Positions 1 to 64,000 of a stretch of DNA of 64,000 bases are shown here, piece by piece. Under the pieces are notes generated by a model. The model made no database searches and was not told the origin of the DNA. It was given only the letters and a program-made list of their open reading frames with translations. Position numbers and translations under genes: made by a program. The stretch lies in the NCBI RefSeq assembly GCF_001676785.2, contig NZ_CP015910.2, positions 1,860,001 to 1,924,000 on the forward strand, read 5' to 3'. This stretch comes from Brachyspira hyodysenteriae ATCC 27164. Its GTDB lineage: Bacteria; Spirochaetota; Brachyspiria; Brachyspirales; Brachyspiraceae. The stretch's first letter is position 1. The number at the start of each line of letters is the position of its first letter.

Positions 1-1
1 T

Positions 2-973
2 TTATTATATTATAAAGAGGATCAAAATATAAATCAAGATAATTTTTTTCACTATTTTGATATTTTGTATAATAAAGCATTAGAAGAAATAAAAAATAGA
101 TTAAATAATTTACCTATAAATAAAAAAGAATATAGTTTGGAACAGATATCAAAAGAAGTATTTAATCTAAATATTGATGGTGCTGAGAGATTGAATATGT
201 ATTATAAAGTTCAATTTGAAGCAATGATATATGTATTTAAAGATTATTATAAGATTATATCAAATAATTTTAGAGATTTAGAAAATTTTTATAATAATAT
301 AAAATTTCATGGAGCATTACAATATTATCTATATTTGTATGGAAATATTTTATGTATTTTGGGAGAATTTGAAATTAGAAATGGTATAAAACCTATTAGA
401 GAATTTGTTATAAAAAATAGAGTAGATAGTTTTGAAGTTTTTAATAGTTCATTAAATTTAAAAAATGATAATATACCATTATCTCCTCTATTATCATTTA
501 ATAGTAGTGTATTTTTGATAAGACAATCAATAGAGTTAAAATTAAAAAACATGTTAGGTATAGATTATATTTTAGATATAGATAATAAGGAGTTAGTAAA
601 AATTCCTGGTGATTCATTATTGGACTTTGTTTTTAATAATAAAAATATAGAAATTCCAGATACAATCCAAAAGGGAATTTTAAAAAAAATTCATGAATGG
701 ACACAGTTATTTATACATGGAGGATTTATTATCAATATTTGGCAGATACATATAGCTCATATAATATTAAAAGATTTATTTCAACCCAATTCTTATGAAC
801 ATGATGATAAAAGGATATTTAGTATATATGGATCTGTAAAGATGAAAAAAAATTATTATGATAATCAATTAGATAAAGAAATTATAGATTATTTGAAGAA
901 AACATATAAATACGTATCAAATAAGAATATAGAAATAATCAAATTAAAAAATCCAGAAGCTATAATATATTAA
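2..973 (+). CDS. Hypothetical protein, 5'-truncated by the window; possible HEPN-like fold
   Basis: The frame is open to the first bases of the window, so the true start lies outside; the TTG at 65 is only an internal codon. About 323 residues are visible, mostly predicted helical, with no signal peptide and no clear membrane segment. The segments IRQSIELKLK and, about 70 residues later, WTQLFIHGG resemble the paired helices of HEPN-like proteins, which are often RNases or abortive-infection factors. No clear RX4-6H catalytic motif is visible, so this is only a fold-level guess. The gene points toward the integrase gene (tail to tail, 90 bp apart) and could be cargo of the same element or a chromosomal neighbour. 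Function unknown. Confidence 0.7.
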   Translation, partial: LLYYKEDQNINQDNFFHYFDILYNKALEEIKNRLNNLPINKKEYSLEQISKEVFNLNIDGAERLNMYYKVQFEAMIYVFKDYYKIISNNFRDLENFYNNIKFHGALQYYLYLYGNILCILGEFEIRNGIKPIREFVIKNRVDSFEVFNSSLNLKNDNIPLSPLLSFNSSVFLIRQSIELKLKNMLGIDYILDIDNKELVKIPGDSLLDFVFNNKNIEIPDTIQKGILKKIHEWTQLFIHGGFIINIWQIHIAHIILKDLFQPNSYEHDDKRIFSIYGSVKMKKNYYDNQLDKEIIDYLKKTYKYVSNKNIEIIKLKNPEAIIY

Positions 974-1063
974 TAAAAAATTAAATTATTTAATGTTTAT
1001 CATTTTTTAATAAATAGAAATATATATCTTTTTTTGATAACAGTAATTATCGCAACTTAAATA

Positions 1064-1990
1064 TTATTCTGCCTCCAAACTTTTTAAATATATTCCTGTT
1101 ATAGCTATAGAGCTATGATTTAATGCCTGTCTAATAAGTTCTATATCTTTGGTTTGTTTGTATAGGGTAACAGCGAAATAATGCCTTATATCATGTATAG
1201 AGTAGGCGGCTTTTATTTTACCTTGATTATATAAACGCTTTGAACTTCTATAAAATATGTTCCTTATTACTTCAGAGCTTTTATTTTTGAAAGGATTATT
1301 AAAAGAAAGATTATTCTGTTTTAATAATTTAATAACTTTGTCAGTAACTTTCCAGCTTATTTCTTTGCCTTTTGAATATGAATAATATTTGTTATTTCTT
1401 ATTTCTAGTTTAGGTAAAGCACCAACACGCACACCGCATTCCATTATAAAAATGATGGCCACTTTTATAAGAGGATTTGATATATCTTTAATTATTAATT
1501 CAATTTCTTTTTTAGTTGGTACTTCCAAACGTTTCTTATTTTTTACAGGCGGACGAGTTTTTGTCCCTCGAAAAGGATTTTTCATAAACGGATACCTTCT
1601 TTCTAAAAAAGAAAAGAAAGATGAACAGGAAGAAACTAATGCACGTACACTTAAATTAGAAAGCTCACTAGAATTAACTTCTGTTATAAAATCATCAGCT
1701 TCTCTTGCTTTAATAAATAAAATATTTTTGTTATTAATTTTGCAGTATTCCTCTAGTTTATTAAGTCCATTTTTATACTGTCTTTTTGTGTGATTGCTTT
1801 TTGTTTTTGAACACTGCTTAAAAAAGTTTTCTTTCTCTGTTTCATAATCTATCTGTTTAATAAGCTGCTCTTCTTTCATATAGTCAAGTATATTTAAGTA
1901 GTTAGCTTGTTTGTAAAGAAGTTCTGCTTGCTCTTGGCTTATTATATTATTATTTTGTAATATTAATTCTTTATATTTTTTAGAAGCCAT
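1064..1990 (-). CDS. Tyrosine recombinase / integrase
   Basis: Site-specific recombinase of the phage integrase family, 308 aa, a normal length. The N-terminal part (about 60-140) is a helical core-binding domain. The C-terminal catalytic domain shows the full set of active residues: R188 (GVRVGAL), H266 and R269 (HDIRH), H292 (LNHSS) and nucleophile Y301 (GIYLKS). The start ATG has an AAAGG ribosome site. It is the last gene of the minus-strand block and lies at one end of it, the usual place for an integrase beside its attachment site. It should integrate and excise this element. No tRNA or convincing att repeat is visible next to it. Confidence 0.95.
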   Translation of the reverse strand: MASKKYKELILQNNNIISQEQAELLYKQANYLNILDYMKEEQLIKQIDYETEKENFFKQCSKTKSNHTKRQYKNGLNKLEEYCKINNKNILFIKAREADDFITEVNSSELSNLSVRALVSSCSSFFSFLERRYPFMKNPFRGTKTRPPVKNKKRLEVPTKKEIELIIKDISNPLIKVAIIFIMECGVRVGALPKLEIRNNKYYSYSKGKEISWKVTDKVIKLLKQNNLSFNNPFKNKSSEVIRNIFYRSSKRLYNQGKIKAAYSIHDIRHYFAVTLYKQTKDIELIRQALNHSSIAITGIYLKSLEAE

Positions 1991-2066
1991 GTTTATACCT
2001 TTTTATAAATTAAAGACTTATTTTTAGTCTTCATTTATATAAAAAGAATATAAACTTTTATAACTC

Positions 2067-2234
2067 CTAATTTAATTTTATTACTATATCACAAAGTAAA
2101 GCAACAATATTTGATAAAAAGAAACAAAGTAAATAGAACGCCTTAGCAATGTCATTTTTAGATGTTATACTAATAAAAATACATATAACACTGAATATTC
2201 CAAAACATATAGAGCCGATTTGATAAACCATCAT
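2067..2234 (-). CDS. Small two-helix membrane protein (55 aa)
   Basis: A short gene not listed among longer frames. Its ATG overlaps the TGA stop of the preceding gene in an ATGA arrangement, which implies translational coupling. The product begins MMVYQIGSICFG and has two hydrophobic stretches (about 4-24 and 34-52) separated by a short polar loop (SKNDIAK). The layout is holin-like, but small two-helix proteins are common in mobile elements and no specific motif supports a lysis role. It ends about 75 bp before the integrase start. Confidence 0.6.
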   Translation of the reverse strand: MMVYQIGSICFGIFSVICIFISITSKNDIAKAFYLLCFFLSNIVALLCDIVIKLN

Positions 2235-2461
2235 TTTATAACCTTATTCAATATATTTTCTACTGCCTGCATATAAAACTCTAAACTATGATTACACTCT
2301 AATCTTTCATTATTAATAGTTACAAACAGTTCATTTTTATTTTTTAGTTTTTTATAACTAACATTAATATTTTTATATTTATATTTTAATACTCCTAAAA
2401 TATCATTCATTCTTCTGAACTCATCATTTACATCATTATAATTAATAATAACTTTAATCAT
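2231..2461 (-). CDS. Hypothetical protein (76 aa) of the mobile element
   Basis: Short soluble protein beginning MIKVIINYNDVN, with a beta-alpha-beta-like alternation and no recognisable motif. Its start overlaps the end of the preceding gene (2454-2461), and its stop overlaps the start of the 55-aa membrane protein by four bases. It therefore belongs to a translationally coupled minus-strand series. Function unknown. Confidence 0.65.
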   Translation of the reverse strand: MIKVIINYNDVNDEFRRMNDILGVLKYKYKNINVSYKKLKNKNELFVTINNERLECNHSLEFYMQAVENILNKVIK

Positions 2462-2807
2462 CTGTTTTTATCTCTTTAATGTATTTATTGACAAGTCTGT
2501 ATCCTAAGCATTGTAAAATCTTTATATAATGTAAAACTTCATTTAAATAATTACTTGAATATAATTTTTTACTGCTTCTACTATATAAAATAAATCTTTT
2601 TGTTTTCTTTTCATATATCAAAAAAAAATCTCTGCTTCTACCATTAGCATAAAAGTTTTTTATAGTAAAATAAAAAGATACAGACTGTTTTTTTATATTA
2701 TCCATCACAACTATATCTTTTTCATAAGTAAAAAATAATCTAGTGAATATTTTTGATATTATTCTTTTTTCTTTATTATTCTTAATCATTTTCCTCTTCA
2801 AAATCAA
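2454..2807 (-). CDS. Hypothetical basic protein of the mobile element
   Basis: About 111-117 aa, very rich in Lys, Arg, Tyr and Phe. Two starts are possible: ATG at 2807, or ATG at 2789, which overlaps the previous stop by 8 nt. The sequence GAAGAGG lies just ahead of the second. The C-terminal half (YLNEVLHYIKILQCLGYRLVNK) looks like a helical segment. No known domain recognised; the basic charge might suit nucleic-acid binding, but that is only inference. Confidence 0.6.
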   Translation of the reverse strand: MILKRKMIKNNKEKRIISKIFTRLFFTYEKDIVVMDNIKKQSVSFYFTIKNFYANGRSRDFFLIYEKKTKRFILYSRSSKKLYSSNYLNEVLHYIKILQCLGYRLVNKYIKEIKTDD

Positions 2808-2982
2808 TAGTTATTGGAATACCTCTGAGTAATGCTTTACTTAGGCATTTTCTGCATATATTTTTTATAACTTTTCTATATTTAGTTCTGCATTTTTTAT
2901 CTTTAACTCTTATTGTTATTTTACATGAAATTAAAGCATTATCATATTGTTTTTTATTTAATCCGCATATACAGCAAATCAT
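2782..2982 (-). CDS. Small zinc-ribbon-like protein
   Basis: A 66-aa product with two cysteine pairs, CCICG at residues 3-6 and ICRKC near 42-46, spaced as in small zinc ribbons. The region between is basic (KITIRVKDKKCRTKYRK), which would fit nucleic-acid contact. A GAGG ribosome site precedes the ATG. It lies in the packed minus-strand block of the mobile element. The metal-binding call rests only on the cysteine pattern. Confidence 0.6.
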   Translation of the reverse strand: MICCICGLNKKQYDNALISCKITIRVKDKKCRTKYRKVIKNICRKCLSKALLRGIPITIDFEEEND

Positions 2983-3027
2983 TTTATACCTCTATTATTT
3001 TTGATTCTTGAATATTTTTTATTCCTT

Positions 3028-3228
3028 TCATTCTTTTTTATATATGTTGTTTTCATTACTATTATTAAGTTCTTCTATAATTAAATGTATTTTTTCCCTG
3101 TCTTCTTCAGATTGTTTAAACTCCCATGAATAAGGCTCTTCTAAATCGATAAGTTTAATAAAATGCTTTTTAATAATCAAAAAGCATTTTATTGCCTTCG
3201 CTATCCACTTTATCACCGTCTGCATCAT
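3028..3228 (-). CDS. Hypothetical small protein overlapping the preceding gene
   Basis: A 66-residue frame whose first ATG lies 59 nt inside the 3' end of the 386-aa gene. The N-terminal segment is hydrophobic and basic (VIKWIAKAIKCFLII) and the rest is acidic and helical (EEDREKIHLIIEELNN). No good ribosome site is visible for the first ATG; a TTG at 3180 is another candidate. A perfect hairpin covers the junction. It may be a separate gene or a +1-frame extension of its neighbour. Confidence 0.45.
   Translation of the reverse strand: MMQTVIKWIAKAIKCFLIIKKHFIKLIDLEEPYSWEFKQSEEDREKIHLIIEELNNSNENNIYKKE
3158..3192. repeat. Perfect 14-bp inverted repeat (hairpin) over a stop codon
   Basis: Arms 3158-3171 and 3179-3192 are exactly complementary around a 7-nt loop. 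The stop codon of the 386-aa gene falls in the loop region, and the downstream small gene runs through the arms. There is no long T tract, so it is not a typical intrinsic terminator. It could act as an attenuator or translation control element. Confidence 0.7.
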
Positions 3229-4330
3229 AGTCCCATCTGTTTATATTATCAGCATCTACACTTAATGGATCTTCTTCATCCTCTTCATCTATTCTATCAT
3301 TTGAATCATCTTCACCGAAAGATATTATTCCATTATCTTCTTCTAATGTTTCTTCAAAAGATTTATTTTTTCTTTTATCAATTTCTTTTTGTATATCTTC
3401 TCTGTAATGATCAAGCATTGTTACTTTTTTTAATTCTTCCAATTCTTCAATAGTAAGTTCTGATAGCCTTCTTCCTTGTGTTATTTTATTTTCAAGTTCA
3501 CGGCTACGATTAAACTTTCTGCCGTGTAAAATATGTTTTGCTGTTTCTGTAGTATTATAGAAATCAGATAATTCTTTATCTAATGAAATTATTTTTTCAA
3601 GTTCTTCGTCTGTAAGTTCATTATATGCTCTGCCGTTTGTTATAGCTTTTATTTTATTTTCAAGTTCTATTTTTTTTGATGTCTCATTATTTTCTGATTT
3701 AGTCATACTTAAATCAAAAATACCTCTTCTGTTTAATTCATTTTTTATATAATCTTTATATCCTTGCTCTAGCTCATCATTATTGTACAACTCAATTAAT
3801 CTATCATTTGTATATAAATTTAAATATACACCTTTACTAGAGCCATCTAGAGGATTTCTTGAATAGTCTTGGGAATAAGATTTGTTATCTAAACGTTTTT
3901 GAATTTCTTCTTCTATGTATTTTTCATCAAGAAGTGTAGTTTCTTTTAATTTCTCCAAATCCTCCATTGTGAATGTTTCAAGCATTTTATTTAAAATAGG
4001 TTGTGCTGTTTCAGTATATTTATCCATAGATAACTTTTCTTTCATAACAACAATCTCTTTTTCCATTAATGCTATGTATTCTAATTCATAATAAGTAAGT
4101 TCTGATAAATCTCTTCTTTTTTTTATTTTTTCTATACTATCAAGTAAACTATCAATATTTTCCCTATAAATTTTTTCCCTAATAGAGTTAACATCTAAAT
4201 TATTTATATTACTATTTTTTGATATAAATCTCTGTATAGCATTCATAACAGCATTAGCTTCTTCTTTATTATCGGACGTAAATGTTATCCCAAAACGCCC
4301 TTTATTTTCTATAAAGTTTACCTCTCTCAT
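3170..4330 (-). CDS. Mobile-element protein with internal duplication and acidic tail
   Basis: A 386-aa, highly charged and mostly helical protein with no signal peptide. Residues about 72-151 and 234-324 are diverged copies of one unit. Each contains an (L/N)ELT-x-x-ELE helix, a TETA segment, a second TMEDLEKL or TIEELEEL helix, and an ending like EEIQKRLDNKS or KEIDKRKNKS. The tail (about 329-386) is strongly acidic and includes DADGDKVDSEG, which resembles a single calcium-binding loop. The start overlaps the previous stop as ATGA and has a GAGGAAA ribosome site. Not recognised; a structural or scaffolding role is possible but unsupported. Confidence 0.7.
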   Translation of the reverse strand: MREVNFIENKGRFGITFTSDNKEEANAVMNAIQRFISKNSNINNLDVNSIREKIYRENIDSLLDSIEKIKKRRDLSELTYYELEYIALMEKEIVVMKEKLSMDKYTETAQPILNKMLETFTMEDLEKLKETTLLDEKYIEEEIQKRLDNKSYSQDYSRNPLDGSSKGVYLNLYTNDRLIELYNNDELEQGYKDYIKNELNRRGIFDLSMTKSENNETSKKIELENKIKAITNGRAYNELTDEELEKIISLDKELSDFYNTTETAKHILHGRKFNRSRELENKITQGRRLSELTIEELEELKKVTMLDHYREDIQKEIDKRKNKSFEETLEEDNGIISFGEDDSNDRIDEEDEEDPLSVDADNINRWDYDADGDKVDSEGNKMLFDY

Positions 4331-4572
4331 TCTTTATTTCCTCTTTTATTTTCTAATTCTCTTTTTTTAATTATTGCTTTATCTATCATAATTAAAAATA
4401 CACTTGCTGGTATATTTTCTTTTTTACTTACAAAGTCTATAAACTCAGATAATAAATATATAATATCTTCACCATTTATATTTTTTATATCAATTAATAC
4501 TTTTCCTTCTGATGCATCTTTTTCCAAATGTATATATTCTTTATTATCTGTTTCCATAACTAACCTCATCAA
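4327..4572 (-). CDS. Hypothetical protein (76-81 aa) of the mobile element
   Basis: Short acidic protein. The first ATG (4572) overlaps the HNH gene's stop by four bases. A second ATG at 4557 has a better-placed GAGG and may be the real start (product METDNKEYIH...). Its end overlaps the next start by four bases. Central hydrophobic helix EDIIYLLSEFIDFV and a basic C-terminus (KKRELENKRGNK). Function unknown. Confidence 0.65.
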   Translation of the reverse strand: MMRLVMETDNKEYIHLEKDASEGKVLIDIKNINGEDIIYLLSEFIDFVSKKENIPASVFLIMIDKAIIKKRELENKRGNKE

Positions 4573-4838
4573 TAATCTTTCTTTTTATTTCCAAAAGCTC
4601 CGTCTTCTTTTGCTGTTTTTCTGCTATGACATCTTCTGCATAGAGCCTGCAAGTTGCTTTTATCATAAAACAAAGGATCATCTTCGCTTTCTACTCTTTT
4701 TATATGATCCACATGTTCAGCAAAGTTATGGCACTCAGCAAAGTTTTTACAAAGCGGATTTTTATTTAAAAAACTTTCTCTCAATGCTCGCCATTTTTTA
4801 CTTTGATATCTTTTATATGCTTTTTCATTACTTCGCAT
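4569..4838 (-). CDS. HNH endonuclease, phage type
   Basis: Small single-domain nuclease (89 aa from the ATG at 4838, preferred over a GTG at 4847 because GAAGAG is better spaced). It shows the phage HNH layout: YQSKKWRALRESF, zinc cysteines C30 and C36, the EHVDHIK core (H42, D44, H45), N62 in SNLQALC, zinc pair C67 and C70, then H71. Such enzymes nick or cut DNA with a divalent metal and usually sit beside terminase genes, where they assist genome packaging. No terminase is present here, so its role is unclear: packaging helper of a satellite, or a homing-type activity. Confidence 0.9.
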   Translation of the reverse strand: MRSNEKAYKRYQSKKWRALRESFLNKNPLCKNFAECHNFAEHVDHIKRVESEDDPLFYDKSNLQALCRRCHSRKTAKEDGAFGNKKKDY

Positions 4839-4910
4839 TATAAACACTCTTCACTTTTGAACATCTTATTTACAAGTTATCAGCATTGTTAACAGCTTAT
4901 AAACATAGCA

Positions 4911-5189
4911 TTATTCATTATTAGCTATCTCATCTTCTATATCAGTTAACACTGATTCAAACTCTTCATAGCAGTACGGAGTCTGTCCATCTATACATAT
5001 TTTAAATGCTCCATCTTCTAAATCTATATAGCAGTTACATAAATCGTTATTAATTTCTAATCTGTTTCTTTTAATCTCCATATCATCTTTTAATACAGGA
5101 TATTGTTCAGCTATTTTATTTGATACAGCTTCTAAAATAGCTATTTTTGTACAAACATAATGTTCACGCAATTTTTTTAAAAATATCAT
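4911..5189 (-). CDS. Hypothetical protein (92 aa) of the mobile element
   Basis: Acidic small protein with an AAGGAG ribosome site. The N-terminus is helical (LKKLREHYVCTKIAILEAVSNKIAEQYP), followed by an apparent beta segment (CNCYIDLEDGAFKICIDGQT) and an acidic helix (ESVLTDIEDEIANNE). No known family recognised. Position between the helicase loader and the HNH gene suggests an early accessory function of the element. Confidence 0.65.
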   Translation of the reverse strand: MIFLKKLREHYVCTKIAILEAVSNKIAEQYPVLKDDMEIKRNRLEINNDLCNCYIDLEDGAFKICIDGQTPYCYEEFESVLTDIEDEIANNE

Positions 5190-5200
5190 TTTTTATCTCC

Positions 5201-5464
5201 TTATTTACAATTTGTAAAATTAAAAAATAAATCTGTTTTTATATTATTGTCTCTATATATGATTTTATAACAAAGTTCTTTATATGCTCCTTCAATCGTA
5301 TCTAAACAATCTGAAGATAAAATAACCATTTTATTTTTTTTATCATCTTCAATAATTAAATGATAGCTTTTGATTAATAATTGATTATTCTCAAACTTAT
5401 CTTTATATATGCGGATAGGTTTTTCAATAAGAAATAAACTATTATCAGTTAATATTTTAAGCAT
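5201..5464 (-). CDS. Hypothetical protein (87 aa) of the mobile element
   Basis: Starts at an ATG behind AGAGGAAG. Predicted mostly beta-strand (SLFLIEKPIRIY, SYHLIIEDDKKNKMVILSS) with a short helix (GAYKELCYKI). No motif recognised. It lies 11 bp upstream of the 92-aa gene and 58 bp downstream of the helicase-loader gene on the same strand. Confidence 0.65.
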   Translation of the reverse strand: MLKILTDNSLFLIEKPIRIYKDKFENNQLLIKSYHLIIEDDKKNKMVILSSDCLDTIEGAYKELCYKIIYRDNNIKTDLFFNFTNCK

Positions 5465-5522
5465 ATAAACTTCCTCTTTTAATAAAATCTTATATAAATA
5501 ATCAAAATAATATTTTGACTAT

Positions 5523-6359
5523 TTAAGCAGTTATTAATTCTTTAAACTTCTGCATTTCAAGTTCTATAATATTCAAGTTCTTTAATCTGCTTGTAAGTCT
5601 TCCCTTAATTTCCTCAATATTATCTTTCCTTGCTTTTATATTTAAGCTGCTCATTAAACCGCCGTAGCTTTTATTTGATGTTAGTATCACTGTTTTTTCT
5701 AATGCTCTTATTTTATCAAATAGGTTATAATAGCCTTCAGCTGCATAATGAAAGCCTACGCTGTCAATGTCATCTATCATAATAATATCTGCGTATTTTA
5801 CATTGTCTATTTTTGCATCTATGTTAGATTTTAAATCTCTATCCTGTGCATTTTTATTGAATAAGTTTTTATGCATATCTTCAAAACTAGATGCTCTCAT
5901 ATACAATGCCTTGATATCATTAATAGCATATATCTGCCATAACATTTTAAGCATTGTGGTTTTACCTGTTCCGCTTTCTCCTTCAATATACAATGAGTTC
6001 ATACTACCTAATTCTAAATATTTTTTTATGGTATTTACTAACTTTTGATTATTAAACCTATCTGCAAAAATATCTAATGTCATATCATTATCTAATTTAT
6101 TAAATACATTATTGTATCTTTTTATTATTGTTTCTAACTCTTCTATTTTTCTTTTTATCCTGCTTTTTTCATCACTCACACAATAACATGCAACAGGAAC
6201 TATATCTTTAGTACCTTTCACAAATCCATACTCGTCACAATTTGTACATAAAGGATCTTTGCCGTCTCTTGCTGTTTCATATAATTTCTGCAAATGCTTT
6301 TTATAATTTAGCAGGCAATAGCTGCTATCCGCAGTTTGCAATTTTAGCATACGCTTCAT
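5523..6359 (-). CDS. DnaC/IstB-like helicase loader ATPase
   Basis: AAA+ ATPase, 278 aa, expected to load the replicative helicase onto the element's origin. Visible motifs: a cysteine cluster near the N-terminus (C38, C41, C58, C60, like the zinc-binding region of phage DnaC proteins), Walker A GESGTGKTT at 127-135, Walker B IIMIDDID at 191-198, sensor-1 VILTSNKS at about 224-231, and an arginine-finger-like RLTSRLK near 254. The ATG has a GGAGGAAA ribosome site and lies 35 nt inside the preceding replication gene, so the two are coupled. Initiator plus loader is a standard phage or plasmid replication module. Confidence 0.92.
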   Translation of the reverse strand: MKRMLKLQTADSSYCLLNYKKHLQKLYETARDGKDPLCTNCDEYGFVKGTKDIVPVACYCVSDEKSRIKRKIEELETIIKRYNNVFNKLDNDMTLDIFADRFNNQKLVNTIKKYLELGSMNSLYIEGESGTGKTTMLKMLWQIYAINDIKALYMRASSFEDMHKNLFNKNAQDRDLKSNIDAKIDNVKYADIIMIDDIDSVGFHYAAEGYYNLFDKIRALEKTVILTSNKSYGGLMSSLNIKARKDNIEEIKGRLTSRLKNLNIIELEMQKFKELITA

Positions 6360-7278
6360 TTATATTTCCTCCTTTTTCTAATTCATTTAATAAAAACTCT
6401 AATTTATCAAGCCCTCGAGGTATTAAATATTTTGTATTTTCTTCTCTTTGAGTTTTATTATCTTTGTTATAATTGTTATCATTATTTTTTGGATTTTCAT
6501 TTTTTTGGCATAAAGCCATTCTTAATAAGTCTTGAAGTTTTAATGAATATCTTTTATTTAGTGATAATTTTAAGAAATTAAACTTTACTATAGATAAGGC
6601 TTCATCAAAATTATCATGCACACGTTTTTTGAATATATCAATTAAAAAGCTAGTATATACTTTATGATATTTATGATTTATTTTAACGCCTATTAATTCT
6701 TTATGAAGCTCATTATATTTTTCTAAAAACTCCGCTTGCTTTTTATCCTCTTCTTTTTCTTCTGGAGTTTTTTCTTCTTCGCTTTTTTCTTTTTCATCTT
6801 TGATTAATTTCGGAGGCTGTAAAGGTTCTGTGTTTACATCTTCATTAAACAAGCTAGGCTCATCATATTTCTGCTCTACAGGTGTATCCATATTTCGTAT
6901 TGCTCTGTCTTCTTCGACTATCATTTCTATTGCTTTTTTTAATCCTGAGAAATTATATACTGTTCCCGTTCCTGCAAATCTATCGCCTATGTAAACATTT
7001 CTGCTTGAAAAAGTTAAATATCCTTTTGCATACAAGCTCTGCTTTTGTCTGTAATAATGTTTTTCTGCAGGATTTATTTCTTTATCTCTGATTTCTTTAT
7101 CTTTCTTCCAGCTCAAACTCATTACAGCAATAATAAACTCAAACTCGCTTGCTGTGAGTCCTAGTCTTTTTCTGTAATAAATTAATGTATTCGGTATTGA
7201 TGTAAAGCCTCTGTCAAGCATGGCATCGCCGTACGTTGCTATTAAATATTCACTTTTTATTTCTCTTTCAGTCTGCAT
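6325..7278 (-). CDS. Replication initiation protein, RepA_N/DnaD-like
   Basis: A 317-aa protein. The N-terminal domain (about 15-115) has a winged-helix pattern typical of phage and plasmid initiators: RGFTSIPNTLIYYRKRLGL, TASEFEFIIAVMSL, then a wing around RNVYIGDRFAGTG. A charged linker follows (about 140-195; EKSEEEKTPEEKEEDKK), and the C-terminal part resembles a DnaD-type helical domain. It should bind the origin and recruit the DnaC-like loader encoded immediately after it. Its start overlaps the previous gene by 11 nt, with a GAGGCGGAAGAG leader. Confidence 0.8.
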   Translation of the reverse strand: MQTEREIKSEYLIATYGDAMLDRGFTSIPNTLIYYRKRLGLTASEFEFIIAVMSLSWKKDKEIRDKEINPAEKHYYRQKQSLYAKGYLTFSSRNVYIGDRFAGTGTVYNFSGLKKAIEMIVEEDRAIRNMDTPVEQKYDEPSLFNEDVNTEPLQPPKLIKDEKEKSEEEKTPEEKEEDKKQAEFLEKYNELHKELIGVKINHKYHKVYTSFLIDIFKKRVHDNFDEALSIVKFNFLKLSLNKRYSLKLQDLLRMALCQKNENPKNNDNNYNKDNKTQREENTKYLIPRGLDKLEFLLNELEKGGNINEAYAKIANCG

Positions 7279-7636
7279 TCTCTTCCGCCTCTGTAAATAA
7301 TTTTTTTGCTAGTTTATATAAATTATCAAGATGATTTGTATTGTTATTTTTATCAAGCTCTATAGCCATTTCTATAGTTTTTATTTTTCTGTTTTTTGCC
7401 AATTTTTTAAGATTAATCTTTTTTATTCTTGCATATTCTGCATATAGAATCTCATATCTTAATCCTATTAATTTATTATTTCCAAAGCTCACTTTATAAA
7501 TATACTCATAAAGTTTTCTTCTGATGTTGTTATCAGATATCTGCTCTTCATTAAAGTTTGATAAATCTTTTTTATTAAATATTTTTTTTATAATATTTTT
7601 AAAAAATGATTTAACTCCTTTTTCCTGAACTATCAT
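7268..7636 (-). CDS. Hypothetical protein (122 aa) of the mobile element
   Basis: Lysine- and asparagine-rich helical protein with a well-placed GGGGAGAAG ribosome site. Segments: a basic N-terminus (GVKSFFKNIIKKIFNKKD), a helix around RRKLYEYIYKVSFGNNK, and a basic stretch (RIKKINLKKLAKNRKIK) that might contact DNA. No confident helix-turn-helix assigned. It is the first clearly translated gene after the operon promoter and is coupled to the initiator gene. Confidence 0.65.
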   Translation of the reverse strand: MIVQEKGVKSFFKNIIKKIFNKKDLSNFNEEQISDNNIRRKLYEYIYKVSFGNNKLIGLRYEILYAEYARIKKINLKKLAKNRKIKTIEMAIELDKNNNTNHLDNLYKLAKKLFTEAEENAD

Positions 7637-7995
7637 TTTGAACTTCTCCCCATAACTATATTTTTAAAAAATATACCTCCTTCTGCAGTAACAAAAATTA
7701 TTACATCAAATAACGATGCTGAAGATTTTGCAAAGTATAAATTTCTACTGCATTTATTTTTGATATTTTTTAGCAGGAATGCTAATAGATAAAATAGACT
7801 CTGTTTTTTATTATAAAAGCTGTAACCAAACTTTTTATTTATGATTTTCGATATTTTGAGAATTTGATTTTGTTTTAAATCTAGTATGCGATTAACACAT
7901 ACTAGATTTTTTATTATGTCGTTTTTTATTTTGAAAGAAAATTGTGAAACTCGTACCGCTTTCAATAATCTTTGAAAAGCAGTTAAAATAATCAT
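7633..7995 (-). CDS. Doubtful first reading frame of the mobile-element operon
   Basis: A 120-residue frame with no clear ribosome site ahead of its ATG and an unusual composition (LLKAVRVSQFSFKIK, then a hydrophobic tail SLFDVIIFVTAEGGIFF). It contains a perfect 12-bp inverted repeat and, near its end, a strong AAGGAGGT sequence with no start at normal spacing. The stretch may be an untranslated leader or regulatory zone rather than a gene. If real, its stop overlaps the next start by four bases. Confidence 0.35.
   Translation of the reverse strand: MIILTAFQRLLKAVRVSQFSFKIKNDIIKNLVCVNRILDLKQNQILKISKIINKKFGYSFYNKKQSLFYLLAFLLKNIKNKCSRNLYFAKSSASLFDVIIFVTAEGGIFFKNIVMGRSSK
7877..7909. repeat. 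Perfect 12-bp inverted repeat, possible operator or terminator
   Basis: Arms 7877-7888 and 7898-7909 are exactly complementary around a 9-nt loop. On the plus strand the right arm runs into a T tract, as in an intrinsic terminator, but no plus-strand gene lies upstream. On the minus strand it sits in the leader between the operon promoter and the first well-translated gene, where it could be an operator, an attenuator or an integrase-binding site. Confidence 0.6.
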
Positions 7996-8044
7996 TTAAA
8001 GGATTGAAATATTTTTTTGTATTTAAATTATTTCTCATAAATAT

Positions 8045-8073
8045 ATTATACTGAAAATTACTAAGTTTGTCAA
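8045..8073 (-). promoter_or_regulatory. Consensus sigma-70 promoter of the mobile-element operon
   Basis: Minus strand reads TTGACA (8068-8073), a 17-nt spacer, TATAAT (8045-8050): a perfect consensus pointing into the mobile-element genes. The spacer ends in ATTTTCAG, as at three other sites in this window (10586, 15986, 18313). Confidence 0.85.
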
Positions 8074-8097
8074 AATTAATTATGTGTATTTATTGTT

Positions 8098-8133
8098 TAT
8101 AAAGCAGGCACAAAACATGATGCCTACTTTATA
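8098..8133 (-). terminator. Hairpin terminator after the first DUF285-DUF4132 gene
   Basis: TATAAAG and AGGCA pair with TGCCT and CTTTATA around a 10-nt loop with one internal mismatch, 13-48 bp beyond the stop at 8146. No long T tract follows, but position and stem strength fit transcription termination. Confidence 0.6.
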
Positions 8134-8145
8134 AAACATAAAAAA

Positions 8146-10560
8146 TTAAAATAAATCTGTCAATCTAAAATCCCAAATCATTAATACCAATAAAGTATAA
8201 ATAAATCTTTTACTTACTTCTTCACCATTTTCATTAGTAAAATAAATATCTATTTTTACTCTGTCATGAAAATCAGTGTTTGAATTAACATTAGCATATA
8301 TACTAAAAGTATCTCCATTCTTTGATTTTAAAGAATAACTTGAAACAACATCATAGCCTACATACTCAGTATACATTCCATATCTTGCACCGAAAGCTTT
8401 GAAAGTACCATAAGCTATTTCTGAATTATCTATTTTTTCTAATTCGCTTTTCAAATTATCTTTATCCAATTTTATAATAGTTAATTGCTGTAAAGGCTGT
8501 GCTATTTCATAATCTTCAAGCTGTTTTCTCCATTTATTGATAATTTCATCGTCCATTTCTATAGGACTTGCCAAACTTACAAAACTATTATCATCAATTT
8601 TTACTTCTTCATCTTCAAAGTTTGAATAACTTCCGTCACCTGAATATCTGAAAGTAGTTATAAAATTAGAATCTTTGTCATATAGATTCCATATTAAAGA
8701 TGAAGCAAATCTATTCATAATAGCATTGTCTATAAAAATCTCTTTAAACAAATCATAACTGTATTTCTCACCGCTTGCTAATAAAACAGCCAAAAGAGAA
8801 GAAGTATTTTTCATAAAGGAAGGAATTTCTTTTCTTAATTTTGTTATTTCATCTTTTAAATCTTCCGGAAGGTTTTGAGGTGCTTTTTTAAGTTCCTTAT
8901 TATTTTTTATATCAAAAAGGCTCAAAGAATAATCACTATTCAAAATTAATTTATAATCTTCATTTAATACTTTTTCACCTTTAGAATTAAAGCTGAAATC
9001 AGGAGAAAATCTTAATTCAAACTCATTATAGCTAATATTCATTTTTTTAATAACTTCATCAATCAAATTATAAGCTTCATAACGTACTTCAGATTTTTTT
9101 GTATTAGAATATATTTCATGTAATATTCTAAGCGCATATTTACTTTCTATATTCAATTTGATTATTAAAAGAGAAAGCTTAGTATCTTTTTCTTTTTTAT
9201 ATATATTTTTTATAGCCTTATCTCCGCCATATATACCATAAATAAAAGCGGCTGTTTCTTTATTAGTTTCATTATAAATATTTTTAATAAACTCTATGAA
9301 TGATTCTTCATCAAGTAAATTAATTATATTATCAACTTGTGTTAATATTTTAATGTCTCTTTTGAGAACCAAATACTCTAAATATATATATTTTAAAACT
9401 TTATTTTCAACTTCTCTAGATTTATCTTTTATTAAAACCTTATAATTATCATTTATAAAGCTAACTTTCTTATCATCTTTTTTATTATAATTATTTTCAA
9501 CATACTTTTCTGCTTCTTCTATAGTTTTGAAATTATAATCATCAGTAACAGATGAAAGCTCTTTGCTATACTCTGTTTCTAATTTCTTTTTTAATGCCAT
9601 AACTTTTTTATTTGTGTCTTTTGATATCGAATTATATACTTCTCTAACATTTTCTTTTGTGATAGTTATATAATCTCTTGATACTAAATCATATTCTTCT
9701 GATATAAAATCATATTCATCATCATCATATTCTTCATTATTTTCGATAGGTACATAAACTTTGTGAGTACCATAAAATGCCTGCATATATACTCTAAATC
9801 TTAAAGGTAATTTTTCATAGAATCTTTCATAGTTAGCACAGAAATCACTAATATCTGATACTTTACTTAAATCCCAATTTGCTAATGAATCATAACAATC
9901 ATAGCTGTCAGTATACTTAAACATTGAGTACATTTTACTTAATTTTTTTGTATTCCATTTATCTAAAGGCTGATTAAAAGAATCAGCAGAATAAAACATC
10001 GCTTCCATAGTTTTTACATTAGATACATTCCAGCTATTTAAAGGCTGATTAAATTGTTTACAGCGGCAAAACATTTCATGCATATTTTCAACTTTTGAAG
10101 TATCCCATTTATCAAGCGGTTGATTAAAAGAAAGAGCAGAATGAAACATCGCTTCCATAGTTTTCACATTGGATACATCCCAATCATTAAGAGGCTGATT
10201 AAATAAATCACATGCATTAAACATATAACTCATATCTATAACTTTACTAACATTCCAATTATTTATATTTTGATTAAAAGATTTAGCAAGACTAAACATA
10301 CCTTTCATATTTGTAACATTAGAAGTATCCCATTTGTCTAAAGGCTCATTAAAACTAAAACATTCTCTAAACATCCATGACATATTCTCAACATTAGAAG
10401 TATCCCAATCTTCTATGCCTTCAAAATCTTTTCTTTGGCTTTTCTGAAAAAGCTCGCTCATATCTGTAATAAGGCTTGTATCTACATCACTAAGCTTTAT
10501 ACCGTCTGTAAATACTAAATTTTTTAATTCTTCTTTTGTTGCTGGCTTATGTTTTTTCAT
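8146..10560 (-). CDS. DUF285 (BspA-like) repeat protein fused to a DUF4132-like domain
   Basis: An 804-aa protein. Residues about 1-270 contain eight BspA-type (DUF285) units of about 25 residues built on W(D/N)xSxV-x-x-M-x-x-MF and FNQPLDKW. An acidic insert (EEYDDDEYDFISEEYD) follows. The C-terminal 500 residues are helical and end in a DUF4132-like block, recognised by SLASPIEMDDE and LEDYEIAQPLQQL. DUF4132 occurs in MolR/YehF-type proteins of unknown function. There is no signal peptide, so unlike classical surface BspA proteins this copy is probably cytoplasmic. An AGGAGG ribosome site precedes the ATG, and the promoter at 10586-10614 belongs to a repeat element. Close paralogue of the next gene. 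Confidence 0.85.
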   Translation of the reverse strand: MKKHKPATKEELKNLVFTDGIKLSDVDTSLITDMSELFQKSQRKDFEGIEDWDTSNVENMSWMFRECFSFNEPLDKWDTSNVTNMKGMFSLAKSFNQNINNWNVSKVIDMSYMFNACDLFNQPLNDWDVSNVKTMEAMFHSALSFNQPLDKWDTSKVENMHEMFCRCKQFNQPLNSWNVSNVKTMEAMFYSADSFNQPLDKWNTKKLSKMYSMFKYTDSYDCYDSLANWDLSKVSDISDFCANYERFYEKLPLRFRVYMQAFYGTHKVYVPIENNEEYDDDEYDFISEEYDLVSRDYITITKENVREVYNSISKDTNKKVMALKKKLETEYSKELSSVTDDYNFKTIEEAEKYVENNYNKKDDKKVSFINDNYKVLIKDKSREVENKVLKYIYLEYLVLKRDIKILTQVDNIINLLDEESFIEFIKNIYNETNKETAAFIYGIYGGDKAIKNIYKKEKDTKLSLLIIKLNIESKYALRILHEIYSNTKKSEVRYEAYNLIDEVIKKMNISYNEFELRFSPDFSFNSKGEKVLNEDYKLILNSDYSLSLFDIKNNKELKKAPQNLPEDLKDEITKLRKEIPSFMKNTSSLLAVLLASGEKYSYDLFKEIFIDNAIMNRFASSLIWNLYDKDSNFITTFRYSGDGSYSNFEDEEVKIDDNSFVSLASPIEMDDEIINKWRKQLEDYEIAQPLQQLTIIKLDKDNLKSELEKIDNSEIAYGTFKAFGARYGMYTEYVGYDVVSSYSLKSKNGDTFSIYANVNSNTDFHDRVKIDIYFTNENGEEVSKRFIYTLLVLMIWDFRLTDLF

Positions 10561-10585
10561 TAATTCCTCCTAATTTTAATACTGA

Positions 10586-10614
10586 TATACACTGAAAATT
10601 TTTAAGTCTGTAAA
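10586..10614 (-). promoter_or_regulatory. Promoter of the first DUF285-DUF4132 gene, formed by the end of repeat copy A
   Basis: Minus strand reads TTTACA (10609-10614), 17 nt, TGTATA (10586-10591), pointing to the ATG at 10560. The spacer contains the shared CTTAAAAATTTTCAG core. The -10 lies only about 26 bp from the start codon, leaving a short leader that holds the ribosome site. Confidence 0.6.
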
Positions 10615-10920
10615 TCATTTTATTGTTCTTTTTCCCGCCGCAAAAAGAACCAAAAAGTGCAAATATAAAATTCATACTGAATCACACTAATTTTGTTTTA
10701 TATGTAATATAAATTATTAATTTAAGCTATAATACAGCCCTTCGCCGAAAGCGGGCTGTGCCTGCTTCTCGCCGTAGGCGGGCTTCGCCTGTGGCACGCC
10801 AAAGGCACTTCCTTCAGTCGCAAAAGAAGTAGGGTACTGCACTCTGTGTACTTCGTAATGGCAAAGCCCTGCAAATATTAAAAATTCATTTTTGACAAAA
10901 TATAGTTATTTCAGTTTACT
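10586..10920 (+). repeat. MITE-like dispersed repeat, copy A (~335 bp)
   Basis: Matches the reverse complement of 18005-18341. Shared parts are: the left end (ACTGAAAATTTTTAAG), a hairpin with a 9-bp stem (10625-10633 with 10642-10650) around a CCCGCCGC loop, a GC-rich block at about 10791-10870 that is nearly identical in both copies, and the right end with TTGACAAAATATAGTT. The core at about 10737-10790 differs from copy B but is also hairpin-rich. The two ends are imperfect inverted repeats (ACTGAAA ... TGTCAA type). Each reads as a promoter pointing outward: minus at 10586-10614, plus at 10892-10920 (TTGACA, 17 nt, TTTACT). It fills the gap between the two paralogous genes and has no coding sequence of its own. 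Confidence 0.8.
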
Positions 10921-13493
10921 TAAAATAAATCTGTCAATCTAAAATCCCAAATCATTAATACTAATAAAGTATAAATAAATCTTTTACTTACTTCCTCACC
11001 ATTTTCATTATCAAAATTAATATCAATTTTTACTCTGTCATGAAAATCAGTTTTTGAATTAACATCAGCGTCTATAGTGAAAGTGTCTCCATTCTTTGAT
11101 TCCAATGAATAACTTTTAACAACATCATAACCTATATACTCGCTATACATTTCATATCTTTCACCGAAAGCCTTGAAAGTACCATAAGCTATTTCTAAAT
11201 TATCTATTTTTTCTAATTCGCTTTTTAAATTATCTTTATCTAATTTTATGACAGTTAATTGATTTATTGGCTGTGCTATCTCATAATCTTCAAGCTGTTT
11301 TCTCCATTTATCTATAGTTTCATCATTCATTTCTATAGGGCTTGCTAAACTTACAAAACTATTATCATTAATTTTTACTTCTTCATCTTCACAGTTTGAA
11401 TAACTTCCATCGCCTGAATATCTGAAAGTTGTTATAAAATTAGAATCTTTATCATATAAATTCCATATCAAAGATGAAGCAAATCTATTCATAATGGCAT
11501 TATCAATAAAAATCTCTTTGAATAAATCATAACTGTATTTTTCACCGCTTGCTAATAAAACAGCTAAAAGAGAAGCAGTGTTTTTCATAAAATAAGGAAT
11601 TTCTTTTCTTAATTTTGTTATTTCTTCTTTTAAATCTTCATTAAGATTTTGAGGGGCTTTTTTAAGTTCCTTATTATTTTTTATATCAAAAAGACTCAAA
11701 GAATAATCGCTATTCAAAATTAATTTATAATCTTTATTCAATTCTTTTTCACCTTTAGAATTAAATCCTAAATCAGATGAATATCTTAATTGGAATTCAT
11801 TATAACTAATATCCATTTTTTCCATTACTTCATCAATCAATTTATCAGCTTCATAACTAACTTCAGATTTTTTTGTATTTGAATATATTTCATATAATAT
11901 TCTAAGTGCATATTTACTTTCTATATTTAATTTAATTATTAATAGTGAAAGTTTAGTGTCTTTTTCTTTTTTATATATATTTTTTACTGCCTCATCTCCT
12001 CCGTATATGCCATAAATAAAAGCGGCTGTTTCTTTATTAGTTTCATCATAAACATTTTTAATAAATTTTATAAATGATTCTTTATCAAGTAAATTAACTA
12101 TATTATCAATCTGCACTAATTTTTTAACATCTCTTTTAAGGAGCAAATATTCCAAATATATATATTTTAAAACTTTATTTTCAACTTCTCTTGATTTATC
12201 TTTTATCAAAACTTTATAATCATTTATAAAGCTAACTTTCTTATCATCTTTTTTATTATAATTATTTTCAACATACTTTTCTGCTTCTTCTATAGATTTG
12301 AAATTATAATTATCTGTAACAGATGAAAGTTCCTCACTAAACTCGCTTTCTAATCTCTTTTTAAATGACAAAACTTTTTTATTTGTGTCTTTTGAAATAA
12401 GATCATATATTTCTTTGACATTATCTTTTGTAACAGTTAAATAATCTTTATAAGAACCATAAAATGCCTGAAGATATGCTTTAATTCTTAAAGGAAGTTC
12501 TTCATACCTTTTAAAACATAAATTACTCATTTCTGATACTTTATTTAAATCCCAGTTTGCTAATGAGTCAAAACTATTATAACCTTCAGCAAAGTCAAAC
12601 ATTCCAAACATTGTTTTTAATTTTTTTGTATCCCATTTATCCAAAGGCTGATTAAAAGCTTCAGTACCGCGAAACATACATTCCATAGTTTTTACATTGG
12701 AAACATTCCAGCTATTTAAAGGCTGATTAAATTTTAAAGCCTCATTAAACATCTGATTCATATTTTCAACCTTTGAAGTATTCCATTTATCTAAAGGCTG
12801 ATTGAATTTAAAAGCACTTCTAAACATACCTTCCATAGTTTTTACTTTAGATACGTCCCAATCATTAATAGGCTGATTAAAATTAACGCATATACTAAAC
12901 ATATAACCCATATCTTCAACTTTACTAACATTCCAATTACTTATATCTTGATTAAAAGCTTTAGCATAATTAAACATAGCCCTCATAGTTGTAACTTTTG
13001 AAACGTCCCACTTGTCTAAAGGCTGATTGAAACTTTCTGCTACCTGAAACATACCGCTCATATTTGTTACATTAGATACATTCCAGCTATTTAAAGGCTG
13101 ATTGAATTTTTTACAATTATCAAACATTCTAAATGTATCCTGAACATTAGAAACGTCCCATTTATCTAAAGGCTGATTAAAATCCTGACAATAATAAAAC
13201 ATAAAACTCATATGCTTAACTTTAGATACATTCCAATTATTAAGATTGTGATTAAACTTAGCTTTAGAACGGTTTTCATAACTATCATAACTCATATGGG
13301 CAAACATATAGGACATATCCTCAACATTAGAAACGTCCCAATCTTCTATGCCTTCAAAATCTTTTCTGGTGCTGTTATGAAAAAGCTCGCTCATATCTGT
13401 TATAAGACTCGTATCTACATCATAGAGTTTTATTCCGTCAGTATATACCAATTGTTCTAATTCTTGTTTTGTTTCAGGCTTGTATTTCTTCAT
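10920..13493 (-). CDS. DUF285 (BspA-like) repeat protein fused to a DUF4132-like domain, longer paralogue
   Basis: About 857 aa from the ATG at 13493 (an upstream TTG at 13496 is less likely; the GAGGAG site fits the ATG). It has the same architecture as the neighbouring 804-aa protein but with eleven DUF285 units instead of eight and without the acidic insert. The C-terminal ~500 residues, including SLASPIEMNDE and LEDYEIAQPINQL, are very similar between the two, and both end in the same LLVLMIWDFRLTDLF. No signal peptide. Tandem duplication followed by gain or loss of repeat units explains the pair. The plus-directed promoter-like end of repeat copy A would transcribe its 3' end antisense. 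Confidence 0.85.
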   Translation of the reverse strand: MKKYKPETKQELEQLVYTDGIKLYDVDTSLITDMSELFHNSTRKDFEGIEDWDVSNVEDMSYMFAHMSYDSYENRSKAKFNHNLNNWNVSKVKHMSFMFYYCQDFNQPLDKWDVSNVQDTFRMFDNCKKFNQPLNSWNVSNVTNMSGMFQVAESFNQPLDKWDVSKVTTMRAMFNYAKAFNQDISNWNVSKVEDMGYMFSICVNFNQPINDWDVSKVKTMEGMFRSAFKFNQPLDKWNTSKVENMNQMFNEALKFNQPLNSWNVSNVKTMECMFRGTEAFNQPLDKWDTKKLKTMFGMFDFAEGYNSFDSLANWDLNKVSEMSNLCFKRYEELPLRIKAYLQAFYGSYKDYLTVTKDNVKEIYDLISKDTNKKVLSFKKRLESEFSEELSSVTDNYNFKSIEEAEKYVENNYNKKDDKKVSFINDYKVLIKDKSREVENKVLKYIYLEYLLLKRDVKKLVQIDNIVNLLDKESFIKFIKNVYDETNKETAAFIYGIYGGDEAVKNIYKKEKDTKLSLLIIKLNIESKYALRILYEIYSNTKKSEVSYEADKLIDEVMEKMDISYNEFQLRYSSDLGFNSKGEKELNKDYKLILNSDYSLSLFDIKNNKELKKAPQNLNEDLKEEITKLRKEIPYFMKNTASLLAVLLASGEKYSYDLFKEIFIDNAIMNRFASSLIWNLYDKDSNFITTFRYSGDGSYSNCEDEEVKINDNSFVSLASPIEMNDETIDKWRKQLEDYEIAQPINQLTVIKLDKDNLKSELEKIDNLEIAYGTFKAFGERYEMYSEYIGYDVVKSYSLESKNGDTFTIDADVNSKTDFHDRVKIDINFDNENGEEVSKRFIYTLLVLMIWDFRLTDLF

Positions 13494-13734
13494 CAATTTC
13501 TCCTCATAATAAGTTTACATAATTATAATACAGATTTATAGTATAATATATATTTTATAATTTTTCTATATTTAAAAAGAATTTTACTTATTGTATCCGT
13601 AGTTTTACAAAAACAAATAACAATTAAAATTACATATTATAACGGACAATTTTTATTTTATTAATACATCATATTAGTACTATTGATGTAAATGTATAAT
13701 TATGATAATTATTTTAATTTTTTATAATTCTAGT

Positions 13735-15090
13735 CTATTTATGTTTGGCATTATCTATTATTTTTTTATAAGGCATTAAAATATATTCATTCATTTTATT
13801 TTTCATTTTCTTCTGAACTGAAGGAATGGATATTAAAGCACCTACTAATTTCATCTGAAGCATTTTCATTCTCTGCTTCTGAGGGAAATCATATATATTA
13901 TGTTTCTTATAATATTTATGATCTTCTTTCATAAGCCCCTGCATTACATATATTAAATCTCTGAATATTTTCATGCCTCCTACCCCATAGAAATTTTTAG
14001 GACGAGTGCATTTATTATCTATGGCATATTTCATGATAGAAGATAATTTTTCTAGTTCATTATATATATCTTTATTATAGTCATTAGCGATATGAGTTAA
14101 AAAATTTCCTCCTACTTCTGCACGCGATTCTATAAGTGTCTGCAAATTATATTCGCTGTCATAATCACCGCTTATAATATATCCTATAGGCATTCCCTCT
14201 GTAACTGTTCTATGTCCATTGCAAAATTGTCTATCTTCATAAAGTTTAAAGCTTGAATGTGTATAGTGATTTTCTATAGTAAATGCATATATAATGGCAT
14301 CAGCCTTTTGTATCTCATTTCGAAGAAAATCATCGAACCCATCTTTGTAAACGCATTTTCCTGTAATAGCACATCCGAAACAGCCTAAACATCCGCCATG
14401 AAAATTATACTCTCTTATATTTATCTCTCTTGTTTTATATGGAAAAATATTTTTAAAATCTTCTATAATATTTATTAAATTCTCATCATCTTTTGAAGTA
14501 TTGCTTAATATTAAAACATCTTTACTGCCGTCTTTATTTTCAATATTATTATTAAATCTTCTTTTGTATATAATTTTATCTTCGTATTTTAAATTAATGT
14601 TTTGTGTATATAGATTATTTTCTATAAAGAATATTAAATAATTAAAAAAGTTTATAGCATCATCCTGCCCTTCTTTTTTCATCAAGTCTTCCATATCAGC
14701 AGAAAGTCCTTTTATATATTTAAATCCTAAATCCAAACAATTTTCCTCTAAAAACTTATGAGCAGTTACATCATAAAAATGTTTTGATGTAGAAAACTGC
14801 GTTGCAAATTTATCTTTAACTTCTATATTATTTTCTTTTAATAATTCTATAAATCTATGAAGCTGATAAGGAACTAGAAAAGTATATACAGGATAAGAAA
14901 AAATTATCACATCTGATTTTTCAAATGCATCTTTTATTTCATTAAAATTCTTTTCATAATATCTTATTTTCTGCCCTACATTCAAAAATTCAAATTTATG
15001 TTCTATAAATAATTTCTCTAAAAATAATAATGTCTGTAATGTTATGCTATTATTTCCTTTAGGGCTTCCATTGATAACTAAAATATTCAT
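13735..15090 (-). CDS. Two-domain flavodoxin-like / NADPH-dependent FMN reductase family protein
   Basis: A 451-aa soluble protein with two flavodoxin-like modules. The first opens with MNILVINGSPKGNNS, the phosphate-binding loop for FMN, followed by SDVIIFSYPVYTF. The second starts near residue 185 (KDVLILSNTSKDD) and carries a four-cysteine cluster, GGCLGCFGCAITGKC, as in iron-sulfur flavoproteins, then ADAIIYAFTIENHYTHSSFK. The family transfers electrons from NAD(P)H or ferredoxin to small acceptors, often in oxygen or xenobiotic defence of anaerobes. TTGGAG precedes the ATG. The physiological acceptor cannot be told from sequence. Confidence 0.8.
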   Translation of the reverse strand: MNILVINGSPKGNNSITLQTLLFLEKLFIEHKFEFLNVGQKIRYYEKNFNEIKDAFEKSDVIIFSYPVYTFLVPYQLHRFIELLKENNIEVKDKFATQFSTSKHFYDVTAHKFLEENCLDLGFKYIKGLSADMEDLMKKEGQDDAINFFNYLIFFIENNLYTQNINLKYEDKIIYKRRFNNNIENKDGSKDVLILSNTSKDDENLINIIEDFKNIFPYKTREINIREYNFHGGCLGCFGCAITGKCVYKDGFDDFLRNEIQKADAIIYAFTIENHYTHSSFKLYEDRQFCNGHRTVTEGMPIGYIISGDYDSEYNLQTLIESRAEVGGNFLTHIANDYNKDIYNELEKLSSIMKYAIDNKCTRPKNFYGVGGMKIFRDLIYVMQGLMKEDHKYYKKHNIYDFPQKQRMKMLQMKLVGALISIPSVQKKMKNKMNEYILMPYKKIIDNAKHK

Positions 15091-15175
15091 AAATACAGTA
15101 CTCCAAAATATAATAACTTAAATATCACTTTATATAATAATATTAAATTAAAATAAATACAAATTATAAAATAAA

Positions 15176-15199
15176 GGCTGCCTTATATTTTAAGCAGCC
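15176..15199 (-). terminator. Intrinsic terminator after the class II aldolase gene
   Basis: GGCTGC pairs with GCAGCC, extended by TTA/TAA with one bulge. On the minus strand it lies 32 bp past the aldolase stop and is followed by a T-rich stretch. Confidence 0.7.
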
Positions 15200-15230
15200 A
15201 TTATAATTATATTTTAACGTATTTAATTTA

Positions 15231-15893
15231 CTATTTATTTTTATGCTCTACATTAAGCCCGTAATTATTAAACTTAGCTAAAACTATATCCATCTCGCTA
15301 TCAGATAGAACCTTATAATCACCAATACTTCTAACACCAATATACAATCTAGCTAAATTCTCAACTTCCATCATAACATGATAAGCCTTTTCCAAAGTTT
15401 CATCAGCAGCAAGAAGTCCATGATTTTTTAATATGCAAGCCTTATAACCTTTCATAACTTTTGAAATATTGTCGCATAATTCCTGAGTACCATAAGTAGC
15501 ATATTCGGCACAAGGAATTATTTTTCCTCCGGCAACTCCCACCATATAATGTATAGCAGGTATGCAGTCTACATTTAATATAGAAACCATAGATGAATAA
15601 ACAGCATGATTGTGTATTACAGCATTAAAACTAGGATTATCTTTAAGTATTGATAAATGAAATCTCCATTCACTTGAAGGTTTTTTATTTGGTTCTGGAT
15701 TTCCATTTCCGTCTACAAAAACAATATCATCTGGAGTCATAATCTCATAAGGCATACTTGTTGGAGTGATAAGCATACCGTCTTTATATCTTAAACTTAT
15801 ATTTCCTGATGTGCCTTGATTAACACCGTCTTTTCTCATATTTAAACAAGCATCTATAATTTGCTGACCTAAATCTTTTCTATTATCAGACAT
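15231..15893 (-). CDS. fucA: L-fuculose-phosphate aldolase-like class II aldolase
   Basis: Zinc-dependent class II aldolase/adducin family enzyme, 220 aa, close to the usual 215. The expected product splits L-fuculose 1-phosphate into dihydroxyacetone phosphate and L-lactaldehyde. Visible residues: phosphate-binding GTSGNIS (27-33) and TPTSMPY (43-49), catalytic E75 in PSSEW, and zinc ligands H94 and H96 (HNHAVYSS) and H158 (KNHGLLA). CAAGGAG precedes the ATG. It stands alone with its own promoter and terminator, with no fucose isomerase or kinase in the window. A related sugar-phosphate substrate is possible, since the family's specificity is broad. Confidence 0.85.
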   Translation of the reverse strand: MSDNRKDLGQQIIDACLNMRKDGVNQGTSGNISLRYKDGMLITPTSMPYEIMTPDDIVFVDGNGNPEPNKKPSSEWRFHLSILKDNPSFNAVIHNHAVYSSMVSILNVDCIPAIHYMVGVAGGKIIPCAEYATYGTQELCDNISKVMKGYKACILKNHGLLAADETLEKAYHVMMEVENLARLYIGVRSIGDYKVLSDSEMDIVLAKFNNYGLNVEHKNK

Positions 15894-16216
15894 TTTATCT
15901 CCTTGAAATATTTATTTTATAAAAGAGTAATCATTTATAATAAAAAATGATATTTATAGATTATAACATATTTATAATATTTTAATATATACTGAAAATT
16001 TTTAACTTTGTCAACTGCGAGCTGCAGCACCTTTCCGCACGGCACTGTTTCATCTTATCAAATGTCCACTATACGTGCTGCTGATTACTTATAATTATGC
16101 AAAATATATAATATATCATTACTAATAAAAAATACTTATTTACATTAACAATAAATAGTAACAAATTAAAAAAATATAAATATTTAAGTATAATTTTATA
16201 TAAAAAATTTTTATAA
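15894..16216. other. Intergenic region with fucA promoter and a GC-rich patch
   Basis: Holds the promoter at 15986-16014 and, right behind it, a GC-rich patch (16015-16085) that stands out from the AT-rich surroundings. The patch contains a short inverted repeat (GCAGCAC at about 16023, GTGCTGC at about 16075), so it may fold or be a remnant of a repeat. The remaining 16086-16216 is AT-rich with no convincing gene; the 67-residue frame there overlaps the end of the transpeptidase gene and looks spurious. Confidence 0.5.
15986..16014 (-). promoter_or_regulatory. Promoter of fucA with the shared repeat-end motif
   Basis: Minus strand reads TTGACA (16009-16014), 17 nt, TATATA (15986-15991), pointing to the fucA start at 15893. 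The spacer AAGTTAAAAATTTTCAG nearly equals that in the ends of repeat copies A and B, but no second end is visible nearby. Confidence 0.75.
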
Positions 16217-17836
16217 TTAAAATGCAGCTGCAGCAGAATCAGTTCTTCCATCGCATCCAGCAAAGTAAACATCTTTATTATTTTTTAATATAACTTGTCC
16301 CCTTCCAAAATATCCGAAATTTGTAATATGAGGCTTTTTAGTAACATTATGCCCCAATGATAAAAGTTCTGAAAATAATTCATCATCAAAATTGTATTCT
16401 AATTCTATATTCTTTTCCCCTACCCATTGCCATCTAGGTTTATCCAATGCTGCCTGTGGATTTAAATCATGATCTATTAAATTACTCATAACCTGTAAAT
16501 GTCCCTGAGGCTGCATGAAAGCTCCCATAACACCTAAAGCCGCATAAGGTTTTGAGTCCTTACATATAAATGCTGGTATTATTGTATGATAAGGCTTTTT
16601 ATGTGGTGCTATAAAATTATCTGAATTTGGATCTAGTGAAAAATTAGCACCCCTATTTTGCAATGCTATGCCTGTTTCAGGAATCACTATACCTGAACCG
16701 AATGCACAGTAATTACTTTGTATATAAGAAACCATATTTCCATCGCTATCTGCAGTTGCTAGATACACAGTATCGCCTGATGAGAATATATGATTTATAG
16801 GTTCTAATGCTTTATTTATTCTTATCAATGAAGCTCTTTTAATAGCATATTCTTTTGAAAGCATTTCTTCAATAGAAGTTTTCATGTGATAAATATCAGC
16901 AACATATTTTTTTGTATCTATGAATGCCAATTTTAATGCCTCTATTTTATAATGAGTGCTTTCTAATGGTGTTAAATCTTTTAAATCAAAATTAGATAAA
17001 ATATTCAAAGCCATTAATACTGTAATGCCATGTCCATTAGGCGGAATCTCATAAATATCATAACCTCTATAATTAGTAGTTATTGGAGTAACAAATTCAG
17101 GATAATATTCATTTAAATCTTCTTTAGATAAATATCCTCCATACTTTTTCATAAATGCATCTATCTTTTCAGCATACTCTCCTCTATAAATACATTCTGC
17201 ATTTGTGTTTCCTATATCCTCTAAAGTTTTAGCATGATATGGAAGTTTGACTATTTCACCAAGTTCAGGAGTTCTGCCATTAAAAGTAAATGTATCAAAC
17301 CAATATCTAAACTCTTCTTTTTTTAATTTATCAGATTCTTTTAAATATACATAATAAGATTCTTTCCAATCGAGAGCCACTTGAGGCTGAACAGCATAAC
17401 CTTCTTTAGCATATCTAATAGCAGGTTCAAGTACATCTATAAGTTTTAATTTACCGAACTTTTTTACAAGTGTTGCCCAAGTTGCTGGTATTCCTCCAAC
17501 AGTTACAGGCAAAAGTCCGTAAGTAGGCATTTTATCAAGATTAAGAGATAATATTTTATCAACATCTAAATTCTTTGGAGAAAATCCGCTTCCATTGATA
17601 GCATACAAATTATTTTCAAAATTTATTATAGCAAAAGCATCGCCTCCCAAACCATTTGAAGTAGGCTCAACAACTGTAAGTGCAGCTGCTGTTGCAATTG
17701 CCGCATCAATAGCATTTCCGCCTTTCTTTAATATTTCAAGTCCTGCCTGAGATGCTAGTATATTACTTGTAGAAACTATATTTCTTCCAAAAACTACATT
17801 TCTCTTAGATGAGTAAGTATTATCATAAAAATCCAT
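16217..17836 (-). CDS. ggt: Gamma-glutamyltransferase family protein (Ntn hydrolase)
   Basis: A 539-aa member of the gamma-glutamyltranspeptidase family, which cleaves or transfers the gamma-glutamyl group of glutathione and related amides and self-processes at a threonine. The sequence shows the N-terminal GLEILKKGGNAIDAAIA, GGDAFAIIN and the GDTVYLATAD motif (T near 360), where the Thr after Asp is the expected nucleophile. GNMVSYIQSNY, GSGIVIPETG and LQNRGANF follow. There is no signal peptide, as in the YwrD-type cytoplasmic branch. ATG at 17836 is preferred; the TTG at 17848 lacks a ribosome site. It sits in a run with the aldolase but has its own promoter. Confidence 0.9.
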   Translation of the reverse strand: MDFYDNTYSSKRNVVFGRNIVSTSNILASQAGLEILKKGGNAIDAAIATAAALTVVEPTSNGLGGDAFAIINFENNLYAINGSGFSPKNLDVDKILSLNLDKMPTYGLLPVTVGGIPATWATLVKKFGKLKLIDVLEPAIRYAKEGYAVQPQVALDWKESYYVYLKESDKLKKEEFRYWFDTFTFNGRTPELGEIVKLPYHAKTLEDIGNTNAECIYRGEYAEKIDAFMKKYGGYLSKEDLNEYYPEFVTPITTNYRGYDIYEIPPNGHGITVLMALNILSNFDLKDLTPLESTHYKIEALKLAFIDTKKYVADIYHMKTSIEEMLSKEYAIKRASLIRINKALEPINHIFSSGDTVYLATADSDGNMVSYIQSNYCAFGSGIVIPETGIALQNRGANFSLDPNSDNFIAPHKKPYHTIIPAFICKDSKPYAALGVMGAFMQPQGHLQVMSNLIDHDLNPQAALDKPRWQWVGEKNIELEYNFDDELFSELLSLGHNVTKKPHITNFGYFGRGQVILKNNKDVYFAGCDGRTDSAAAAF

Positions 17837-17873
17837 AATAAAATCCAATACTTTATTTTTATTTACTTAGTTA

Positions 17874-17902
17874 AGTATAATTAAATGATTAGATTTTGTC
17901 AA
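17874..17902 (-). promoter_or_regulatory. Promoter of the gamma-glutamyltransferase gene
   Basis: Minus strand reads TTGACA (17897-17902), exactly 17 nt, TATACT (17874-17879), about 38 bp upstream of the ATG. Its spacer does not carry the TTTTCAG motif of the repeat-end promoters. Confidence 0.8.
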
Positions 17903-18004
17903 AATATTTTTTAATAATGTTTGATTAAAACTTAAAAAATTATTTTGGTATGAAATATATTATAAATATTAATAATGAATAAGAATTTAATTATTAACTT
18001 TTTG

Positions 18005-18341
18005 TATATACCTAAACAACTATATTTTGTCAAAATAAATTTATATTTTTGTTTTTATATCTGGGGCTTTGCCCTTACGAAGTACACAGAGTGCAGTACC
18101 CCTACTTCTTTTGCGACTGAAGGGAGTGCCTTTGGCGTGCCACAAAGAAGCTATATCCTCGATAAACTCGGATACGCTTCTCGAAAGGCTGCATTTTGAT
18201 TTTAATTTAATAAATTATCTTACATGTAAGACTATTTTAGTATGATTTGGTACTAATTTTGTACTTGCACTTTTTGGTTCTTTTTACGGCGGGAAAAAGA
18301 ACAACAAAAAAATTGACAAACTTAAAAATTTTCAGTATATA
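18005..18341 (-). repeat. MITE-like dispersed repeat, copy B (~337 bp), inverted relative to copy A
   Basis: The reverse complement of this stretch aligns with 10586-10920 at both ends, at the hairpin (18277-18285 with 18294-18302) and at the GC-rich block (about 18063-18144). The core (about 18145-18197) differs and forms its own hairpin from AGAAGC and GGATA type segments. Both ends again read as outward promoters. At the left, minus strand, TTGACA (18028-18033), 17 nt, TATATA (18005-18010) points to the transpeptidase gene. At the right, plus strand, TTGACA (18313-18318), 17 nt, TATATA (18336-18341) points into the 3' end of the TPR gene. The 74-residue plus-strand frame at 17975-18199 is a by-product of this repeat, not a gene. 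Confidence 0.8.
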
Positions 18342-18367
18342 CTAACAAAATATAATTATAAAAAATT

Positions 18368-20422
18368 TTATATATTCAATTTTTCTAAATAATCTTTAGC
18401 TTCATTATCATAAATATTTATATCCAAAACTTTTTTATAACATTCTTTCGCTTTTTCTTTATCATCAATTTTTAAATATAATTTTGCCATTTCTTTTAAA
18501 CTATCACAATGATATGAATGTGTTTCAAAATATTTCTTATGAAGCTCTATTGACTTTTGATAATATTCTTTTGATTTTTCTTTTTCATTAATCTCATCAT
18601 AGATTTCTGCAATTGAATCATAACAGTATTCAAGATCCGCATTATCATATAAAGCATATTCATAATATTTTATAGCATTCTCTGTATCTCCTATTTTTCT
18701 ATATGAAGCTGCTATTTCTAATGCCTTAGACCAACCGATATGATCAGTTCCTTCATTTTCCATTTCTGCTTTACTTTCTTTGATAAGCATTTCTATATAT
18801 TCTTTATAATATAAAACAGCTTTATCTTTATTACCAATAGTCATATACAAATCGCATAATAATCCTAAATAATATCCTGAATCATCTGTTTTTAATTTGT
18901 TTTCGTATATATCTATAGCTTTTTGATAATATTCTTTCGCTGTATTTTCTTGATTTATTTCTTTATAAAGATCAGCAATCTTTACATAATAATTTGTACA
19001 ATCTATATTATTATAGGTATCTAATTCTATTATTTTTTTATAAATTTCTATAGCTTTATCTTTTTCTCCTATGTGAATATATAAATTGGCTATATTCTTA
19101 TAATCTTCTTCGTTAAGATAATAATTATAAACCCTACTCATAAGAGCATTTCTGTCATCAAATCTTGAAAGTTTGCTATATAAATCTATAAGCAATATGC
19201 AAATTTCTTCGAAAGTGTTTTGATAAATATTTTCAATATTGATAGCCTTTTCATAAAAATATACAGCTTTATCATAATCCCCTATTATGTTATAAAGCTC
19301 TCCAAGAGAACTATAATAAGTTTCATTTTCTCCATTTAGTTCTATTAATTTATTATATGTTTCAATAGCCTTATCATATCTAAATACTTGAGAATATAAA
19401 GAAGATAATTTCTCATAAATATCAGACTCTATATTTAAATTATTAGAGATATATTTTTCATACACTTCAATAGCCTTATCATATAAATTTAAATTAAATT
19501 TATATATAGAAAAAAGATCATTATAATAATTTAAATTATGAGACTCTTCTTCTATAAGTTCATCAAAAGCTGTTATTAAATATTTATAATCATCTATACC
19601 ATTAAGACTATATGGAATAAGTATCAATCCATTTCCATTAGATTCTTTTTTTATAAAATCTTTATATAATTCGATTGCTTCTCTATACCTACCTAGCTTT
19701 ATATATGTTTTTGCTAAATGATTTATGCATGGAGATTCTTCATTATATAAATAACTTCGATTATTAATATCTAATGCTTTTTTGAAATTTTCTATAGCCT
19801 TATCATAATTTTTTATTTTTTTATATGATAAAGCCAAATACATATAATCATATTCATTGAAATCATATTCTTTGTCTATTTTCTCATAATACTCTATAAC
19901 TTTATTATATTTTTTTAATTGAAAATAATTCTCTGAAATATATCGTATATAATGATAAATACTATTTTCTCTATCAACAATATTAGTATTATTTATCATC
20001 ATAGCTCTTTTATAAAAACGCAATGACTTCTTATAATCTTTTGATATAAAATAAATTCTTCCTAATAAAAACCAATAAGCAGAATCGTTGGTATTTAATT
20101 TTAATGTTTTTTTAATAATTTTTTTAGACTTATCATATTTGGCTTTTTCAAAATAAGATTTAGATAAAAAATACCAATATTTATCATTATCTTTTTCTAA
20201 TACAGCAGCCTTTTTAAATATATCTATACATTCAAATTGCCAAGTTGAATAATAAGCCATACCTAATAAAAATAAAGCTTTATTATAGTCTTCATATTCA
20301 GTTAATGATTCATTAAACATACTAATAATTTCAGTTATTTTCTCATAATCTTCATCCAATGAATGGACAATAAAATCATTAATAATTTTCTCTATTTCTT
20401 CCAAAGAATATAATTTTCCCAT
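18368..20422 (-). CDS. Large TPR-repeat protein (684 aa)
   Basis: Built almost wholly of tetratricopeptide repeats, about 34 residues each, with recurrent patterns such as YDKAIENFKKALDIN, YEKAI and IYKKIIELD. No signal peptide, membrane helix or catalytic domain is visible. TPR arrays are protein-binding scaffolds; the partner is unknown. An AGAGG site precedes the ATG. It stands alone, with repeat copy B just downstream pointing a promoter at its 3' end. Several TPR proteins occur in this window, in keeping with their expansion in Brachyspira. Confidence 0.9.
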   Translation of the reverse strand: MGKLYSLEEIEKIINDFIVHSLDEDYEKITEIISMFNESLTEYEDYNKALFLLGMAYYSTWQFECIDIFKKAAVLEKDNDKYWYFLSKSYFEKAKYDKSKKIIKKTLKLNTNDSAYWFLLGRIYFISKDYKKSLRFYKRAMMINNTNIVDRENSIYHYIRYISENYFQLKKYNKVIEYYEKIDKEYDFNEYDYMYLALSYKKIKNYDKAIENFKKALDINNRSYLYNEESPCINHLAKTYIKLGRYREAIELYKDFIKKESNGNGLILIPYSLNGIDDYKYLITAFDELIEEESHNLNYYNDLFSIYKFNLNLYDKAIEVYEKYISNNLNIESDIYEKLSSLYSQVFRYDKAIETYNKLIELNGENETYYSSLGELYNIIGDYDKAVYFYEKAINIENIYQNTFEEICILLIDLYSKLSRFDDRNALMSRVYNYYLNEEDYKNIANLYIHIGEKDKAIEIYKKIIELDTYNNIDCTNYYVKIADLYKEINQENTAKEYYQKAIDIYENKLKTDDSGYYLGLLCDLYMTIGNKDKAVLYYKEYIEMLIKESKAEMENEGTDHIGWSKALEIAASYRKIGDTENAIKYYEYALYDNADLEYCYDSIAEIYDEINEKEKSKEYYQKSIELHKKYFETHSYHCDSLKEMAKLYLKIDDKEKAKECYKKVLDINIYDNEAKDYLEKLNI

Positions 20423-20580
20423 AACATACCTCTAACATTAGTAGTATAACAAATATAAATAATGTTTTCAATATATTTTCATATTGCTAGTAAAAAATTA
20501 TATTATTATGAAATATTTGTACATTTAATTTAAATATTAAGAATAATTGCTATTATATAAAAATAAATAAAAAATCAAAA

Positions 20581-21222
20581 TTATTTATTATGTTTACTAA
20601 TCACTTTGTTAAAAAATCTGTCAATAAAATATTCTATATAGCCTAAGAAATCAAAAAACAAAGTTATAAAAAATACATTTCTTAATACTGTTTTAAGTCC
20701 GTATTTATCTATATCAACAAAAAAGTAAGGATAATAACTTCCATCGGAAAAAGGACTTCCTATTCTAGCTCTTATAAGTATAAAAGCAAAATATACAAAT
20801 GGTATTATAAGCCAAAGCAAAGGATCAACTATTTTATAAATGCCTTTCTTATCAAAAATAATATAATCAAAAATAGTCATAATTGGAAGTATATAATGAA
20901 GTATAATATTTCTTATATAATAAAGTCCCTTATAATCATCTGCTGTAGGACTTAATAAAAAATGATATACTAAAAATGTAACAGTTATTGACATTGTAAC
21001 TGCACCTTTAAATCTTGGATAAAATGTTTCTTTTTTCTTTATAATATTAATAATATCCAAAATAAAATAAACTATCACAAGTATATTACTTTGATATGTG
21101 AAATAGTATGCTGTTTCTATATCAAGTTTAAAATTATCATAAAAAAATCCATGAAGCACAGCGAAAGAACCAATTATAATTATTATTATTTTGTATATTA
21201 TAGAAAAATTAGTTTTTGTCAT
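20581..21222 (-). CDS. Pr6Pr-like integral membrane protein
   Basis: A 213-aa protein with about six hydrophobic helices: IIYKIIIIIIGSFAVLHG, YFTYQSNILVIVYFILDI, AVTMSITVTFLVYHFLL, HYILPIMTIFDYIIF, PLLWLIIPFVYFAFILI and VFFITLFFDFLGYIEYF. The FTYQSN motif and the YHFLLSP, HYILP and LLWLIIPFVY segments are typical of the Pr6Pr/FAR-17a-like family of unknown function. AATTGG precedes the ATG, only two bases after the stop of a decayed ADP-ribosylglycohydrolase fragment. It has no obvious partner gene. Confidence 0.7.
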   Translation of the reverse strand: MTKTNFSIIYKIIIIIIGSFAVLHGFFYDNFKLDIETAYYFTYQSNILVIVYFILDIINIIKKKETFYPRFKGAVTMSITVTFLVYHFLLSPTADDYKGLYYIRNIILHYILPIMTIFDYIIFDKKGIYKIVDPLLWLIIPFVYFAFILIRARIGSPFSDGSYYPYFFVDIDKYGLKTVLRNVFFITLFFDFLGYIEYFIDRFFNKVISKHNK

Positions 21223-21223
21223 A

Positions 21224-21409
21224 TTAATTCCAATAAATATAATTACCGCAAATATTTATTATCAATTCTTTATTAACTAAAGTATCAATCCACTTACTTG
21301 GAATATTATCTATACCATAATACAAAGCAGCAAGTCCTCTAGTAACTGCTGCAGTAGTATCAGTATAATCTCCCAAATTAACGGATTTTAATACTGCATC
21401 TTTATAGTT
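21224..21409 (-). pseudogene. 3' remnant of an ADP-ribosylglycohydrolase gene
   Basis: About 61 codons remain, beginning just after an in-frame stop and reading NYKDAVLKSVNLGDYTDTTA, then AVTRGLAALYYGIDNIPSKW. This matches the C-terminal region of ADP-ribosylglycohydrolases (DraG family), where an AVNxGGDTDTxAA metal-binding motif precedes GxLAGAxYG and IPxxW. Here the motif is altered to LGDYTDTTA. No start codon or upstream catalytic half is present. The family removes ADP-ribose from proteins or nucleic acids; this copy cannot. Confidence 0.75.
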
Positions 21410-21508
21410 TTAAGTATTTAATAATATAGTAAGATAATTTATTATATATAAAAATTATAATAAATATGATAAAAGTATCAATAGATAAAAGTAATGTATA
21501 AAAAAGAA

Positions 21509-21535
21509 AGCGTATCTAAAAAATTTAGATACGCT
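21509..21535 (-). terminator. Intrinsic terminator after the FMN-binding protein gene
   Basis: A perfect 12-bp stem (AGCGTATCTAAA with its complement) around a 3-nt loop, followed on the minus strand by a T-rich run. It lies 29 bp past the stop at 21564. Confidence 0.85.
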
Positions 21536-21563
21536 AGGGTTAGTGAATTTCTTATTAATTTAA

Positions 21564-21920
21564 TTACTTAGCAGGAGTTAATTTAGTTAAAGCATCTTCT
21601 ACTAATGCAACCCAAGTAGCACCGCTTACACCGTCAACATAGATGTTGTTAGCTTTGATCATTTTGTCATAAGCAGCTTTTCCTCTAGCAGGACCAGTGC
21701 TGTGTGCACATTTTGTTAATACAACTTTTGTTAATTTACCGCCAGCAACAGTAACTTTAGCTTGATAGTCACCTTTAGCTGTTTTGTAAGTAGCTTTATA
21801 GTTTCCTAAGTATGTACCATCAGGTACTTTAGCCAAGTCAACTTTTCCTTGAGCAAATAGGAACAAGCTAGCAGCGAAAAGAACTGTAACTACCAAAAAT
21901 AAAACTTTTTTAAGACTCAT
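21564..21920 (-). CDS. Exported FMN-binding domain protein
   Basis: A 118-aa protein with a signal peptide (MSLKKVLFLVVTVLFAASLFLFAQ-GK) and a single FMN-binding domain. The motif DGVSGATW (97-103) has S99-G100-A101-T102, the Thr that in this family takes FMN through a phosphoester bond added by ApbE. Such small proteins act as periplasmic electron carriers or as parts of reductases. The GGGGAAG ribosome site is strong, and codon use (GCT, GTA, AAA) suggests good expression. It has its own terminator and no redox partner gene nearby. Confidence 0.88.
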   Translation of the reverse strand: MSLKKVLFLVVTVLFAASLFLFAQGKVDLAKVPDGTYLGNYKATYKTAKGDYQAKVTVAGGKLTKVVLTKCAHSTGPARGKAAYDKMIKANNIYVDGVSGATWVALVEDALTKLTPAK

Positions 21921-21991
21921 ACATCTTCCCCTTTTTAATATAGTTGCTTATTAAAACTTCATAAGTAAGAAAAAGTAAAAAGTTTGTAAAA

Positions 21992-22414
21992 CTAATTTAA
22001 CATTTTTTTTATATTTCCATCTCTAAGCAGTCCCAATAAGTTATTATATTCTACAGTTGTCTTTATTTGACAGTATCTATCATCAACAAAACTTGAATAT
22101 TCTACTTTTATATATTTTTCTACTATATTTTTTAACTCATCATTTTCACATTTTTTATTTGGAAGTTCTTTAGCAAAGGCATTTTCTATTTTTACTTTTG
22201 ATAATGCTAAAGCAGCATTAAAAGCACTAGTCTCCATCTCATCTTTAGTTACAGCATAACCATTAGGATATCCTATAGAAGTGGCTATAAATTTATTTTC
22301 ATTAACCCAGCCCTCATTAAAATTTACATTATTATTGATAGAAACTGTCTTTTCAGCAGATTTGCATGATACAAGCAAAGCCAAAACGATTATAATTATA
22401 TAGCCGTATTTCAT
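21992..22414 (-). CDS. Small lipoprotein
   Basis: The start is set at the ATG at 22414, preceded by GGAGGGT, rather than the upstream ATG at 22489. The product (140 aa) begins MKYGYIIIIVLALLVSC, a lipoprotein signal with LVSC lipobox. After it come a short Asn-rich linker, a conserved-looking GWVNENKFIATSIGYPN and a helical part resembling LPP20/LipL-like lipoproteins (AFNAALALSKVKIENAFAK). It is likely anchored to the inner or outer membrane. Function unknown. Confidence 0.75.
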   Translation of the reverse strand: MKYGYIIIIVLALLVSCKSAEKTVSINNNVNFNEGWVNENKFIATSIGYPNGYAVTKDEMETSAFNAALALSKVKIENAFAKELPNKKCENDELKNIVEKYIKVEYSSFVDDRYCQIKTTVEYNNLLGLLRDGNIKKMLN

Positions 22415-22561
22415 ATACCCTCCAAATTTAAAATAGTTCATCAAAATATTCGTCAAAATTTTATTTTTTTTAAGTATATAATTATACATAATTATTAATT
22501 TTAGAGTATAATAGTTCCGAATATATAAAAAAATATATAAATATTAGCAGCGGGAATTATT

Positions 22562-24181
22562 ATGAAAAAGTTATACATTATATCTATAGTATTTCTTTTA
22601 TTATGTGCAAGAGGCTTCACTCAAGTATACACATTTCAAATCGGAGAAAAACTAAATAACTCATATATTTTATCAGAAACAAATTATGCAATCATAATAG
22701 AAAAAAATAGCGCCAATTCTGGAAAAACTTTTGACATAATATATAAAGATGCCAGATTAACAGGCTATAAAGATGCCGGAAATATAAAAATACTTCCTAA
22801 TGGAACTTTAATTGCCACTATGTTAAAAACTTCTCTTGGTAAAGATATGTGGGTTGTAATATATGGAAATATTGAACAGGAATTCGATTCTATAGAAAGA
22901 GAAATATACTCAGGAAACAATTCTATAATATTTACCAGATTAATGGATTACGGAGTAGCTGTTATAAATGGAGAAGCTAAAGTACAGTATTCTGAATTAT
23001 ATGACAGTGTTATTAATGATAATTCTTATGCTTTTTCTTATTCAAGGGACGGACAGTATTTTGTAAATATTAATGGAGAAGAAAAACAAGTATCCTCTAA
23101 AGCAGACAGACTTAAATTCTCAAATGACGGAAACAATATAGTATATGTTATAGAAAATGAAGGAAATGCTGTTATATTTACAGGAAGTACTGACAGCGAA
23201 AATTTTGTATTAGTAGATGATTTAGCTTCATTCAATAATAATAGTATAGCTTATGCTGTAAAAATGCTTCCTCAAACGATGACTAATGATACTAATACCA
23301 TGATGACAAATGGTACTAATATGATGATGAATGATACTAATTCAATGATGACTAATGATATAATAACAAATACAACAACTGTTACAAATTATAATTTATC
23401 TAATGTAAGTGTATATACAAATGAAGAAGGAGTAACAGTAAAAGGACAATCAAATACTATAGCTTTAATGGTTGTAACAAATGTAATAACAAATATAAGA
23501 TACAATGAATTACCTGATCTTCCTGCAGCAGCTGATTCTACAAATTCAATTATTACTAATGAATTTATTATGACAAGTGTTGTAGCTAATGGAAGAAATT
23601 ACGGAGAATTTAATTCAGTAACTAATATGTCATTCTCACCTGACGGAAAAACATTAGTATTTGTAAATATTAATAGTAATAATACTATGCAGTTATATGT
23701 AGGCGGTAATATGACTACTAATTATGATATGATACATAATTATAAATATTCTGATGACAGTAAAATATTAGCCTACTCAGCACAGACAAATAATGTATCA
23801 TTTTTAATAGTTAATGGTAAAAGACTTCCTAGAAATTTTGATAAAATAAATGATATATATTTCTCTGAAAATAATAGTTTGGTTTATAATGCTTCTATAA
23901 ATGGAAGAGAATATATAATGGCTAATGACTTTGAAAGCCCTTCTTATAATAGAATAACTTCATTTAAGTTTTTAGGAGATTCATTTGCATTTACTGCTGA
24001 AAGACTAGGCAAACATTATTACTTTATATTAAATAAAAATAACTCTGTAAGAAGAGAATTCGGCGGATATGATTATGTATCTGCTATGGATAATAATCAA
24101 ACAGATGCTTTATCAATAGTATCTGACGGAAAGAATGTTTTTATAATAAAAAATGGAATGATAGTAAATAATCAACAATAG
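22562..24181 (+). CDS. Exported beta-propeller-like protein with Met/Asn/Thr repeats
   Basis: A 539-aa protein with a cleavable signal peptide (MKKLYIISIVFLLLCARGFTQ). The body contains repeated strands of the type SFSPDGKTLVFVN, FSNDGNNIVYV and YSDDSKILAYS, typical of PD40/WD40-like beta-propellers found in TolB-like periplasmic proteins. Residues about 238-268 form a low-complexity tract of MTND, TNTMM and TNGTN units encoded by imperfect nucleotide repeats. GCGGGA precedes the ATG, and a strong terminator follows. Probably a periplasmic or surface binding protein; partner unknown. Confidence 0.75.
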   Translation: MKKLYIISIVFLLLCARGFTQVYTFQIGEKLNNSYILSETNYAIIIEKNSANSGKTFDIIYKDARLTGYKDAGNIKILPNGTLIATMLKTSLGKDMWVVIYGNIEQEFDSIEREIYSGNNSIIFTRLMDYGVAVINGEAKVQYSELYDSVINDNSYAFSYSRDGQYFVNINGEEKQVSSKADRLKFSNDGNNIVYVIENEGNAVIFTGSTDSENFVLVDDLASFNNNSIAYAVKMLPQTMTNDTNTMMTNGTNMMMNDTNSMMTNDIITNTTTVTNYNLSNVSVYTNEEGVTVKGQSNTIALMVVTNVITNIRYNELPDLPAAADSTNSIITNEFIMTSVVANGRNYGEFNSVTNMSFSPDGKTLVFVNINSNNTMQLYVGGNMTTNYDMIHNYKYSDDSKILAYSAQTNNVSFLIVNGKRLPRNFDKINDIYFSENNSLVYNASINGREYIMANDFESPSYNRITSFKFLGDSFAFTAERLGKHYYFILNKNNSVRREFGGYDYVSAMDNNQTDALSIVSDGKNVFIIKNGMIVNNQQ

Positions 24182-24208
24182 TTATTATAATCTTCTACCT
24201 ATATTTTT

Positions 24209-24240
24209 AATGCGTAAATCTTTTATTAGGTTTACGCATT
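24209..24240 (+). terminator. Intrinsic terminator after the beta-propeller gene
   Basis: AATGCGTAAA (24209-24218) pairs perfectly with TTTACGCATT (24231-24240), followed by ATG and a T run. It lies 28 bp past the stop. Confidence 0.85.
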
Positions 24241-24276
24241 ATGTTTTTAAACCTATTTCTTATAAAAAATTATAAC

Positions 24277-24304
24277 TTGACTTAATTTTGATTATAGTTA
24301 AAAT
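24277..24304 (+). promoter_or_regulatory. Probable promoter of the RNase J-SppA-LptF cluster
   Basis: TTGACT (24277-24282), 16 nt, TAAAAT (24299-24304), about 55 bp ahead of the RNase J start. A reasonable sigma-70 match. Confidence 0.6.
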
Positions 24305-24359
24305 AAAAAAATAAACTTGAATTTTATTTATATTAATTTCAATATAAAGTAGTTAATGA

Positions 24360-26264
24360 ATGAATAATAATGATAAAATAAGAATCATACCTCTTGGCGG
24401 AGTACAAGAAATAGGTATGAATATGACTGTTATAGAATATGGAAATGAAGTTTTAATAGTAGACTGCGGATTTATGTTCCCTAGATATCACATGCTTGGT
24501 ATAGATTATGTGATTCCTGATACTTCATATTTAGAAGATAAAAATATCATAGGACTTATACTTACTCATGGGCATGAAGATCATATAGGAGCAATACCTC
24601 ATTTCCTTAGAAAATTTCCTGATATTCCTATATATGGTTCAAGACTTACTTTGGCTTTTTTAAGAGCTAAATTAAATGATTATAAAAATGAATACAAAGA
24701 TACAAAATTATATGAAGTTGAGCCTAGAAATAAAATACAGTTAGGAATGAATTTCGATATAGAGTTTATAAGGGTTAATCATAGTATACCTGACGGTGTA
24801 GGAATAGCTATAACAACACCTCTTGGAGTTATAATACATACAGGAGATTTCAAAATAGATTTGAATCCTACAACAGATAAATTTATAGATCTATATAAAT
24901 TTGCTGAATATGGAGAAAACGGAGTTCTTCTTATGCTGGCAGATTCCACAAACTGTCAGAGAGACGGATTTTCTATGAGTGAAAGTGTTGTTCAAAACAA
25001 TATGACTCCCCTTTTCGACTATTCTGACGGTATGATTATAGTTGCCGTATTTGCAAGCAGTATAGAAAGAATACAGGATTTAGTAACCGCAGCAAAAGTT
25101 AATAATAAATTCGTAGCATTTTCAGGAAGAAGTTTAATAAAGTTCACAAAAATTGCTCAGGATATGGGATATTTAAATCTTTATGATATAGTTATACCTA
25201 TAGACAAAATAAACAGATATCCTAGAGAAAAAATAGTATGCATAACCACAGGAACTCAGGGAGAGCCTTATTCTTCTCTATCACTTATAGCTGCAGAAGC
25301 TCATAAGCATATTAAAGTAGAAGACGGCGATATGGTTATATTTTCATCAAGCGTTATACCTGGTAATGAAATGGCTGTTACTAGAATGATAAATAATCTG
25401 TTTGATCTTGGTGCTAAAATGGTTGGCGAGGATAAAAAACTTCTTCATGTATCAGGACATGCTTCAAGCGAAGATTTAAAATTGATGTACAGATTAGTAA
25501 AACCGAAATATTTTATTCCAATACATGGTGAGAAAAGACATTTAATCACTCATATAAAATTAGTTGAGAATTTAAATGGATTAGATACAAAAGGATTCCT
25601 TCTTTATAATGGAGATGTACTTGAAATAGATGAAACTTTAGAAGCAAAAATCACAGAGCCTATAGAAATAAGAAATATATATGTTGATGGCAAAGGCGTA
25701 GGAGATTTGGAAGAAAGTATATTCTATGATAGAGAACAATTATCTCTTAACGGCGTAGTAGTTGCCAATGTTGTAGCAAAGAAAAACTCTACAGGGCAAT
25801 ATGATATAAAAGTTGATTTAGAAAGCAAAGGTTTTACATATACAGGCGGAGAAAAAGAAGGTATAATAAATAAAACAGAACAGTTAAGAGAAGAAGGAAT
25901 AAGTTCTGCAATAGAAGCAGTTAGAAAATTATTAAATAGAAATAAAAGAACTCCTTCTACAATAAAATACGAAGTGAGAGAAGCTCTTCGTAAAAAATTT
26001 ATTCAGATAATAGGCAGAGAACCTGTAATATTTGTATGCCTATATATGGATCATGTTTATGTAGAGCAATCATATAATATTAACGATGAAAATAATAATG
26101 CTGTTAAAAATAATATAGAAAATATAGAAAACAATAATGATGAGGAGAAAACAAAATGTCATACGAAGAAGAAAAAGAGAATCAAGAAAACAGTAACGAA
26201 GAAGAATACATCGCAAATAAAAAGACTGAAATCAAAAAAGAAAAAAGCGGCAAAAGAGAGTTAA
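24360..26264 (+). CDS. rnj: Ribonuclease J
   Basis: Metallo-beta-lactamase/beta-CASP nuclease with 5'-3' exo- and endoribonuclease activity, central to RNA decay and processing. It shows the zinc-binding THGHEDHIG (69-77), later HTGDFKID, the beta-CASP motifs (TTGTQGEPYSSL) and HVSGHASSEDL, and the C-terminal small domain ending near YVEQSYN. At 634 aa it exceeds the usual ~555 because of a low-complexity tail: Asn/Glu-rich, then Lys-rich (KKKKRIKKTV, KRLKSKKKK). The last 109 nt overlap the start of sppA in another frame. The basic tail may be a real RNA-binding extension. It heads a cluster with sppA, a Yip1-like gene and lptF. Confidence 0.93.
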   Translation: MNNNDKIRIIPLGGVQEIGMNMTVIEYGNEVLIVDCGFMFPRYHMLGIDYVIPDTSYLEDKNIIGLILTHGHEDHIGAIPHFLRKFPDIPIYGSRLTLAFLRAKLNDYKNEYKDTKLYEVEPRNKIQLGMNFDIEFIRVNHSIPDGVGIAITTPLGVIIHTGDFKIDLNPTTDKFIDLYKFAEYGENGVLLMLADSTNCQRDGFSMSESVVQNNMTPLFDYSDGMIIVAVFASSIERIQDLVTAAKVNNKFVAFSGRSLIKFTKIAQDMGYLNLYDIVIPIDKINRYPREKIVCITTGTQGEPYSSLSLIAAEAHKHIKVEDGDMVIFSSSVIPGNEMAVTRMINNLFDLGAKMVGEDKKLLHVSGHASSEDLKLMYRLVKPKYFIPIHGEKRHLITHIKLVENLNGLDTKGFLLYNGDVLEIDETLEAKITEPIEIRNIYVDGKGVGDLEESIFYDREQLSLNGVVVANVVAKKNSTGQYDIKVDLESKGFTYTGGEKEGIINKTEQLREEGISSAIEAVRKLLNRNKRTPSTIKYEVREALRKKFIQIIGREPVIFVCLYMDHVYVEQSYNINDENNNAVKNNIENIENNNDEEKTKCHTKKKKRIKKTVTKKNTSQIKRLKSKKKKAAKES

Positions 26265-27259
26265 TATTCACAATATTAATAATAATATCAATAATTGTAG
26301 GTGCAGCAAGCATATTTTTAAAAAATGAAAATAATAATATAAATATAACAAGTAATATTAATTCTACTATACAAGCACAAACCGCATTAAAAGATGGAAT
26401 AGCCATAATAGATCTTAGCGGAGTAATAACCCATGTAAGCAGAAAAAACGGTTTGGGTATAGAATATCCTTCTGTAACAGAAAAACTTATTTCAGATTTT
26501 GAATATTATTTTAAACATCCAAAAGTTAAAGCTATTGTACTTCAGGTTGATAGTCCTGGAGGTTCTTTAACATCATGCGAAGAGGCTTTAAAATATTTAA
26601 AAGATTTAAAAAAGAAATACCCTAAGCCAATAGTAGCATCTTTCAGATCAATGGCGGCAAGCGGAGGATATTATATATCTATGATAGCTGATAAAATATA
26701 TGCTAATGAATCTACTCTTACAGGAAGTATAGGGGTTATATCTCAATTCTTTAATGTTTCAGAATTGATGGATAAATATGGAATAAAAATGTATACAATA
26801 AAAAGCGGAAGAAACAAAGATTCACTCTCACCTTTCAGAGAGCCTAGAGAAGATGAGCTTGCATATTGGCAAGATATGACAGATGAATTTGTAGGACAAT
26901 TTACTAATGTAGTTGAACAGTCTAGAGGAGATAAAATAAAAGGAAACAGAGAAGATATATTTGACGGCAGAGTATTCAGCGGAAAAAAAGCATTGGAAGT
27001 AGGACTTATAGATTCTATAGGAACTTTGAATGATGCTGTAAAAGATGCTGCTGAAATGGGAGGTATAGAAGACGAAGAGCCTTATATAATAAAGAAACCT
27101 AAAGAAAAAAATGATGTATTTAATTTATTATTTGCAAATATTTCAGAAAGTATTAAGCCTAAATCAAGCCTGCCTTTCCCTTATGATGAAATAATGAGTA
27201 CAAAATATATAGGAGTGCCTATGTATATTTATATTCCTAATTATAATGGAGTAAATTAA
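26156..27259 (+). CDS. sppA: Signal peptide peptidase SppA (S49 family)
   Basis: Membrane-anchored serine protease that degrades cleaved signal peptides. A charged N-terminal tail (1-34, Glu/Lys-rich) precedes one membrane helix (about 36-55). The catalytic domain shows VDSPGGSL (131-138), nucleophile S169 in MAASGGYYI, TLTGSIGVI (187-195) and the Lys-bearing KSGRNKD (216-222), matching the short Gram-positive/spirochaete type. A GAGGAG site seven bases upstream fixes the ATG, so this gene really starts inside the RNase J frame. The stop overlaps the next ATG (TAATG). Confidence 0.93.
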   Translation: MSYEEEKENQENSNEEEYIANKKTEIKKEKSGKRELIFTILIIISIIVGAASIFLKNENNNINITSNINSTIQAQTALKDGIAIIDLSGVITHVSRKNGLGIEYPSVTEKLISDFEYYFKHPKVKAIVLQVDSPGGSLTSCEEALKYLKDLKKKYPKPIVASFRSMAASGGYYISMIADKIYANESTLTGSIGVISQFFNVSELMDKYGIKMYTIKSGRNKDSLSPFREPREDELAYWQDMTDEFVGQFTNVVEQSRGDKIKGNREDIFDGRVFSGKKALEVGLIDSIGTLNDAVKDAAEMGGIEDEEPYIIKKPKEKNDVFNLLFANISESIKPKSSLPFPYDEIMSTKYIGVPMYIYIPNYNGVN

Positions 27260-27822
27260 TGCAGTTACATGAAGCTATATACTATTATATATTAAGACCT
27301 AAAGAGGCCATAAAAAAATCTATAACATTTGAATATTCTTTTTTTGTATATTTATTAGCAGCTTTAAGCATATCCATATCTGCAATATATGTAATTGATA
27401 ATAAATCAAATATATTAAATTTATTTATATTTACTTTCGGAATAGCAGCGTATATGGCAATATCAAATATAATAAAAATAGCTGTTATTAATCTCACAGT
27501 ATCATTATTTTTCAAAACAGATAATAATAATACTAAAACATTTATAAATAATTGTTTTGGTATATTTGGTATATTTGTATTTATATTGCCTATAACATTG
27601 TTATTTTCAAGATTTAAATCTCTTTACTTTATACAAGTTATAATGTTTTTTATATTAGGATTATATTATATGGTATTAATGTTTAATAATATAAAACATT
27701 CATTTAATATAGATAGTTCATTTAAAGCATTTTTAGTTCTAATTGCTCCTATAGTATGTGACTATTTGACTTACATATCATTAGGAATATTAATCTTTGG
27801 AACTATTATTAGTTATATATAA
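27259..27822 (+). CDS. Yip1-like multi-pass membrane protein
   Basis: A 187-aa protein with five or so hydrophobic helices: FFVYLLAALSISISAIYV, NLFIFTFGIAAYMAIS, FGIFGIFVFILPITLLF, IQVIMFFILGLYYMVLMF and FLVLIAPIVCDYLTYISL. The N-terminus (LHEAIYYYILRPKEAIKK) and overall layout resemble Yip1-domain proteins of unknown function. It overlaps the sppA stop by one base and lies two bases before lptF, so the three are one transcription unit of envelope genes. Confidence 0.65.
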   Translation: MQLHEAIYYYILRPKEAIKKSITFEYSFFVYLLAALSISISAIYVIDNKSNILNLFIFTFGIAAYMAISNIIKIAVINLTVSLFFKTDNNNTKTFINNCFGIFGIFVFILPITLLFSRFKSLYFIQVIMFFILGLYYMVLMFNNIKHSFNIDSSFKAFLVLIAPIVCDYLTYISLGILIFGTIISYI

Positions 27823-27824
27823 TT

Positions 27825-29078
27825 ATGAAAAAAATTAATAAATATATTATACTTGAAACTATAGGTCCTTTTCTAGCAGGAATTTTATTTTTTACATTTA
27901 TATTTGTAATTCAGCTTTTACCGGAATTAATAAGACTTATTTTTAATAATGGTGCTCCTTTGTTTATGTCTTTGGAAGTATTTGTATATATGCTTCCTTT
28001 CAATATTGCTATAACAATACCTATGTCTATACTTATGGCAAGCATAATAGGATATGGAAGACTTTCTTCAGATAATGAAATAATAGTAATGCGTGCTCTA
28101 GGATTTCCTCATATGAGGATATATATGCCTATTATAATATTGGGAGTTTTTACATTTATTTTCTCATTATTTTTTAACAATGTAATTATGTCTGAATCAA
28201 ATTACAGATATAGAGCTTTAATATCATATATGGTAAATATTAAACCTTCTATTGCTGTTGGAAAATTGGAGTTTTCTGATATTCCGGATATGGGACTTTC
28301 AATAGGATCTAAATATGCTGATGATACAAGTATGTCAAATGTTGTAATATATGACAGATCCGATACCAAAAGAGTTATAACTGCAAAATACGGACTTTGG
28401 AAAAATAATGAAGCTAATGCTCAAGTAGTAACTTTAACTTTATATGACGGTGTAGTACAAGAAATGCCAGGATATGGTTTTATATCAAATGATTATACAG
28501 TGTTTGATTCTATGGATATAAATATTGTAAGAAATGTCAGCACATTAAGCTCTCATGAAAGAGGACTTAGAGAAATGCCTGCTTGGAAAATAATGGAAAA
28601 AATTAATCAAACAAAAATAGATGCTGATAAATCTGTGAATGAACAAATAAATGGAATGATAGTAAATGCCTACAATAATATAGATACTAATGCTGTAAGT
28701 ATAACTTCATTTTCAAATGAATATATACAAACCAATTCAGCAGAATTAACATCTTTAAGAGAAAAAGCAATGGAGGAAGCAGTACCATATTTCTATTATG
28801 TAGAATTTCATAAGTTTATTTCAATACCTGCTGCATGTTTATTTATGGTTTTAATAGGTGCTCCTTTAGGTATAGTAGGAAAAAGAAGCGGTAAAGGATT
28901 CGGATTTGGATTATCTGTAATAGTAGTTGTTATATATTATTTGCTTATTACAGCTGCAGAATTAATAGCCGGAGGTAAAAAAGTATCCCCTCTTATTGCT
29001 ATGTGGTTTCCAAATATAGTTCTAGCCGCGATGGGAAGTTTTCTTATGATAAGATCTTTCTTCAGCAGAGGAAAATAA
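27825..29078 (+). CDS. LptF/LptG family permease (YjgP/YjgQ)
   Basis: A 417-aa inner-membrane protein of the ABC-type lipid exporter that moves lipopolysaccharide or lipooligosaccharide to the outer membrane. It has the family layout: N-terminal helices (ETIGPFLAGILFFTFIFVI), the MLPFNIAITIPMSILMA segment, a large periplasmic beta-domain (about 135-300), then three C-terminal helices (FISIPAACLFMVLIGAPLGI). The GAPLGI and KRSGKGFGFGLSVI motifs are characteristic. F or G cannot be decided. It is last in the RNase J cluster; a strong hairpin follows. Confidence 0.9.
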   Translation: MKKINKYIILETIGPFLAGILFFTFIFVIQLLPELIRLIFNNGAPLFMSLEVFVYMLPFNIAITIPMSILMASIIGYGRLSSDNEIIVMRALGFPHMRIYMPIIILGVFTFIFSLFFNNVIMSESNYRYRALISYMVNIKPSIAVGKLEFSDIPDMGLSIGSKYADDTSMSNVVIYDRSDTKRVITAKYGLWKNNEANAQVVTLTLYDGVVQEMPGYGFISNDYTVFDSMDINIVRNVSTLSSHERGLREMPAWKIMEKINQTKIDADKSVNEQINGMIVNAYNNIDTNAVSITSFSNEYIQTNSAELTSLREKAMEEAVPYFYYVEFHKFISIPAACLFMVLIGAPLGIVGKRSGKGFGFGLSVIVVVIYYLLITAAELIAGGKKVSPLIAMWFPNIVLAAMGSFLMIRSFFSRGK

Positions 29079-29105
29079 AAATTATAAAAAATGTCTTATA
29101 TATTA

Positions 29106-29139
29106 TTAGTGCCTAGTACTTAAAGTTACTAGGCACTAA
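29106..29139. terminator. Bidirectional intrinsic terminator
   Basis: A perfect 13-bp stem (29106-29118 with 29127-29139) around an 8-nt loop, between the convergent lptF-type gene and the small lipoprotein gene. A/T-rich tails on both sides fit use in both directions. Confidence 0.85.
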
Positions 29140-29161
29140 TAAAATTTATATATTTAAATTA

Positions 29162-29494
29162 TTATTTCATAGAATCAGCTATATTTTCTTTTGCCTTATC
29201 AATACCTTCAGCTGCTTTTTTCAAACCAGTCTCTATAGATTTAGAAGCATCATCCATAGCTTTAGAAGGATCTACTTTTTCCATAGCATTTTCTACAGCT
29301 TTAGAAGCATTATCCAATGTTTTCTCTGTAACATTTCCTGCTTTCTTTACACTATCCTGAGCAGCTTTTGAAGCATCATCTATTTTTTCATTGATAGCAT
29401 CTGTTGCCTTATCAATTACGCTTTTATCCTTCTCACATGAAAAAGCAAATATTGATAAAATAATAACTAAACAAAATATAATATTTTTCATCAT
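29162..29494 (-). CDS. Small lipoprotein with amphipathic helical repeats
   Basis: A 110-aa product with a lipoprotein signal (NIIFCLVIILSIFAFSC). The mature part is one long run of 11-residue-like amphipathic repeats rich in Ala, Lys, Asp and Ser (DKATDAINEK, DDASKAAQDS, DNASKAVENA, KAAEGIDKAK), similar to LEA/apolipoprotein-type or YtxH-like helices. Such proteins are usually membrane-surface associated; the role is unknown. GAGG precedes two adjacent ATGs, either of which could be used. It has its own consensus promoter. Confidence 0.75.
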   Translation of the reverse strand: MMKNIIFCLVIILSIFAFSCEKDKSVIDKATDAINEKIDDASKAAQDSVKKAGNVTEKTLDNASKAVENAMEKVDPSKAMDDASKSIETGLKKAAEGIDKAKENIADSMK

Positions 29495-29518
29495 ATAATC
29501 CTCATAATTTTTTACGTA

Positions 29519-29546
29519 ATTATAATAATTAATATATATTTGTCAA
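29519..29546 (-). promoter_or_regulatory. Promoter of the helical-repeat lipoprotein gene
   Basis: Minus strand reads TTGACA (29541-29546), 16 nt, TATAAT (29519-29524), about 25 bp ahead of the start. Its -35 overlaps the last bases of the upstream TPR gene. Confidence 0.8.
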
Positions 29547-31582
29547 GATATAGGCGAATTAGATATATAAACATTAACTTTATATTTATTCTTCATATTT
29601 TTTGAATTATATATACTTGTAGCTTTTGCAAGTCTGTCATTAAACTTTTCAACTAAAAAGTCAGCATCATCAACCTTAGGTGCCAATATTACCTCTTTCA
29701 ATGCCTTATTATCAAATATATAGAGATAGTTTTTATAAGAACGTTTCATGTTATCATCTATATGTAAAGGATTACTGCCATATTCTACAAGCTGTATTAT
29801 ACGCATTTCCTGCTCTTCTATAAAAGATGAGTCCTTTATTAAATATTGAATATTCATAAGAAGCTGATATGATAATGATAATTCTTCTGAATTAAATTTT
29901 TTTATAATTTTAAAAATAGAATTAAATATATAACCTATATTATTTTTTAAATTATCATAAACTTTTTCTTTACAGCTCCAAACATCATATTCTTTATTTA
30001 AATCAATAATAATATTATCATAATCAGATTCACAAGGATTGAATATTATTTCATTATTCTTAGAATTATAGTATAACACAAAATATAAAGGTAAAGTTTG
30101 TTCATTATAAAATTCTATATTAGAATAATTATTTTTATCATAAGAAAATGAAAATAGTATGCTGCTATTTAAATTATTAAAAGATGTATCAAAAAATGAT
30201 TTATCAAATACCAAGCAGCATCCTGTACCTTCTTTGTTATCATATTTACCATATAATCTGTACATAGTTAAAGAATCTTTGCATCTGCTGAAAGATGTCT
30301 GCAATGCAATAAAATTATTAATATTACCATATTTTGAATTTAATTTATTATTCCTAAGAAGCTGCATCAATATTTTTCCTTCTTTAGGATCATTTGCATT
30401 TTTTATGCTTGTCATTCTAAGTTTATTTTTTTTCAAATATGTATTATATTTTGAATTATCTAATTTATCATATCGTTTATCAAAAGCCATATCATCGAAA
30501 ACATCTATGCCTGTATAATGTGATATCTCATTAATTTTATCATCATCTTTAACAGAAACCAAATACAAAAATATATACTGCAATATCCAAAGTTTTTTTA
30601 ACTTCGATGTATCTTTAATATCACGCACTATAAAATTAAAATATTCTTCTTTTGTTTCAGTCCAAAAACTATTTTCATTCAATATTATATTAATAATTTT
30701 TTCTATATTTATGTATTCTATGAATCTTGATATTATATTGAATATATTAACATTTCTTGATTCTTTAATATCTAAAAGCAAAGTTAAAGCATAATCATAT
30801 TCTTCTAATCCTATCAATGCCTCTGATTTCAAAAAATATATCCTATCATATATTGTATCATTTTGCATAACATTCAATTCTATATACTCTTTATTTTTGA
30901 CAATAGTATCGCCTTTTGAATTATTCTCATCTAAAATAGAAAGTGCTTTATCAAGATATTCTATAGCCTCTTTGTATTTTTTTATATTTATAAGTAAACT
31001 AGCTTTATTTAAATATACCACTTCCAAAGATTTATTTATTTCAACAGCCTTATCATAAATTGTAAATGCCTCATCTATTCTCCCAAGTTTCTCTAAAACC
31101 ATAGCAACATTTAAACAAGCATAATCATATCCTAACTCTAAAGCCTTATTAAAATAAAATAAAGCATCTTCATATCTCTCCAATTTTGAATATATAATCC
31201 CTATATTAAAATAACATATCTCAGATTTTTCATTTATTTCTAATGCCATATTAAAAGCATATAAAGCTTCATCAAAAGCCATTAATTTTGCTAATATTAT
31301 ACCTTTATTTATAAAAGCTTTTTCATATATAGGATTTATTTCTATGGCTTTATTGTAATACTCTATTGACTCCTCATATCTATTCAAATAATATAATGTT
31401 AATGCAGTTTTATAACAGCTTCTTGCAAAATACCTGTCTCTATAATTTATATCAAATTCTTTATAATCCTTTTCAAAATAACTTATTATCTTTAAATATA
31501 TTCTAAGAGCAGAAGAATATTTTTCTAAATTAAAATAAAATCTTGCCTGAATGAACATACTATCTATTTTATCTTTTAGCAT
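29543..31582 (-). CDS. TPR protein with C-terminal DUF2971-like domain
   Basis: A 679-aa protein. Residues about 1-235 hold at least six TPR units (YEESIEYYNKAIEINP, YEDALFYFNKALELG, YKEAIEYLDKALSI). A helical middle follows. From about 385 the sequence resembles DUF2971: NANDPKEGKILMQLL, FIALQTSFSRCKDSLTMYRLYG, GCCLVFDKSFFD, then a C-terminal part including EEQEMRIIQLVEYG and EVILAPKVDDADFL. DUF2971 proteins are found in defence and mobile contexts but have no proven activity. No signal peptide. Confidence 0.8.
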   Translation of the reverse strand: MLKDKIDSMFIQARFYFNLEKYSSALRIYLKIISYFEKDYKEFDINYRDRYFARSCYKTALTLYYLNRYEESIEYYNKAIEINPIYEKAFINKGIILAKLMAFDEALYAFNMALEINEKSEICYFNIGIIYSKLERYEDALFYFNKALELGYDYACLNVAMVLEKLGRIDEAFTIYDKAVEINKSLEVVYLNKASLLINIKKYKEAIEYLDKALSILDENNSKGDTIVKNKEYIELNVMQNDTIYDRIYFLKSEALIGLEEYDYALTLLLDIKESRNVNIFNIISRFIEYINIEKIINIILNENSFWTETKEEYFNFIVRDIKDTSKLKKLWILQYIFLYLVSVKDDDKINEISHYTGIDVFDDMAFDKRYDKLDNSKYNTYLKKNKLRMTSIKNANDPKEGKILMQLLRNNKLNSKYGNINNFIALQTSFSRCKDSLTMYRLYGKYDNKEGTGCCLVFDKSFFDTSFNNLNSSILFSFSYDKNNYSNIEFYNEQTLPLYFVLYYNSKNNEIIFNPCESDYDNIIIDLNKEYDVWSCKEKVYDNLKNNIGYIFNSIFKIIKKFNSEELSLSYQLLMNIQYLIKDSSFIEEQEMRIIQLVEYGSNPLHIDDNMKRSYKNYLYIFDNKALKEVILAPKVDDADFLVEKFNDRLAKATSIYNSKNMKNKYKVNVYISNSPIS

Positions 31583-31656
31583 AAATAATTCCCAAATTAT
31601 TAGTATATAATTTTATTATAAACTATTTTTTAATTATATAAAATATAAAAATACTA

Positions 31657-31684
31657 TTGACAATTTTTTTATACATGTTAATAT
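31657..31684 (+). promoter_or_regulatory. Promoter of trpB
   Basis: TTGACA (31657-31662), 16 nt, TAATAT (31679-31684), about 55 bp before the trpB ATG. No T-box, leader peptide or other tryptophan attenuator is evident between promoter and start. Confidence 0.7.
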
Positions 31685-31739
31685 TACTATATAAAGTAAT
31701 ACCACTAATAAAAATATTAAAATTAAGGATTTTATAAAT

Positions 31740-32993
31740 ATGAAAAATAGTAATAAAGGTTTTTTCGGTAAATTCGGAGGAAGATTTGTACCGGAAGCAT
31801 TGGAAAAATTATTAATTGAATTGGAAGAGGCTTTCTTGCATTATATCAATGATAAAGAATTTCTAAGCGAACTTGAAGAATTAAGAGCTGATTTTATAGG
31901 AAGACCTACTCCATTAATGTACGCTAAAAATTTGTCAGAAAAGATTGGAGGGGCTAAGATATATGTAAAATTAGAAGGTCTTGCTCATACAGGTGCACAT
32001 AAGATTAATAATTCTATAGGGCAGGCATTGCTTGCTAAAAAAATGGGCAAGAAAAAAATTATTGCAGAAACCGGAGCTGGTCAGCATGGACTTGCAACTG
32101 CTGCCGCCTGTGCAAAATTAGGACTTGAATGCTCCATTTATATGGGTGAAATCGATGTGAAAAGACAGCAGCCTAATGTGGCTTCTATGGAATTATACGG
32201 AGCTAATGTGGTATCCGTTACTAAAGGAGGAAGAGGACTTAAAGATGCTGTTGATATGGCATTGGAAGATTGGGTTAAAGATTTAAAAGATACACATTAT
32301 TTACTTGGAAGCGCTGTAGGTCCTAGCCCTTATCCTGATATTGTAAGGACTTTTCAATCTGTAATAGGAAGAGAATTAGATAAACAAATACAAGAAAAAA
32401 ATTTAAATGTTAAAGCCTTGATAGCATGTGTAGGCGGCGGTTCTAATGCTATAGGATTTTTCGAGCCTTTTATAGAAAGAGAAAATCCTAAATTAATAGC
32501 TGTAGAAGCAGGCGGAATAAGTATGAATCTAGGAGAGAATGCTATTAGAATGCAAAATCCTTATGCTAAAGATGTTGCAGCTCAGGGATATATGAGTAAA
32601 TTCATTCTAAAAGAAAATGGTGAAATATCTGAAACTATGTCAATATCTGCTGGATTAGATTATCCTGGAGTTGGTCCTCAGCTTGCATATTTATGTGAAT
32701 CAGGAAGAATAGAGTTCACTTATGCCACTGATAAAGAAGCAATAAATGCTGTAAAAGAATTTGCTAGTCATGAAGGTGTTATATTTGCATTAGAAAGTGC
32801 CCATGCTGGTGCTAAGGCTATAGAATATGCCAAGCAATATAGTAAAGATGATGTTATTATAGTTAATATGTCAGGAAGAGGAGATAAAGATATATTCATA
32901 ACTTCACCTATATTTAGACCTAATAAATGGAAAGAATTCTTAAAAAGTGAATTAGAAAGATTAGAGAAAAACATAGATATTCACAAATTTTAA
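31740..32993 (+). CDS. trpB: Tryptophan synthase beta subunit, orphan
   Basis: PLP enzyme joining indole and L-serine into tryptophan, 417 aa, slightly longer than typical (about 395-400). Motifs: GRPTPLMYAKNLSEKIG (54-70), the PLP lysine K88 in AHTGAHKINN, catalytic E110 in AETGAGQHG, and phosphate-binding GGGSN (232-236). It is the TrpB1 type with the conserved surface for TrpA. AAGGAT precedes the ATG. No trpA, trpC, trpF or other trp gene is adjacent. Free indole from gut bacteria could be its substrate; this is inference. Confidence 0.95.
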   Translation: MKNSNKGFFGKFGGRFVPEALEKLLIELEEAFLHYINDKEFLSELEELRADFIGRPTPLMYAKNLSEKIGGAKIYVKLEGLAHTGAHKINNSIGQALLAKKMGKKKIIAETGAGQHGLATAAACAKLGLECSIYMGEIDVKRQQPNVASMELYGANVVSVTKGGRGLKDAVDMALEDWVKDLKDTHYLLGSAVGPSPYPDIVRTFQSVIGRELDKQIQEKNLNVKALIACVGGGSNAIGFFEPFIERENPKLIAVEAGGISMNLGENAIRMQNPYAKDVAAQGYMSKFILKENGEISETMSISAGLDYPGVGPQLAYLCESGRIEFTYATDKEAINAVKEFASHEGVIFALESAHAGAKAIEYAKQYSKDDVIIVNMSGRGDKDIFITSPIFRPNKWKEFLKSELERLEKNIDIHKF

Positions 32994-33014
32994 CCTCACA
33001 ATTATATATTACTT

Positions 33015-33064
33015 AGGTTTTTGTTTATTATTATTATTTAATATTCAAAAACCTATTTTTTTAT
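33015..33064 (+). terminator. Intrinsic terminator after trpB
   Basis: AGGTTTTTG (33015-33023) pairs with CAAAAACCT (33046-33054) around a 22-nt AT-rich loop, followed by a T run. Confidence 0.75.
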
Positions 33065-33156
33065 TATATGTACATTAAAAAATAGCTGATACGAATAAAT
33101 ATATAATGATATAGTATAGTTAAGTTAAGTTAATAAAATTATATTATAAATGTTTT

Positions 33157-33888
33157 TTATTTGGATATAACTTTTCCATCTATATTAGAGAAATGAACAT
33201 TTCCAAAATCTCTGCTGTCATAACCATAATCTCTATTATCTGATAATACAAAATATTCATTGTAGCCTATAATATAAGGACCAAAATTATCTCTTGTAGA
33301 TACTTCATTATTCAATATTCTTCCATCGAACTCTACATTAGCCCAAGGTTCATTCAAAACTTCTCCATTTATATAAACAACCTTATTCCTTATCTCTATT
33401 GTTTCATTTGGAAGTCCGACAACCCTCTTTATTAAATATCTAGTATTCGATATGTTTACATTTCCAAAAGTTATAAAATAAACAAAATAAGAAGCGAATC
33501 TTTTGAGAAAAAATTCTTTTTCAGTTCTGGGATCTATCATAAATACAATATCTCCCCTTTTAGGTCTTGAAAAAACAATAGTCTTTCCTGTAAGAGATGA
33601 TACAAAAGGTTTTAATGCTATGCCGTATCTTAATTTAGATGTTACTAATATTTCATTAGGCTCTATAGTATTCATCATAGTAGAGCTTTTCATTCTATCA
33701 ATTCTTATAAATAAAGTAAAAATTCCAAATAAAATAAAAGCAATAATAAATCCTAATATTAATCTAGCAACTACTCTATAAAGTAGGCTATTGCTCCTAT
33801 AATATATAAAAATAAAAGGTTTTAATACAGCCTTGAGTGCATTAATTTTTTCTTTTTTTATTTCTTCTCTATCATAAGAATAATTCAT
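33157..33888 (-). CDS. lepB: Signal peptidase I (S26) with variant nucleophile box
   Basis: A 243-aa membrane-anchored peptidase that cleaves signal peptides. A cytoplasmic basic N-terminus is followed by a hydrophobic segment (about 38-61). The Lys box is intact (LIKRVVGLPNETIEI), as is the C-terminal box (LSDNRDYGYDSRDFG). The usual nucleophile box SMxPT(L/I) reads T70-M-M-N-T-I, with two serines just before it (S68, S69) and Asn in place of Pro. It is therefore either a divergent enzyme using the neighbouring Ser, or impaired. It lies 36 bp after gatC on the same strand, with AGAGG upstream of the ATG. Confidence 0.85.
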   Translation of the reverse strand: MNYSYDREEIKKEKINALKAVLKPFIFIYYRSNSLLYRVVARLILGFIIAFILFGIFTLFIRIDRMKSSTMMNTIEPNEILVTSKLRYGIALKPFVSSLTGKTIVFSRPKRGDIVFMIDPRTEKEFFLKRFASYFVYFITFGNVNISNTRYLIKRVVGLPNETIEIRNKVVYINGEVLNEPWANVEFDGRILNNEVSTRDNFGPYIIGYNEYFVLSDNRDYGYDSRDFGNVHFSNIDGKVISK

Positions 33889-33924
33889 CTATAATTGATG
33901 ACCTCTGTAAATTAAAATAATTTT

Positions 33925-34248
33925 TTATGATTTTTTAGCTTGGTGCTCACTATTTTCTAAAGCAGCAGGAACAGCAGGAACTACAATATATCCATATTCA
34001 CCGCTTCTGCATAAATCCATTATTACTTCATTATCTAATGTAGGACCTTGAACATCTTCTCTTAAATATTCAGGTAAATCTATAACATGATATAAAGGAT
34101 CAATACCATCAACATTAACTTCAAATAATCCTTCTATAAATTCCAAATCTTTATTTAATCTATCTAACATTTCATCTTTTTGATTTTCTTCTATTCTTAA
34201 TCTTGTTTGATATAAAAGAGCTTCTAATTCTTCTCTGTCTGTAGTCAT
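33925..34248 (-). CDS. gatC: Aspartyl/glutamyl-tRNA amidotransferase subunit C
   Basis: About 107 aa from the ATG at 34248, which has AAGGAT upstream; a longer frame from 34281 lacks one. The subunit stabilises the GatAB complex that converts Glu-tRNA(Gln) or Asp-tRNA(Asn) to the amidated form. The sequence follows the GatC pattern: an N-terminal helix ELEALLYQTRLRI, then DLEFIEGLFEVNVDGIDPLY, LREDV with the following helix, and the closing YGYIVVPAV. gatA and gatB are not in the window. It probably shares a transcript with lepB. Confidence 0.8.
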   Translation of the reverse strand: MTTDREELEALLYQTRLRIEENQKDEMLDRLNKDLEFIEGLFEVNVDGIDPLYHVIDLPEYLREDVQGPTLDNEVIMDLCRSGEYGYIVVPAVPAALENSEHQAKKS

Positions 34249-34569
34249 TATTATATCCTTAAAAATTATAATTATAAACATAATATACTATAATAAATAA
34301 TTTTTCAATAGTTTATATATTTTTTTAATAGGCATTAATATATAAATAACTATAATTCAAAATTATTAAAAATCATAATTTTTGTATTTTAGGTATTTAA
34401 ATTTTAGGTAAAAAGATGTATCATTTTTTTAAAATTAATTAACATAATATTAAATTAATGAGTAAAAAATATACTAAAAAATACCGTTATTTATACTATT
34501 GATAAAAATTTTTTGTTAATATAATATTAATATATTAATAATAATTCTTAAAAGGTAAAAGGTTTATTT
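34249..34569. other. Divergent intergenic region between gatC and the PBP2 gene
   Basis: Very AT-rich, with no reading frame or strong hairpin. It should contain back-to-back promoters. On the plus strand TTGATA at about 34498 followed by TATAAT at about 34519 (spacing 15) is a weak candidate for the PBP2-RodA operon. Nothing else can be supported. Confidence 0.4.
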
Positions 34570-36579
34570 ATGAATTTTTTAGAAATAGAATTAAACAAAG
34601 ATAAAAAAATAATAAGCGAAGATTTTAAATATAGAAAAAGATTAATAGTTGTATTTATAATATCAATATTAGTTGCCGCTTTATTATTAATAAGATTATT
34701 CTATTTACAAATAATACAAAATGAGCATTATGACAGCTTAGCAAGAAATAACAAAGAACAAATAATACCTATAGATGCCTATAGAGGAGAAATTTACGAT
34801 AGAAATGGCATTATAGTGGCAGAAAATATAAAAACATACACAATGTACATGATACCGGTATATTTACCTAAGAATTATTTTGAAAGAGAAGAATTATTAT
34901 ACAGAGTATCTAAAGTATTTAATATAGATTTAGGACATATAAAGTCTAGTTTGGAAAAAGTATCAAAAAACAGCTATGAATCAGTAGAAATATCAGAAAA
35001 TATATCAATGTCTCAAATGAGTTATTTAGCTGAAAGATCTGAAGAATATCCTGGAGTATATTATGGCAGTAAATCTATAAGGCATTATCCTCTTGGCGAA
35101 ACTATGACGCATGTATTGGGATATATAGGAAACATATCTCAGGAAGAATTTGAAAGCAAACAAGCTGAAGGATATAGAAGAAACAGTGTTATAGGTAAAG
35201 AAGGTGTAGAACAATTTTATGATAAAGAGCTTAGAGGTATAGATGGTTATGAGCAATGGATAGTAGACTCAAGAAACAGAGTAAAAGAAACTATAACTCC
35301 TGCTATAGGAAAGCCTATACCAGGAAAAAAACTTATATTAAGTATAGATTCTAAAGTACAGAAAGATGCAGAAGATTTAATAAAAGGACAAGTAGGAACT
35401 ATAATAGTATCAAAACCTACAACAGGTGAAATATTAGCTATGGTTAGTTCTCCTTGGTATGATCCTAATATTTTTATAGGTAAAATAGACAGACAAAAAT
35501 ATGCTGAACTTATTAATAACCCTGCCAATCCATTCTGGAATAAAGCTATAAGAGGAAGATACCCTCCTGGTTCTACATTCAAATTAGTAACTTCTGTAGG
35601 AGCATTGGCTGAGAAAAGAATAGGAGTAAATACTACAAGATACTGCGGCGGCGGTATGCTTCTTGAAAATAGATTCTATAGATGTACAGGTCAGCATGGT
35701 TATGTAAATATGTATAAAGCTATTCAGTTCTCATGCAATACATATTTCTATAACTTGGCTTATGAATTGGGACCTAACTTCATTAAAAGATATGCTGAAA
35801 TGTTAGGTTTCGGAGATACTACAGGTATAGATTTACCTGGAGAAAAAGTAGGGGTTGTTCCTAGTGCCGATTGGAAAAGAAGAAAAATCGGAGAGTATTG
35901 GTGGGATGGAGACACTATTCAATACGTTATGGGACAAGGATATATGTCTGCTACTCCTATAGCTGTACATATGGCTACTTCAGCTATAATAAATGACGGA
36001 GTAATGTACAGACCGCATGTTGTTAAAGAAATAAGAAGTTCTCAAACAGATGAAGTTATATACAATAATGATAAAGTGATAATAAAGAAATTAGATATAG
36101 ACAAGAATATATTTACAGTAGTTAAAGAAGGTATGAGAATGGCTGTAACAGGAGGTACTGCAAGAAATGGTGCTTGGTCTCCTAATATTAAGTTAGCAGC
36201 TAAAACAGGTACAGCACAAAACGCACAAGGTAAAGACCATACTTGGGTTACAATATTTGGACCTTATAATCCTAGACCTACTGATGATATGATAGCAGTT
36301 ACAGTTATGCTTGAGCATAGCGGCGGCGGCGGCGGTACTACTGCTGGACCTATTGCTACTGCAATGCTTCGTTCTATATTAGGCGGAGAGGATGCTGTAG
36401 AGGCTAGAAACGTTATATATGCTAGAATGCAGTATATATATCAGCAGATAAGACTTGCAAGAGAAAAAATGAGAGCAGAGGCAGAAGCTCAGGAAAATGG
36501 AGAAACATTAGAAAATATTGACGGAGAACAGCAAAAAGAAACAAAAACTGAAGAAGACGAGAGGATAAAATATGAATGA
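34570..36579 (+). CDS. mrdA: Penicillin-binding protein 2 (elongasome transpeptidase)
   Basis: Class B PBP of 669 aa that cross-links peptidoglycan during cylindrical growth. One N-terminal membrane helix (about 26-46) precedes the pedestal domain (EIYDRNGIIVAENI, VLGYIGNIS, GKEGVEQFYDKELRG). The transpeptidase domain has the Ser of PPGSTFKL (near 335), SCNTYFYNLA and the KTGTAQN box (near 545). A glycine run (HSGGGGGTTAGP) and a charged tail rich in Glu follow. AAAAGG precedes the ATG. The stop overlaps the rodA start by 8 nt, so the pair is translationally coupled. Confidence 0.95.
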   Translation: MNFLEIELNKDKKIISEDFKYRKRLIVVFIISILVAALLLIRLFYLQIIQNEHYDSLARNNKEQIIPIDAYRGEIYDRNGIIVAENIKTYTMYMIPVYLPKNYFEREELLYRVSKVFNIDLGHIKSSLEKVSKNSYESVEISENISMSQMSYLAERSEEYPGVYYGSKSIRHYPLGETMTHVLGYIGNISQEEFESKQAEGYRRNSVIGKEGVEQFYDKELRGIDGYEQWIVDSRNRVKETITPAIGKPIPGKKLILSIDSKVQKDAEDLIKGQVGTIIVSKPTTGEILAMVSSPWYDPNIFIGKIDRQKYAELINNPANPFWNKAIRGRYPPGSTFKLVTSVGALAEKRIGVNTTRYCGGGMLLENRFYRCTGQHGYVNMYKAIQFSCNTYFYNLAYELGPNFIKRYAEMLGFGDTTGIDLPGEKVGVVPSADWKRRKIGEYWWDGDTIQYVMGQGYMSATPIAVHMATSAIINDGVMYRPHVVKEIRSSQTDEVIYNNDKVIIKKLDIDKNIFTVVKEGMRMAVTGGTARNGAWSPNIKLAAKTGTAQNAQGKDHTWVTIFGPYNPRPTDDMIAVTVMLEHSGGGGGTTAGPIATAMLRSILGGEDAVEARNVIYARMQYIYQQIRLAREKMRAEAEAQENGETLENIDGEQQKETKTEEDERIKYE

Positions 36580-37888
36580 TAAAAAAGAATTAAAGAAATT
36601 ATTTGTCTTCGATTGGAAAATATTAGCAGCTGTAATATTTTTAATGGTTGCTGGGGCTATTGCGGTATATTCATCAACATATTCCCCTGAATCAGGAAAA
36701 ACTAGCTGGATGTTCTTAAAGTTTATATTCTTCTGTGCAACTGGTATAGTATTAATATTTATAAGTATGTTTATAAATTATACTAAATTGGCAGAACATA
36801 GAATGTCTTTATACATACCTATGTTAGGAATTTTAGTATTAGTATTGATACCAGGAGTAGGAACTACAGTAAACGGCAGCAGCAGCTGGTTATTCGGTAT
36901 GCAGCCTTCTGAGTTTGGTAAAATAGTTGTTATAATCTTCTTAGCCGGTTATTTAGATCAAATAGGAGATAAAATAAAAGAAATAAAATATTTTGCTTTG
37001 GCAGGACTTTTTATTTCAATACCTATAGGTTTAGTATTGCTTCAGCCTGACTTAGGTACAGTGCTTGTATATTGTTTTATAGTATTCATAATGCTTTTTG
37101 TGGGCGGTGTTCCTACAAGATATATTATAGCATTAATAAGCATAGGTGTTATAGGACTATCTATACCTATGTTTCTTGAATATAAAAGAATGTCTGATGA
37201 TATAGATAATCTGCTCTTTAACTTTTTATCTCAAAGAATATACATAGGTTATTTAGCAGGTATATTTTTATTTGTATCTGCCCTACTCCTTACATTGAAT
37301 TTTTATATGAATAGTAAATATGTAGGATTATTATCATTTACTTTTTTTGTATTATTTTTATGTATGGGAGCAGCATTAACTTTTGATATAGGATTAAAAG
37401 AGTATCAGAAGCAAAGATTATTAGTATTTATGAATCCTCAATTAACCAGATTAAGTTCCGGTTATAATATTATACAATCGCTTATAGCTGTTGGAAGCGG
37501 AGGATTATTTGGAGAAGGATTTTTGAATGGAAGTCAGTCTCAGTTAAACTTCATTCCGCAGCAGGTAAATGACTTTATATTTTCTAATATATGCGAAGAA
37601 TGGGGATTTATAGGAAGTTCTCTGGTAGTTTTGGCTTATGCTGTTATATTTATAAGAGGAACAATGGCGGCATATTTTGCTAAAGACAGACTCGGAGCTT
37701 TAATAGTATCCGGAGTAATAGCTATGTTATTATGCCATGTTATTATTAATATAGGTATGGTAGTAGGAATGATGCCTATTACAGGATTAACATTGCCTTT
37801 TATAAGCAGTGGTGGTTCATCTATATGGACTTTCTCTATATCAATAGGTTTAATATTTAATGTAGAAGCAAGAAGGTATGTTCATTAA
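36572..37888 (+). CDS. rodA: RodA-type SEDS peptidoglycan polymerase
   Basis: A 438-aa multi-pass membrane glycosyltransferase of the SEDS family, partner of PBP2 in wall elongation. About ten membrane helices are visible, with family motifs: INYTKLAEHR, GVGTTVNGSSSWL, PSEFGKIVVI, LLQPDLGTVLVY (the Asp is catalytic in SEDS enzymes), QSLIAVGSGGLFGEGF, NDFIFSNICEEWGF and the final LPFISSGGSS. It differs from FtsW in being coupled to PBP2. GAGAGGAT precedes its ATG inside the PBP2 gene. A response-regulator gene starts 12 bp after it. Confidence 0.95.
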   Translation: MNDKKELKKLFVFDWKILAAVIFLMVAGAIAVYSSTYSPESGKTSWMFLKFIFFCATGIVLIFISMFINYTKLAEHRMSLYIPMLGILVLVLIPGVGTTVNGSSSWLFGMQPSEFGKIVVIIFLAGYLDQIGDKIKEIKYFALAGLFISIPIGLVLLQPDLGTVLVYCFIVFIMLFVGGVPTRYIIALISIGVIGLSIPMFLEYKRMSDDIDNLLFNFLSQRIYIGYLAGIFLFVSALLLTLNFYMNSKYVGLLSFTFFVLFLCMGAALTFDIGLKEYQKQRLLVFMNPQLTRLSSGYNIIQSLIAVGSGGLFGEGFLNGSQSQLNFIPQQVNDFIFSNICEEWGFIGSSLVVLAYAVIFIRGTMAAYFAKDRLGALIVSGVIAMLLCHVIINIGMVVGMMPITGLTLPFISSGGSSIWTFSISIGLIFNVEARRYVH

Positions 37889-37899
37889 AAGTTTTAGTT

Positions 37900-39051
37900 A
37901 TGAAAAATAATATTTTGACAGAAAAAATTTTAATAGTAGATTCCAATATAGATTATGCTAAATTCCTTCAAAACTTTTTGAAAGAATCAGGATATTTATC
38001 ATATATAGCCTTATCTTATGAAGAGGCAATTAATATGTCTTATGATAAAATACCCGATTGTATATTGGTAGATTATATGCTTCCTAATGCAGGAGCCTGC
38101 AGACTATCTCAGCATATAAAAAATGATAATATATTAAAAAATATCACTATACTTTTTTTAACAGCAACTAACAGTAAATCAGAATTTCTAAAAGCGTATG
38201 AATGCGGTGCGGATGGTTTTTTCTTAAAGTCATTAGATACAGATATTCTATTATCAAAGGTAAAATCGTACATAAGATTAAAAAAGGTTATAGAATCTAA
38301 TATAATGTATATGAATATGCTTAAACAGGATATTGAATATGCATCAAAATTGCAGAAGTCTATACTTTCTTATGGAAATACATCAATACCTAAAAACGAT
38401 ATATCTATTTTTCACTATGCTCCTAATGAAGTTTCCGGAGATTACAGCGGAATAAAAAGTATAAATGATGGTTGGTATGCCATACTTTTAGCAGATGTTT
38501 CCGGACATGGTGTGGCTGCTAGTATGCTTACAATATTGATAAAATCTTTTTTTGATTCTCATATTGTAACTAATTCGCATAATACTTCCCCTGCTAATTT
38601 CATAAAAGAGTTAAATCAATTCTTTATAGAGGAAAATTTCGATAAAAATCTGTTTGCTTCTGTATTTTATGCTACATATAATAATGAAACAGGTGAATTA
38701 ATATGTTCTTCTGCCGGATCTCCTAGGCCATTATTCAAATCTAAAGATGAAATAGAAGAGATTGATATAGGCGGCCCTTTAATCGGTATGACAGAAGATA
38801 TCGAATACACTGAAACAAAAATACAGTTAAATCATAATGATATATTATTTATATTCACAGACGGCGCTTATGAAATCTTTGATAAAGATGGAAAAATGTT
38901 CGGAGATGAGCTTTTAAAAAATGTATTTATAAAGCATTCGCATAAAGATGTTAATGTAATAAAAGATAGCATAATAAAAGAATTAAAGTCATTTTCAGAC
39001 AATATATTATCTGATGATATAAGTATGATAATATTAAGAAGAACTAATTAA
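37900..39051 (+). CDS. Response regulator with PP2C-type (SpoIIE/RsbU) phosphatase output
   Basis: A 383-aa protein. The N-terminal receiver domain (about 8-128) has phospho-acceptor D58 in LVDYMLPNAG, T88 in FLTAT and K110 in FFLKSLD. A coiled linker leads to a SpoIIE-like phosphatase (about 180-380) with metal-binding residues in VSGDYSG, LADVSGHGVAASM and FTDGAYEIFD, and DDISMIIL at the end. Such proteins dephosphorylate anti-anti-sigma factors in partner-switching pathways. No kinase or anti-sigma gene lies beside it. It follows rodA by 12 bp and may be co-transcribed, which could link the signal to wall growth; that is inference. Confidence 0.92.
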   Translation: MKNNILTEKILIVDSNIDYAKFLQNFLKESGYLSYIALSYEEAINMSYDKIPDCILVDYMLPNAGACRLSQHIKNDNILKNITILFLTATNSKSEFLKAYECGADGFFLKSLDTDILLSKVKSYIRLKKVIESNIMYMNMLKQDIEYASKLQKSILSYGNTSIPKNDISIFHYAPNEVSGDYSGIKSINDGWYAILLADVSGHGVAASMLTILIKSFFDSHIVTNSHNTSPANFIKELNQFFIEENFDKNLFASVFYATYNNETGELICSSAGSPRPLFKSKDEIEEIDIGGPLIGMTEDIEYTETKIQLNHNDILFIFTDGAYEIFDKDGKMFGDELLKNVFIKHSHKDVNVIKDSIIKELKSFSDNILSDDISMIILRRTN

Positions 39052-39151
39052 ATAAAAAGACAAATCATACATTATCAATCAATATAAAATATATTATATC
39101 ACAATAACTGCATCTTTTTATAAAAAAATCAAATTTTATTTACATATTTAA

Positions 39152-39179
39152 TTGACATGTAAAAATATTTTTCTATACT
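39152..39179 (+). promoter_or_regulatory. Promoter of the acetate transporter gene
   Basis: TTGACA (39152-39157), 16 nt, TATACT (39174-39179), 31 bp before the ATG at 39211. Confidence 0.8.
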
Positions 39180-39210
39180 AAGTTAATAAATAGAGCATAG
39201 GAGTATTTAA

Positions 39211-39822
39211 ATGAACAATGAAGTAAAAGTAACACACACATTAGCAGACCCTTCGCCGTACGGTTTATTTGGTCTTGCTGTAATCACATTTGTGGCATCT
39301 ACACAAAAGTTAGGAATCACAACAGGTGTTTCAGGTTTAATACCTTGGGCAATATTCTTGGGATGTATTCCTCAATTTGTAGCTGCTATTGTAGATTTCA
39401 AAAAAGATAATGTATTTGGTGCAACTGTATTCGGATCTTTCGGATTATTCTGGTTTGCAGTAGCCGTTGTTTGGCTTATATCTGTCGGAGTATTCGGAGA
39501 AGATATGAAGAACACCCTTGATATGAAACAATTCGGAGTTGTATGTGTAGCATATTTATTTCTTGTTGTACCTTTGACTTTTGGTGCTGCTGAAGCTCAT
39601 AAAGTTCTATTCTTTATATTTATTGCTGTAGATGTATTATTAGTAGCTATGGCATTAAATTATTTTGGTATAGCTCCTAAAGAAACTCAACTTGTAGCTG
39701 GAATATCTGAACTTGCTGCTGCTTTAATAGGTTTTTATGGATGTGCTGCTGGAGTATTAAATAAAAACTTAGGAAGAGTGGTATTACCTGTTGGAAAACC
39801 GCTAGGAATATTCAAAAAATAG
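39211..39822 (+). CDS. satP: Acetate/succinate transporter, GPR1/FUN34/YaaH family
   Basis: A 203-aa inner-membrane protein with six helices. The N-terminal ADPSPYGLFGLAVIT matches the family signature (NPSPLGLxGFA), and later segments (GLIPWAIFLGCIPQFVAAIVDF, NVFGATVFGSFGLFWFAVA) carry the conserved pore region. Members take up or release acetate and related short acids as protonated or channel-like hexamers, fitting a fermenting gut organism. TAGGAG precedes the ATG. It has its own promoter and terminator and so is a single-gene unit. Confidence 0.9.
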   Translation: MNNEVKVTHTLADPSPYGLFGLAVITFVASTQKLGITTGVSGLIPWAIFLGCIPQFVAAIVDFKKDNVFGATVFGSFGLFWFAVAVVWLISVGVFGEDMKNTLDMKQFGVVCVAYLFLVVPLTFGAAEAHKVLFFIFIAVDVLLVAMALNYFGIAPKETQLVAGISELAAALIGFYGCAAGVLNKNLGRVVLPVGKPLGIFKK

Positions 39823-39844
39823 TATATATAGTATATTTTTAGTA

Positions 39845-39883
39845 AAAAAGGGCCGTATATAATTATTATATATGGCCTTTTTT
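39845..39883 (+). terminator. Intrinsic terminator after satP
   Basis: GGCC plus TATATA pairs with TATATA plus GGCC around a short AT loop, followed by a T run; an A run on the other side. Confidence 0.85.
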
Positions 39884-39969
39884 ATATCATATTTTTATAT
39901 AAATAATAAAAAAATATGATAACTAAATATTTTATTATTACGATAATAATTATGATAACAAAATATTAG

Positions 39970-39998
39970 TTGACATATTATTGTTTTTTCTATATTAT
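39970..39998 (+). promoter_or_regulatory. Promoter of flbB
   Basis: TTGACA (39970-39975), 17 nt, TATTAT (39993-39998), 43 bp before the ATG. This is sigma-70 type, not the sigma-28 pattern of many late flagellar genes. Confidence 0.75.
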
Positions 39999-40041
39999 GT
40001 TATCATAATATTTATCTATTGCAATAAGGTGATTAAAGGTT

Positions 40042-40761
40042 ATGAAACTAAAAATAGGAATTTTAACTATAGTAAATTTAATAGCATTTATAGCACTATT
40101 ATATATGTTTGATATATTTGGTGTTGTTAATTATTATACTTTAATGCGTAATAAAATAGCACCTAATGTACCGGGTTTTTTAACAAGATTCACTCAAAAA
40201 CCTAGAGTAGAAGATATGACTCTTTTGGCTAGAGAAGATCTTAATAAAATGAGAGAATCATTCAATTTAAGAGAAAAAGATTTGCAGGCTCAGGAATCTT
40301 TAATAGCAAGCAGAGCAATAGAATTGAACACTCAATCTGAATTGATAGAACAAGACAGACAAAATCTTTTAAATGCTTGGTCTAATTATCAAGCTACTAT
40401 GGATGAATCTTCTCAGTATCAATTAGTATTAACTGACCTTGCTAATAAAATCAATAGTATGCCTCCTCAAAGCTCTGTGGCATTACTTAATCAGTTAGCT
40501 GCTAATGGTTCTGATGACTTAATCATAGATGTATTATTAGAAATGGACTCTATAGCTGCTGCTGAAGGAAGAAACAGTACTACTTCTTACCTTTTAAGCT
40601 TAATGGATCCGAATGTTGCTGCTAGAATATTAGAAAAATATGAAGCAAGATCTAATCCTGGAAATAATACAGTACCTTCTTCACCTAATGACTTCCCTAA
40701 TTATATGCCTGATAATAATGACGCTATGTTAAATGAAGGCATAATGGATATGGGAGCATAA
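40042..40761 (+). CDS. flbB: Periplasmic flagellar collar protein FlbB
   Basis: A 239-aa protein anchored by one N-terminal helix (VNLIAFIALLYMFDIFGVV). A coiled coil follows (about 65-125; LREKDLQAQESLIASRAIE and LIEQDRQNLLNAWSNY), then a MgtE-N/MotE-like helical domain (about 130-205; LANKINSMPPQSSVALLNQL, LLSLMDPNVAARILE) and an Asn/Pro-rich tail. This matches spirochaetal FlbB, a MotE relative that forms the base of the flagellar collar and helps hold stators. It stands alone here instead of in a flagellar operon, with its own promoter and terminator. Confidence 0.85.
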   Translation: MKLKIGILTIVNLIAFIALLYMFDIFGVVNYYTLMRNKIAPNVPGFLTRFTQKPRVEDMTLLAREDLNKMRESFNLREKDLQAQESLIASRAIELNTQSELIEQDRQNLLNAWSNYQATMDESSQYQLVLTDLANKINSMPPQSSVALLNQLAANGSDDLIIDVLLEMDSIAAAEGRNSTTSYLLSLMDPNVAARILEKYEARSNPGNNTVPSSPNDFPNYMPDNNDAMLNEGIMDMGA

Positions 40762-40783
40762 AACTTTATATAAAAAATAATGA

Positions 40784-40817
40784 GCCGTTTCTAAATATTT
40801 AGAAGCGGCTTTTTTAT
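40784..40817 (+). terminator. Intrinsic terminator after flbB
   Basis: GCCG-TTCTAAA pairs with TTTAGAA-CGGC (one G:T-type position) and is followed by a T run, about 23 bp past the stop. Confidence 0.88.
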
Positions 40818-40836
40818 TTTAACTTAAAAATCAATA

Positions 40837-40865
40837 TTGACAAATAAAGGCTTATAGGGTATAAC
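40837..40865 (+). promoter_or_regulatory. Promoter of the exported protein gene at 40895
   Basis: TTGACA (40837-40842), 17 nt, TATAAC (40860-40865), 30 bp before the ATG. Confidence 0.75.
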
Positions 40866-40894
40866 TTCATTTATGATAATTGGAGGTTTTATAT

Positions 40895-41479
40895 ATGCTG
40901 AGATTAGCATTAATGTTTGTTATATTATTTTCTTTTAATCTTTATTCCCAAAAGATTGATGATAAGCCTATGAAAATAAATAAAAATTACTTTACTGATG
41001 AAGGTAATTTAAAAAATAAAAAAGACTTATCTGTTTATGCCATTAGAAAAATTAGATTTACAGATAAATCATCTTATGAGATGATAATATTGAAAAATAA
41101 TTATTGGTATTACTACTCTTTATTTCAAATAGAACAAAATAATAAATACAAATATATCGGTACTATTGCTTTTAAAAGTTTTAATCAAACAGAAGGACTA
41201 ATTGGAAATATAGTTTATAAAGATAATTTTTTCACTGTAGAGCATACTGTTATGTCAAATCTAAAAATGTATATAACATTTAAATATCATGATGATAAAA
41301 AAATATATTTAGATAAAGCTAGTATGATTGTAGAACTCGTTGATAATAGTTCAGCAGCAAGTACTAATGAAGCAAAAACAACTGCTAAGCAGGTTAATGG
41401 TAATGTAGTGCCTAATAAAATTTTATACGAAGATGTTACAATGGATACGATATCAAAATTATTGAGTCTTGATATATAA
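40895..41479 (+). CDS. Exported hypothetical protein
   Basis: The ATG at 40895 is chosen because GGAGG lies 8 bp upstream; the frame also opens at a TTG at 40880. The product (194 aa) starts with a signal peptide (MLRLALMFVILFSFNLYSQ). The mature part is mostly beta-strand (YAIRKIRFTDKSSYEMIIL, NNYWYYYSLFQIEQNNKY, GNIVYKDNFFTVEHTVM) with a low-complexity Ala/Thr/Lys linker (SSAASTNEAKTTAKQ) and a short helical end. No family recognised. Probably periplasmic. Confidence 0.7.
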   Translation: MLRLALMFVILFSFNLYSQKIDDKPMKINKNYFTDEGNLKNKKDLSVYAIRKIRFTDKSSYEMIILKNNYWYYYSLFQIEQNNKYKYIGTIAFKSFNQTEGLIGNIVYKDNFFTVEHTVMSNLKMYITFKYHDDKKIYLDKASMIVELVDNSSAASTNEAKTTAKQVNGNVVPNKILYEDVTMDTISKLLSLDI

Positions 41480-41584
41480 TTATATTTTGTAAAAAATTAC
41501 AGAGATATAATAAAAAATACAATTCTCTGTAAAGATATTATAATAGACACAATATAAAATCATTAAACATAGAGCTGCAATATT

Positions 41585-42115
41585 ATGAGAGCATTTTTAG
41601 CATTAAACTTAAATCAAGAAATAAAAAATAAATATTCTAATATACTTAGAATAAATGAAAATATAGCAGAATTAAAAAAAGTATCAAAAGATAAAATGCA
41701 TATAACATTAGTATTCTTTGATAATATAAAAGAAGAGCAAATAGAATTAATAAAAAAAGAAGTGATTAACTCCTCACCTACTCCATTTAATATAAACTTT
41801 GAAAATATTTCTTACTTCACAAATAAATTCAAAGACATAAATGTAATATTCGTAAAAGCAGTAAGCGAGGAATTAAAAAATTATGTCAAAACTTTAAGAA
41901 GCAATTTAGATAATATAAACAGTCTTAAATATGACAAAAAAGATTTTAAATCTCATATCACATTAGCAAGAGTTAAAAAAGTTTATGATAATGAAAAATT
42001 AAAAGAAAATATTGAGGAAATAGAATTTAGAGCATCATCTTTTATAGCTGATTCTATCACTTTATATTCAAGCGATTTTTATAATTATACAGAAATTTTC
42101 ACTATCAATTTTTAA
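41585..42115 (+). CDS. thpR: RNA 2',3'-cyclic phosphodiesterase (2H family)
   Basis: A 176-aa 2H phosphoesterase, formerly called 2'-5' RNA ligase. Both catalytic HxT motifs are present: H39-I-T41 in KMHITLVFF and H124-I-T126 in FKSHITLARV, in the usual pseudo-twofold arrangement, with the N-terminus MRAFLALNL typical of ThpR. The enzyme opens 2',3'-cyclic phosphates on RNA ends. It is a single gene, with no tRNA-processing partner nearby. Confidence 0.92.
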   Translation: MRAFLALNLNQEIKNKYSNILRINENIAELKKVSKDKMHITLVFFDNIKEEQIELIKKEVINSSPTPFNINFENISYFTNKFKDINVIFVKAVSEELKNYVKTLRSNLDNINSLKYDKKDFKSHITLARVKKVYDNEKLKENIEEIEFRASSFIADSITLYSSDFYNYTEIFTINF

Positions 42116-42216
42116 TTATATCATTCTATCAATCATTTACATTTTTATTAATTAAAGTATAATCTAATAAATAAACATAATAATAAATTTTTATAATTAC
42201 AAAGGTAAATAAATTT

Positions 42217-43674
42217 ATGAATAAAATAAATAGAATATATATAGGCTATCCTCCATTTGAAAGCGACAGAGGAGTAGCATTATTATCACAGAACAGACAA
42301 TTTCAATGGTTTAAAAGTCCTACATATATTTATCCTGTTGTTCCTGCTACTGCAGCCACTATGATAAAAAATGCAGGATATCAAGTAGATTTTATTGATG
42401 CCATAGCTAGAAATATGACTACTAAAGAATGGTATCAATATTTAGATTCTAATACACCTGATTTATTATTTTTTGAAGTAAAAACTCCTGTTATATATAA
42501 GGCTTGGAAAATAGTTGATGATCTAAAAGAAAAATATCCTAATATGATTGTTGTTATTGCTGGAGATCATGTTACTGCTATGCCTGATGAAACTATGAAT
42601 AACTGTAAAGTGGATTATTTACTTACAGGCGGGGACTATGATTTCTTGCTTTTTAATTTAATAGAATATTTAAACGGCAAAGCTCAATTAGAAAAAGGCA
42701 TATATTACAGAGAATCAAACACTATAAAAAATACAGGATTCTTTGAATTAAGACATGATTTAAAAAGCCTCCCATTCATAGACAGAGATTTAACCGAGTG
42801 GCAGAGATACGCCTATGATAATGGAAACTTCAAACGCATACCAGGAACTTATATAATGGCGGGAAGAGACTGCTGGCATCATAGATGTACTTTCTGTTCT
42901 TGGACTGGCATATATACAAATTTCCGTGCTAGAACTGCTGAGAATGTTGTTGATGAAGTGGATTTCCTTTACAATAAATACAATATAAGAGAGATAATGG
43001 ACGATACAGGTTGTTTTCCTGTAAAAAAATGGCTTAATGATTTCTGTAATTATATGATAGATAAAAAACTAAATAAAAAAGTTAATATAGACTGCAATAT
43101 GCGTTTCGGTGCTTGTAATGAAGATGAATACAGACTTATGAAAAAAGCAGGATTTAGATTTTTATTATTTGGCTTAGAATCTGCAAGTCAAAATACATTA
43201 GACAGACTCATAAAAGGAAATAAAGTTGAAGAGATACTTCCTTCTTGTAAAGCGGCATCTGATGCAGGATTATCTCCTCATATCACAGTAATGCTTGGTT
43301 ATCCTTGGGAAACAGAAGAAGATATTGAAAAAACTTATGAGCTTACAAAAAAACTTCTTTTAAAAGGCTATGCTAAAACTATGCAAGCTACAATAATAAT
43401 TCCATATCCTGGTACTGAATTATTTAATCAATGTAAAAGAGAAAATTGGCTTACCACAGAAAATTGGGAAGATTATGATATGCGTACTGCTATAATGAAA
43501 ACTGATGTAGGCGAAGAAAAAATCAAATGCTGGATACAAAAACTTTATAATCTTAGCTTTACTCCGCAATTTTTAATGCATAAAGTATTATCAATTAGGG
43601 ATTTAGATGATATTAAATATTATTTAAGAGCATTTAAAAAAGTTTCAAAAGGTCATTTAAAAGACTTTGCATAA
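42217..43674 (+). CDS. B12-binding-domain radical SAM protein with CX4CX2C cluster motif
   Basis: A 485-aa protein. Residues about 15-150 form a cobalamin-binding-like Rossmann domain (PVVPATAATMIKNAGYQVDF, VVIAGDHVTAMPDE, VDYLLTGGDYDFLL). The radical SAM domain starts at the cluster cysteines C219, C224 and C227 in GRDCWHHRCTFCSW. The spacing between the first two is four, not the usual three, recalling the expanded loops of RiPP-modifying B12 radical SAM enzymes. LLFGLESASQNTLDRL and ITVMLGYPWETEEDI follow as expected. Members methylate or rearrange unactivated carbons. The AhpD-like gene 75 bp downstream is a likely partner. Substrate unknown. Confidence 0.88.
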   Translation: MNKINRIYIGYPPFESDRGVALLSQNRQFQWFKSPTYIYPVVPATAATMIKNAGYQVDFIDAIARNMTTKEWYQYLDSNTPDLLFFEVKTPVIYKAWKIVDDLKEKYPNMIVVIAGDHVTAMPDETMNNCKVDYLLTGGDYDFLLFNLIEYLNGKAQLEKGIYYRESNTIKNTGFFELRHDLKSLPFIDRDLTEWQRYAYDNGNFKRIPGTYIMAGRDCWHHRCTFCSWTGIYTNFRARTAENVVDEVDFLYNKYNIREIMDDTGCFPVKKWLNDFCNYMIDKKLNKKVNIDCNMRFGACNEDEYRLMKKAGFRFLLFGLESASQNTLDRLIKGNKVEEILPSCKAASDAGLSPHITVMLGYPWETEEDIEKTYELTKKLLLKGYAKTMQATIIIPYPGTELFNQCKRENWLTTENWEDYDMRTAIMKTDVGEEKIKCWIQKLYNLSFTPQFLMHKVLSIRDLDDIKYYLRAFKKVSKGHLKDFA

Positions 43675-43749
43675 TTTTGTTTTTATTATAAAATAGATAG
43701 AACTATTAATCATAAATTTTTATTAATAAATTAAAATAAGGAGTTATTT

Positions 43750-44307
43750 ATGGCTAGAGTTAAATTTATGGAATATGAAGAAGCTCAAGGAAAAGTAAAA
43801 GAAGCTTTCGACTATCAATTAAAAAAAAGCGGCAGTGTTACAAATATGAAAAAAGCATTATTAAACGACTATGCTACTTATGAAGCATTTATGGGTTGGT
43901 ATGTTTCATTTGACAGATTAGTAGAAGTTGTAGGTAAAAGAGCTGCTATGATATTAGCACATTCTGTTTCTACTACTAACGGATGTATGCTTTGTTCTTT
44001 ATTCTTCATCAGAGATTTAAAAGCTATAGGAGATGATCCTAAAAATCTTAAACTTGATGAAAAAGAACAATTATTATCACAATTAGGTATGCAAATGGTT
44101 AAAGACCCTAATGGTGTTACTGATGAACTTATGAATAATCTTAAAAAACATTTCAATGATTCTGAAATAGTTACTATAGTTGGTTTTGCTGCTCAAATGA
44201 TGGCTACTAACAATTTCAATGCTGTATTAAAAATAGATTTAGATGAATCTTTGATACCTATACAAGGCGAGTTTGAAAAAGAAACTTGGAGAGCAAAAAA
44301 TAACTAA
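43750..44307 (+). CDS. AhpD-like / carboxymuconolactone decarboxylase-family protein
   Basis: A 185-aa all-helical protein with the AhpD-fold motif HSVSTTNGCMLCS (C79 and C82), a redox-active CxxC pair. The His usually found three or four residues after the second Cys in AhpD is not present (CSLFF follows). The family includes alkylhydroperoxidase-like thiol reductases and decarboxylases. AAGGAG precedes the ATG. It follows the radical SAM gene in the same orientation with no terminator between them, and a strong terminator follows, so the two likely form one unit. Confidence 0.82.
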   Translation: MARVKFMEYEEAQGKVKEAFDYQLKKSGSVTNMKKALLNDYATYEAFMGWYVSFDRLVEVVGKRAAMILAHSVSTTNGCMLCSLFFIRDLKAIGDDPKNLKLDEKEQLLSQLGMQMVKDPNGVTDELMNNLKKHFNDSEIVTIVGFAAQMMATNNFNAVLKIDLDESLIPIQGEFEKETWRAKNN

Positions 44308-44337
44308 TATATTTAATAATAATTAATTATATAAAAA

Positions 44338-44367
44338 ACAAGGGGATTAATTCTCCTTGTTTTTTTA
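44338..44367 (+). terminator. Intrinsic terminator after the AhpD-like gene
   Basis: ACAAGG-G-GA pairs with TC-T-CCTTGT (about 9 bp with one G:T) and is followed by seven T. Confidence 0.85.
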
Positions 44368-44412
44368 TTATTTTATTACATATATTTTTTATGATAAACT
44401 TTATCTATATAA

Positions 44413-45687
44413 TTATTTAGATAATTTTTTTAAAGCTTCTTCTTTATTATTCTTAGCCTTTTCATAATTAGAATCTATTTCTATGGCTTTATCATAATCT
44501 TTTAAAGCTTCTTCATATAATCCAATACTATATTTAGCAAATCCTCTGTTATTATATGCCTCTGCAGATTTAGGATTTAATTCTATAACCTTATCATAAT
44601 TTTTAATTGCCTCTTCATAATCCGACAAATTATAATATGAAAGAGCCCTATTATAATAAGCATTTATATGATTAGAATCCAATTCTATTACTATATCATA
44701 ATCTTTTATAGCCTCATTATGAAGACCCATATTATTTTTTGCCACTGCTCTATTATAATATGCATCAATATATTTAGGCTCTATATTTATTGCTATATTA
44801 AAATCTTCTATAGCATCTTCATATAATCCCAATGCACTTTTTGAATTGCCCCTATTATTATATGCATAAAAATATTGCGGAGATAATTCTATAGCTTTAT
44901 CAAAATCCTCTATAGCTTCTTTATAAAGCTCCAAATTATATTTTGCTGTTCCTCTATTATTATAGGCATCTGTATATTCATCATATATTTCTAATGCCTT
45001 ATTTATATCTATTATAGCCTCATTATACAAACCTAATCCTATTTTACATGCTCCCCTATTATTATAAGCATAAGAACTATTTGAATTAGAAATTTCTATA
45101 ACTTTATTATAGTAACTAATAGCTTCTTCATAAAGCCCAATACTTCTTTTAGCATCACCTATTCCATTATAGGCATATACTTCTGTATCATCCAACTCCA
45201 AAACTTTTTTATAATCTTCTATAGCTTCAATATATTTTTTTGACATTAATTTTATAAATGCCCTGTCTATATAAGCATCTATATTATTACTATCTAAAAT
45301 TATAGCCTTATCAATATCTTTTATAGCCTCTTCATAATAACCCAAATTACCTTTAGCATATCCTCTGTCATCATAAGCCTTTGAATGAGTAGGTACTAAT
45401 TCTATTACCTTATCATAATCATTTATGGCTGCCTCATAAAGTCCCAAATTAGATTCACAGTTTGCCCTATTATAATAAAGCTCAGCATAATTTTCATCTA
45501 TTTCTATACCTTTACTATAATAATTAATTGCTTCTTCATAAAATCCCAAAGCCTGTTTAGTAATACCTAGATAATTATATATTTCAGAATTATTTCTATC
45601 TTCTTCTAAAGCTTTAATAAATAATGCTGCAGCTTTTTCAAACTGAGTTTCTCTAAATAATTGCAAACCTTCTTCAAAGTATGACAT
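44413..45687 (-). CDS. TPR protein with about twelve repeats
   Basis: A 424-aa protein made of about twelve 34-residue TPRs in register, of the type YEEAIKNYDKVIELNPKSAEA and AYNNRGFAKYSIGL. No signal peptide and no other domain. The repeats are very regular (AYNNRGxxKxxLGLYEEAIxDYDKAIEL), which suggests recent internal duplication. AAGGAAG precedes the ATG. Protein-protein scaffold; partner unknown. It is a separate unit from the glycosyltransferase operon upstream. Confidence 0.92.
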   Translation of the reverse strand: MSYFEEGLQLFRETQFEKAAALFIKALEEDRNNSEIYNYLGITKQALGFYEEAINYYSKGIEIDENYAELYYNRANCESNLGLYEAAINDYDKVIELVPTHSKAYDDRGYAKGNLGYYEEAIKDIDKAIILDSNNIDAYIDRAFIKLMSKKYIEAIEDYKKVLELDDTEVYAYNGIGDAKRSIGLYEEAISYYNKVIEISNSNSSYAYNNRGACKIGLGLYNEAIIDINKALEIYDEYTDAYNNRGTAKYNLELYKEAIEDFDKAIELSPQYFYAYNNRGNSKSALGLYEDAIEDFNIAINIEPKYIDAYYNRAVAKNNMGLHNEAIKDYDIVIELDSNHINAYYNRALSYYNLSDYEEAIKNYDKVIELNPKSAEAYNNRGFAKYSIGLYEEALKDYDKAIEIDSNYEKAKNNKEEALKKLSK

Positions 45688-45730
45688 TACATCTTCCTTT
45701 ATTATGAATAAAAATTATTTATTATTGCTA

Positions 45731-45861
45731 GCTATAAACTTTTTATTATTAATAAAAATTGTTCGCACCCAATCTCTGACAAGTAAACTTGTCAGACGCT
45801 CACAATTTTTTATTTTGAAAGTAGCTAGTAACTAAAGTTATTAGCTGCTTGTGTTTATAGC
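45731..45861. other. Nested inverted repeats, possible structured RNA or palindromic element
   Basis: Three nested stems are exact: 45731-45739 with 45853-45861, 45754-45762 with 45802-45810, and 45775-45783 with 45788-45796 (loop of 4). A further imperfect hairpin lies at about 45832-45855. The centre is more GC-rich than its surroundings. It lies in the 333-bp gap between the TPR gene and the glycosyltransferase gene. No reading frame covers it. The rest of the gap (45862-46020) is plain AT-rich sequence. Confidence 0.5.
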
Positions 45862-46020
45862 CTTAAAATTAGTACTATTTATTACAATAATAAATACAAA
45901 TAAATTTATCAAACTATAACAAAATAACTTTTTATATAAATTTAAATTATTGCTAATAAAAATCAATTATTTTATTCTATTAAAAATAAACTTAATAAAT
46001 TTTATAACATTCAAAAATTA

Positions 46021-46752
46021 TTATTTTGATTGAGTATTAAAATATTTTTTCTTATTTCTAAATCTTAAACGAATAACTCTAAATAATGCCTCTGCTATAA
46101 TATTTTTAGACATCTTTGATTGTCCGCTTCTTCTTTCATAAAATATTATAGGTTCTTCTTCTACTTTATATCCATTGCTTTCAAAAGAATAATTCATTTC
46201 TATCTGAAAAGAATATCCTGCTGAAAGTATATTATCAAAGTTCATATTTTTTAATACAGATACTCTAAAACATTTAAATCCGCCTGTAATATCCATAATT
46301 TTAGAACCTAAGACAAATGAAGCATATCTATTTCCATAATATGAAAGGAAAAGTCTTCTTAAAGGCCAATTTACAACACTTATTCCATTGCAGTATCTTG
46401 ATCCTATTAATAAATCTAATTTTTCATTTTCCATTCTTTCTATAAATTTAATAACAAAATCAGGATCATGAGAAAAATCAGCATCCATTTCTATTACATA
46501 ATCAGGATTATATTGAAATGAATGTTTAAATCCAGCGATATATGCAGGTCCAAGTCCTTCTTTCTTTTCTCTTTTTAGTAAATGTACTCTATTATTAGAT
46601 AAATATTTTTCTACTATACCAGCAGTACCGTCAGGGCTATTATCATCTACAACTAAAATTTCTATATATTCAGGCAATGATAATACTTTATTAAGCATTT
46701 TTTCTATATTATCTTTTTCATTATATGTAGGCAATACTATAATGGCTTTCAT
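46021..46752 (-). CDS. Polyprenol-phosphate mannosyltransferase-like GT2 glycosyltransferase
   Basis: A 243-aa GT-A fold enzyme. Motifs: LPTYNEKDNIEKML (7-20), VVDDNSPDGTA for nucleotide binding, EMDADFSHDP as the metal-binding DxD region, GSRY, and TGGFKCFR. The length fits the single-domain dolichol-phosphate-mannose synthase class (DPM1-like), without C-terminal membrane helices. It would transfer a sugar from a nucleotide donor to a polyprenyl phosphate for envelope glycans. Its ATG overlaps the stop of the DUF4132-like gene by four bases, so the two are coupled. Confidence 0.88.
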   Translation of the reverse strand: MKAIIVLPTYNEKDNIEKMLNKVLSLPEYIEILVVDDNSPDGTAGIVEKYLSNNRVHLLKREKKEGLGPAYIAGFKHSFQYNPDYVIEMDADFSHDPDFVIKFIERMENEKLDLLIGSRYCNGISVVNWPLRRLFLSYYGNRYASFVLGSKIMDITGGFKCFRVSVLKNMNFDNILSAGYSFQIEMNYSFESNGYKVEEEPIIFYERRSGQSKMSKNIIAEALFRVIRLRFRNKKKYFNTQSK

Positions 46753-49457
46753 TTTATATCTGATTCTCTCCTATTTCTTTTTTCTGTCCTTGTTGTTTTT
46801 TGCACATTCTTCTTAATATAATTATCTATATTGAACATAATATATTTTACATACCTTACATATGATGTTCTAGGATCTATTATATTTTTGTATGAAAATA
46901 TTTCATTATTATTATCTATAGTATAGAATACAATATCTCCAAATAAAATAATATCATTATCATCTATTGCATTATCCATACCCATTAAATTAATTTTTAT
47001 TCCAATAGATATAGATGAATCTATGATCTTATATCCTACTATATACGAATTCTCATAATCTAATTCCATATCAAGAGAATCACTCAAATTCTTAAAAGTC
47101 TTTATTTTTACTTCTTTATTTCTATATTTTACAATGATATTTTCTTTTATATCTCCATCTTCAAAAGAGAAATTAATATTCTGCATCTGATTGAAAGGCT
47201 GTTTTATTTTTAAATCTGTTAATATTTGTTTAGCTTTTTTTATTTCTTCATCTGTCATTTCTACAGGGCTTGCTAATGATAATTGATATTGTTTATTTAA
47301 TTTAATTTCTTCATTGTTATCTATTGCATAGAAAGTATTTGCTTTTCTATCATATTTAACTTGTCTTAATATTTTATCATTCTTATTATATATGGTCCAT
47401 ATAAAAATATCTGCTAATGTACTCATAATATAATTTTCTTCAAATATTTTTTTCCAATCATCAGATGACCATTTTTTTCCTGTCATTAATGCTTTATTAA
47501 GCCTTGATGCCTGAAATTTATATGTAGCTTTTATATTATTTTTTATACTAAAGAATTCATCTAATAAATTTTTACTTATATTATTAGATTTATCTATTTT
47601 AGTTATATATTCTTTTTTCTTATTATCAAATATTTTATCTATATCTAATTTTTCATTTATATATAATGTGAAAGAGCATGAATCATCTTTTAATAATTTC
47701 TTGCCCTCTTTATCTATTCCAAAATCAAGTATTATTTTATCAGATAATTTATCCTCAGAAATATCCAATTTTTTAGCAGCAGCTTTGAATGCTAATTTTG
47801 AAGTATTCTTTATCTGATAATATTTGAAATTATTTGATATATAATCAATAAGAATAAGAGAATAAAGACTTCCATTAAATGCCAATGTAGATATTGCATA
47901 ATTAGCAAGAGATATTCTTCCTGATTCACACCATTCTTTCAGATTGTATCCAACTTTTTCTATTTTATAATCTGATTCATATACTAAATATGGAATCATT
48001 ACATATTTATAAGTTGTGTCAGCACCTTCAAATATCCATCTGTCATATATAGTTTTTATTACATTAATAAAAGAATTAAAGTCAAAATACGAAATTATTT
48101 TATCTAAATCTTTTATTTTTGTAGGAGCTTTGAGCCTTGAATATTCTAAGTATATATATTTAATTATTATTATAGGTATAGTTTGATTAGAATTTTTGCT
48201 TTTTACACCATATAATAAAGATTCATCTAAACATAATAGATTCTTTTCAAATTTCTTATTATAATTTTTATTTACGAAATTAACTATACTATCAACATCT
48301 TTAAAACCTGAATTAATAATTTTTTTATTTTTCCATCTTTTTAAGATATCTCTAGCTAAATCATTATCCAAACTTTTTAAATATTCATAAGATTCTTTTT
48401 TCTTACGGTTAATTATTTTTATTGCGGACTTTCTAATACTTGCAGATTTATTTTCTAAAAGTGAGCATAATATTTTACTTGATCCAAAATCTATTTCTTT
48501 GCTATAAAGCTCATTTAAAAATGGTATAAAGTTCTTACTGTTTTTTGTAACTCTTTTAACAAAATTTTTATTTGTAAATAGACTTTCGAAATATTCTGAA
48601 TTCTTTTTGATAAGAGAATAGAAGAAACTATTAAACTCCCTATTTTTTATTTGAACTGCAAATGAATCATAATATGATATTCTATCATTATAAGAATAAA
48701 AGAATATATAAGAAATGATAATATCAGCTAAAGTTACATTAAGATTAGTCAAATAATCTAAACTTTCCTGATATGTTGTTGCAAATCCTTCTTTTCTTAT
48801 TAACATTAAATAAGTTAATGCTTTATAGCTATTAGTTTTAAGTATTATATTAAGAAGTTTTTTAGATTTTTTTGAGTAATCTGATAATAACAAAATATAA
48901 TATATTCTGTAATTATTCAATATGGATTTCTTTATAAATTCTATATCATTATTACTAGGTGCTCTTTTTATATGATATGGGGTATAGGGTTTCAGGGCAC
49001 TAAAATAACCAAATGCTGATTTCTTTACATGGAATTTCTTTATTAAATCATATCTCTTATCATCTTCATATATAATATCATCATTTATTACAGTAATACT
49101 GTTAGGTGTTCCTAAATGTTCAACTACATTATATTTAACATAATAAGAATCATATATTTTCTGCATTAACAAATCTATTTTTTTATCTGCTATTTTTAAA
49201 TTAGCTTTTTCATCTTCATTTTTTAGAAGAATTGCTGTTAATATTAAATATATTCCGCAGTTATTACTAGTCTCTAATATTTTATATAATGAATAAAAAT
49301 ATTCTTTATCTTTATTATAAGTATAATTAGCCTCTCTTAGAAAATCCAATGCATATATATCATTTTCTACTATTCCTCTATTGATAACGCATATTTCTTT
49401 TTCTAAGTTGTATCCCTCATATCTTTTACTAAATAGAGAACTATTAAATTTTTCCAT
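46749..49457 (-). CDS. Large DUF4132-like protein without leucine-rich repeats
   Basis: A 902-aa protein. The N-terminal 400 residues are helical and HEAT-like (SILCSLLENKSASIRKSAIKII). From about 410 onward it parallels the C-terminal region of the two DUF285 fusion proteins: FKDVDSIVNFVNKNYNKK, IIKYIYLEYSRLK, YIMSTLADIFIWTIYNKNDKI, SLASPVEMTDEEI and LTDLKIKQPFNQM. The last two mark a DUF4132-like domain as in MolR/YehF proteins, of unknown function. No signal peptide. It is upstream of and coupled to a glycosyltransferase gene, which may be its only functional hint. Confidence 0.75.
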   Translation of the reverse strand: MEKFNSSLFSKRYEGYNLEKEICVINRGIVENDIYALDFLREANYTYNKDKEYFYSLYKILETSNNCGIYLILTAILLKNEDEKANLKIADKKIDLLMQKIYDSYYVKYNVVEHLGTPNSITVINDDIIYEDDKRYDLIKKFHVKKSAFGYFSALKPYTPYHIKRAPSNNDIEFIKKSILNNYRIYYILLLSDYSKKSKKLLNIILKTNSYKALTYLMLIRKEGFATTYQESLDYLTNLNVTLADIIISYIFFYSYNDRISYYDSFAVQIKNREFNSFFYSLIKKNSEYFESLFTNKNFVKRVTKNSKNFIPFLNELYSKEIDFGSSKILCSLLENKSASIRKSAIKIINRKKKESYEYLKSLDNDLARDILKRWKNKKIINSGFKDVDSIVNFVNKNYNKKFEKNLLCLDESLLYGVKSKNSNQTIPIIIIKYIYLEYSRLKAPTKIKDLDKIISYFDFNSFINVIKTIYDRWIFEGADTTYKYVMIPYLVYESDYKIEKVGYNLKEWCESGRISLANYAISTLAFNGSLYSLILIDYISNNFKYYQIKNTSKLAFKAAAKKLDISEDKLSDKIILDFGIDKEGKKLLKDDSCSFTLYINEKLDIDKIFDNKKKEYITKIDKSNNISKNLLDEFFSIKNNIKATYKFQASRLNKALMTGKKWSSDDWKKIFEENYIMSTLADIFIWTIYNKNDKILRQVKYDRKANTFYAIDNNEEIKLNKQYQLSLASPVEMTDEEIKKAKQILTDLKIKQPFNQMQNINFSFEDGDIKENIIVKYRNKEVKIKTFKNLSDSLDMELDYENSYIVGYKIIDSSISIGIKINLMGMDNAIDDNDIILFGDIVFYTIDNNNEIFSYKNIIDPRTSYVRYVKYIMFNIDNYIKKNVQKTTRTEKRNRRESDIK

Positions 49458-49533
49458 AAATTACTCTTTAATATATTTTACAAATCATCTCTATTATACT
49501 ACTATTTAAATAAATAATAAATACTATATTAAT

Positions 49534-50562
49534 TTACATGTTTTTAACAGCCAATTGTCCGCAGCCTGCTAATATTTCCTGTCCTTGTTTAAATCTCTCA
49601 ACAACTTCTATTCCATTATCTTTTAATATGGATTTAAATCTTAAAATAATATCCTTATTAGGTCTTTGTAATTCAGGAGCATGTTCCACAGGATTCATAG
49701 GTATAACATTAACTTTAAAAGGAAATTCCTTCTTTAAATTTACTAGCCTGTACGCATCATTAACTGAATCATTGACATCTTTAATAAGCACCCACTCAAA
49801 AGTAATCATTCTTTTACCATTTCTACTATATCTTTTAAGTATTGCCATAAGATTTTCTATAGGATATCTTTTATTAATAGGCATGATTTTATCTCTAACA
49901 TCATTTTTTAATGAATGTAAGGAAACAGCTAATCTGCAGTCTAAATCTCTTTCTATTAGCTGTTTTATACCTGCCACTTCCCCTGAAGTTGATATTGTAA
50001 TATGCCTTATTCCTAAATTAAAACCTTTGAATGAATTTATAGTATCTATAGCTTTAAAAAGGTTTTTAGTATTTGCTAAAGGCTCACCCATACCCATAAA
50101 TACTATAGAATTAACTTTTTTTGTTACAGCTCTCATAAGTAGAAATTCAGCAAGTATCTCATCAGCTGTAAGATTCCTTGATAGCCCCATACTTCCTGTA
50201 GCACAGAAAGCACATCCATAACCGCATCCTACCTGAGATGATAGACAAAAAGTTACTCTGTCCTTTTTATTTAAAATAACAGATTCTATTTTTTTCTTAT
50301 CATACAATGAAATTAACAATTTTTGTGTACCATATTCATCTTCTGATATAGTTTCTATTTTTGAATTGTGAATAAAGTAATATTCATCTAATAAATTTCT
50401 CAAATTTTTAGGTATATTGCTCATCTCCTCAAAACTTACTGCATATTTTTTATATATCCAATTAAGTATTTGAGAAGCATGAAATTTAGGAAAATTATTT
50501 TCTACACAGAATTTAGATAATTCATCTTCTGAAACATTCATTATAGATATTTTTTTAGCCAT
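49534..50562 (-). CDS. rlmN: Dual-specificity 23S rRNA/tRNA methyltransferase RlmN
   Basis: Radical SAM enzyme that methylates C2 of adenine 2503 in 23S rRNA and adenine 37 in tRNAs. It has 342 aa, a normal length. Cluster cysteines C113, C117 and C120 lie in QVGCGYGCAFCATG; GMGEPLAN, the SAM-contact HITISTSG, and EWVLIKDVNDS follow. The mechanistic C-terminal cysteine is present (C334 in AGCGQL). AAGG is present upstream, though some way from the ATG. Stands alone between the DUF4132-like and FmdB genes. Confidence 0.96.
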   Translation of the reverse strand: MAKKISIMNVSEDELSKFCVENNFPKFHASQILNWIYKKYAVSFEEMSNIPKNLRNLLDEYYFIHNSKIETISEDEYGTQKLLISLYDKKKIESVILNKKDRVTFCLSSQVGCGYGCAFCATGSMGLSRNLTADEILAEFLLMRAVTKKVNSIVFMGMGEPLANTKNLFKAIDTINSFKGFNLGIRHITISTSGEVAGIKQLIERDLDCRLAVSLHSLKNDVRDKIMPINKRYPIENLMAILKRYSRNGKRMITFEWVLIKDVNDSVNDAYRLVNLKKEFPFKVNVIPMNPVEHAPELQRPNKDIILRFKSILKDNGIEVVERFKQGQEILAGCGQLAVKNM

Positions 50563-50689
50563 ATTATAATAGTTAATAACCTTTTTTAATCTTAATTAAA
50601 TAAAAAAATTATAATAGCTGATAACATATTATTCATAAGCTATCAGCTAACTAGTATTACAAATTAATTATATTATAAAATATTTTTGT

Positions 50690-50706
50690 GCTTATAACCT
50701 ATAAGC
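50690..50706 (-). terminator. Hairpin after the FmdB gene
   Basis: GCTTATA pairs with TATAAGC around a 3-nt loop, 14 bp past the FmdB stop, with a T-containing tail on the minus strand. A second hairpin (TAGCTGATA with TATCAGCTA, about 50611-50649) lies between it and rlmN. Confidence 0.55.
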
Positions 50707-50720
50707 TATTATTTAACCCC

Positions 50721-50960
50721 TCAGCAGCTTTTATTAGGAGTGCTTCCTGAATTACCACTTGAAGAACTAGAGCCGCCTTTATTTTTATAATCATTAACGT
50801 AGAATCCTTTTCCTTTAAAGATTATACCGCTGTTTAAAGATATCATTCTTTTAGCTTCACTTCCGCATTCAGGGCAAGTTGCTTTAGCTTCAGCGGTTAT
50901 AGATTGAAATTCTTCAAATTCATGTCCGCATTTTTCACATTTATATTCATAAGTAGGCAT
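50721..50960 (-). CDS. FmdB-family zinc ribbon protein
   Basis: A 79-aa protein with the family start MPTYEYKCEKCGHEFE and two CxxC pairs (C8 and C11, C31 and C34 in ATCPECGSEA), followed by a Gly/Ser-rich tail. FmdB proteins are small predicted regulators or zinc-binding adaptors; the original was tied to formamidase expression, but the general role is unknown. AAAAGGA precedes the ATG. It has its own promoter and terminator. Confidence 0.9.
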   Translation of the reverse strand: MPTYEYKCEKCGHEFEEFQSITAEAKATCPECGSEAKRMISLNSGIIFKGKGFYVNDYKNKGGSSSSSGNSGSTPNKSC

Positions 50961-51260
50961 AATTTTTTCCTTTTAAACTAAAAATTAAATTATAGTTTAA
51001 TAATATATTATTTAAACAAAAATCTGTCAAGCGAATTTATTTCTACATTATTGTATTATTATTTTATTCTTACAAATCAAGATAAATTTTTATACTTAAT
51101 AAAGTAATAATACTACTGCAGTTATAATTAAATTCTTTTTTTAATCAAAATCAATAATATTACTAAAGATTATTAATGTAAGCAGTTATAATTTATACAT
51201 TTAAAATAAAATTATTATTAAATATATTTTTCATTATATTCATTATAAAAAACTATATAA
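50961..51260. other. Intergenic region upstream of the FmdB gene
   Basis: Contains the FmdB promoter and, beyond it, about 230 bp of AT-rich sequence up to the end of the FGGY kinase gene. No reading frame, strong hairpin or RNA gene is visible in that part. Confidence 0.4.
51002..51030 (-). promoter_or_regulatory. Promoter of the FmdB gene
   Basis: Minus strand reads TTGACA (51025-51030), 17 nt, TATATT (51002-51007), 42 bp before the start codon. Confidence 0.8.
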
Positions 51261-52814
51261 TCAAAGTACGGCTTTATTTATTTCATTAAATTTTTCTTTT
51301 AAAAGCATCATATAGTCATGATATTTATTTGCAAGATTATCATCAGGTTCTATGATTGTATTGCCAATCAAAGAATTTCTTATATCATCTAATGAAAATT
51401 TTTTCCCTAATAATAAAACAGCAGATACAGCAGCACCAAGAGAAGCACCTCCTGAAGGAAGTATTCTTATAGGGCATTTCCAAATATTTGCTATTATTTT
51501 TAATATTTCTTTATCCTTTGCAGGACCTCCTGTAACAGCAAGATCTTTTTTATGCGAAGAAGTAAATTGCTCAGAGTATAAAGCTACTAATCCCAAAGAA
51601 CTTAATACTATTCCTTTATAATCATTATCAAAAGAAGGAGCTGAATGATATCTTTTTATAGGGAATGCTCTGCTTATAGGAACTGATTCATTTTCTTTCT
51701 GCCATAGAACAAGAGGCATATTATCAATATTTTTTTCTAGAGATTCTGTAATTTCTTTATAATCTCTAGTATATAATTTCATGACTTCATCCCATAATAT
51801 AGCACCATTAGTTCGGCAGAATATCATAAAAGGATTTCCTATTCCATCATACATAGCATTTGATACTCCAGAATAATCTCTGCTGTTCTCATCAATATCA
51901 AGCATATAAACAAAACTAGTTCCTAATGATAATATATCTCCTTTATATAAAACCTTTGTTTGAGGATTATCACCGCTTCCTATACCAACTATACATTCGC
52001 TGTCAAATCCATATTTTTCTATAAAATATTCACTTATATATCCCGCAAAACTAGAAGGATCATTTATACTTCCTAATTTTTCTTTTAAATCATTTGATAC
52101 AGTATTTAATAAAGTGTCATTCCATTCCCTTTTTGTATAATCCATTAAACTCATTCCTGATGCGTTTCCAAAATCTACAGGTATATTATCTTTTGCTGTT
52201 AATATTGATGCTATAAATGTATTTAATAAAAATATTTTGTATGTGTTTTTTGATAAGTCTTGATTATTATCAAAATTATATTTTATTACAGCACCTGTAA
52301 ATCTAAGAGGAGAATTTGAGGCGGTTATTTTTATCATATTATCCTTTCCGCCTACTGCATTTCTCAATTCTTCAGCTTGTTTTTGAGTGCATGAAGTTCT
52401 CCATATAGGAGCATAATCATAGGAATATGAATCATTTAATATTTCAGCTAAACTATTATTTACAGATGATTTTTCTCTTAATTTTTCTATATTAGATTTA
52501 TATTTTTCTGAAAGATAAACATGTCCATGCTGCTGAGCTGATATTTGTATTGCTTTTATATTTTTAGTATTGAATTGTTGTTTAAGCTGTAACAGAGCTT
52601 TATCTAATGCCGCTAAAAAAATATTTATATCCTGTTCAGCTTTTCCTTTTATATTTGAATCTATTAACAATGTATTTTTATTCATTTTTGAATATTTCAT
52701 TTCTTCCAGTGAATTGAATGCTATAGAAATATTTAATTCATTTTTATAATTTTCACAGTTTATAATGCTTAAAGTGATACTTTGTGTACTTAAATCTATA
52801 CCTAATGTATACAT
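51261..52814 (-). CDS. xylB: FGGY-family carbohydrate kinase, probably xylulokinase
   Basis: A 517-aa sugar kinase with two actin-like lobes. The N-terminal lobe starts MYTLGIDLSTQS (phosphate 1) and has AQQHGHVYL (substrate contact). The second lobe holds VGIGSGDNPQ, SLGTSFVYML (phosphate 2) and AVTGGPAKDKEIL (adenosine). The xylulokinase class is the best fit by length and the ISAQQHG motif, but FGGY substrates cannot be fixed by eye. No xylose isomerase or transporter is adjacent. TAAGGAT precedes the ATG. Confidence 0.82.
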   Translation of the reverse strand: MYTLGIDLSTQSITLSIINCENYKNELNISIAFNSLEEMKYSKMNKNTLLIDSNIKGKAEQDINIFLAALDKALLQLKQQFNTKNIKAIQISAQQHGHVYLSEKYKSNIEKLREKSSVNNSLAEILNDSYSYDYAPIWRTSCTQKQAEELRNAVGGKDNMIKITASNSPLRFTGAVIKYNFDNNQDLSKNTYKIFLLNTFIASILTAKDNIPVDFGNASGMSLMDYTKREWNDTLLNTVSNDLKEKLGSINDPSSFAGYISEYFIEKYGFDSECIVGIGSGDNPQTKVLYKGDILSLGTSFVYMLDIDENSRDYSGVSNAMYDGIGNPFMIFCRTNGAILWDEVMKLYTRDYKEITESLEKNIDNMPLVLWQKENESVPISRAFPIKRYHSAPSFDNDYKGIVLSSLGLVALYSEQFTSSHKKDLAVTGGPAKDKEILKIIANIWKCPIRILPSGGASLGAAVSAVLLLGKKFSLDDIRNSLIGNTIIEPDDNLANKYHDYMMLLKEKFNEINKAVL

Positions 52815-53006
52815 ACTATTATCCTTAAAAATATTTATTAAATTATTTTATTAAAAAATATATATTAAAGATATAAAAAATATATATGAAAAAAATATTT
52901 TTTTTAATTGATTTTTATGTATTTTTGGTATTTATTAAAAACTATATATTGTTTAGAAATATTTTATATGTAATTTTGAACTGATATTTTATTATTTAAG
53001 CATATA

Positions 53007-54716
53007 TTATTTTTTGGCATGTTCAAGCATTTCTTCAGCATGCTTTATACTTGCTTCTGTGATTTCTTTTCCTGTTATCATTCTTGCTATTTCATTGACT
53101 CTCATGTTATCATCAAGCTCTTCAATAGTTGAAGTAACAATATCATCGCCTTCATTCTTTGTAACTTTAAAATGATTATTAGCATATATTGCAATTTGAG
53201 CCAAGTGAGTAACGCTAAGAACCTGTTTTCTTTTTGATAATGCAGCTATTTTCTCTCCTATAACTTCTGCAATCCTTCCGCCTACTCCCACATCTATTTC
53301 ATCAAATACACAAGTTTCGCAGTAATCGCCTAATGAAAGTACATTTTTTAATGAAAGCATTATCCTAGATATTTCACCTCCTGAAGCAATTTTTCTAAGA
53401 GGCTGGAACATACTTTGTTTATTTGGTGCTATTATAAATTCTATATTATCAATACCTGTAGAATTAGCCTTTATATTAGAACCGTCTATATTGAGTATAC
53501 CATCATCATCTTCATCTAAAGTTATTTCAACATCAAATTTCGTAGATGACATACCTAAATCATTCATCTCATTTTCTATTGCTTTTATAAAATCTTCTTT
53601 TCTATTATGCCTTATATCAGATATTTCTTTTGCAAGTATAGAAGTTTTTTCTCTTAATTCTTCTATTTCCTTTTTTAAGTTTTCAATATCTTCTTCTGAG
53701 AAATTAAGAGAGTCTAATTTTTCTTTGGCTTCTTTAGCATAGGATATTATTTCTTTTATATTAGAGCCATATTTCTTTTTTAGGTTATTAATGAAAAAAA
53801 GTCTCTCATTAAGAGATTGAAGTTCTTCAGGATCGAATTTTGTTTTTGATCTTATTTCTGTTAAAACAGTTTTTATATCTTCAAGATTTAATGTTATTCC
53901 TTCTATTTGAGAAGCTATATCTGAAAGTCTGCTGTCATATTTTGATACGCTTTGTAATGCAGAAATACTTCTTGTTAATTTTGTATATGCACCTGATTCG
54001 CTTCCAAATATATCTTTATTAATAGAAGAAAGTGATGAGGCTATACTTTCAGCATTTGACATCATAGTAATATCATTTTTTATATCATCATCTTCATTTG
54101 GCTTTAATTTAGCTTTTTCTATTTCATCTATAGCATATTCCAAAAATGATTTTTCTTTTAATATATTATTTTTATTTTGAGATATTTCATTATGCTGTTT
54201 TATTAATCTTGTAAGCTTATTATAATGATTTTTATAATTTTCTAATTTGTCATCAATATTTAAATAACTGTCATAAAAGTTTAAATGATTTGCAGGATTA
54301 AAAAGAGACTGATGTTCATGCTGTCCATGTATATCTACTATTAAGTCTCCAAGCTCTTTTAATTCAGCAACTTTAACGCCTACATTATTTATAAATGATT
54401 TACTTTTTCCGTCTTTAGTAATTTCTCTTTTTATATTAAGCTCATCATTATTAATTTCTATATTCCATTCTTTTAATTTGTTTTTCACAATATCTGCAGA
54501 TGATTGAAGAGAAAAATTTCCTGAGACTATTAATCTGTCTCCATTAGCTCCAACCATTCTAGTAGAGCCTTTTTCACCTGTTATGAGTTCTAATGCACTG
54601 ATTATAATACTTTTACCAGCACCTGTTTCACCTGTAAGTACATTGAAACCGCTGCTGAAATTTATTTTTAATTTATCTATTAAAACAAAATTTCTAATTT
54701 CTAGATATTTAAGCAT
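53007..54716 (-). CDS. recN: DNA repair protein RecN
   Basis: SMC-like ATPase of 569 aa acting early in double-strand break repair. Walker A GETGAGKS (29-36), Q-loop region VDIHGQHEHQSL, a long central coiled coil (about 150-380), ABC signature ASGGEISR and Walker B CVFDEIDVGVGG are all present, with VTHLAQIA as the H-loop. The ATG overlaps the nadK stop (TAATG) and is preceded by GGGG. nadK-recN is a known arrangement in many bacteria. Confidence 0.96.
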   Translation of the reverse strand: MLKYLEIRNFVLIDKLKINFSSGFNVLTGETGAGKSIIISALELITGEKGSTRMVGANGDRLIVSGNFSLQSSADIVKNKLKEWNIEINNDELNIKREITKDGKSKSFINNVGVKVAELKELGDLIVDIHGQHEHQSLFNPANHLNFYDSYLNIDDKLENYKNHYNKLTRLIKQHNEISQNKNNILKEKSFLEYAIDEIEKAKLKPNEDDDIKNDITMMSNAESIASSLSSINKDIFGSESGAYTKLTRSISALQSVSKYDSRLSDIASQIEGITLNLEDIKTVLTEIRSKTKFDPEELQSLNERLFFINNLKKKYGSNIKEIISYAKEAKEKLDSLNFSEEDIENLKKEIEELREKTSILAKEISDIRHNRKEDFIKAIENEMNDLGMSSTKFDVEITLDEDDDGILNIDGSNIKANSTGIDNIEFIIAPNKQSMFQPLRKIASGGEISRIMLSLKNVLSLGDYCETCVFDEIDVGVGGRIAEVIGEKIAALSKRKQVLSVTHLAQIAIYANNHFKVTKNEGDDIVTSTIEELDDNMRVNEIARMITGKEITEASIKHAEEMLEHAKK

Positions 54717-55585
54717 TATCTACCCCAATTAAGTTTGTTTCTAAGTATATCATAAAACAATCTATTTGCACTTTGAAATATATAACAGCTTTTATTACTT
54801 ATTTTAGCTTTTATTTTATCATCATTTTTAAATTGACATATATCATATCCGTCTATAGTTACCATAGCCTTCAATGATTTTTCTGTTAATTCTAATTCTA
54901 TATTATCACATTTAGGAATAACAAGCGGTCTGAAAGTCAATGAATGAGGCGCTATAGGTACAAAAGATATTGCATCAATTGTAGGTGCAAGTATAGGACC
55001 TCCTGCACTTAAAGCATAAGCAGTTGATCCTGTAGGAGTTGCTATTACAACACCATCTCCAACTATAGAAGATATTAATTTTCCTGATATTATAATATTT
55101 ACGTATATTGCTCTTCCATCACATTTACTTAGAACTAATTCATTAACTGCAAGATGTTCTTTACATATATCTTTTTCTTTTGAATAAATATTGACAGATA
55201 ATAATGTTCTAGGTTCTATTTCATACAATGTCTTTTTATTTTCAAAATATTCTTCTAATATTAAATAGGCCTCTTCAGGAGGTATTTCTGAAATAAAACC
55301 CAATGTACCATTATATATAGGAAGAACTGATATATCATATTTTATAGCTATTTTTAAAGCGGAAAGTAATGTTCCGTCTCCGCCTATAGAGATAAGCATT
55401 GATACATTTTTTAATTCTTTTGCTGCTTTTTTTATATTGTTGTAAGAAGATATATCATAATCTATTATTATAGATTCTATATTATATTTTTTTATTATAC
55501 TATTTATTTTTTTTAAAATACTATCAGTATCAGTTCTAAGAACATTAACTATAATTCCTATTTGTTGCTTTTCCCTATTATTCAT
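54716..55585 (-). CDS. nadK: NAD kinase
   Basis: A 289-aa enzyme that phosphorylates NAD to NADP using ATP or polyphosphate. GGDGTLL (68-74) holds the catalytic Asp, AVNELVLSK is the NE motif, and TPTGSTAYALSAGGPI and FVPIAPHSLTFRPLV are the classic NAD-binding and dimer motifs. It shares one base with recN downstream and has a good promoter 40 bp upstream. Confidence 0.96.
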   Translation of the reverse strand: MNNREKQQIGIIVNVLRTDTDSILKKINSIIKKYNIESIIIDYDISSYNNIKKAAKELKNVSMLISIGGDGTLLSALKIAIKYDISVLPIYNGTLGFISEIPPEEAYLILEEYFENKKTLYEIEPRTLLSVNIYSKEKDICKEHLAVNELVLSKCDGRAIYVNIIISGKLISSIVGDGVVIATPTGSTAYALSAGGPILAPTIDAISFVPIAPHSLTFRPLVIPKCDNIELELTEKSLKAMVTIDGYDICQFKNDDKIKAKISNKSCYIFQSANRLFYDILRNKLNWGR

Positions 55586-55624
55586 AATTATAAATATTAA
55601 TTAAATTACAAAAAATTTCTATTA

Positions 55625-55653
55625 ATTATAACAAACAGTTATCAATATATCAA
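55625..55653 (-). promoter_or_regulatory. Promoter of nadK-recN
   Basis: Minus strand reads TTGATA (55648-55653), 17 nt, TATAAT (55625-55630), 40 bp before the nadK ATG. No LexA-like box is apparent. Confidence 0.7.
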
Positions 55654-55697
55654 GTTTTATATTGATAATTTTTTATTTTTATAATAAACTATCTATT

Positions 55698-56444
55698 ATG
55701 ATTATATTTAGTTTGATTTATTTTCTATTAAGTTTTATTTTTACATTGTTATGCATTACTATTGCATTTTCAATTTATCCTTTTATAAGATTATTCTCTA
55801 AAAGAGCCGCTTCAGGATATGTTCATAATATGGCTAAATTTTGGGGAAGAGGTATTATCAAAATGGCATTTATTTCTTTTAATATAGAAGGAAAAGAAAA
55901 TTATGATCTAAATAAAACTTATTTGCTGACTCCTAATCATCAAAGTGCATTTGATATATTCGCATGCTTCAGTATATTTAAAAATTCATTTGCATTTGTT
56001 TCAAAAGATACTTATGGTAAAGTACCTTTAATAGGTTTTGGTATGTCTCTTTCAAATTATATATTTGTAAAAAGAGGTACTGTAGGTGCTGTAAAATCTA
56101 TAGATGATATGGAAGACAGATTAAAAAATAATATAAGTATAGTCATTTATCCTGAAGGTACAAGAAGCGCTACAGGAGAAATAAAAAAACCTAAAAGAGG
56201 AATATTAAAAATAGCAGAAAGATGTTCAGATATACCTGTTCTGCCTGTTGTCATATATGGTACTAAAGATATTATGAAAGCTAGAAGTATAAAAATTACA
56301 CCATTCAAAAAAATCACTGTGAGATTTTTAGAACCCTTCTACTTTAAAAACATAAATGGTGATGATAATGCTAAATTAGATTATTGGTATGATATTATGA
56401 CAAAAAATTATAATGAAATAAAAGATAAATTAATTTCAAAATAA
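55698..56444 (+). CDS. plsC: 1-acyl-sn-glycerol-3-phosphate acyltransferase
   Basis: About 248 aa from the ATG at 55698; the TTG at 55662 would add 12 hydrophobic residues and has no ribosome site. The enzyme adds the second acyl chain in phosphatidic acid synthesis. An N-terminal membrane segment (about 2-30) is followed by the catalytic NHQSAFD box (H81 and D86) and the phosphate-binding YPEGTRS (151-157). KRGILKIAERCSDIPVLPVVI follows as in the family. It is a monocistronic gene divergent from nadK. Confidence 0.93.
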   Translation: MIIFSLIYFLLSFIFTLLCITIAFSIYPFIRLFSKRAASGYVHNMAKFWGRGIIKMAFISFNIEGKENYDLNKTYLLTPNHQSAFDIFACFSIFKNSFAFVSKDTYGKVPLIGFGMSLSNYIFVKRGTVGAVKSIDDMEDRLKNNISIVIYPEGTRSATGEIKKPKRGILKIAERCSDIPVLPVVIYGTKDIMKARSIKITPFKKITVRFLEPFYFKNINGDDNAKLDYWYDIMTKNYNEIKDKLISK

Positions 56445-56914
56445 TTTCTTTAACTATGTTAAAAATCGAGCCGCAGTCATAGTATATATAACAGCGGCTT
56501 AGGAGTTTTATGTATTTATAATTTTTTCGAGAATATCTTAAATAGTATTATCGTATTAAGTAAGATATACTAAATAATTATTTATGTCAATATATGATAA
56601 AATATTTTAAATACAATTAATAAAAACTTGTATTCATTCTAACTAATATTTTAAGTATAATCTATGTCATATCAAAATTTAATATTATTATTTGCAATAT
56701 ATCTAAAGGAAAAGAGTTTATTTTATTTATTGTTATTCATTATTATATTTATTATTTGTTATTCATTCATATATTACATATATAATAAAAAAATGTACAT
56801 TATTTTTATGTTATACTTGAAAAAAATATTCTTCATATTATAATATATAATAATATAAACATATTATGTGTTTATATTAAACAAAAAATCACTTAAAAAA
56901 TTAGGAGTATAAAA
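56445..56914. other. 470-bp intergenic region between plsC and the hydrogenase gene
   Basis: Holds a hairpin at 56469-56499 (AGCCGC with GCGGCT, 19-nt loop, no clear T tract) that may terminate plsC, and the hydrogenase promoter at 56817-56844. The ~300 bp between them is extremely AT-rich, with short TATT and TATAA runs and no reading frame. The long upstream zone could hold regulator sites, but none is recognisable. Confidence 0.45.
56817..56844 (+). promoter_or_regulatory. Promoter of the [FeFe] hydrogenase gene
   Basis: TTGAAA (56817-56822), 16 nt, TATAAT (56839-56844), about 70 bp before the GTG start. Confidence 0.7.
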
Positions 56915-58387
56915 GTGAATATTAATAATAACGCTTCTCAATTAAAAAAAGATATTTTAGTAAAAATTGCTTTAATGTTTATTGAGGATAGACTTATAGA
57001 AGATATTGACAGATTACCTATAGAGATAATACCTAGAGATAGCAAATCTATAAGATGCTGTATACACAATGATAGAGAAATCATCAAAAATAGAATTATG
57101 GCAAGACTTGGAATAAGTGTTGAAGGTAAAGAGGATAGCGGAATACCATTATCTGAATATGCTAAATTAGCATTAGACAGAGATAAACCTACTTGGCCTA
57201 TGCTTACAGTATTAGATGAGGCTTGTAATGCATGTGTAAGAGCTAATTTTATGGTTACAAATGCTTGTCAGGCTTGTTTGGCAAGACCTTGTATGGTTAA
57301 CTGCCCTAAAGATGCAATAACAATATTAGATGAAAAAAGAGCACATATAGACAGCAGTAAATGTATAAACTGCGGATTATGTTTAAAAAACTGCCCTTAT
57401 CATGCAATCATTTATATACCTGTACCTTGTGAGGAATCTTGTCCTGTAGGCGCTATTAATAAGAATGATCAAGGAAAGGAAGTAATAGATTATCATAAAT
57501 GTATATTCTGCGGAAACTGTATGAGAGAATGTCCTTTCAGTGCTATGATGGATAAAGGACAGCTTTTAGATGTACTTAAGCATTTAAAGGCAGATGAAAA
57601 AGTTAATGTAATGTACGCTCCTGCTATAGCTTCTCAGTTTAATGCTAAGCCTGGACAATTAAAAAGTGCTTTGCTAAAAATAGGATTCAATAAAGTTTGG
57701 GAAGTTGCTTTAGGTGCTGATGTTACTTCTGACAGAGAGGCAGCAGAATTTGAAGAGAGAATGGAAAAAGGCGATAAGTTAATGACTACTTCATGCTGTC
57801 CTGCTTATGTTAAAGCAGTTAGAAAACATGTACCAGAACTTATTCCTTGCGTATCTGAGACTAGAACACCTATGCACTATACAGCTGAAATGATGCATAA
57901 AGATGATCCTGAAGCTGTTAATGTATTTATAGGACCTTGTCTTGCTAAAAGAAGAGAAAGTATAGATGATGAGCTAGTAGATTATTGTTTATCTATGGAA
58001 GAGCTTGATGCATTATTCGTAGCTACAGGTACTGATGTGGCAAAAGAGCCTGATTTGGAAATAGAGGCTGTTCCTACTGCTTCAGGAAGAAAATATGCTG
58101 TAAGCGGAGGTGTTGCTGAGGCTGTTAAAGTAAGATTAAAACATCCTGAAAAATTGAAAGCTGCTGTTATTAACGGACTTGATAAAGAAGGTATGAAACA
58201 GTTAAAAGGTTATGGAAAAGTTCAGTCAGGAGAAACTCCTGTTACAGCTGATACGCCTAATCTTGTTGAGGTTATGGCTTGTAACGGAGGATGTGTTGGA
58301 GGACCTTGTGTAGTGAAAAACCCTAAGGCTGCTGCTGTTCAATTACAAAGATACGCTTCTACAGGTACGGAAGTAAAAAAAGACTAA
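56915..58387 (+). CDS. [FeFe] hydrogenase, group B-like monomer
   Basis: A 490-aa iron hydrogenase starting at GTG with AGGAG upstream. N-terminal Cys-rich motifs bind several Fe-S clusters: CNACVRANF with ACQACLARPCMVNCP (about 106-133), CINCGLCLKNCP (about 149-160) and CIFCGNCMRECP (about 196-207). The H-cluster motifs are L1 TSCCPAY (about 291-297), L2 GPCLAKRRE (about 339-347) and L3 MACNGGCVGGPC (about 453-464). L2 and L3 differ from group A and match group B enzymes of fermenting anaerobes, whose role (H2 release or sensing) is less clear. No maturation genes are nearby. It has its own promoter and terminator. Confidence 0.9.
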   Translation: MNINNNASQLKKDILVKIALMFIEDRLIEDIDRLPIEIIPRDSKSIRCCIHNDREIIKNRIMARLGISVEGKEDSGIPLSEYAKLALDRDKPTWPMLTVLDEACNACVRANFMVTNACQACLARPCMVNCPKDAITILDEKRAHIDSSKCINCGLCLKNCPYHAIIYIPVPCEESCPVGAINKNDQGKEVIDYHKCIFCGNCMRECPFSAMMDKGQLLDVLKHLKADEKVNVMYAPAIASQFNAKPGQLKSALLKIGFNKVWEVALGADVTSDREAAEFEERMEKGDKLMTTSCCPAYVKAVRKHVPELIPCVSETRTPMHYTAEMMHKDDPEAVNVFIGPCLAKRRESIDDELVDYCLSMEELDALFVATGTDVAKEPDLEIEAVPTASGRKYAVSGGVAEAVKVRLKHPEKLKAAVINGLDKEGMKQLKGYGKVQSGETPVTADTPNLVEVMACNGGCVGGPCVVKNPKAAAVQLQRYASTGTEVKKD

Positions 58388-58412
58388 TAAATTTATATAA
58401 AATTTAATAAAT

Positions 58413-58445
58413 AAGGTAAAAGTCTAATTTCTGGGCTTTTACCTT
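58413..58445. terminator. Bidirectional terminator between hydrogenase and ankyrin genes
   Basis: AAGGTAAAAG (58413-58422) pairs perfectly with CTTTTACCTT (58436-58445). A/T tails on both sides serve both convergent genes. Confidence 0.85.
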
Positions 58446-58457
58446 TATTTTTTATAA

Positions 58458-59099
58458 TTATTCTATTAATAACTTTTCTATGTTTTTCAAATTTCTTGCT
58501 TTAGCATAATATAAAGCATCATGTCCATTTTTATCTTTTATAGTTTTATCGGCACCATGTTCTAATAAAAGCTTAACTATCTCAACATAATTTATATTGT
58601 CATTACCAAGTATAGTAACCTCAAGTAATGCAGTAAAAGATAGATGATTTACATGATTTACATCTATATCAGTATTTTCAAGAAGGAATTTTACTGTACC
58701 TAAATGTCCTTTTTCGCATGCTGGTATTAAAGCATTTCCTCCAAAAATATTTAATACATTTCTAGTATCAGCCTTTTTATATGTGAGTTTTACTATATCA
58801 AGCATTCCATTTGCACCTGCATATAGAAAAGGTGAATTTAATTTTGCATCTTGTATGTTAACATTAGCATCATTATCAACTAAAAGTTTTACCATTTTTA
58901 CATCATTTTTATATGTAGCTATCATTAAAGGAGTTCTTCTTTTTTCATCTTGTAAATTTACATTTATACCCATTTCTATATATTCTTTTACAGATTTAAT
59001 ATCTCCGCTATGTACAGCAGAAAAAAAGTCGCTTCTAGTATCTGCAAATAAAGCAGTATTTATATATAAAATAAAAGCAAATATAAAAAATAATTTCAT
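58458..59099 (-). CDS. Exported ankyrin-repeat protein
   Basis: A 213-aa product with a signal peptide (MKLFFIFAFILYINTALFADT) and about five ankyrin repeats (VKEYIEMGINVNLQDEKRRT, PLMIATYKNDVKMVKLLVDN, GNALIPACEKGHLGTVKFLL, VKLLLEHGADKTIKDKNGHD). Likely periplasmic, where it would bind a protein partner. AGGAG precedes the ATG. Brachyspira genomes are rich in such proteins. Partner unknown. Confidence 0.88.
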   Translation of the reverse strand: MKLFFIFAFILYINTALFADTRSDFFSAVHSGDIKSVKEYIEMGINVNLQDEKRRTPLMIATYKNDVKMVKLLVDNDANVNIQDAKLNSPFLYAGANGMLDIVKLTYKKADTRNVLNIFGGNALIPACEKGHLGTVKFLLENTDIDVNHVNHLSFTALLEVTILGNDNINYVEIVKLLLEHGADKTIKDKNGHDALYYAKARNLKNIEKLLIE

Positions 59100-59298
59100 A
59101 ATTACTCCTAATATGTTTAATTAATTTATTATTTAAATATAACAAATCTTTTTTTGATTAGTTTTATTAATATAGTTTAATTATAGTTTTTACAACTATA
59201 TAAATATACATTACAAGTTAGTTTTTTATTATATTTTTAATAATGATATTTAAAAAATATCCGAATAATTATTAAAGAAATATAATAGTAATTGGGAC

Positions 59299-60717
59299 TT
59301 GAAAGTGCATTATATAGGTTTTTTAATAGCTTTTATTTTATATTTTACAGCCAACTTAAATGCTGTTGTTTATGATGTTTTTTCTGATACAAATAATATT
59401 TATTATAGTACATTAAATAATTTTACCAATAGTTATATATTATATGACAGTGACTCGGCACTTAACTACTTAACAGGAGACACTGCACTTGATTCTAGTA
59501 TTTTACAAGGACTTATATACAGTAAAGATATTAAAAGTATAGAAGGTGCCAATGGCGGAGATGCTGTATTTTTTCATAATATTAAATCTTATATAAAACT
59601 TGATTATTATACAGGAGACGGTACGCATAACTTTGAAGATACTATGACAAGTTTTACTTTAGAATTTTATTTGAATCCTTATAAAATAAGAATGAATTCT
59701 CAAGTACTATCAAAAACAGCTATATATAATGAAAACGGTGTTACAAAATCTTCAGGTATAAAAGCCAATATTGTTAATGGAAGATTAGTTTGGCAGTTTA
59801 ACAATTTATTCTCTTATAATGGTGTATATACAAATGTTATGTTAACTCAAGGAGAATATTTAAAAGAGAATGAATGGAGACATCATAGTGTAAGTTTCAA
59901 TGCTTCTACTGGAAAATTAGTAAAATATATAGACGGACTTGAAGAACAGGTAGTATATTTAACTAGTACAGGCGATGAAACAGGTTCTCCTTATACTATA
60001 GAATTTGATAATATAAAATTGGATCCTTTATATTTAGGAAATGGTTTTATAGGCGGATTAGATGCTTTTTATTTTACACCTCGTTATAAACAGACTTTTA
60101 ATTTGTATCCTTATACAGCAGATGGTGAAATAATAAGTAAGGTTATAGATTTTGAAAATAAAAATACATTTATTGACTCTATAAATTATATTGGAAATTC
60201 TACAAATGGAAGTTATATAGATTTATATTATAGAACTTCAGATTATTATTTTGCCCCTGAAGATGTTAATATAGCTTGGGAGCCTTTAAAAAATCATACT
60301 AATATGATGACCAATACAATGACTAGATATATTCAAGTTAGAGCTGTATTAAAGAGTAATGTAGATAGAAATGTTACACCTGTATTAAATAATGTTTCTA
60401 TAAACTATCATAACCCAAGAAAACCTTTAGTACCATCTAATTTAACAGCTACTGCAATGAATGGAACTTCTGTTATGTTAAAATGGAATGGCTCTCATGA
60501 AAATACATCAGGATATAAAATTTATTATGGAACAAAATCAGGAGTATATAATGAAGCACAATATACGCCTATAATAACAGAAAATGTAAATGAATATATA
60601 ATAGAAGGACTTGAAGAAGGAAAGGTTTATTATTTTACCGTTACAGCTATAGGCGGAGAGGGCGGAAATATAGAAAGCAGTTTTTCTGAAGAAGTTTATG
60701 TAAGACCAATTCAATAA
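59299..60717 (+). CDS. Secreted LamG-like and fibronectin type III protein
   Basis: A 472-aa protein with a signal peptide (HYIGFLIAFILYFTANLNA). The middle (about 65-265) is a concanavalin-like LamG fold: FTLEFYLNPYKIRMNSQVL, ENEWRHHSVSFNASTGKLV and YIDGLEEQVVYL. A second beta region follows, and the C-terminal ~90 residues form one FN3 domain (PSNLTATAMNGTSVMLKWNG, YKIYYGTKSG, YYFTVTAIG). Likely a surface or periplasmic adhesion or glycan-binding protein. TTG at 59299 opens the frame; GTG at 59305 has better spacing to GGGA. The TPR gene follows 8-14 bp later. Confidence 0.8.
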   Translation: MKVHYIGFLIAFILYFTANLNAVVYDVFSDTNNIYYSTLNNFTNSYILYDSDSALNYLTGDTALDSSILQGLIYSKDIKSIEGANGGDAVFFHNIKSYIKLDYYTGDGTHNFEDTMTSFTLEFYLNPYKIRMNSQVLSKTAIYNENGVTKSSGIKANIVNGRLVWQFNNLFSYNGVYTNVMLTQGEYLKENEWRHHSVSFNASTGKLVKYIDGLEEQVVYLTSTGDETGSPYTIEFDNIKLDPLYLGNGFIGGLDAFYFTPRYKQTFNLYPYTADGEIISKVIDFENKNTFIDSINYIGNSTNGSYIDLYYRTSDYYFAPEDVNIAWEPLKNHTNMMTNTMTRYIQVRAVLKSNVDRNVTPVLNNVSINYHNPRKPLVPSNLTATAMNGTSVMLKWNGSHENTSGYKIYYGTKSGVYNEAQYTPIITENVNEYIIEGLEEGKVYYFTVTAIGGEGGNIESSFSEEVYVRPIQ

Positions 60718-60731
60718 AAAGGAGTATGAAC

Positions 60732-61595
60732 GTGTCTACTAATACTAAAGCAATGAAATTAAGTAATCTTGCCGAAGAATTATTAAAAAAAGGAGTAAAT
60801 GAAGAGGCTATAGAAGCCTTGAAAAGAAGTATGAGATTAAGTACTTCTGATGATATGAAAGCATATTTACAAGTTGCTGTTTCTTTATTTGAAAACGGCG
60901 ATTATGAACATGCTAAAATATTTTTAAATACCTTTTTAGAATATTGGATGGCAGCTGAAGCATATTTCATCTTAGGAGCTATTGCTAAAAAAGAATATAG
61001 ATTAGAAGAGGCTTTTGAACTTTATAGAAAAGGCATAAATTTATATACTTCCTCAAACCTTAACCCTTATTATGAGTTTTTATCTTTATGTACTCTTCTC
61101 AAAGAAGAAGATAAAGGATTGGAAACTGCTAAAAATGTACTTAAAATAAATTCTAAAGATAGGGTTGCTTTGGTTTATATGGCTAATTATTTCTTTAGAA
61201 ATAAACTTTATAAAGAAGCTATGAATTTTTATAAAATATTAGTAGATAATAAATTGGCTGATCATAATGATTATCATTATTATGGTGTTTGCTTACATGA
61301 AATTAAAGATTATAAAAAAGCAGAAAATATGTATTTACAGGCTTTAGCTATGTATCCTGCTGATACTCCTGAAGTTTTAGCTCTTAAAAATCTTAGAAGC
61401 AAAACTTTAAGAGATAATTACCCTAATTTAAAAGAAAGCAAAGAAAAATATACAAAGAAAATAAAAGAAAATCCTGAATCTAGTGATTATTTCCATTTAG
61501 GTAATATCGAATTTATTGATGGAAATTATGAAAAGGCTGCGGAATTCTATTCTAAAGCTAAAGAAGTTTACGAAGAGCAGGTGTGCATTTTATAA
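60732..61595 (+). CDS. TPR protein linked to the LamG/FN3 gene
   Basis: About 287 aa. The GTG at 60732 is preferred, since AAAAGGAG ends only one base before the ATG at 60726 but seven before the GTG. It has TPR-like helical pairs throughout (ELLKKGVNEEAIEALKRSMRL, FENGDYEHAKIFLNTFLEYW, LYKEAMNFYKILVDNK, YFHLGNIEFIDGNYEKAAEFY). No signal peptide, so it is cytoplasmic while its partner gene's product is exported. Same operon as the LamG/FN3 gene. Confidence 0.85.
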   Translation: MSTNTKAMKLSNLAEELLKKGVNEEAIEALKRSMRLSTSDDMKAYLQVAVSLFENGDYEHAKIFLNTFLEYWMAAEAYFILGAIAKKEYRLEEAFELYRKGINLYTSSNLNPYYEFLSLCTLLKEEDKGLETAKNVLKINSKDRVALVYMANYFFRNKLYKEAMNFYKILVDNKLADHNDYHYYGVCLHEIKDYKKAENMYLQALAMYPADTPEVLALKNLRSKTLRDNYPNLKESKEKYTKKIKENPESSDYFHLGNIEFIDGNYEKAAEFYSKAKEVYEEQVCIL

Positions 61596-61737
61596 AATAT
61601 CTGCAATTATCTTATATATCTTTTCTATTAGATATAATTATATTATTTTTTATTGATATATAAATCTAATACATTAAAAATGTATAAATATAATTTTATA
61701 ATACAAAATTATTGCATTTAATTTTTTTTGTAGTATA

Positions 61738-62748
61738 ATGCAAAAATATATTATGAATAAAATTATTTGTATTTTCTCTATTTTAATTATTTTAATATCA
61801 TGTAATATTAAAAAAGAAGAAGAAAGTAAACCTGTAAATACCAAAATAAGAGTTGGGTATTTATATGAATTTGCTGGAGCCTCTGCTATCGCAATAGCCC
61901 AAGAAAAAGGATTCTTTGAAGAAGAAAATTTAGATGTAGAATTGGTTGAATTTTTCAATGGACATGCTGCAATTTTATCTATGGTTTCCAAAGAGATAGA
62001 CTTTACATATATAGGACATGCTGCACATTCTTTAATTATAAATGGTAATGTGCAAATATTAATACCAAATGGAATAAGCAAAGGCGAAAAAATAATAACA
62101 GGAAAATGGACAGGCATTAAAACTGTTGATGATTTAAGAGGAAAAAACATAGCAACTCATTTTGGTACTTCAGGTGCCACTATGCTTAATGCTGTATTGG
62201 AAAACAACAATATAAAATTAGAAGATATAACTTTAACAAATATCAATATTACTAATCTTGCTGATGCTTTAATAAATAAAGAAGTTGATGCTGTATCAAT
62301 ATGGGATCCTTATACTAGAAAAATTATTGAACAAATTCCAGATGATTATAAAGTATTAGCTGATATTATAAATTACCGTGATGAAATTATATTAACAAGC
62401 AGTTTCGTATCAACGTCAGAATATATTAATAATAATCCAAATACAGTAAAAAAATTTTCAAGAGCAGTATTAAAAGCTATGGATTATAGAAAAAATAATA
62501 TATATGAGGCAGCAGAACTCACAGCAAAACTTACTGGAAATGATATAGAATCTGTAAAAAAAGAAATATATACAGGAATATGGTTTTCTTCATCAGATGT
62601 AAAAGATGCATGTGATTCAGGAGAAATGCTTAAATGGTATGAAGTGCAACAAAATATATTTTCAGATTCTAATATTATTAGAGAAAAAGTTTCTGTAACA
62701 AATTATATACAATTATCAATGCTCACAAATATATTAAATAGTTTATGA
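61738..62748 (+). CDS. ABC transporter substrate-binding lipoprotein, NitT/TauT type
   Basis: A 336-aa lipoprotein with a signal and lipobox (IICIFSILIILISC). The mature part fits SsuA/THI5-like binding proteins: VGYLYEFAGASAIAIAQEKGFF, DVELVEFFNGHAAILSMVSKEIDF, LRGKNIATHFGTSGATML, VDAVSIWDPYTRKI. Such proteins deliver aliphatic sulfonates, nitrate, pyrimidine precursors or similar ligands to an ABC permease. No permease or ATPase gene is adjacent. ATG at 61738 or 61753 could be the start. Its end overlaps the convergent aroA end by 6 bp. Confidence 0.85.
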   Translation: MQKYIMNKIICIFSILIILISCNIKKEEESKPVNTKIRVGYLYEFAGASAIAIAQEKGFFEEENLDVELVEFFNGHAAILSMVSKEIDFTYIGHAAHSLIINGNVQILIPNGISKGEKIITGKWTGIKTVDDLRGKNIATHFGTSGATMLNAVLENNNIKLEDITLTNINITNLADALINKEVDAVSIWDPYTRKIIEQIPDDYKVLADIINYRDEIILTSSFVSTSEYINNNPNTVKKFSRAVLKAMDYRKNNIYEAAELTAKLTGNDIESVKKEIYTGIWFSSSDVKDACDSGEMLKWYEVQQNIFSDSNIIREKVSVTNYIQLSMLTNILNSL

Positions 62749-64000
62749 TACTACTTTAGCACCTATACTTCTAAATTGCTCTATAAAATTGAATGATGAT
62801 TTATTGATAGACTCGGCATCATCTATAATTATATCATTATCAGAAACAGCAGAAGCAACGGCAAGTGCCATAGCTATTCTATGATCATTATGAGAAGTGG
62901 TATTTCCTCCCTTAAGTCTTTCAACACCTTCTATTAATATTTCATCTTCGCTTACTTCTATATTTGCCCCTATTCTTGAAAAACTATCCATTAAATCATT
63001 CATTCTATCGCTTTCTTTATATCTTAGTCTTCCTGCATTATATAATCTTGTTCTTCCTTTTGCAGTAGCGGCAAGAGTTGTTATTATAGGACCTAAATCC
63101 GGTATATCAGACATATCTATATCAAGAGCATTTAATCTGTTTGTTTTTTTTATTGTGATAGAATTATCATCATTATAAGAAACAGAAGCCCCCATAAATT
63201 TCAATATATTAAGAATTTCTTTATCACCTTGTATAGAATATTTATTAAGACCATATAATGTAGTCTCTCCTCCCAAAGCACCAGCAGCAGCAAAAAAAGC
63301 AGCATGGGACCAATCTGATTCTACTTCATAATCAATACCTGAATATTCCTGATTTCCATATACTTCTATTATATTATTATCATGCCTTAAAGTTTCTATA
63401 TTGGCTGCTTTAAGAGTTTTTAAAGTCATCATAACATAAGGTTCTGACTCTAATTCTCCATCTATAATAATATTAGAATTACCATCAAGCAAAGGCAATG
63501 CAAATAAAAGTCCGCTTAAAAATTGACTGCTTAAATTACCTAATACTTTAAAATTTGATGCTTTTAACTGTCCTGATATTTTTATAGAATCTTCTGAGTG
63601 AATGAACTCAAGTCCCTCTTCTTTCCATATCTTTTTATAAACATCAATAGGTCTTGAAAATAATTTTTTAGAACCTGTAAAAGTACATGTTATTCCAAAT
63701 GCTGACATTATAGGAATTAAAAATCTCAAACTGCTACCTGATTCTTTAACATCTATAACTAATTCTTTTTTATATTCTTTCTTTGGAAAAACTTTAAGAT
63801 TATCATCAATAATTTCTAAATCCGCAAAATTTGATACAGCATTTTTTGTAACTTCTACATCAACACTTACATTATCAATCCAGCGTTTTATAATGCTTGG
63901 AGTCTTAGCTAATGATGATGCTATCAAAGCTCTATGTGCATCACTCTTACTCATTTGAATATAAATAGAGCCGAAAATTTCTGAAGGTTTAATAGTTAAA
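62743..64000 (-). CDS. aroA: 3-phosphoshikimate 1-carboxyvinyltransferase (EPSP synthase), 5' end off the window
   Basis: The shikimate-pathway enzyme joining phosphoenolpyruvate to shikimate 3-phosphate. The frame is open through the right edge: the codons before the internal ATG at 63954 read LTIKPSEIFGSIYIQ, the expected N-terminal strand, so the true start is outside. Motifs: SKSDAHRALI (Lys and Arg for substrate), ESGSSLRFLIP, GNLSSQFLSGLL, DIPDLGPIITTLAA, LRYKESDRM and HNDHRIAMAL near the C-terminus. Complete at its C-terminus. Confidence 0.95.
   Translation of the reverse strand, partial: LTIKPSEIFGSIYIQMSKSDAHRALIASSLAKTPSIIKRWIDNVSVDVEVTKNAVSNFADLEIIDDNLKVFPKKEYKKELVIDVKESGSSLRFLIPIMSAFGITCTFTGSKKLFSRPIDVYKKIWKEEGLEFIHSEDSIKISGQLKASNFKVLGNLSSQFLSGLLFALPLLDGNSNIIIDGELESEPYVMMTLKTLKAANIETLRHDNNIIEVYGNQEYSGIDYEVESDWSHAAFFAAAGALGGETTLYGLNKYSIQGDKEILNILKFMGASVSYNDDNSITIKKTNRLNALDIDMSDIPDLGPIITTLAATAKGRTRLYNAGRLRYKESDRMNDLMDSFSRIGANIEVSEDEILIEGVERLKGGNTTSHNDHRIAMALAVASAVSDNDIIIDDAESINKSSFNFIEQFRSIGAKVVS

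Follow-up and report, generated by a model that had tools for sequence, protein, structure and literature searches.

Among the nearest described counterparts of the protein studied here (P0001) are enzymes of hopanoid and aminoglycoside biosynthesis. HpnJ, its best-scoring named family, acts on a lipid-linked sugar after the glycosyltransferase HpnI and the deacetylase HpnK (relevant passages of PMC12583986). GenD1, GenK and Sis14 of aminoglycoside pathways resemble P0001 in being of the B12-radical SAM type and in carrying a Cx4Cx2C motif; GenD1 and GenK C-methylate sugars, and GenD1 was assigned as a sugar C-methyltransferase both in vivo and in vitro (available sections of PMC4340712). The motif is also listed among radical SAM signatures in a paper from 2011 (PMC3087415, in the portion available). 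P0001 is likened to GenD1 and GenK by motif alone, not by sequence, and having the motif in common does not place it in their group; GenD1 differs further in being larger, at 77 kDa (same sections of PMC4340712).

P0001 and its cluster loop

The window, that is, the whole stretch of DNA analysed (64,000 nucleotides; C1:1860001-1924000), lies in the Brachyspira hyodysenteriae genome G000 (3.07 Mb, 2 contigs). Swine dysentery and intestinal spirochaetosis are caused by members of the genus Brachyspira. The features discussed are:

41585..42115, plus strand: LigT-like 2'-5' RNA ligase/phosphodiesterase (PF02834), an unrelated gene upstream of P0001 that served as synteny control
42217..43674, plus strand: P0001, B12-binding/radical SAM protein, intact copy, 485 aa (PF02310 and PF04055 above cut-offs)
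42349..42618, plus strand: B12-binding domain, residues 45-134 of P0001 (PF02310 stretch)
42871..42897, plus strand: cluster loop CWHHRCTFC, residues 219-227, CX4CX2C (read from the sequence)
42880..43344, plus strand: radical SAM core, residues 222-376 of P0001 (PF04055 stretch)
43750..44307, plus strand: P0002, AhpD-like protein, 185 aa, neighbour of P0001 and no conserved partner (AhpD-type structures first in Foldseek)
43984..44007, plus strand: CxxC of P0002 (C79, C82), then Phe86 at the AhpD His position (sequence and profile alignment to 2oyo/6k40)

P0001 has both the three-cysteine loop and the PF04055 core of the radical SAM superfamily (65.9 bits; cut-off 29.5), together with an N-terminal B12-binding domain (PF02310, 37.3 bits; cut-off 32.1), and is predicted to bind cobalamin and a [4Fe-4S] cluster. 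In context the loop reads ...AGRDCWHHRCTFCSW..., where C219 (42871-42873) is separated by WHHR from C224 and this in turn by TF from C227 (ending at 42897), confirming the four residues between the first two cysteines that had been pointed out in an earlier note on this DNA. Residues C219, W220, H221, H222, C224 and C227 are invariant in all 25 Brachyspira orthologues compared, and R223 is conserved in 24. The gene was found in 26/26 Brachyspira genomes, the G013 copy being a fragment at a contig end, and it is under purifying selection (median dN/dS 0.041; 257 pairs). G000 carries three PF02310 proteins, of which two belong to the P0001 family.

An AlphaFold model of P0001, built on an alignment of 12 rows that are 86-98% identical to it, is poor (mean pLDDT 59.9). 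Residues 177-239 fall below 50 and the loop is unmodelled, so we make no statement on loop geometry. Fold matches of this low-confidence model are led by the B12 radical SAM enzymes MgmA, CysS, OxsB, TsrM and TokK; the top TM-scores among the 50 matches listed belong to AprD4, in an entry with the aminoglycoside paromamine bound.

Among the best 25 of its 30 NCBIfam matches, P0001 reaches no named cut-off. The top match is HpnJ (TIGR03471; 161.8 bits over residues 36-468; equivalog cut-off 577.6) and the second BchE (TIGR02026; 145.9 bits; cut-off 481.35). Both scores lie far below the cut-offs, and P0001 is therefore assigned to neither family. A hopanoid role is unlikely as well, since squalene-hopene cyclase exceeded the PF13243 cut-off in 0/41 genomes (one match below it, in G026), in a search whose control was positive in 2/14 known genomes. 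HpnJ/hopanoid and BchE identities were rejected on these grounds. The earlier note had also considered that the subfamily might prove to be a known housekeeping enzyme; none was recognised at the NCBIfam cut-offs.

The CX4CX2C loop is uncommon, not unique. In motif counts that covered spacings of 2 to 12 residues, P0001 stood alone among the 21 PF04055 proteins of G000 in having a CX4CX2C cluster motif; the other 20 are 18 CX3CX2C proteins, one CX8CX2C protein and one without a motif. Distant B12-radical SAM relatives from spirochaete genomes (n=20, 22-29% identical, one of them from another Brachyspira) comprise 19 proteins with CX3CX2C and a single one with CX4CX2C. Within the P0001 clade of the first of the two trees described below, CX4CX2C is the rule, being present in the 25 Brachyspira orthologues compared and in 11/11 intact relatives outside Brachyspira. 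The filling of the loop varies in this clade (CWHHAC, CWYHQC, CWWGKC, CSFHAC, CTFGKC, CHWHKC, CFHNKC), and the loops of the sister clade are longer, from 8 to about 26 residues as counted by eye. L154, one of the CX3CX2C proteins of G000, also contains a CX4CX2C string elsewhere in its sequence.

A phage origin was rejected, the lone match (22%) being to one Streptomyces phage, deposited twice, and the plasmid relatives in 78 records are every one below 60% identity to P0001. The first plasmid relative listed is from Lawsonia (27.9% identity, CX3CX2C) and lies within a plasmid glycan cluster. Virulence-linked radical SAM genes have been located on a B. hyodysenteriae plasmid (accessible text of PMC4267127); the chromosomal P0001 is not one of these. 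It has no match on contig C2, which in G000 has two radical SAM genes. The peptide cluster of PMC4289311, as far as the available part describes it, is a different one.

Gene neighbourhoods and the AhpD-like protein

A scan of 296 spirochaete genomes, in which the five best first-look candidates per genome were scored, placed the P0001 family in 38 genomes from 10/138 genera (E up to 1e-60). Outside the Brachyspiraceae, a family-2 glycosyltransferase (GT2) gene lies no more than 3 kb from the clade gene in 6/8 genomes (chance 0.025-0.038 each); three of these six belong to one genus, and the independent count is therefore 4/6 genera. One of the two remaining genomes, G025, has an O-antigen ligase gene adjoining the clade gene. 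The other, G067, has no GT2 gene within 3 kb and no evident sugar-transfer gene recognised beside the clade gene, on a contig that begins 370 bp upstream; on the visible side there is a SpoIID-type gene. A flippase gene occurs in the G108 neighbourhood, and in G026 the clade gene starts 8 bp after a CTP_transf_1 gene. One GT2 type recurs close to the radical SAM gene: the divergent Brachyspira G009 has it at a distance of 28 bp, in G050 the two genes abut, and in G039 and G068 a single methyltransferase gene separates them. Most Brachyspira keep GT2 away from P0001, elsewhere on the chromosome (about 945 kb in G000), and the GT2 argument is therefore weaker for this genus.

The gene next to P0001 had been described as coding for an AhpD-like protein without the usual His, and this holds. 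P0002 has C79-ML-C82, and F86 aligns with the His of the AhpD-type structures 2oyo (E 0.018) and 6k40 (E 0.091); judged by CxxC plus a catalytic His, P0002 falls outside AhpD proper, with Phe replacing the His. It resembles the AhpD/peroxidase-related family TIGR01926 in its CxxC and all-helical model, which is of modest quality (pLDDT 66.6), but misses the cut-off of that family (31.8 of 81.8 bits). A Pfam search at E 0.001 gave no match for P0002, and AhpD/carboxymuconolactone-decarboxylase-type entries come first in Foldseek at a best E of only 0.011.

The supposed pairing of the two genes as a unit was not supported by the neighbourhood comparison that had been proposed for it; of the two findings that the earlier note had named as jointly refuting its idea, this is the one that was obtained. 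AhpD-like homologues are present in 23/25 Brachyspira genomes searched; none was detected in G009 and G010, both of which keep the radical SAM gene, and 0/16 of the non-Brachyspira spirochaete genomes searched has one, though several have the radical SAM clade. The two genes lie on one strand less than 100 bp apart in 9 of the 23 Brachyspira genomes with both. Elsewhere the spacing is 2.3-2.8 kb (3 genomes), 11.5 and 18.9 kb (2) or 0.5 and 0.94 Mb on one contig (2), and in the remaining 7 the genes are on different contigs of draft assemblies, which may or may not mean separation. In G007, G016, G021 and G024 they are apart on one long contig. The unrelated LigT gene adjoins the radical SAM gene in 8/25 loci, within 122 bp in 6, counted on the flanks available, some of which end at contig ends. 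The AhpD association is therefore at best slightly above ordinary local synteny, and the AhpD-like gene is not a conserved partner of P0001. It lies at most 332 bp from the GT2 gene in 11/22 genomes with both (a count that leaves out G008, whose AhpD gene is divided between two contigs, its tail near GT2), and in G022 the radical SAM, AhpD and GT2 genes are consecutive, spaced by 57 and 299 bp. This is most simply read as an old cluster of the three genes that has been broken up by rearrangement.

Candidate function of P0001

The GT2 neighbourhoods, together with the precedents of HpnI/HpnJ and GenD1, suggest that P0001 tailors a lipid-linked or envelope sugar by radical chemistry, and we give about half of our credence to such a sugar being what it modifies. 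P0001 would then belong to an unnamed spirochaete clade of cobalamin-binding radical SAM enzymes, with HpnJ and BchE as relatives, and would take a hydrogen atom from a sugar on a lipid or envelope glycan and subsequently C-methylate or rearrange that sugar. A family-2 glycosyltransferase would attach the sugar, as HpnI does for HpnJ, and the CX4CX2C loop, longer by one residue, would bind a [4Fe-4S] cluster of the ordinary kind, as reported for GenD1 and GenK. The AhpD-like neighbour would represent a local association with broken synteny and no obligate partner. Neither HpnJ nor BchE is known to be a methylase; the GenD1 and HpnJ analogies thus suggest different reactions. The analysis shifts the likely substrate class from peptides to sugars and drops AhpD as the assumed partner, and the intact enzyme offers a testable lead to envelope sugar or glycolipid modification in Brachyspira.

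One alternative is that P0001 acts on the membrane lipid itself, by methylation, cyclisation or cross-linking of an acyl or isoprenoid chain. Its third NCBIfam match, rSAM_ladder_B12, is a lipid-biosynthesis family (85.0 bits; cut-off 360), the hopanoid family HpnR scores 69.0, both among the best 25 of 30 matches, and the CTP_transf_1 gene of G026 would fit the same picture. We nevertheless regard it as unlikely, given the glycan genes (glycosyltransferases, O-antigen ligase, flippase) that neighbour the clade gene in several lineages and the squalene-hopene cyclase result. A peptide substrate, which the earlier note had entertained on the strength of the loop, is extremely improbable. Extended Trp/His loops do occur in RiPP maturases, and two B12-radical SAM families of this kind are among the best 25 of 30 matches of P0001; however, their scores (TIGR03975, 73.2 of 281.85 bits; ApyD, 83 of 750) are far under the cut-offs and under those of HpnJ and BchE, the two gaps flanking P0001 (101 and 75 bp) hold no open reading frame of at least 20 aa, and relatives have glycosyltransferase genes nearby. 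A RiPP maturase role was rejected on the family scores and the empty gaps. We also think it decidedly improbable that P0001 and the AhpD-like protein work jointly, the latter covering the thiol/redox side of the reaction: the frequency of close, co-strand pairs, slightly above that of LigT, the G022 gene order and the proximity of AhpD to GT2 speak for such a link, and the four genomes with the genes apart on one long contig, the two Brachyspira without a detected AhpD gene and the AhpD-free spirochaetes speak against it.

A second copy without cluster cysteines

P0001 alone is a member of a known enzyme type, and the novelty lies in the set that it forms with a maintained cluster-less sister. 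Of the 26 Brachyspira genomes, 25 contain a further copy that shares 42-50% identity with P0001; in G000 it lies at C1:649093-650541. The exception is G006, where no such copy was found in an assembly that is 88% complete and the second match is a different, 31% protein. Cys occurs at the three cluster positions in 0/25 of the paralogue sequences, which have Ser/Ala/Gly, Tyr/Phe/His and Asn/Ala/Ser/Val there; all 25 thus lack the three-cysteine loop of the radical SAM superfamily, although five have a single Cys elsewhere in the loop. Substitutions extend to other conserved core residues, of a type that we take to be part of SAM-binding motifs: at E321, 23 sequences have Pro and 2 have His; at R296, 24 have Tyr and one has Asn; and D263 is retained as Asp in none of the 25. 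Other elements, including the N-terminal GDH (116-118) and PYPxT (396-400), are intact in all 25; in total, 18 of 32 key positions in the tabulation are kept by every sequence. The G000 paralogue still scores above both Pfam cut-offs (PF04055, 35.8 bits; B12-binding barely, 32.5 vs 32.1).

The paralogue is looser but retained. Its median dN/dS is 0.147, with a maximum of 0.51 (294 pairs), vs 0.041 for the intact copy, and 155 of 512 alignment columns are invariant vs 366 of 486. (Each set started from 300 pairs, of which 6 cysteine-less and 43 intact ones were excluded as outside dS 0.05-1.5 or failed; the G013 fragment was excluded from the intact set.) The faster evolution and the missing G006 copy are what might be expected of a decaying pseudogene of no interest. 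This we consider very doubtful in view of an open reading frame kept in 25/26 genomes, dN/dS values that stay at or below 0.51 in every pair, the key positions shared by all 25 sequences and the constant neighbour described below. Purifying selection implies that the copy is kept for some function, and it has the appearance of a radical SAM pseudoenzyme that the genus maintains. In the open literature searched, with most subscription journals lying outside it, no described radical SAM pseudoenzyme was found; PMC11574389, in the part available, concerns U32 proteins and is not on point. The cluster is the defining feature of radical SAM enzymes; a genus-wide, cluster-less copy under selection, accompanied by an intact sister whose loop is uncommon, amounts to a natural experiment on what the remainder of the fold does.

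A gene for an eight-cysteine CxxCxxCC protein lies immediately upstream of the paralogue in 25/25 Brachyspira loci, with gaps of -38 to 29 bp. The G000 protein belongs to this family by its PF03692 score (28.2 bits; cut-off 23), and the eight cysteines are invariant in 29/29 rows compared, which represent 27 distinct genes. In our model the second copy, having lost the cluster residues, is retained as a pseudoenzyme beside this protein. That Brachyspira retains a true radical SAM pseudoenzyme that works with the upstream metal-binding protein, for example as a cobalamin or substrate carrier or as a regulator of the pathway of the intact enzyme, is a possibility to which we give slightly less than an even chance. 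In the boldest form of this proposal, the cysteines of the partner may provide a relocated metal site.

Two maximum-likelihood trees bear on the history of the copies. Each took 9/25 sequences of either Brachyspira group; the second was made without six rows (G036 and five clade-b rows), and the second G067 relative, L111, was in neither. Sequences from G074 and G066 and one from G148 (G148a) group with the cysteine-less copies (support 99/94 in the first tree, 98/94 in the second), and the P0001 orthologues form a separate group (100/100). This split implies that the duplication predates the genus and that it was the copy at the CxxCxxCC locus which lost the cluster. G148a is weakly placed next to the cysteine-less copies (82/48 and 76/50, respectively), and one loss of the cluster residues is indistinguishable from two, in Brachyspira and in G066 (p-AU 0.378). 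G066 likewise carries a degenerate copy; its genome, 98% complete, yielded no intact copy at E up to 1e-60, and this speaks against P0001 being an obligate partner. In the Brachyspiraceae G074 and G148, as a point against the sugar reading of P0001, the stretch examined has no GT2 of the G009 type, and here it is the intact copy that adjoins a CxxCxxCC gene.

Long-loop relatives of the radical SAM protein

In a sister clade of the radical SAM family of P0001, the B12-binding-domain protein of the window, the first and second cluster cysteines are separated by a long loop, counted by eye at 8 to about 26 residues and in some members itself containing Cys.

Sister-clade genes, long loop between cluster cysteines 1 and 2
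L066:1174-2688 (-)
L067:5750-7288 (-)
L063:6781-8235 (-)
L064:6481-7932 (-)
L106:6939-8399 (-)

The L063 gene adjoins a polysaccharide-deacetylase-like gene and a GT2-like gene, a set reminiscent of the hpnIJK arrangement. A squalene-synthase-like protein is encoded in Brachyspira alvinipulli (L025:3303-4301, minus strand), matching TIGR01559 at 158.9 bits, under the cut-off of 286.75; no squalene-hopene cyclase over cut-off was found in the genus.

Copies with altered cluster cysteines

In the source genome, G000, the cysteine-less paralogue of P0001 lies directly downstream of the 8-Cys gene, near 649-651 kb of contig C1. A putative MarR-type gene stands upstream in many loci of this pair.

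L057:7091-8554 (-), cysteine-less paralogue
L057:8575-9015 (-), 8-Cys CxxCxxCC gene (PF03692)
L104:6482-7936 (-), degenerate clade member of G066 (Brachyspiraceae), with Y, T and S at the three cysteine positions

The degenerate copy is the sole clade member in G066 (E up to 1e-60); the contig ends 238 bp upstream.

Other genes

Among the radical SAM proteins of G000, departures from CX3CX2C are confined, by motif count, to P0001, the cysteine-less copy and a CX8CX2C protein.

L165, G000:C1:55698-56198, CX8CX2C radical SAM protein
Window 46021-46752 (-), GT2 gene (PF00535)
Window 46749-49457 (-), DUF4132 protein, 902 aa
L169:7004-8467 (+), radical SAM protein, Lawsonia intracellularis plasmid 1

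The DUF4132 and GT2 genes overlap by 4 bp. The Lawsonia protein (28% identical, CX3CX2C) is encoded inside a plasmid glycan cluster with GT2, GalE and several methyltransferases; its host is another pig gut bacterium.
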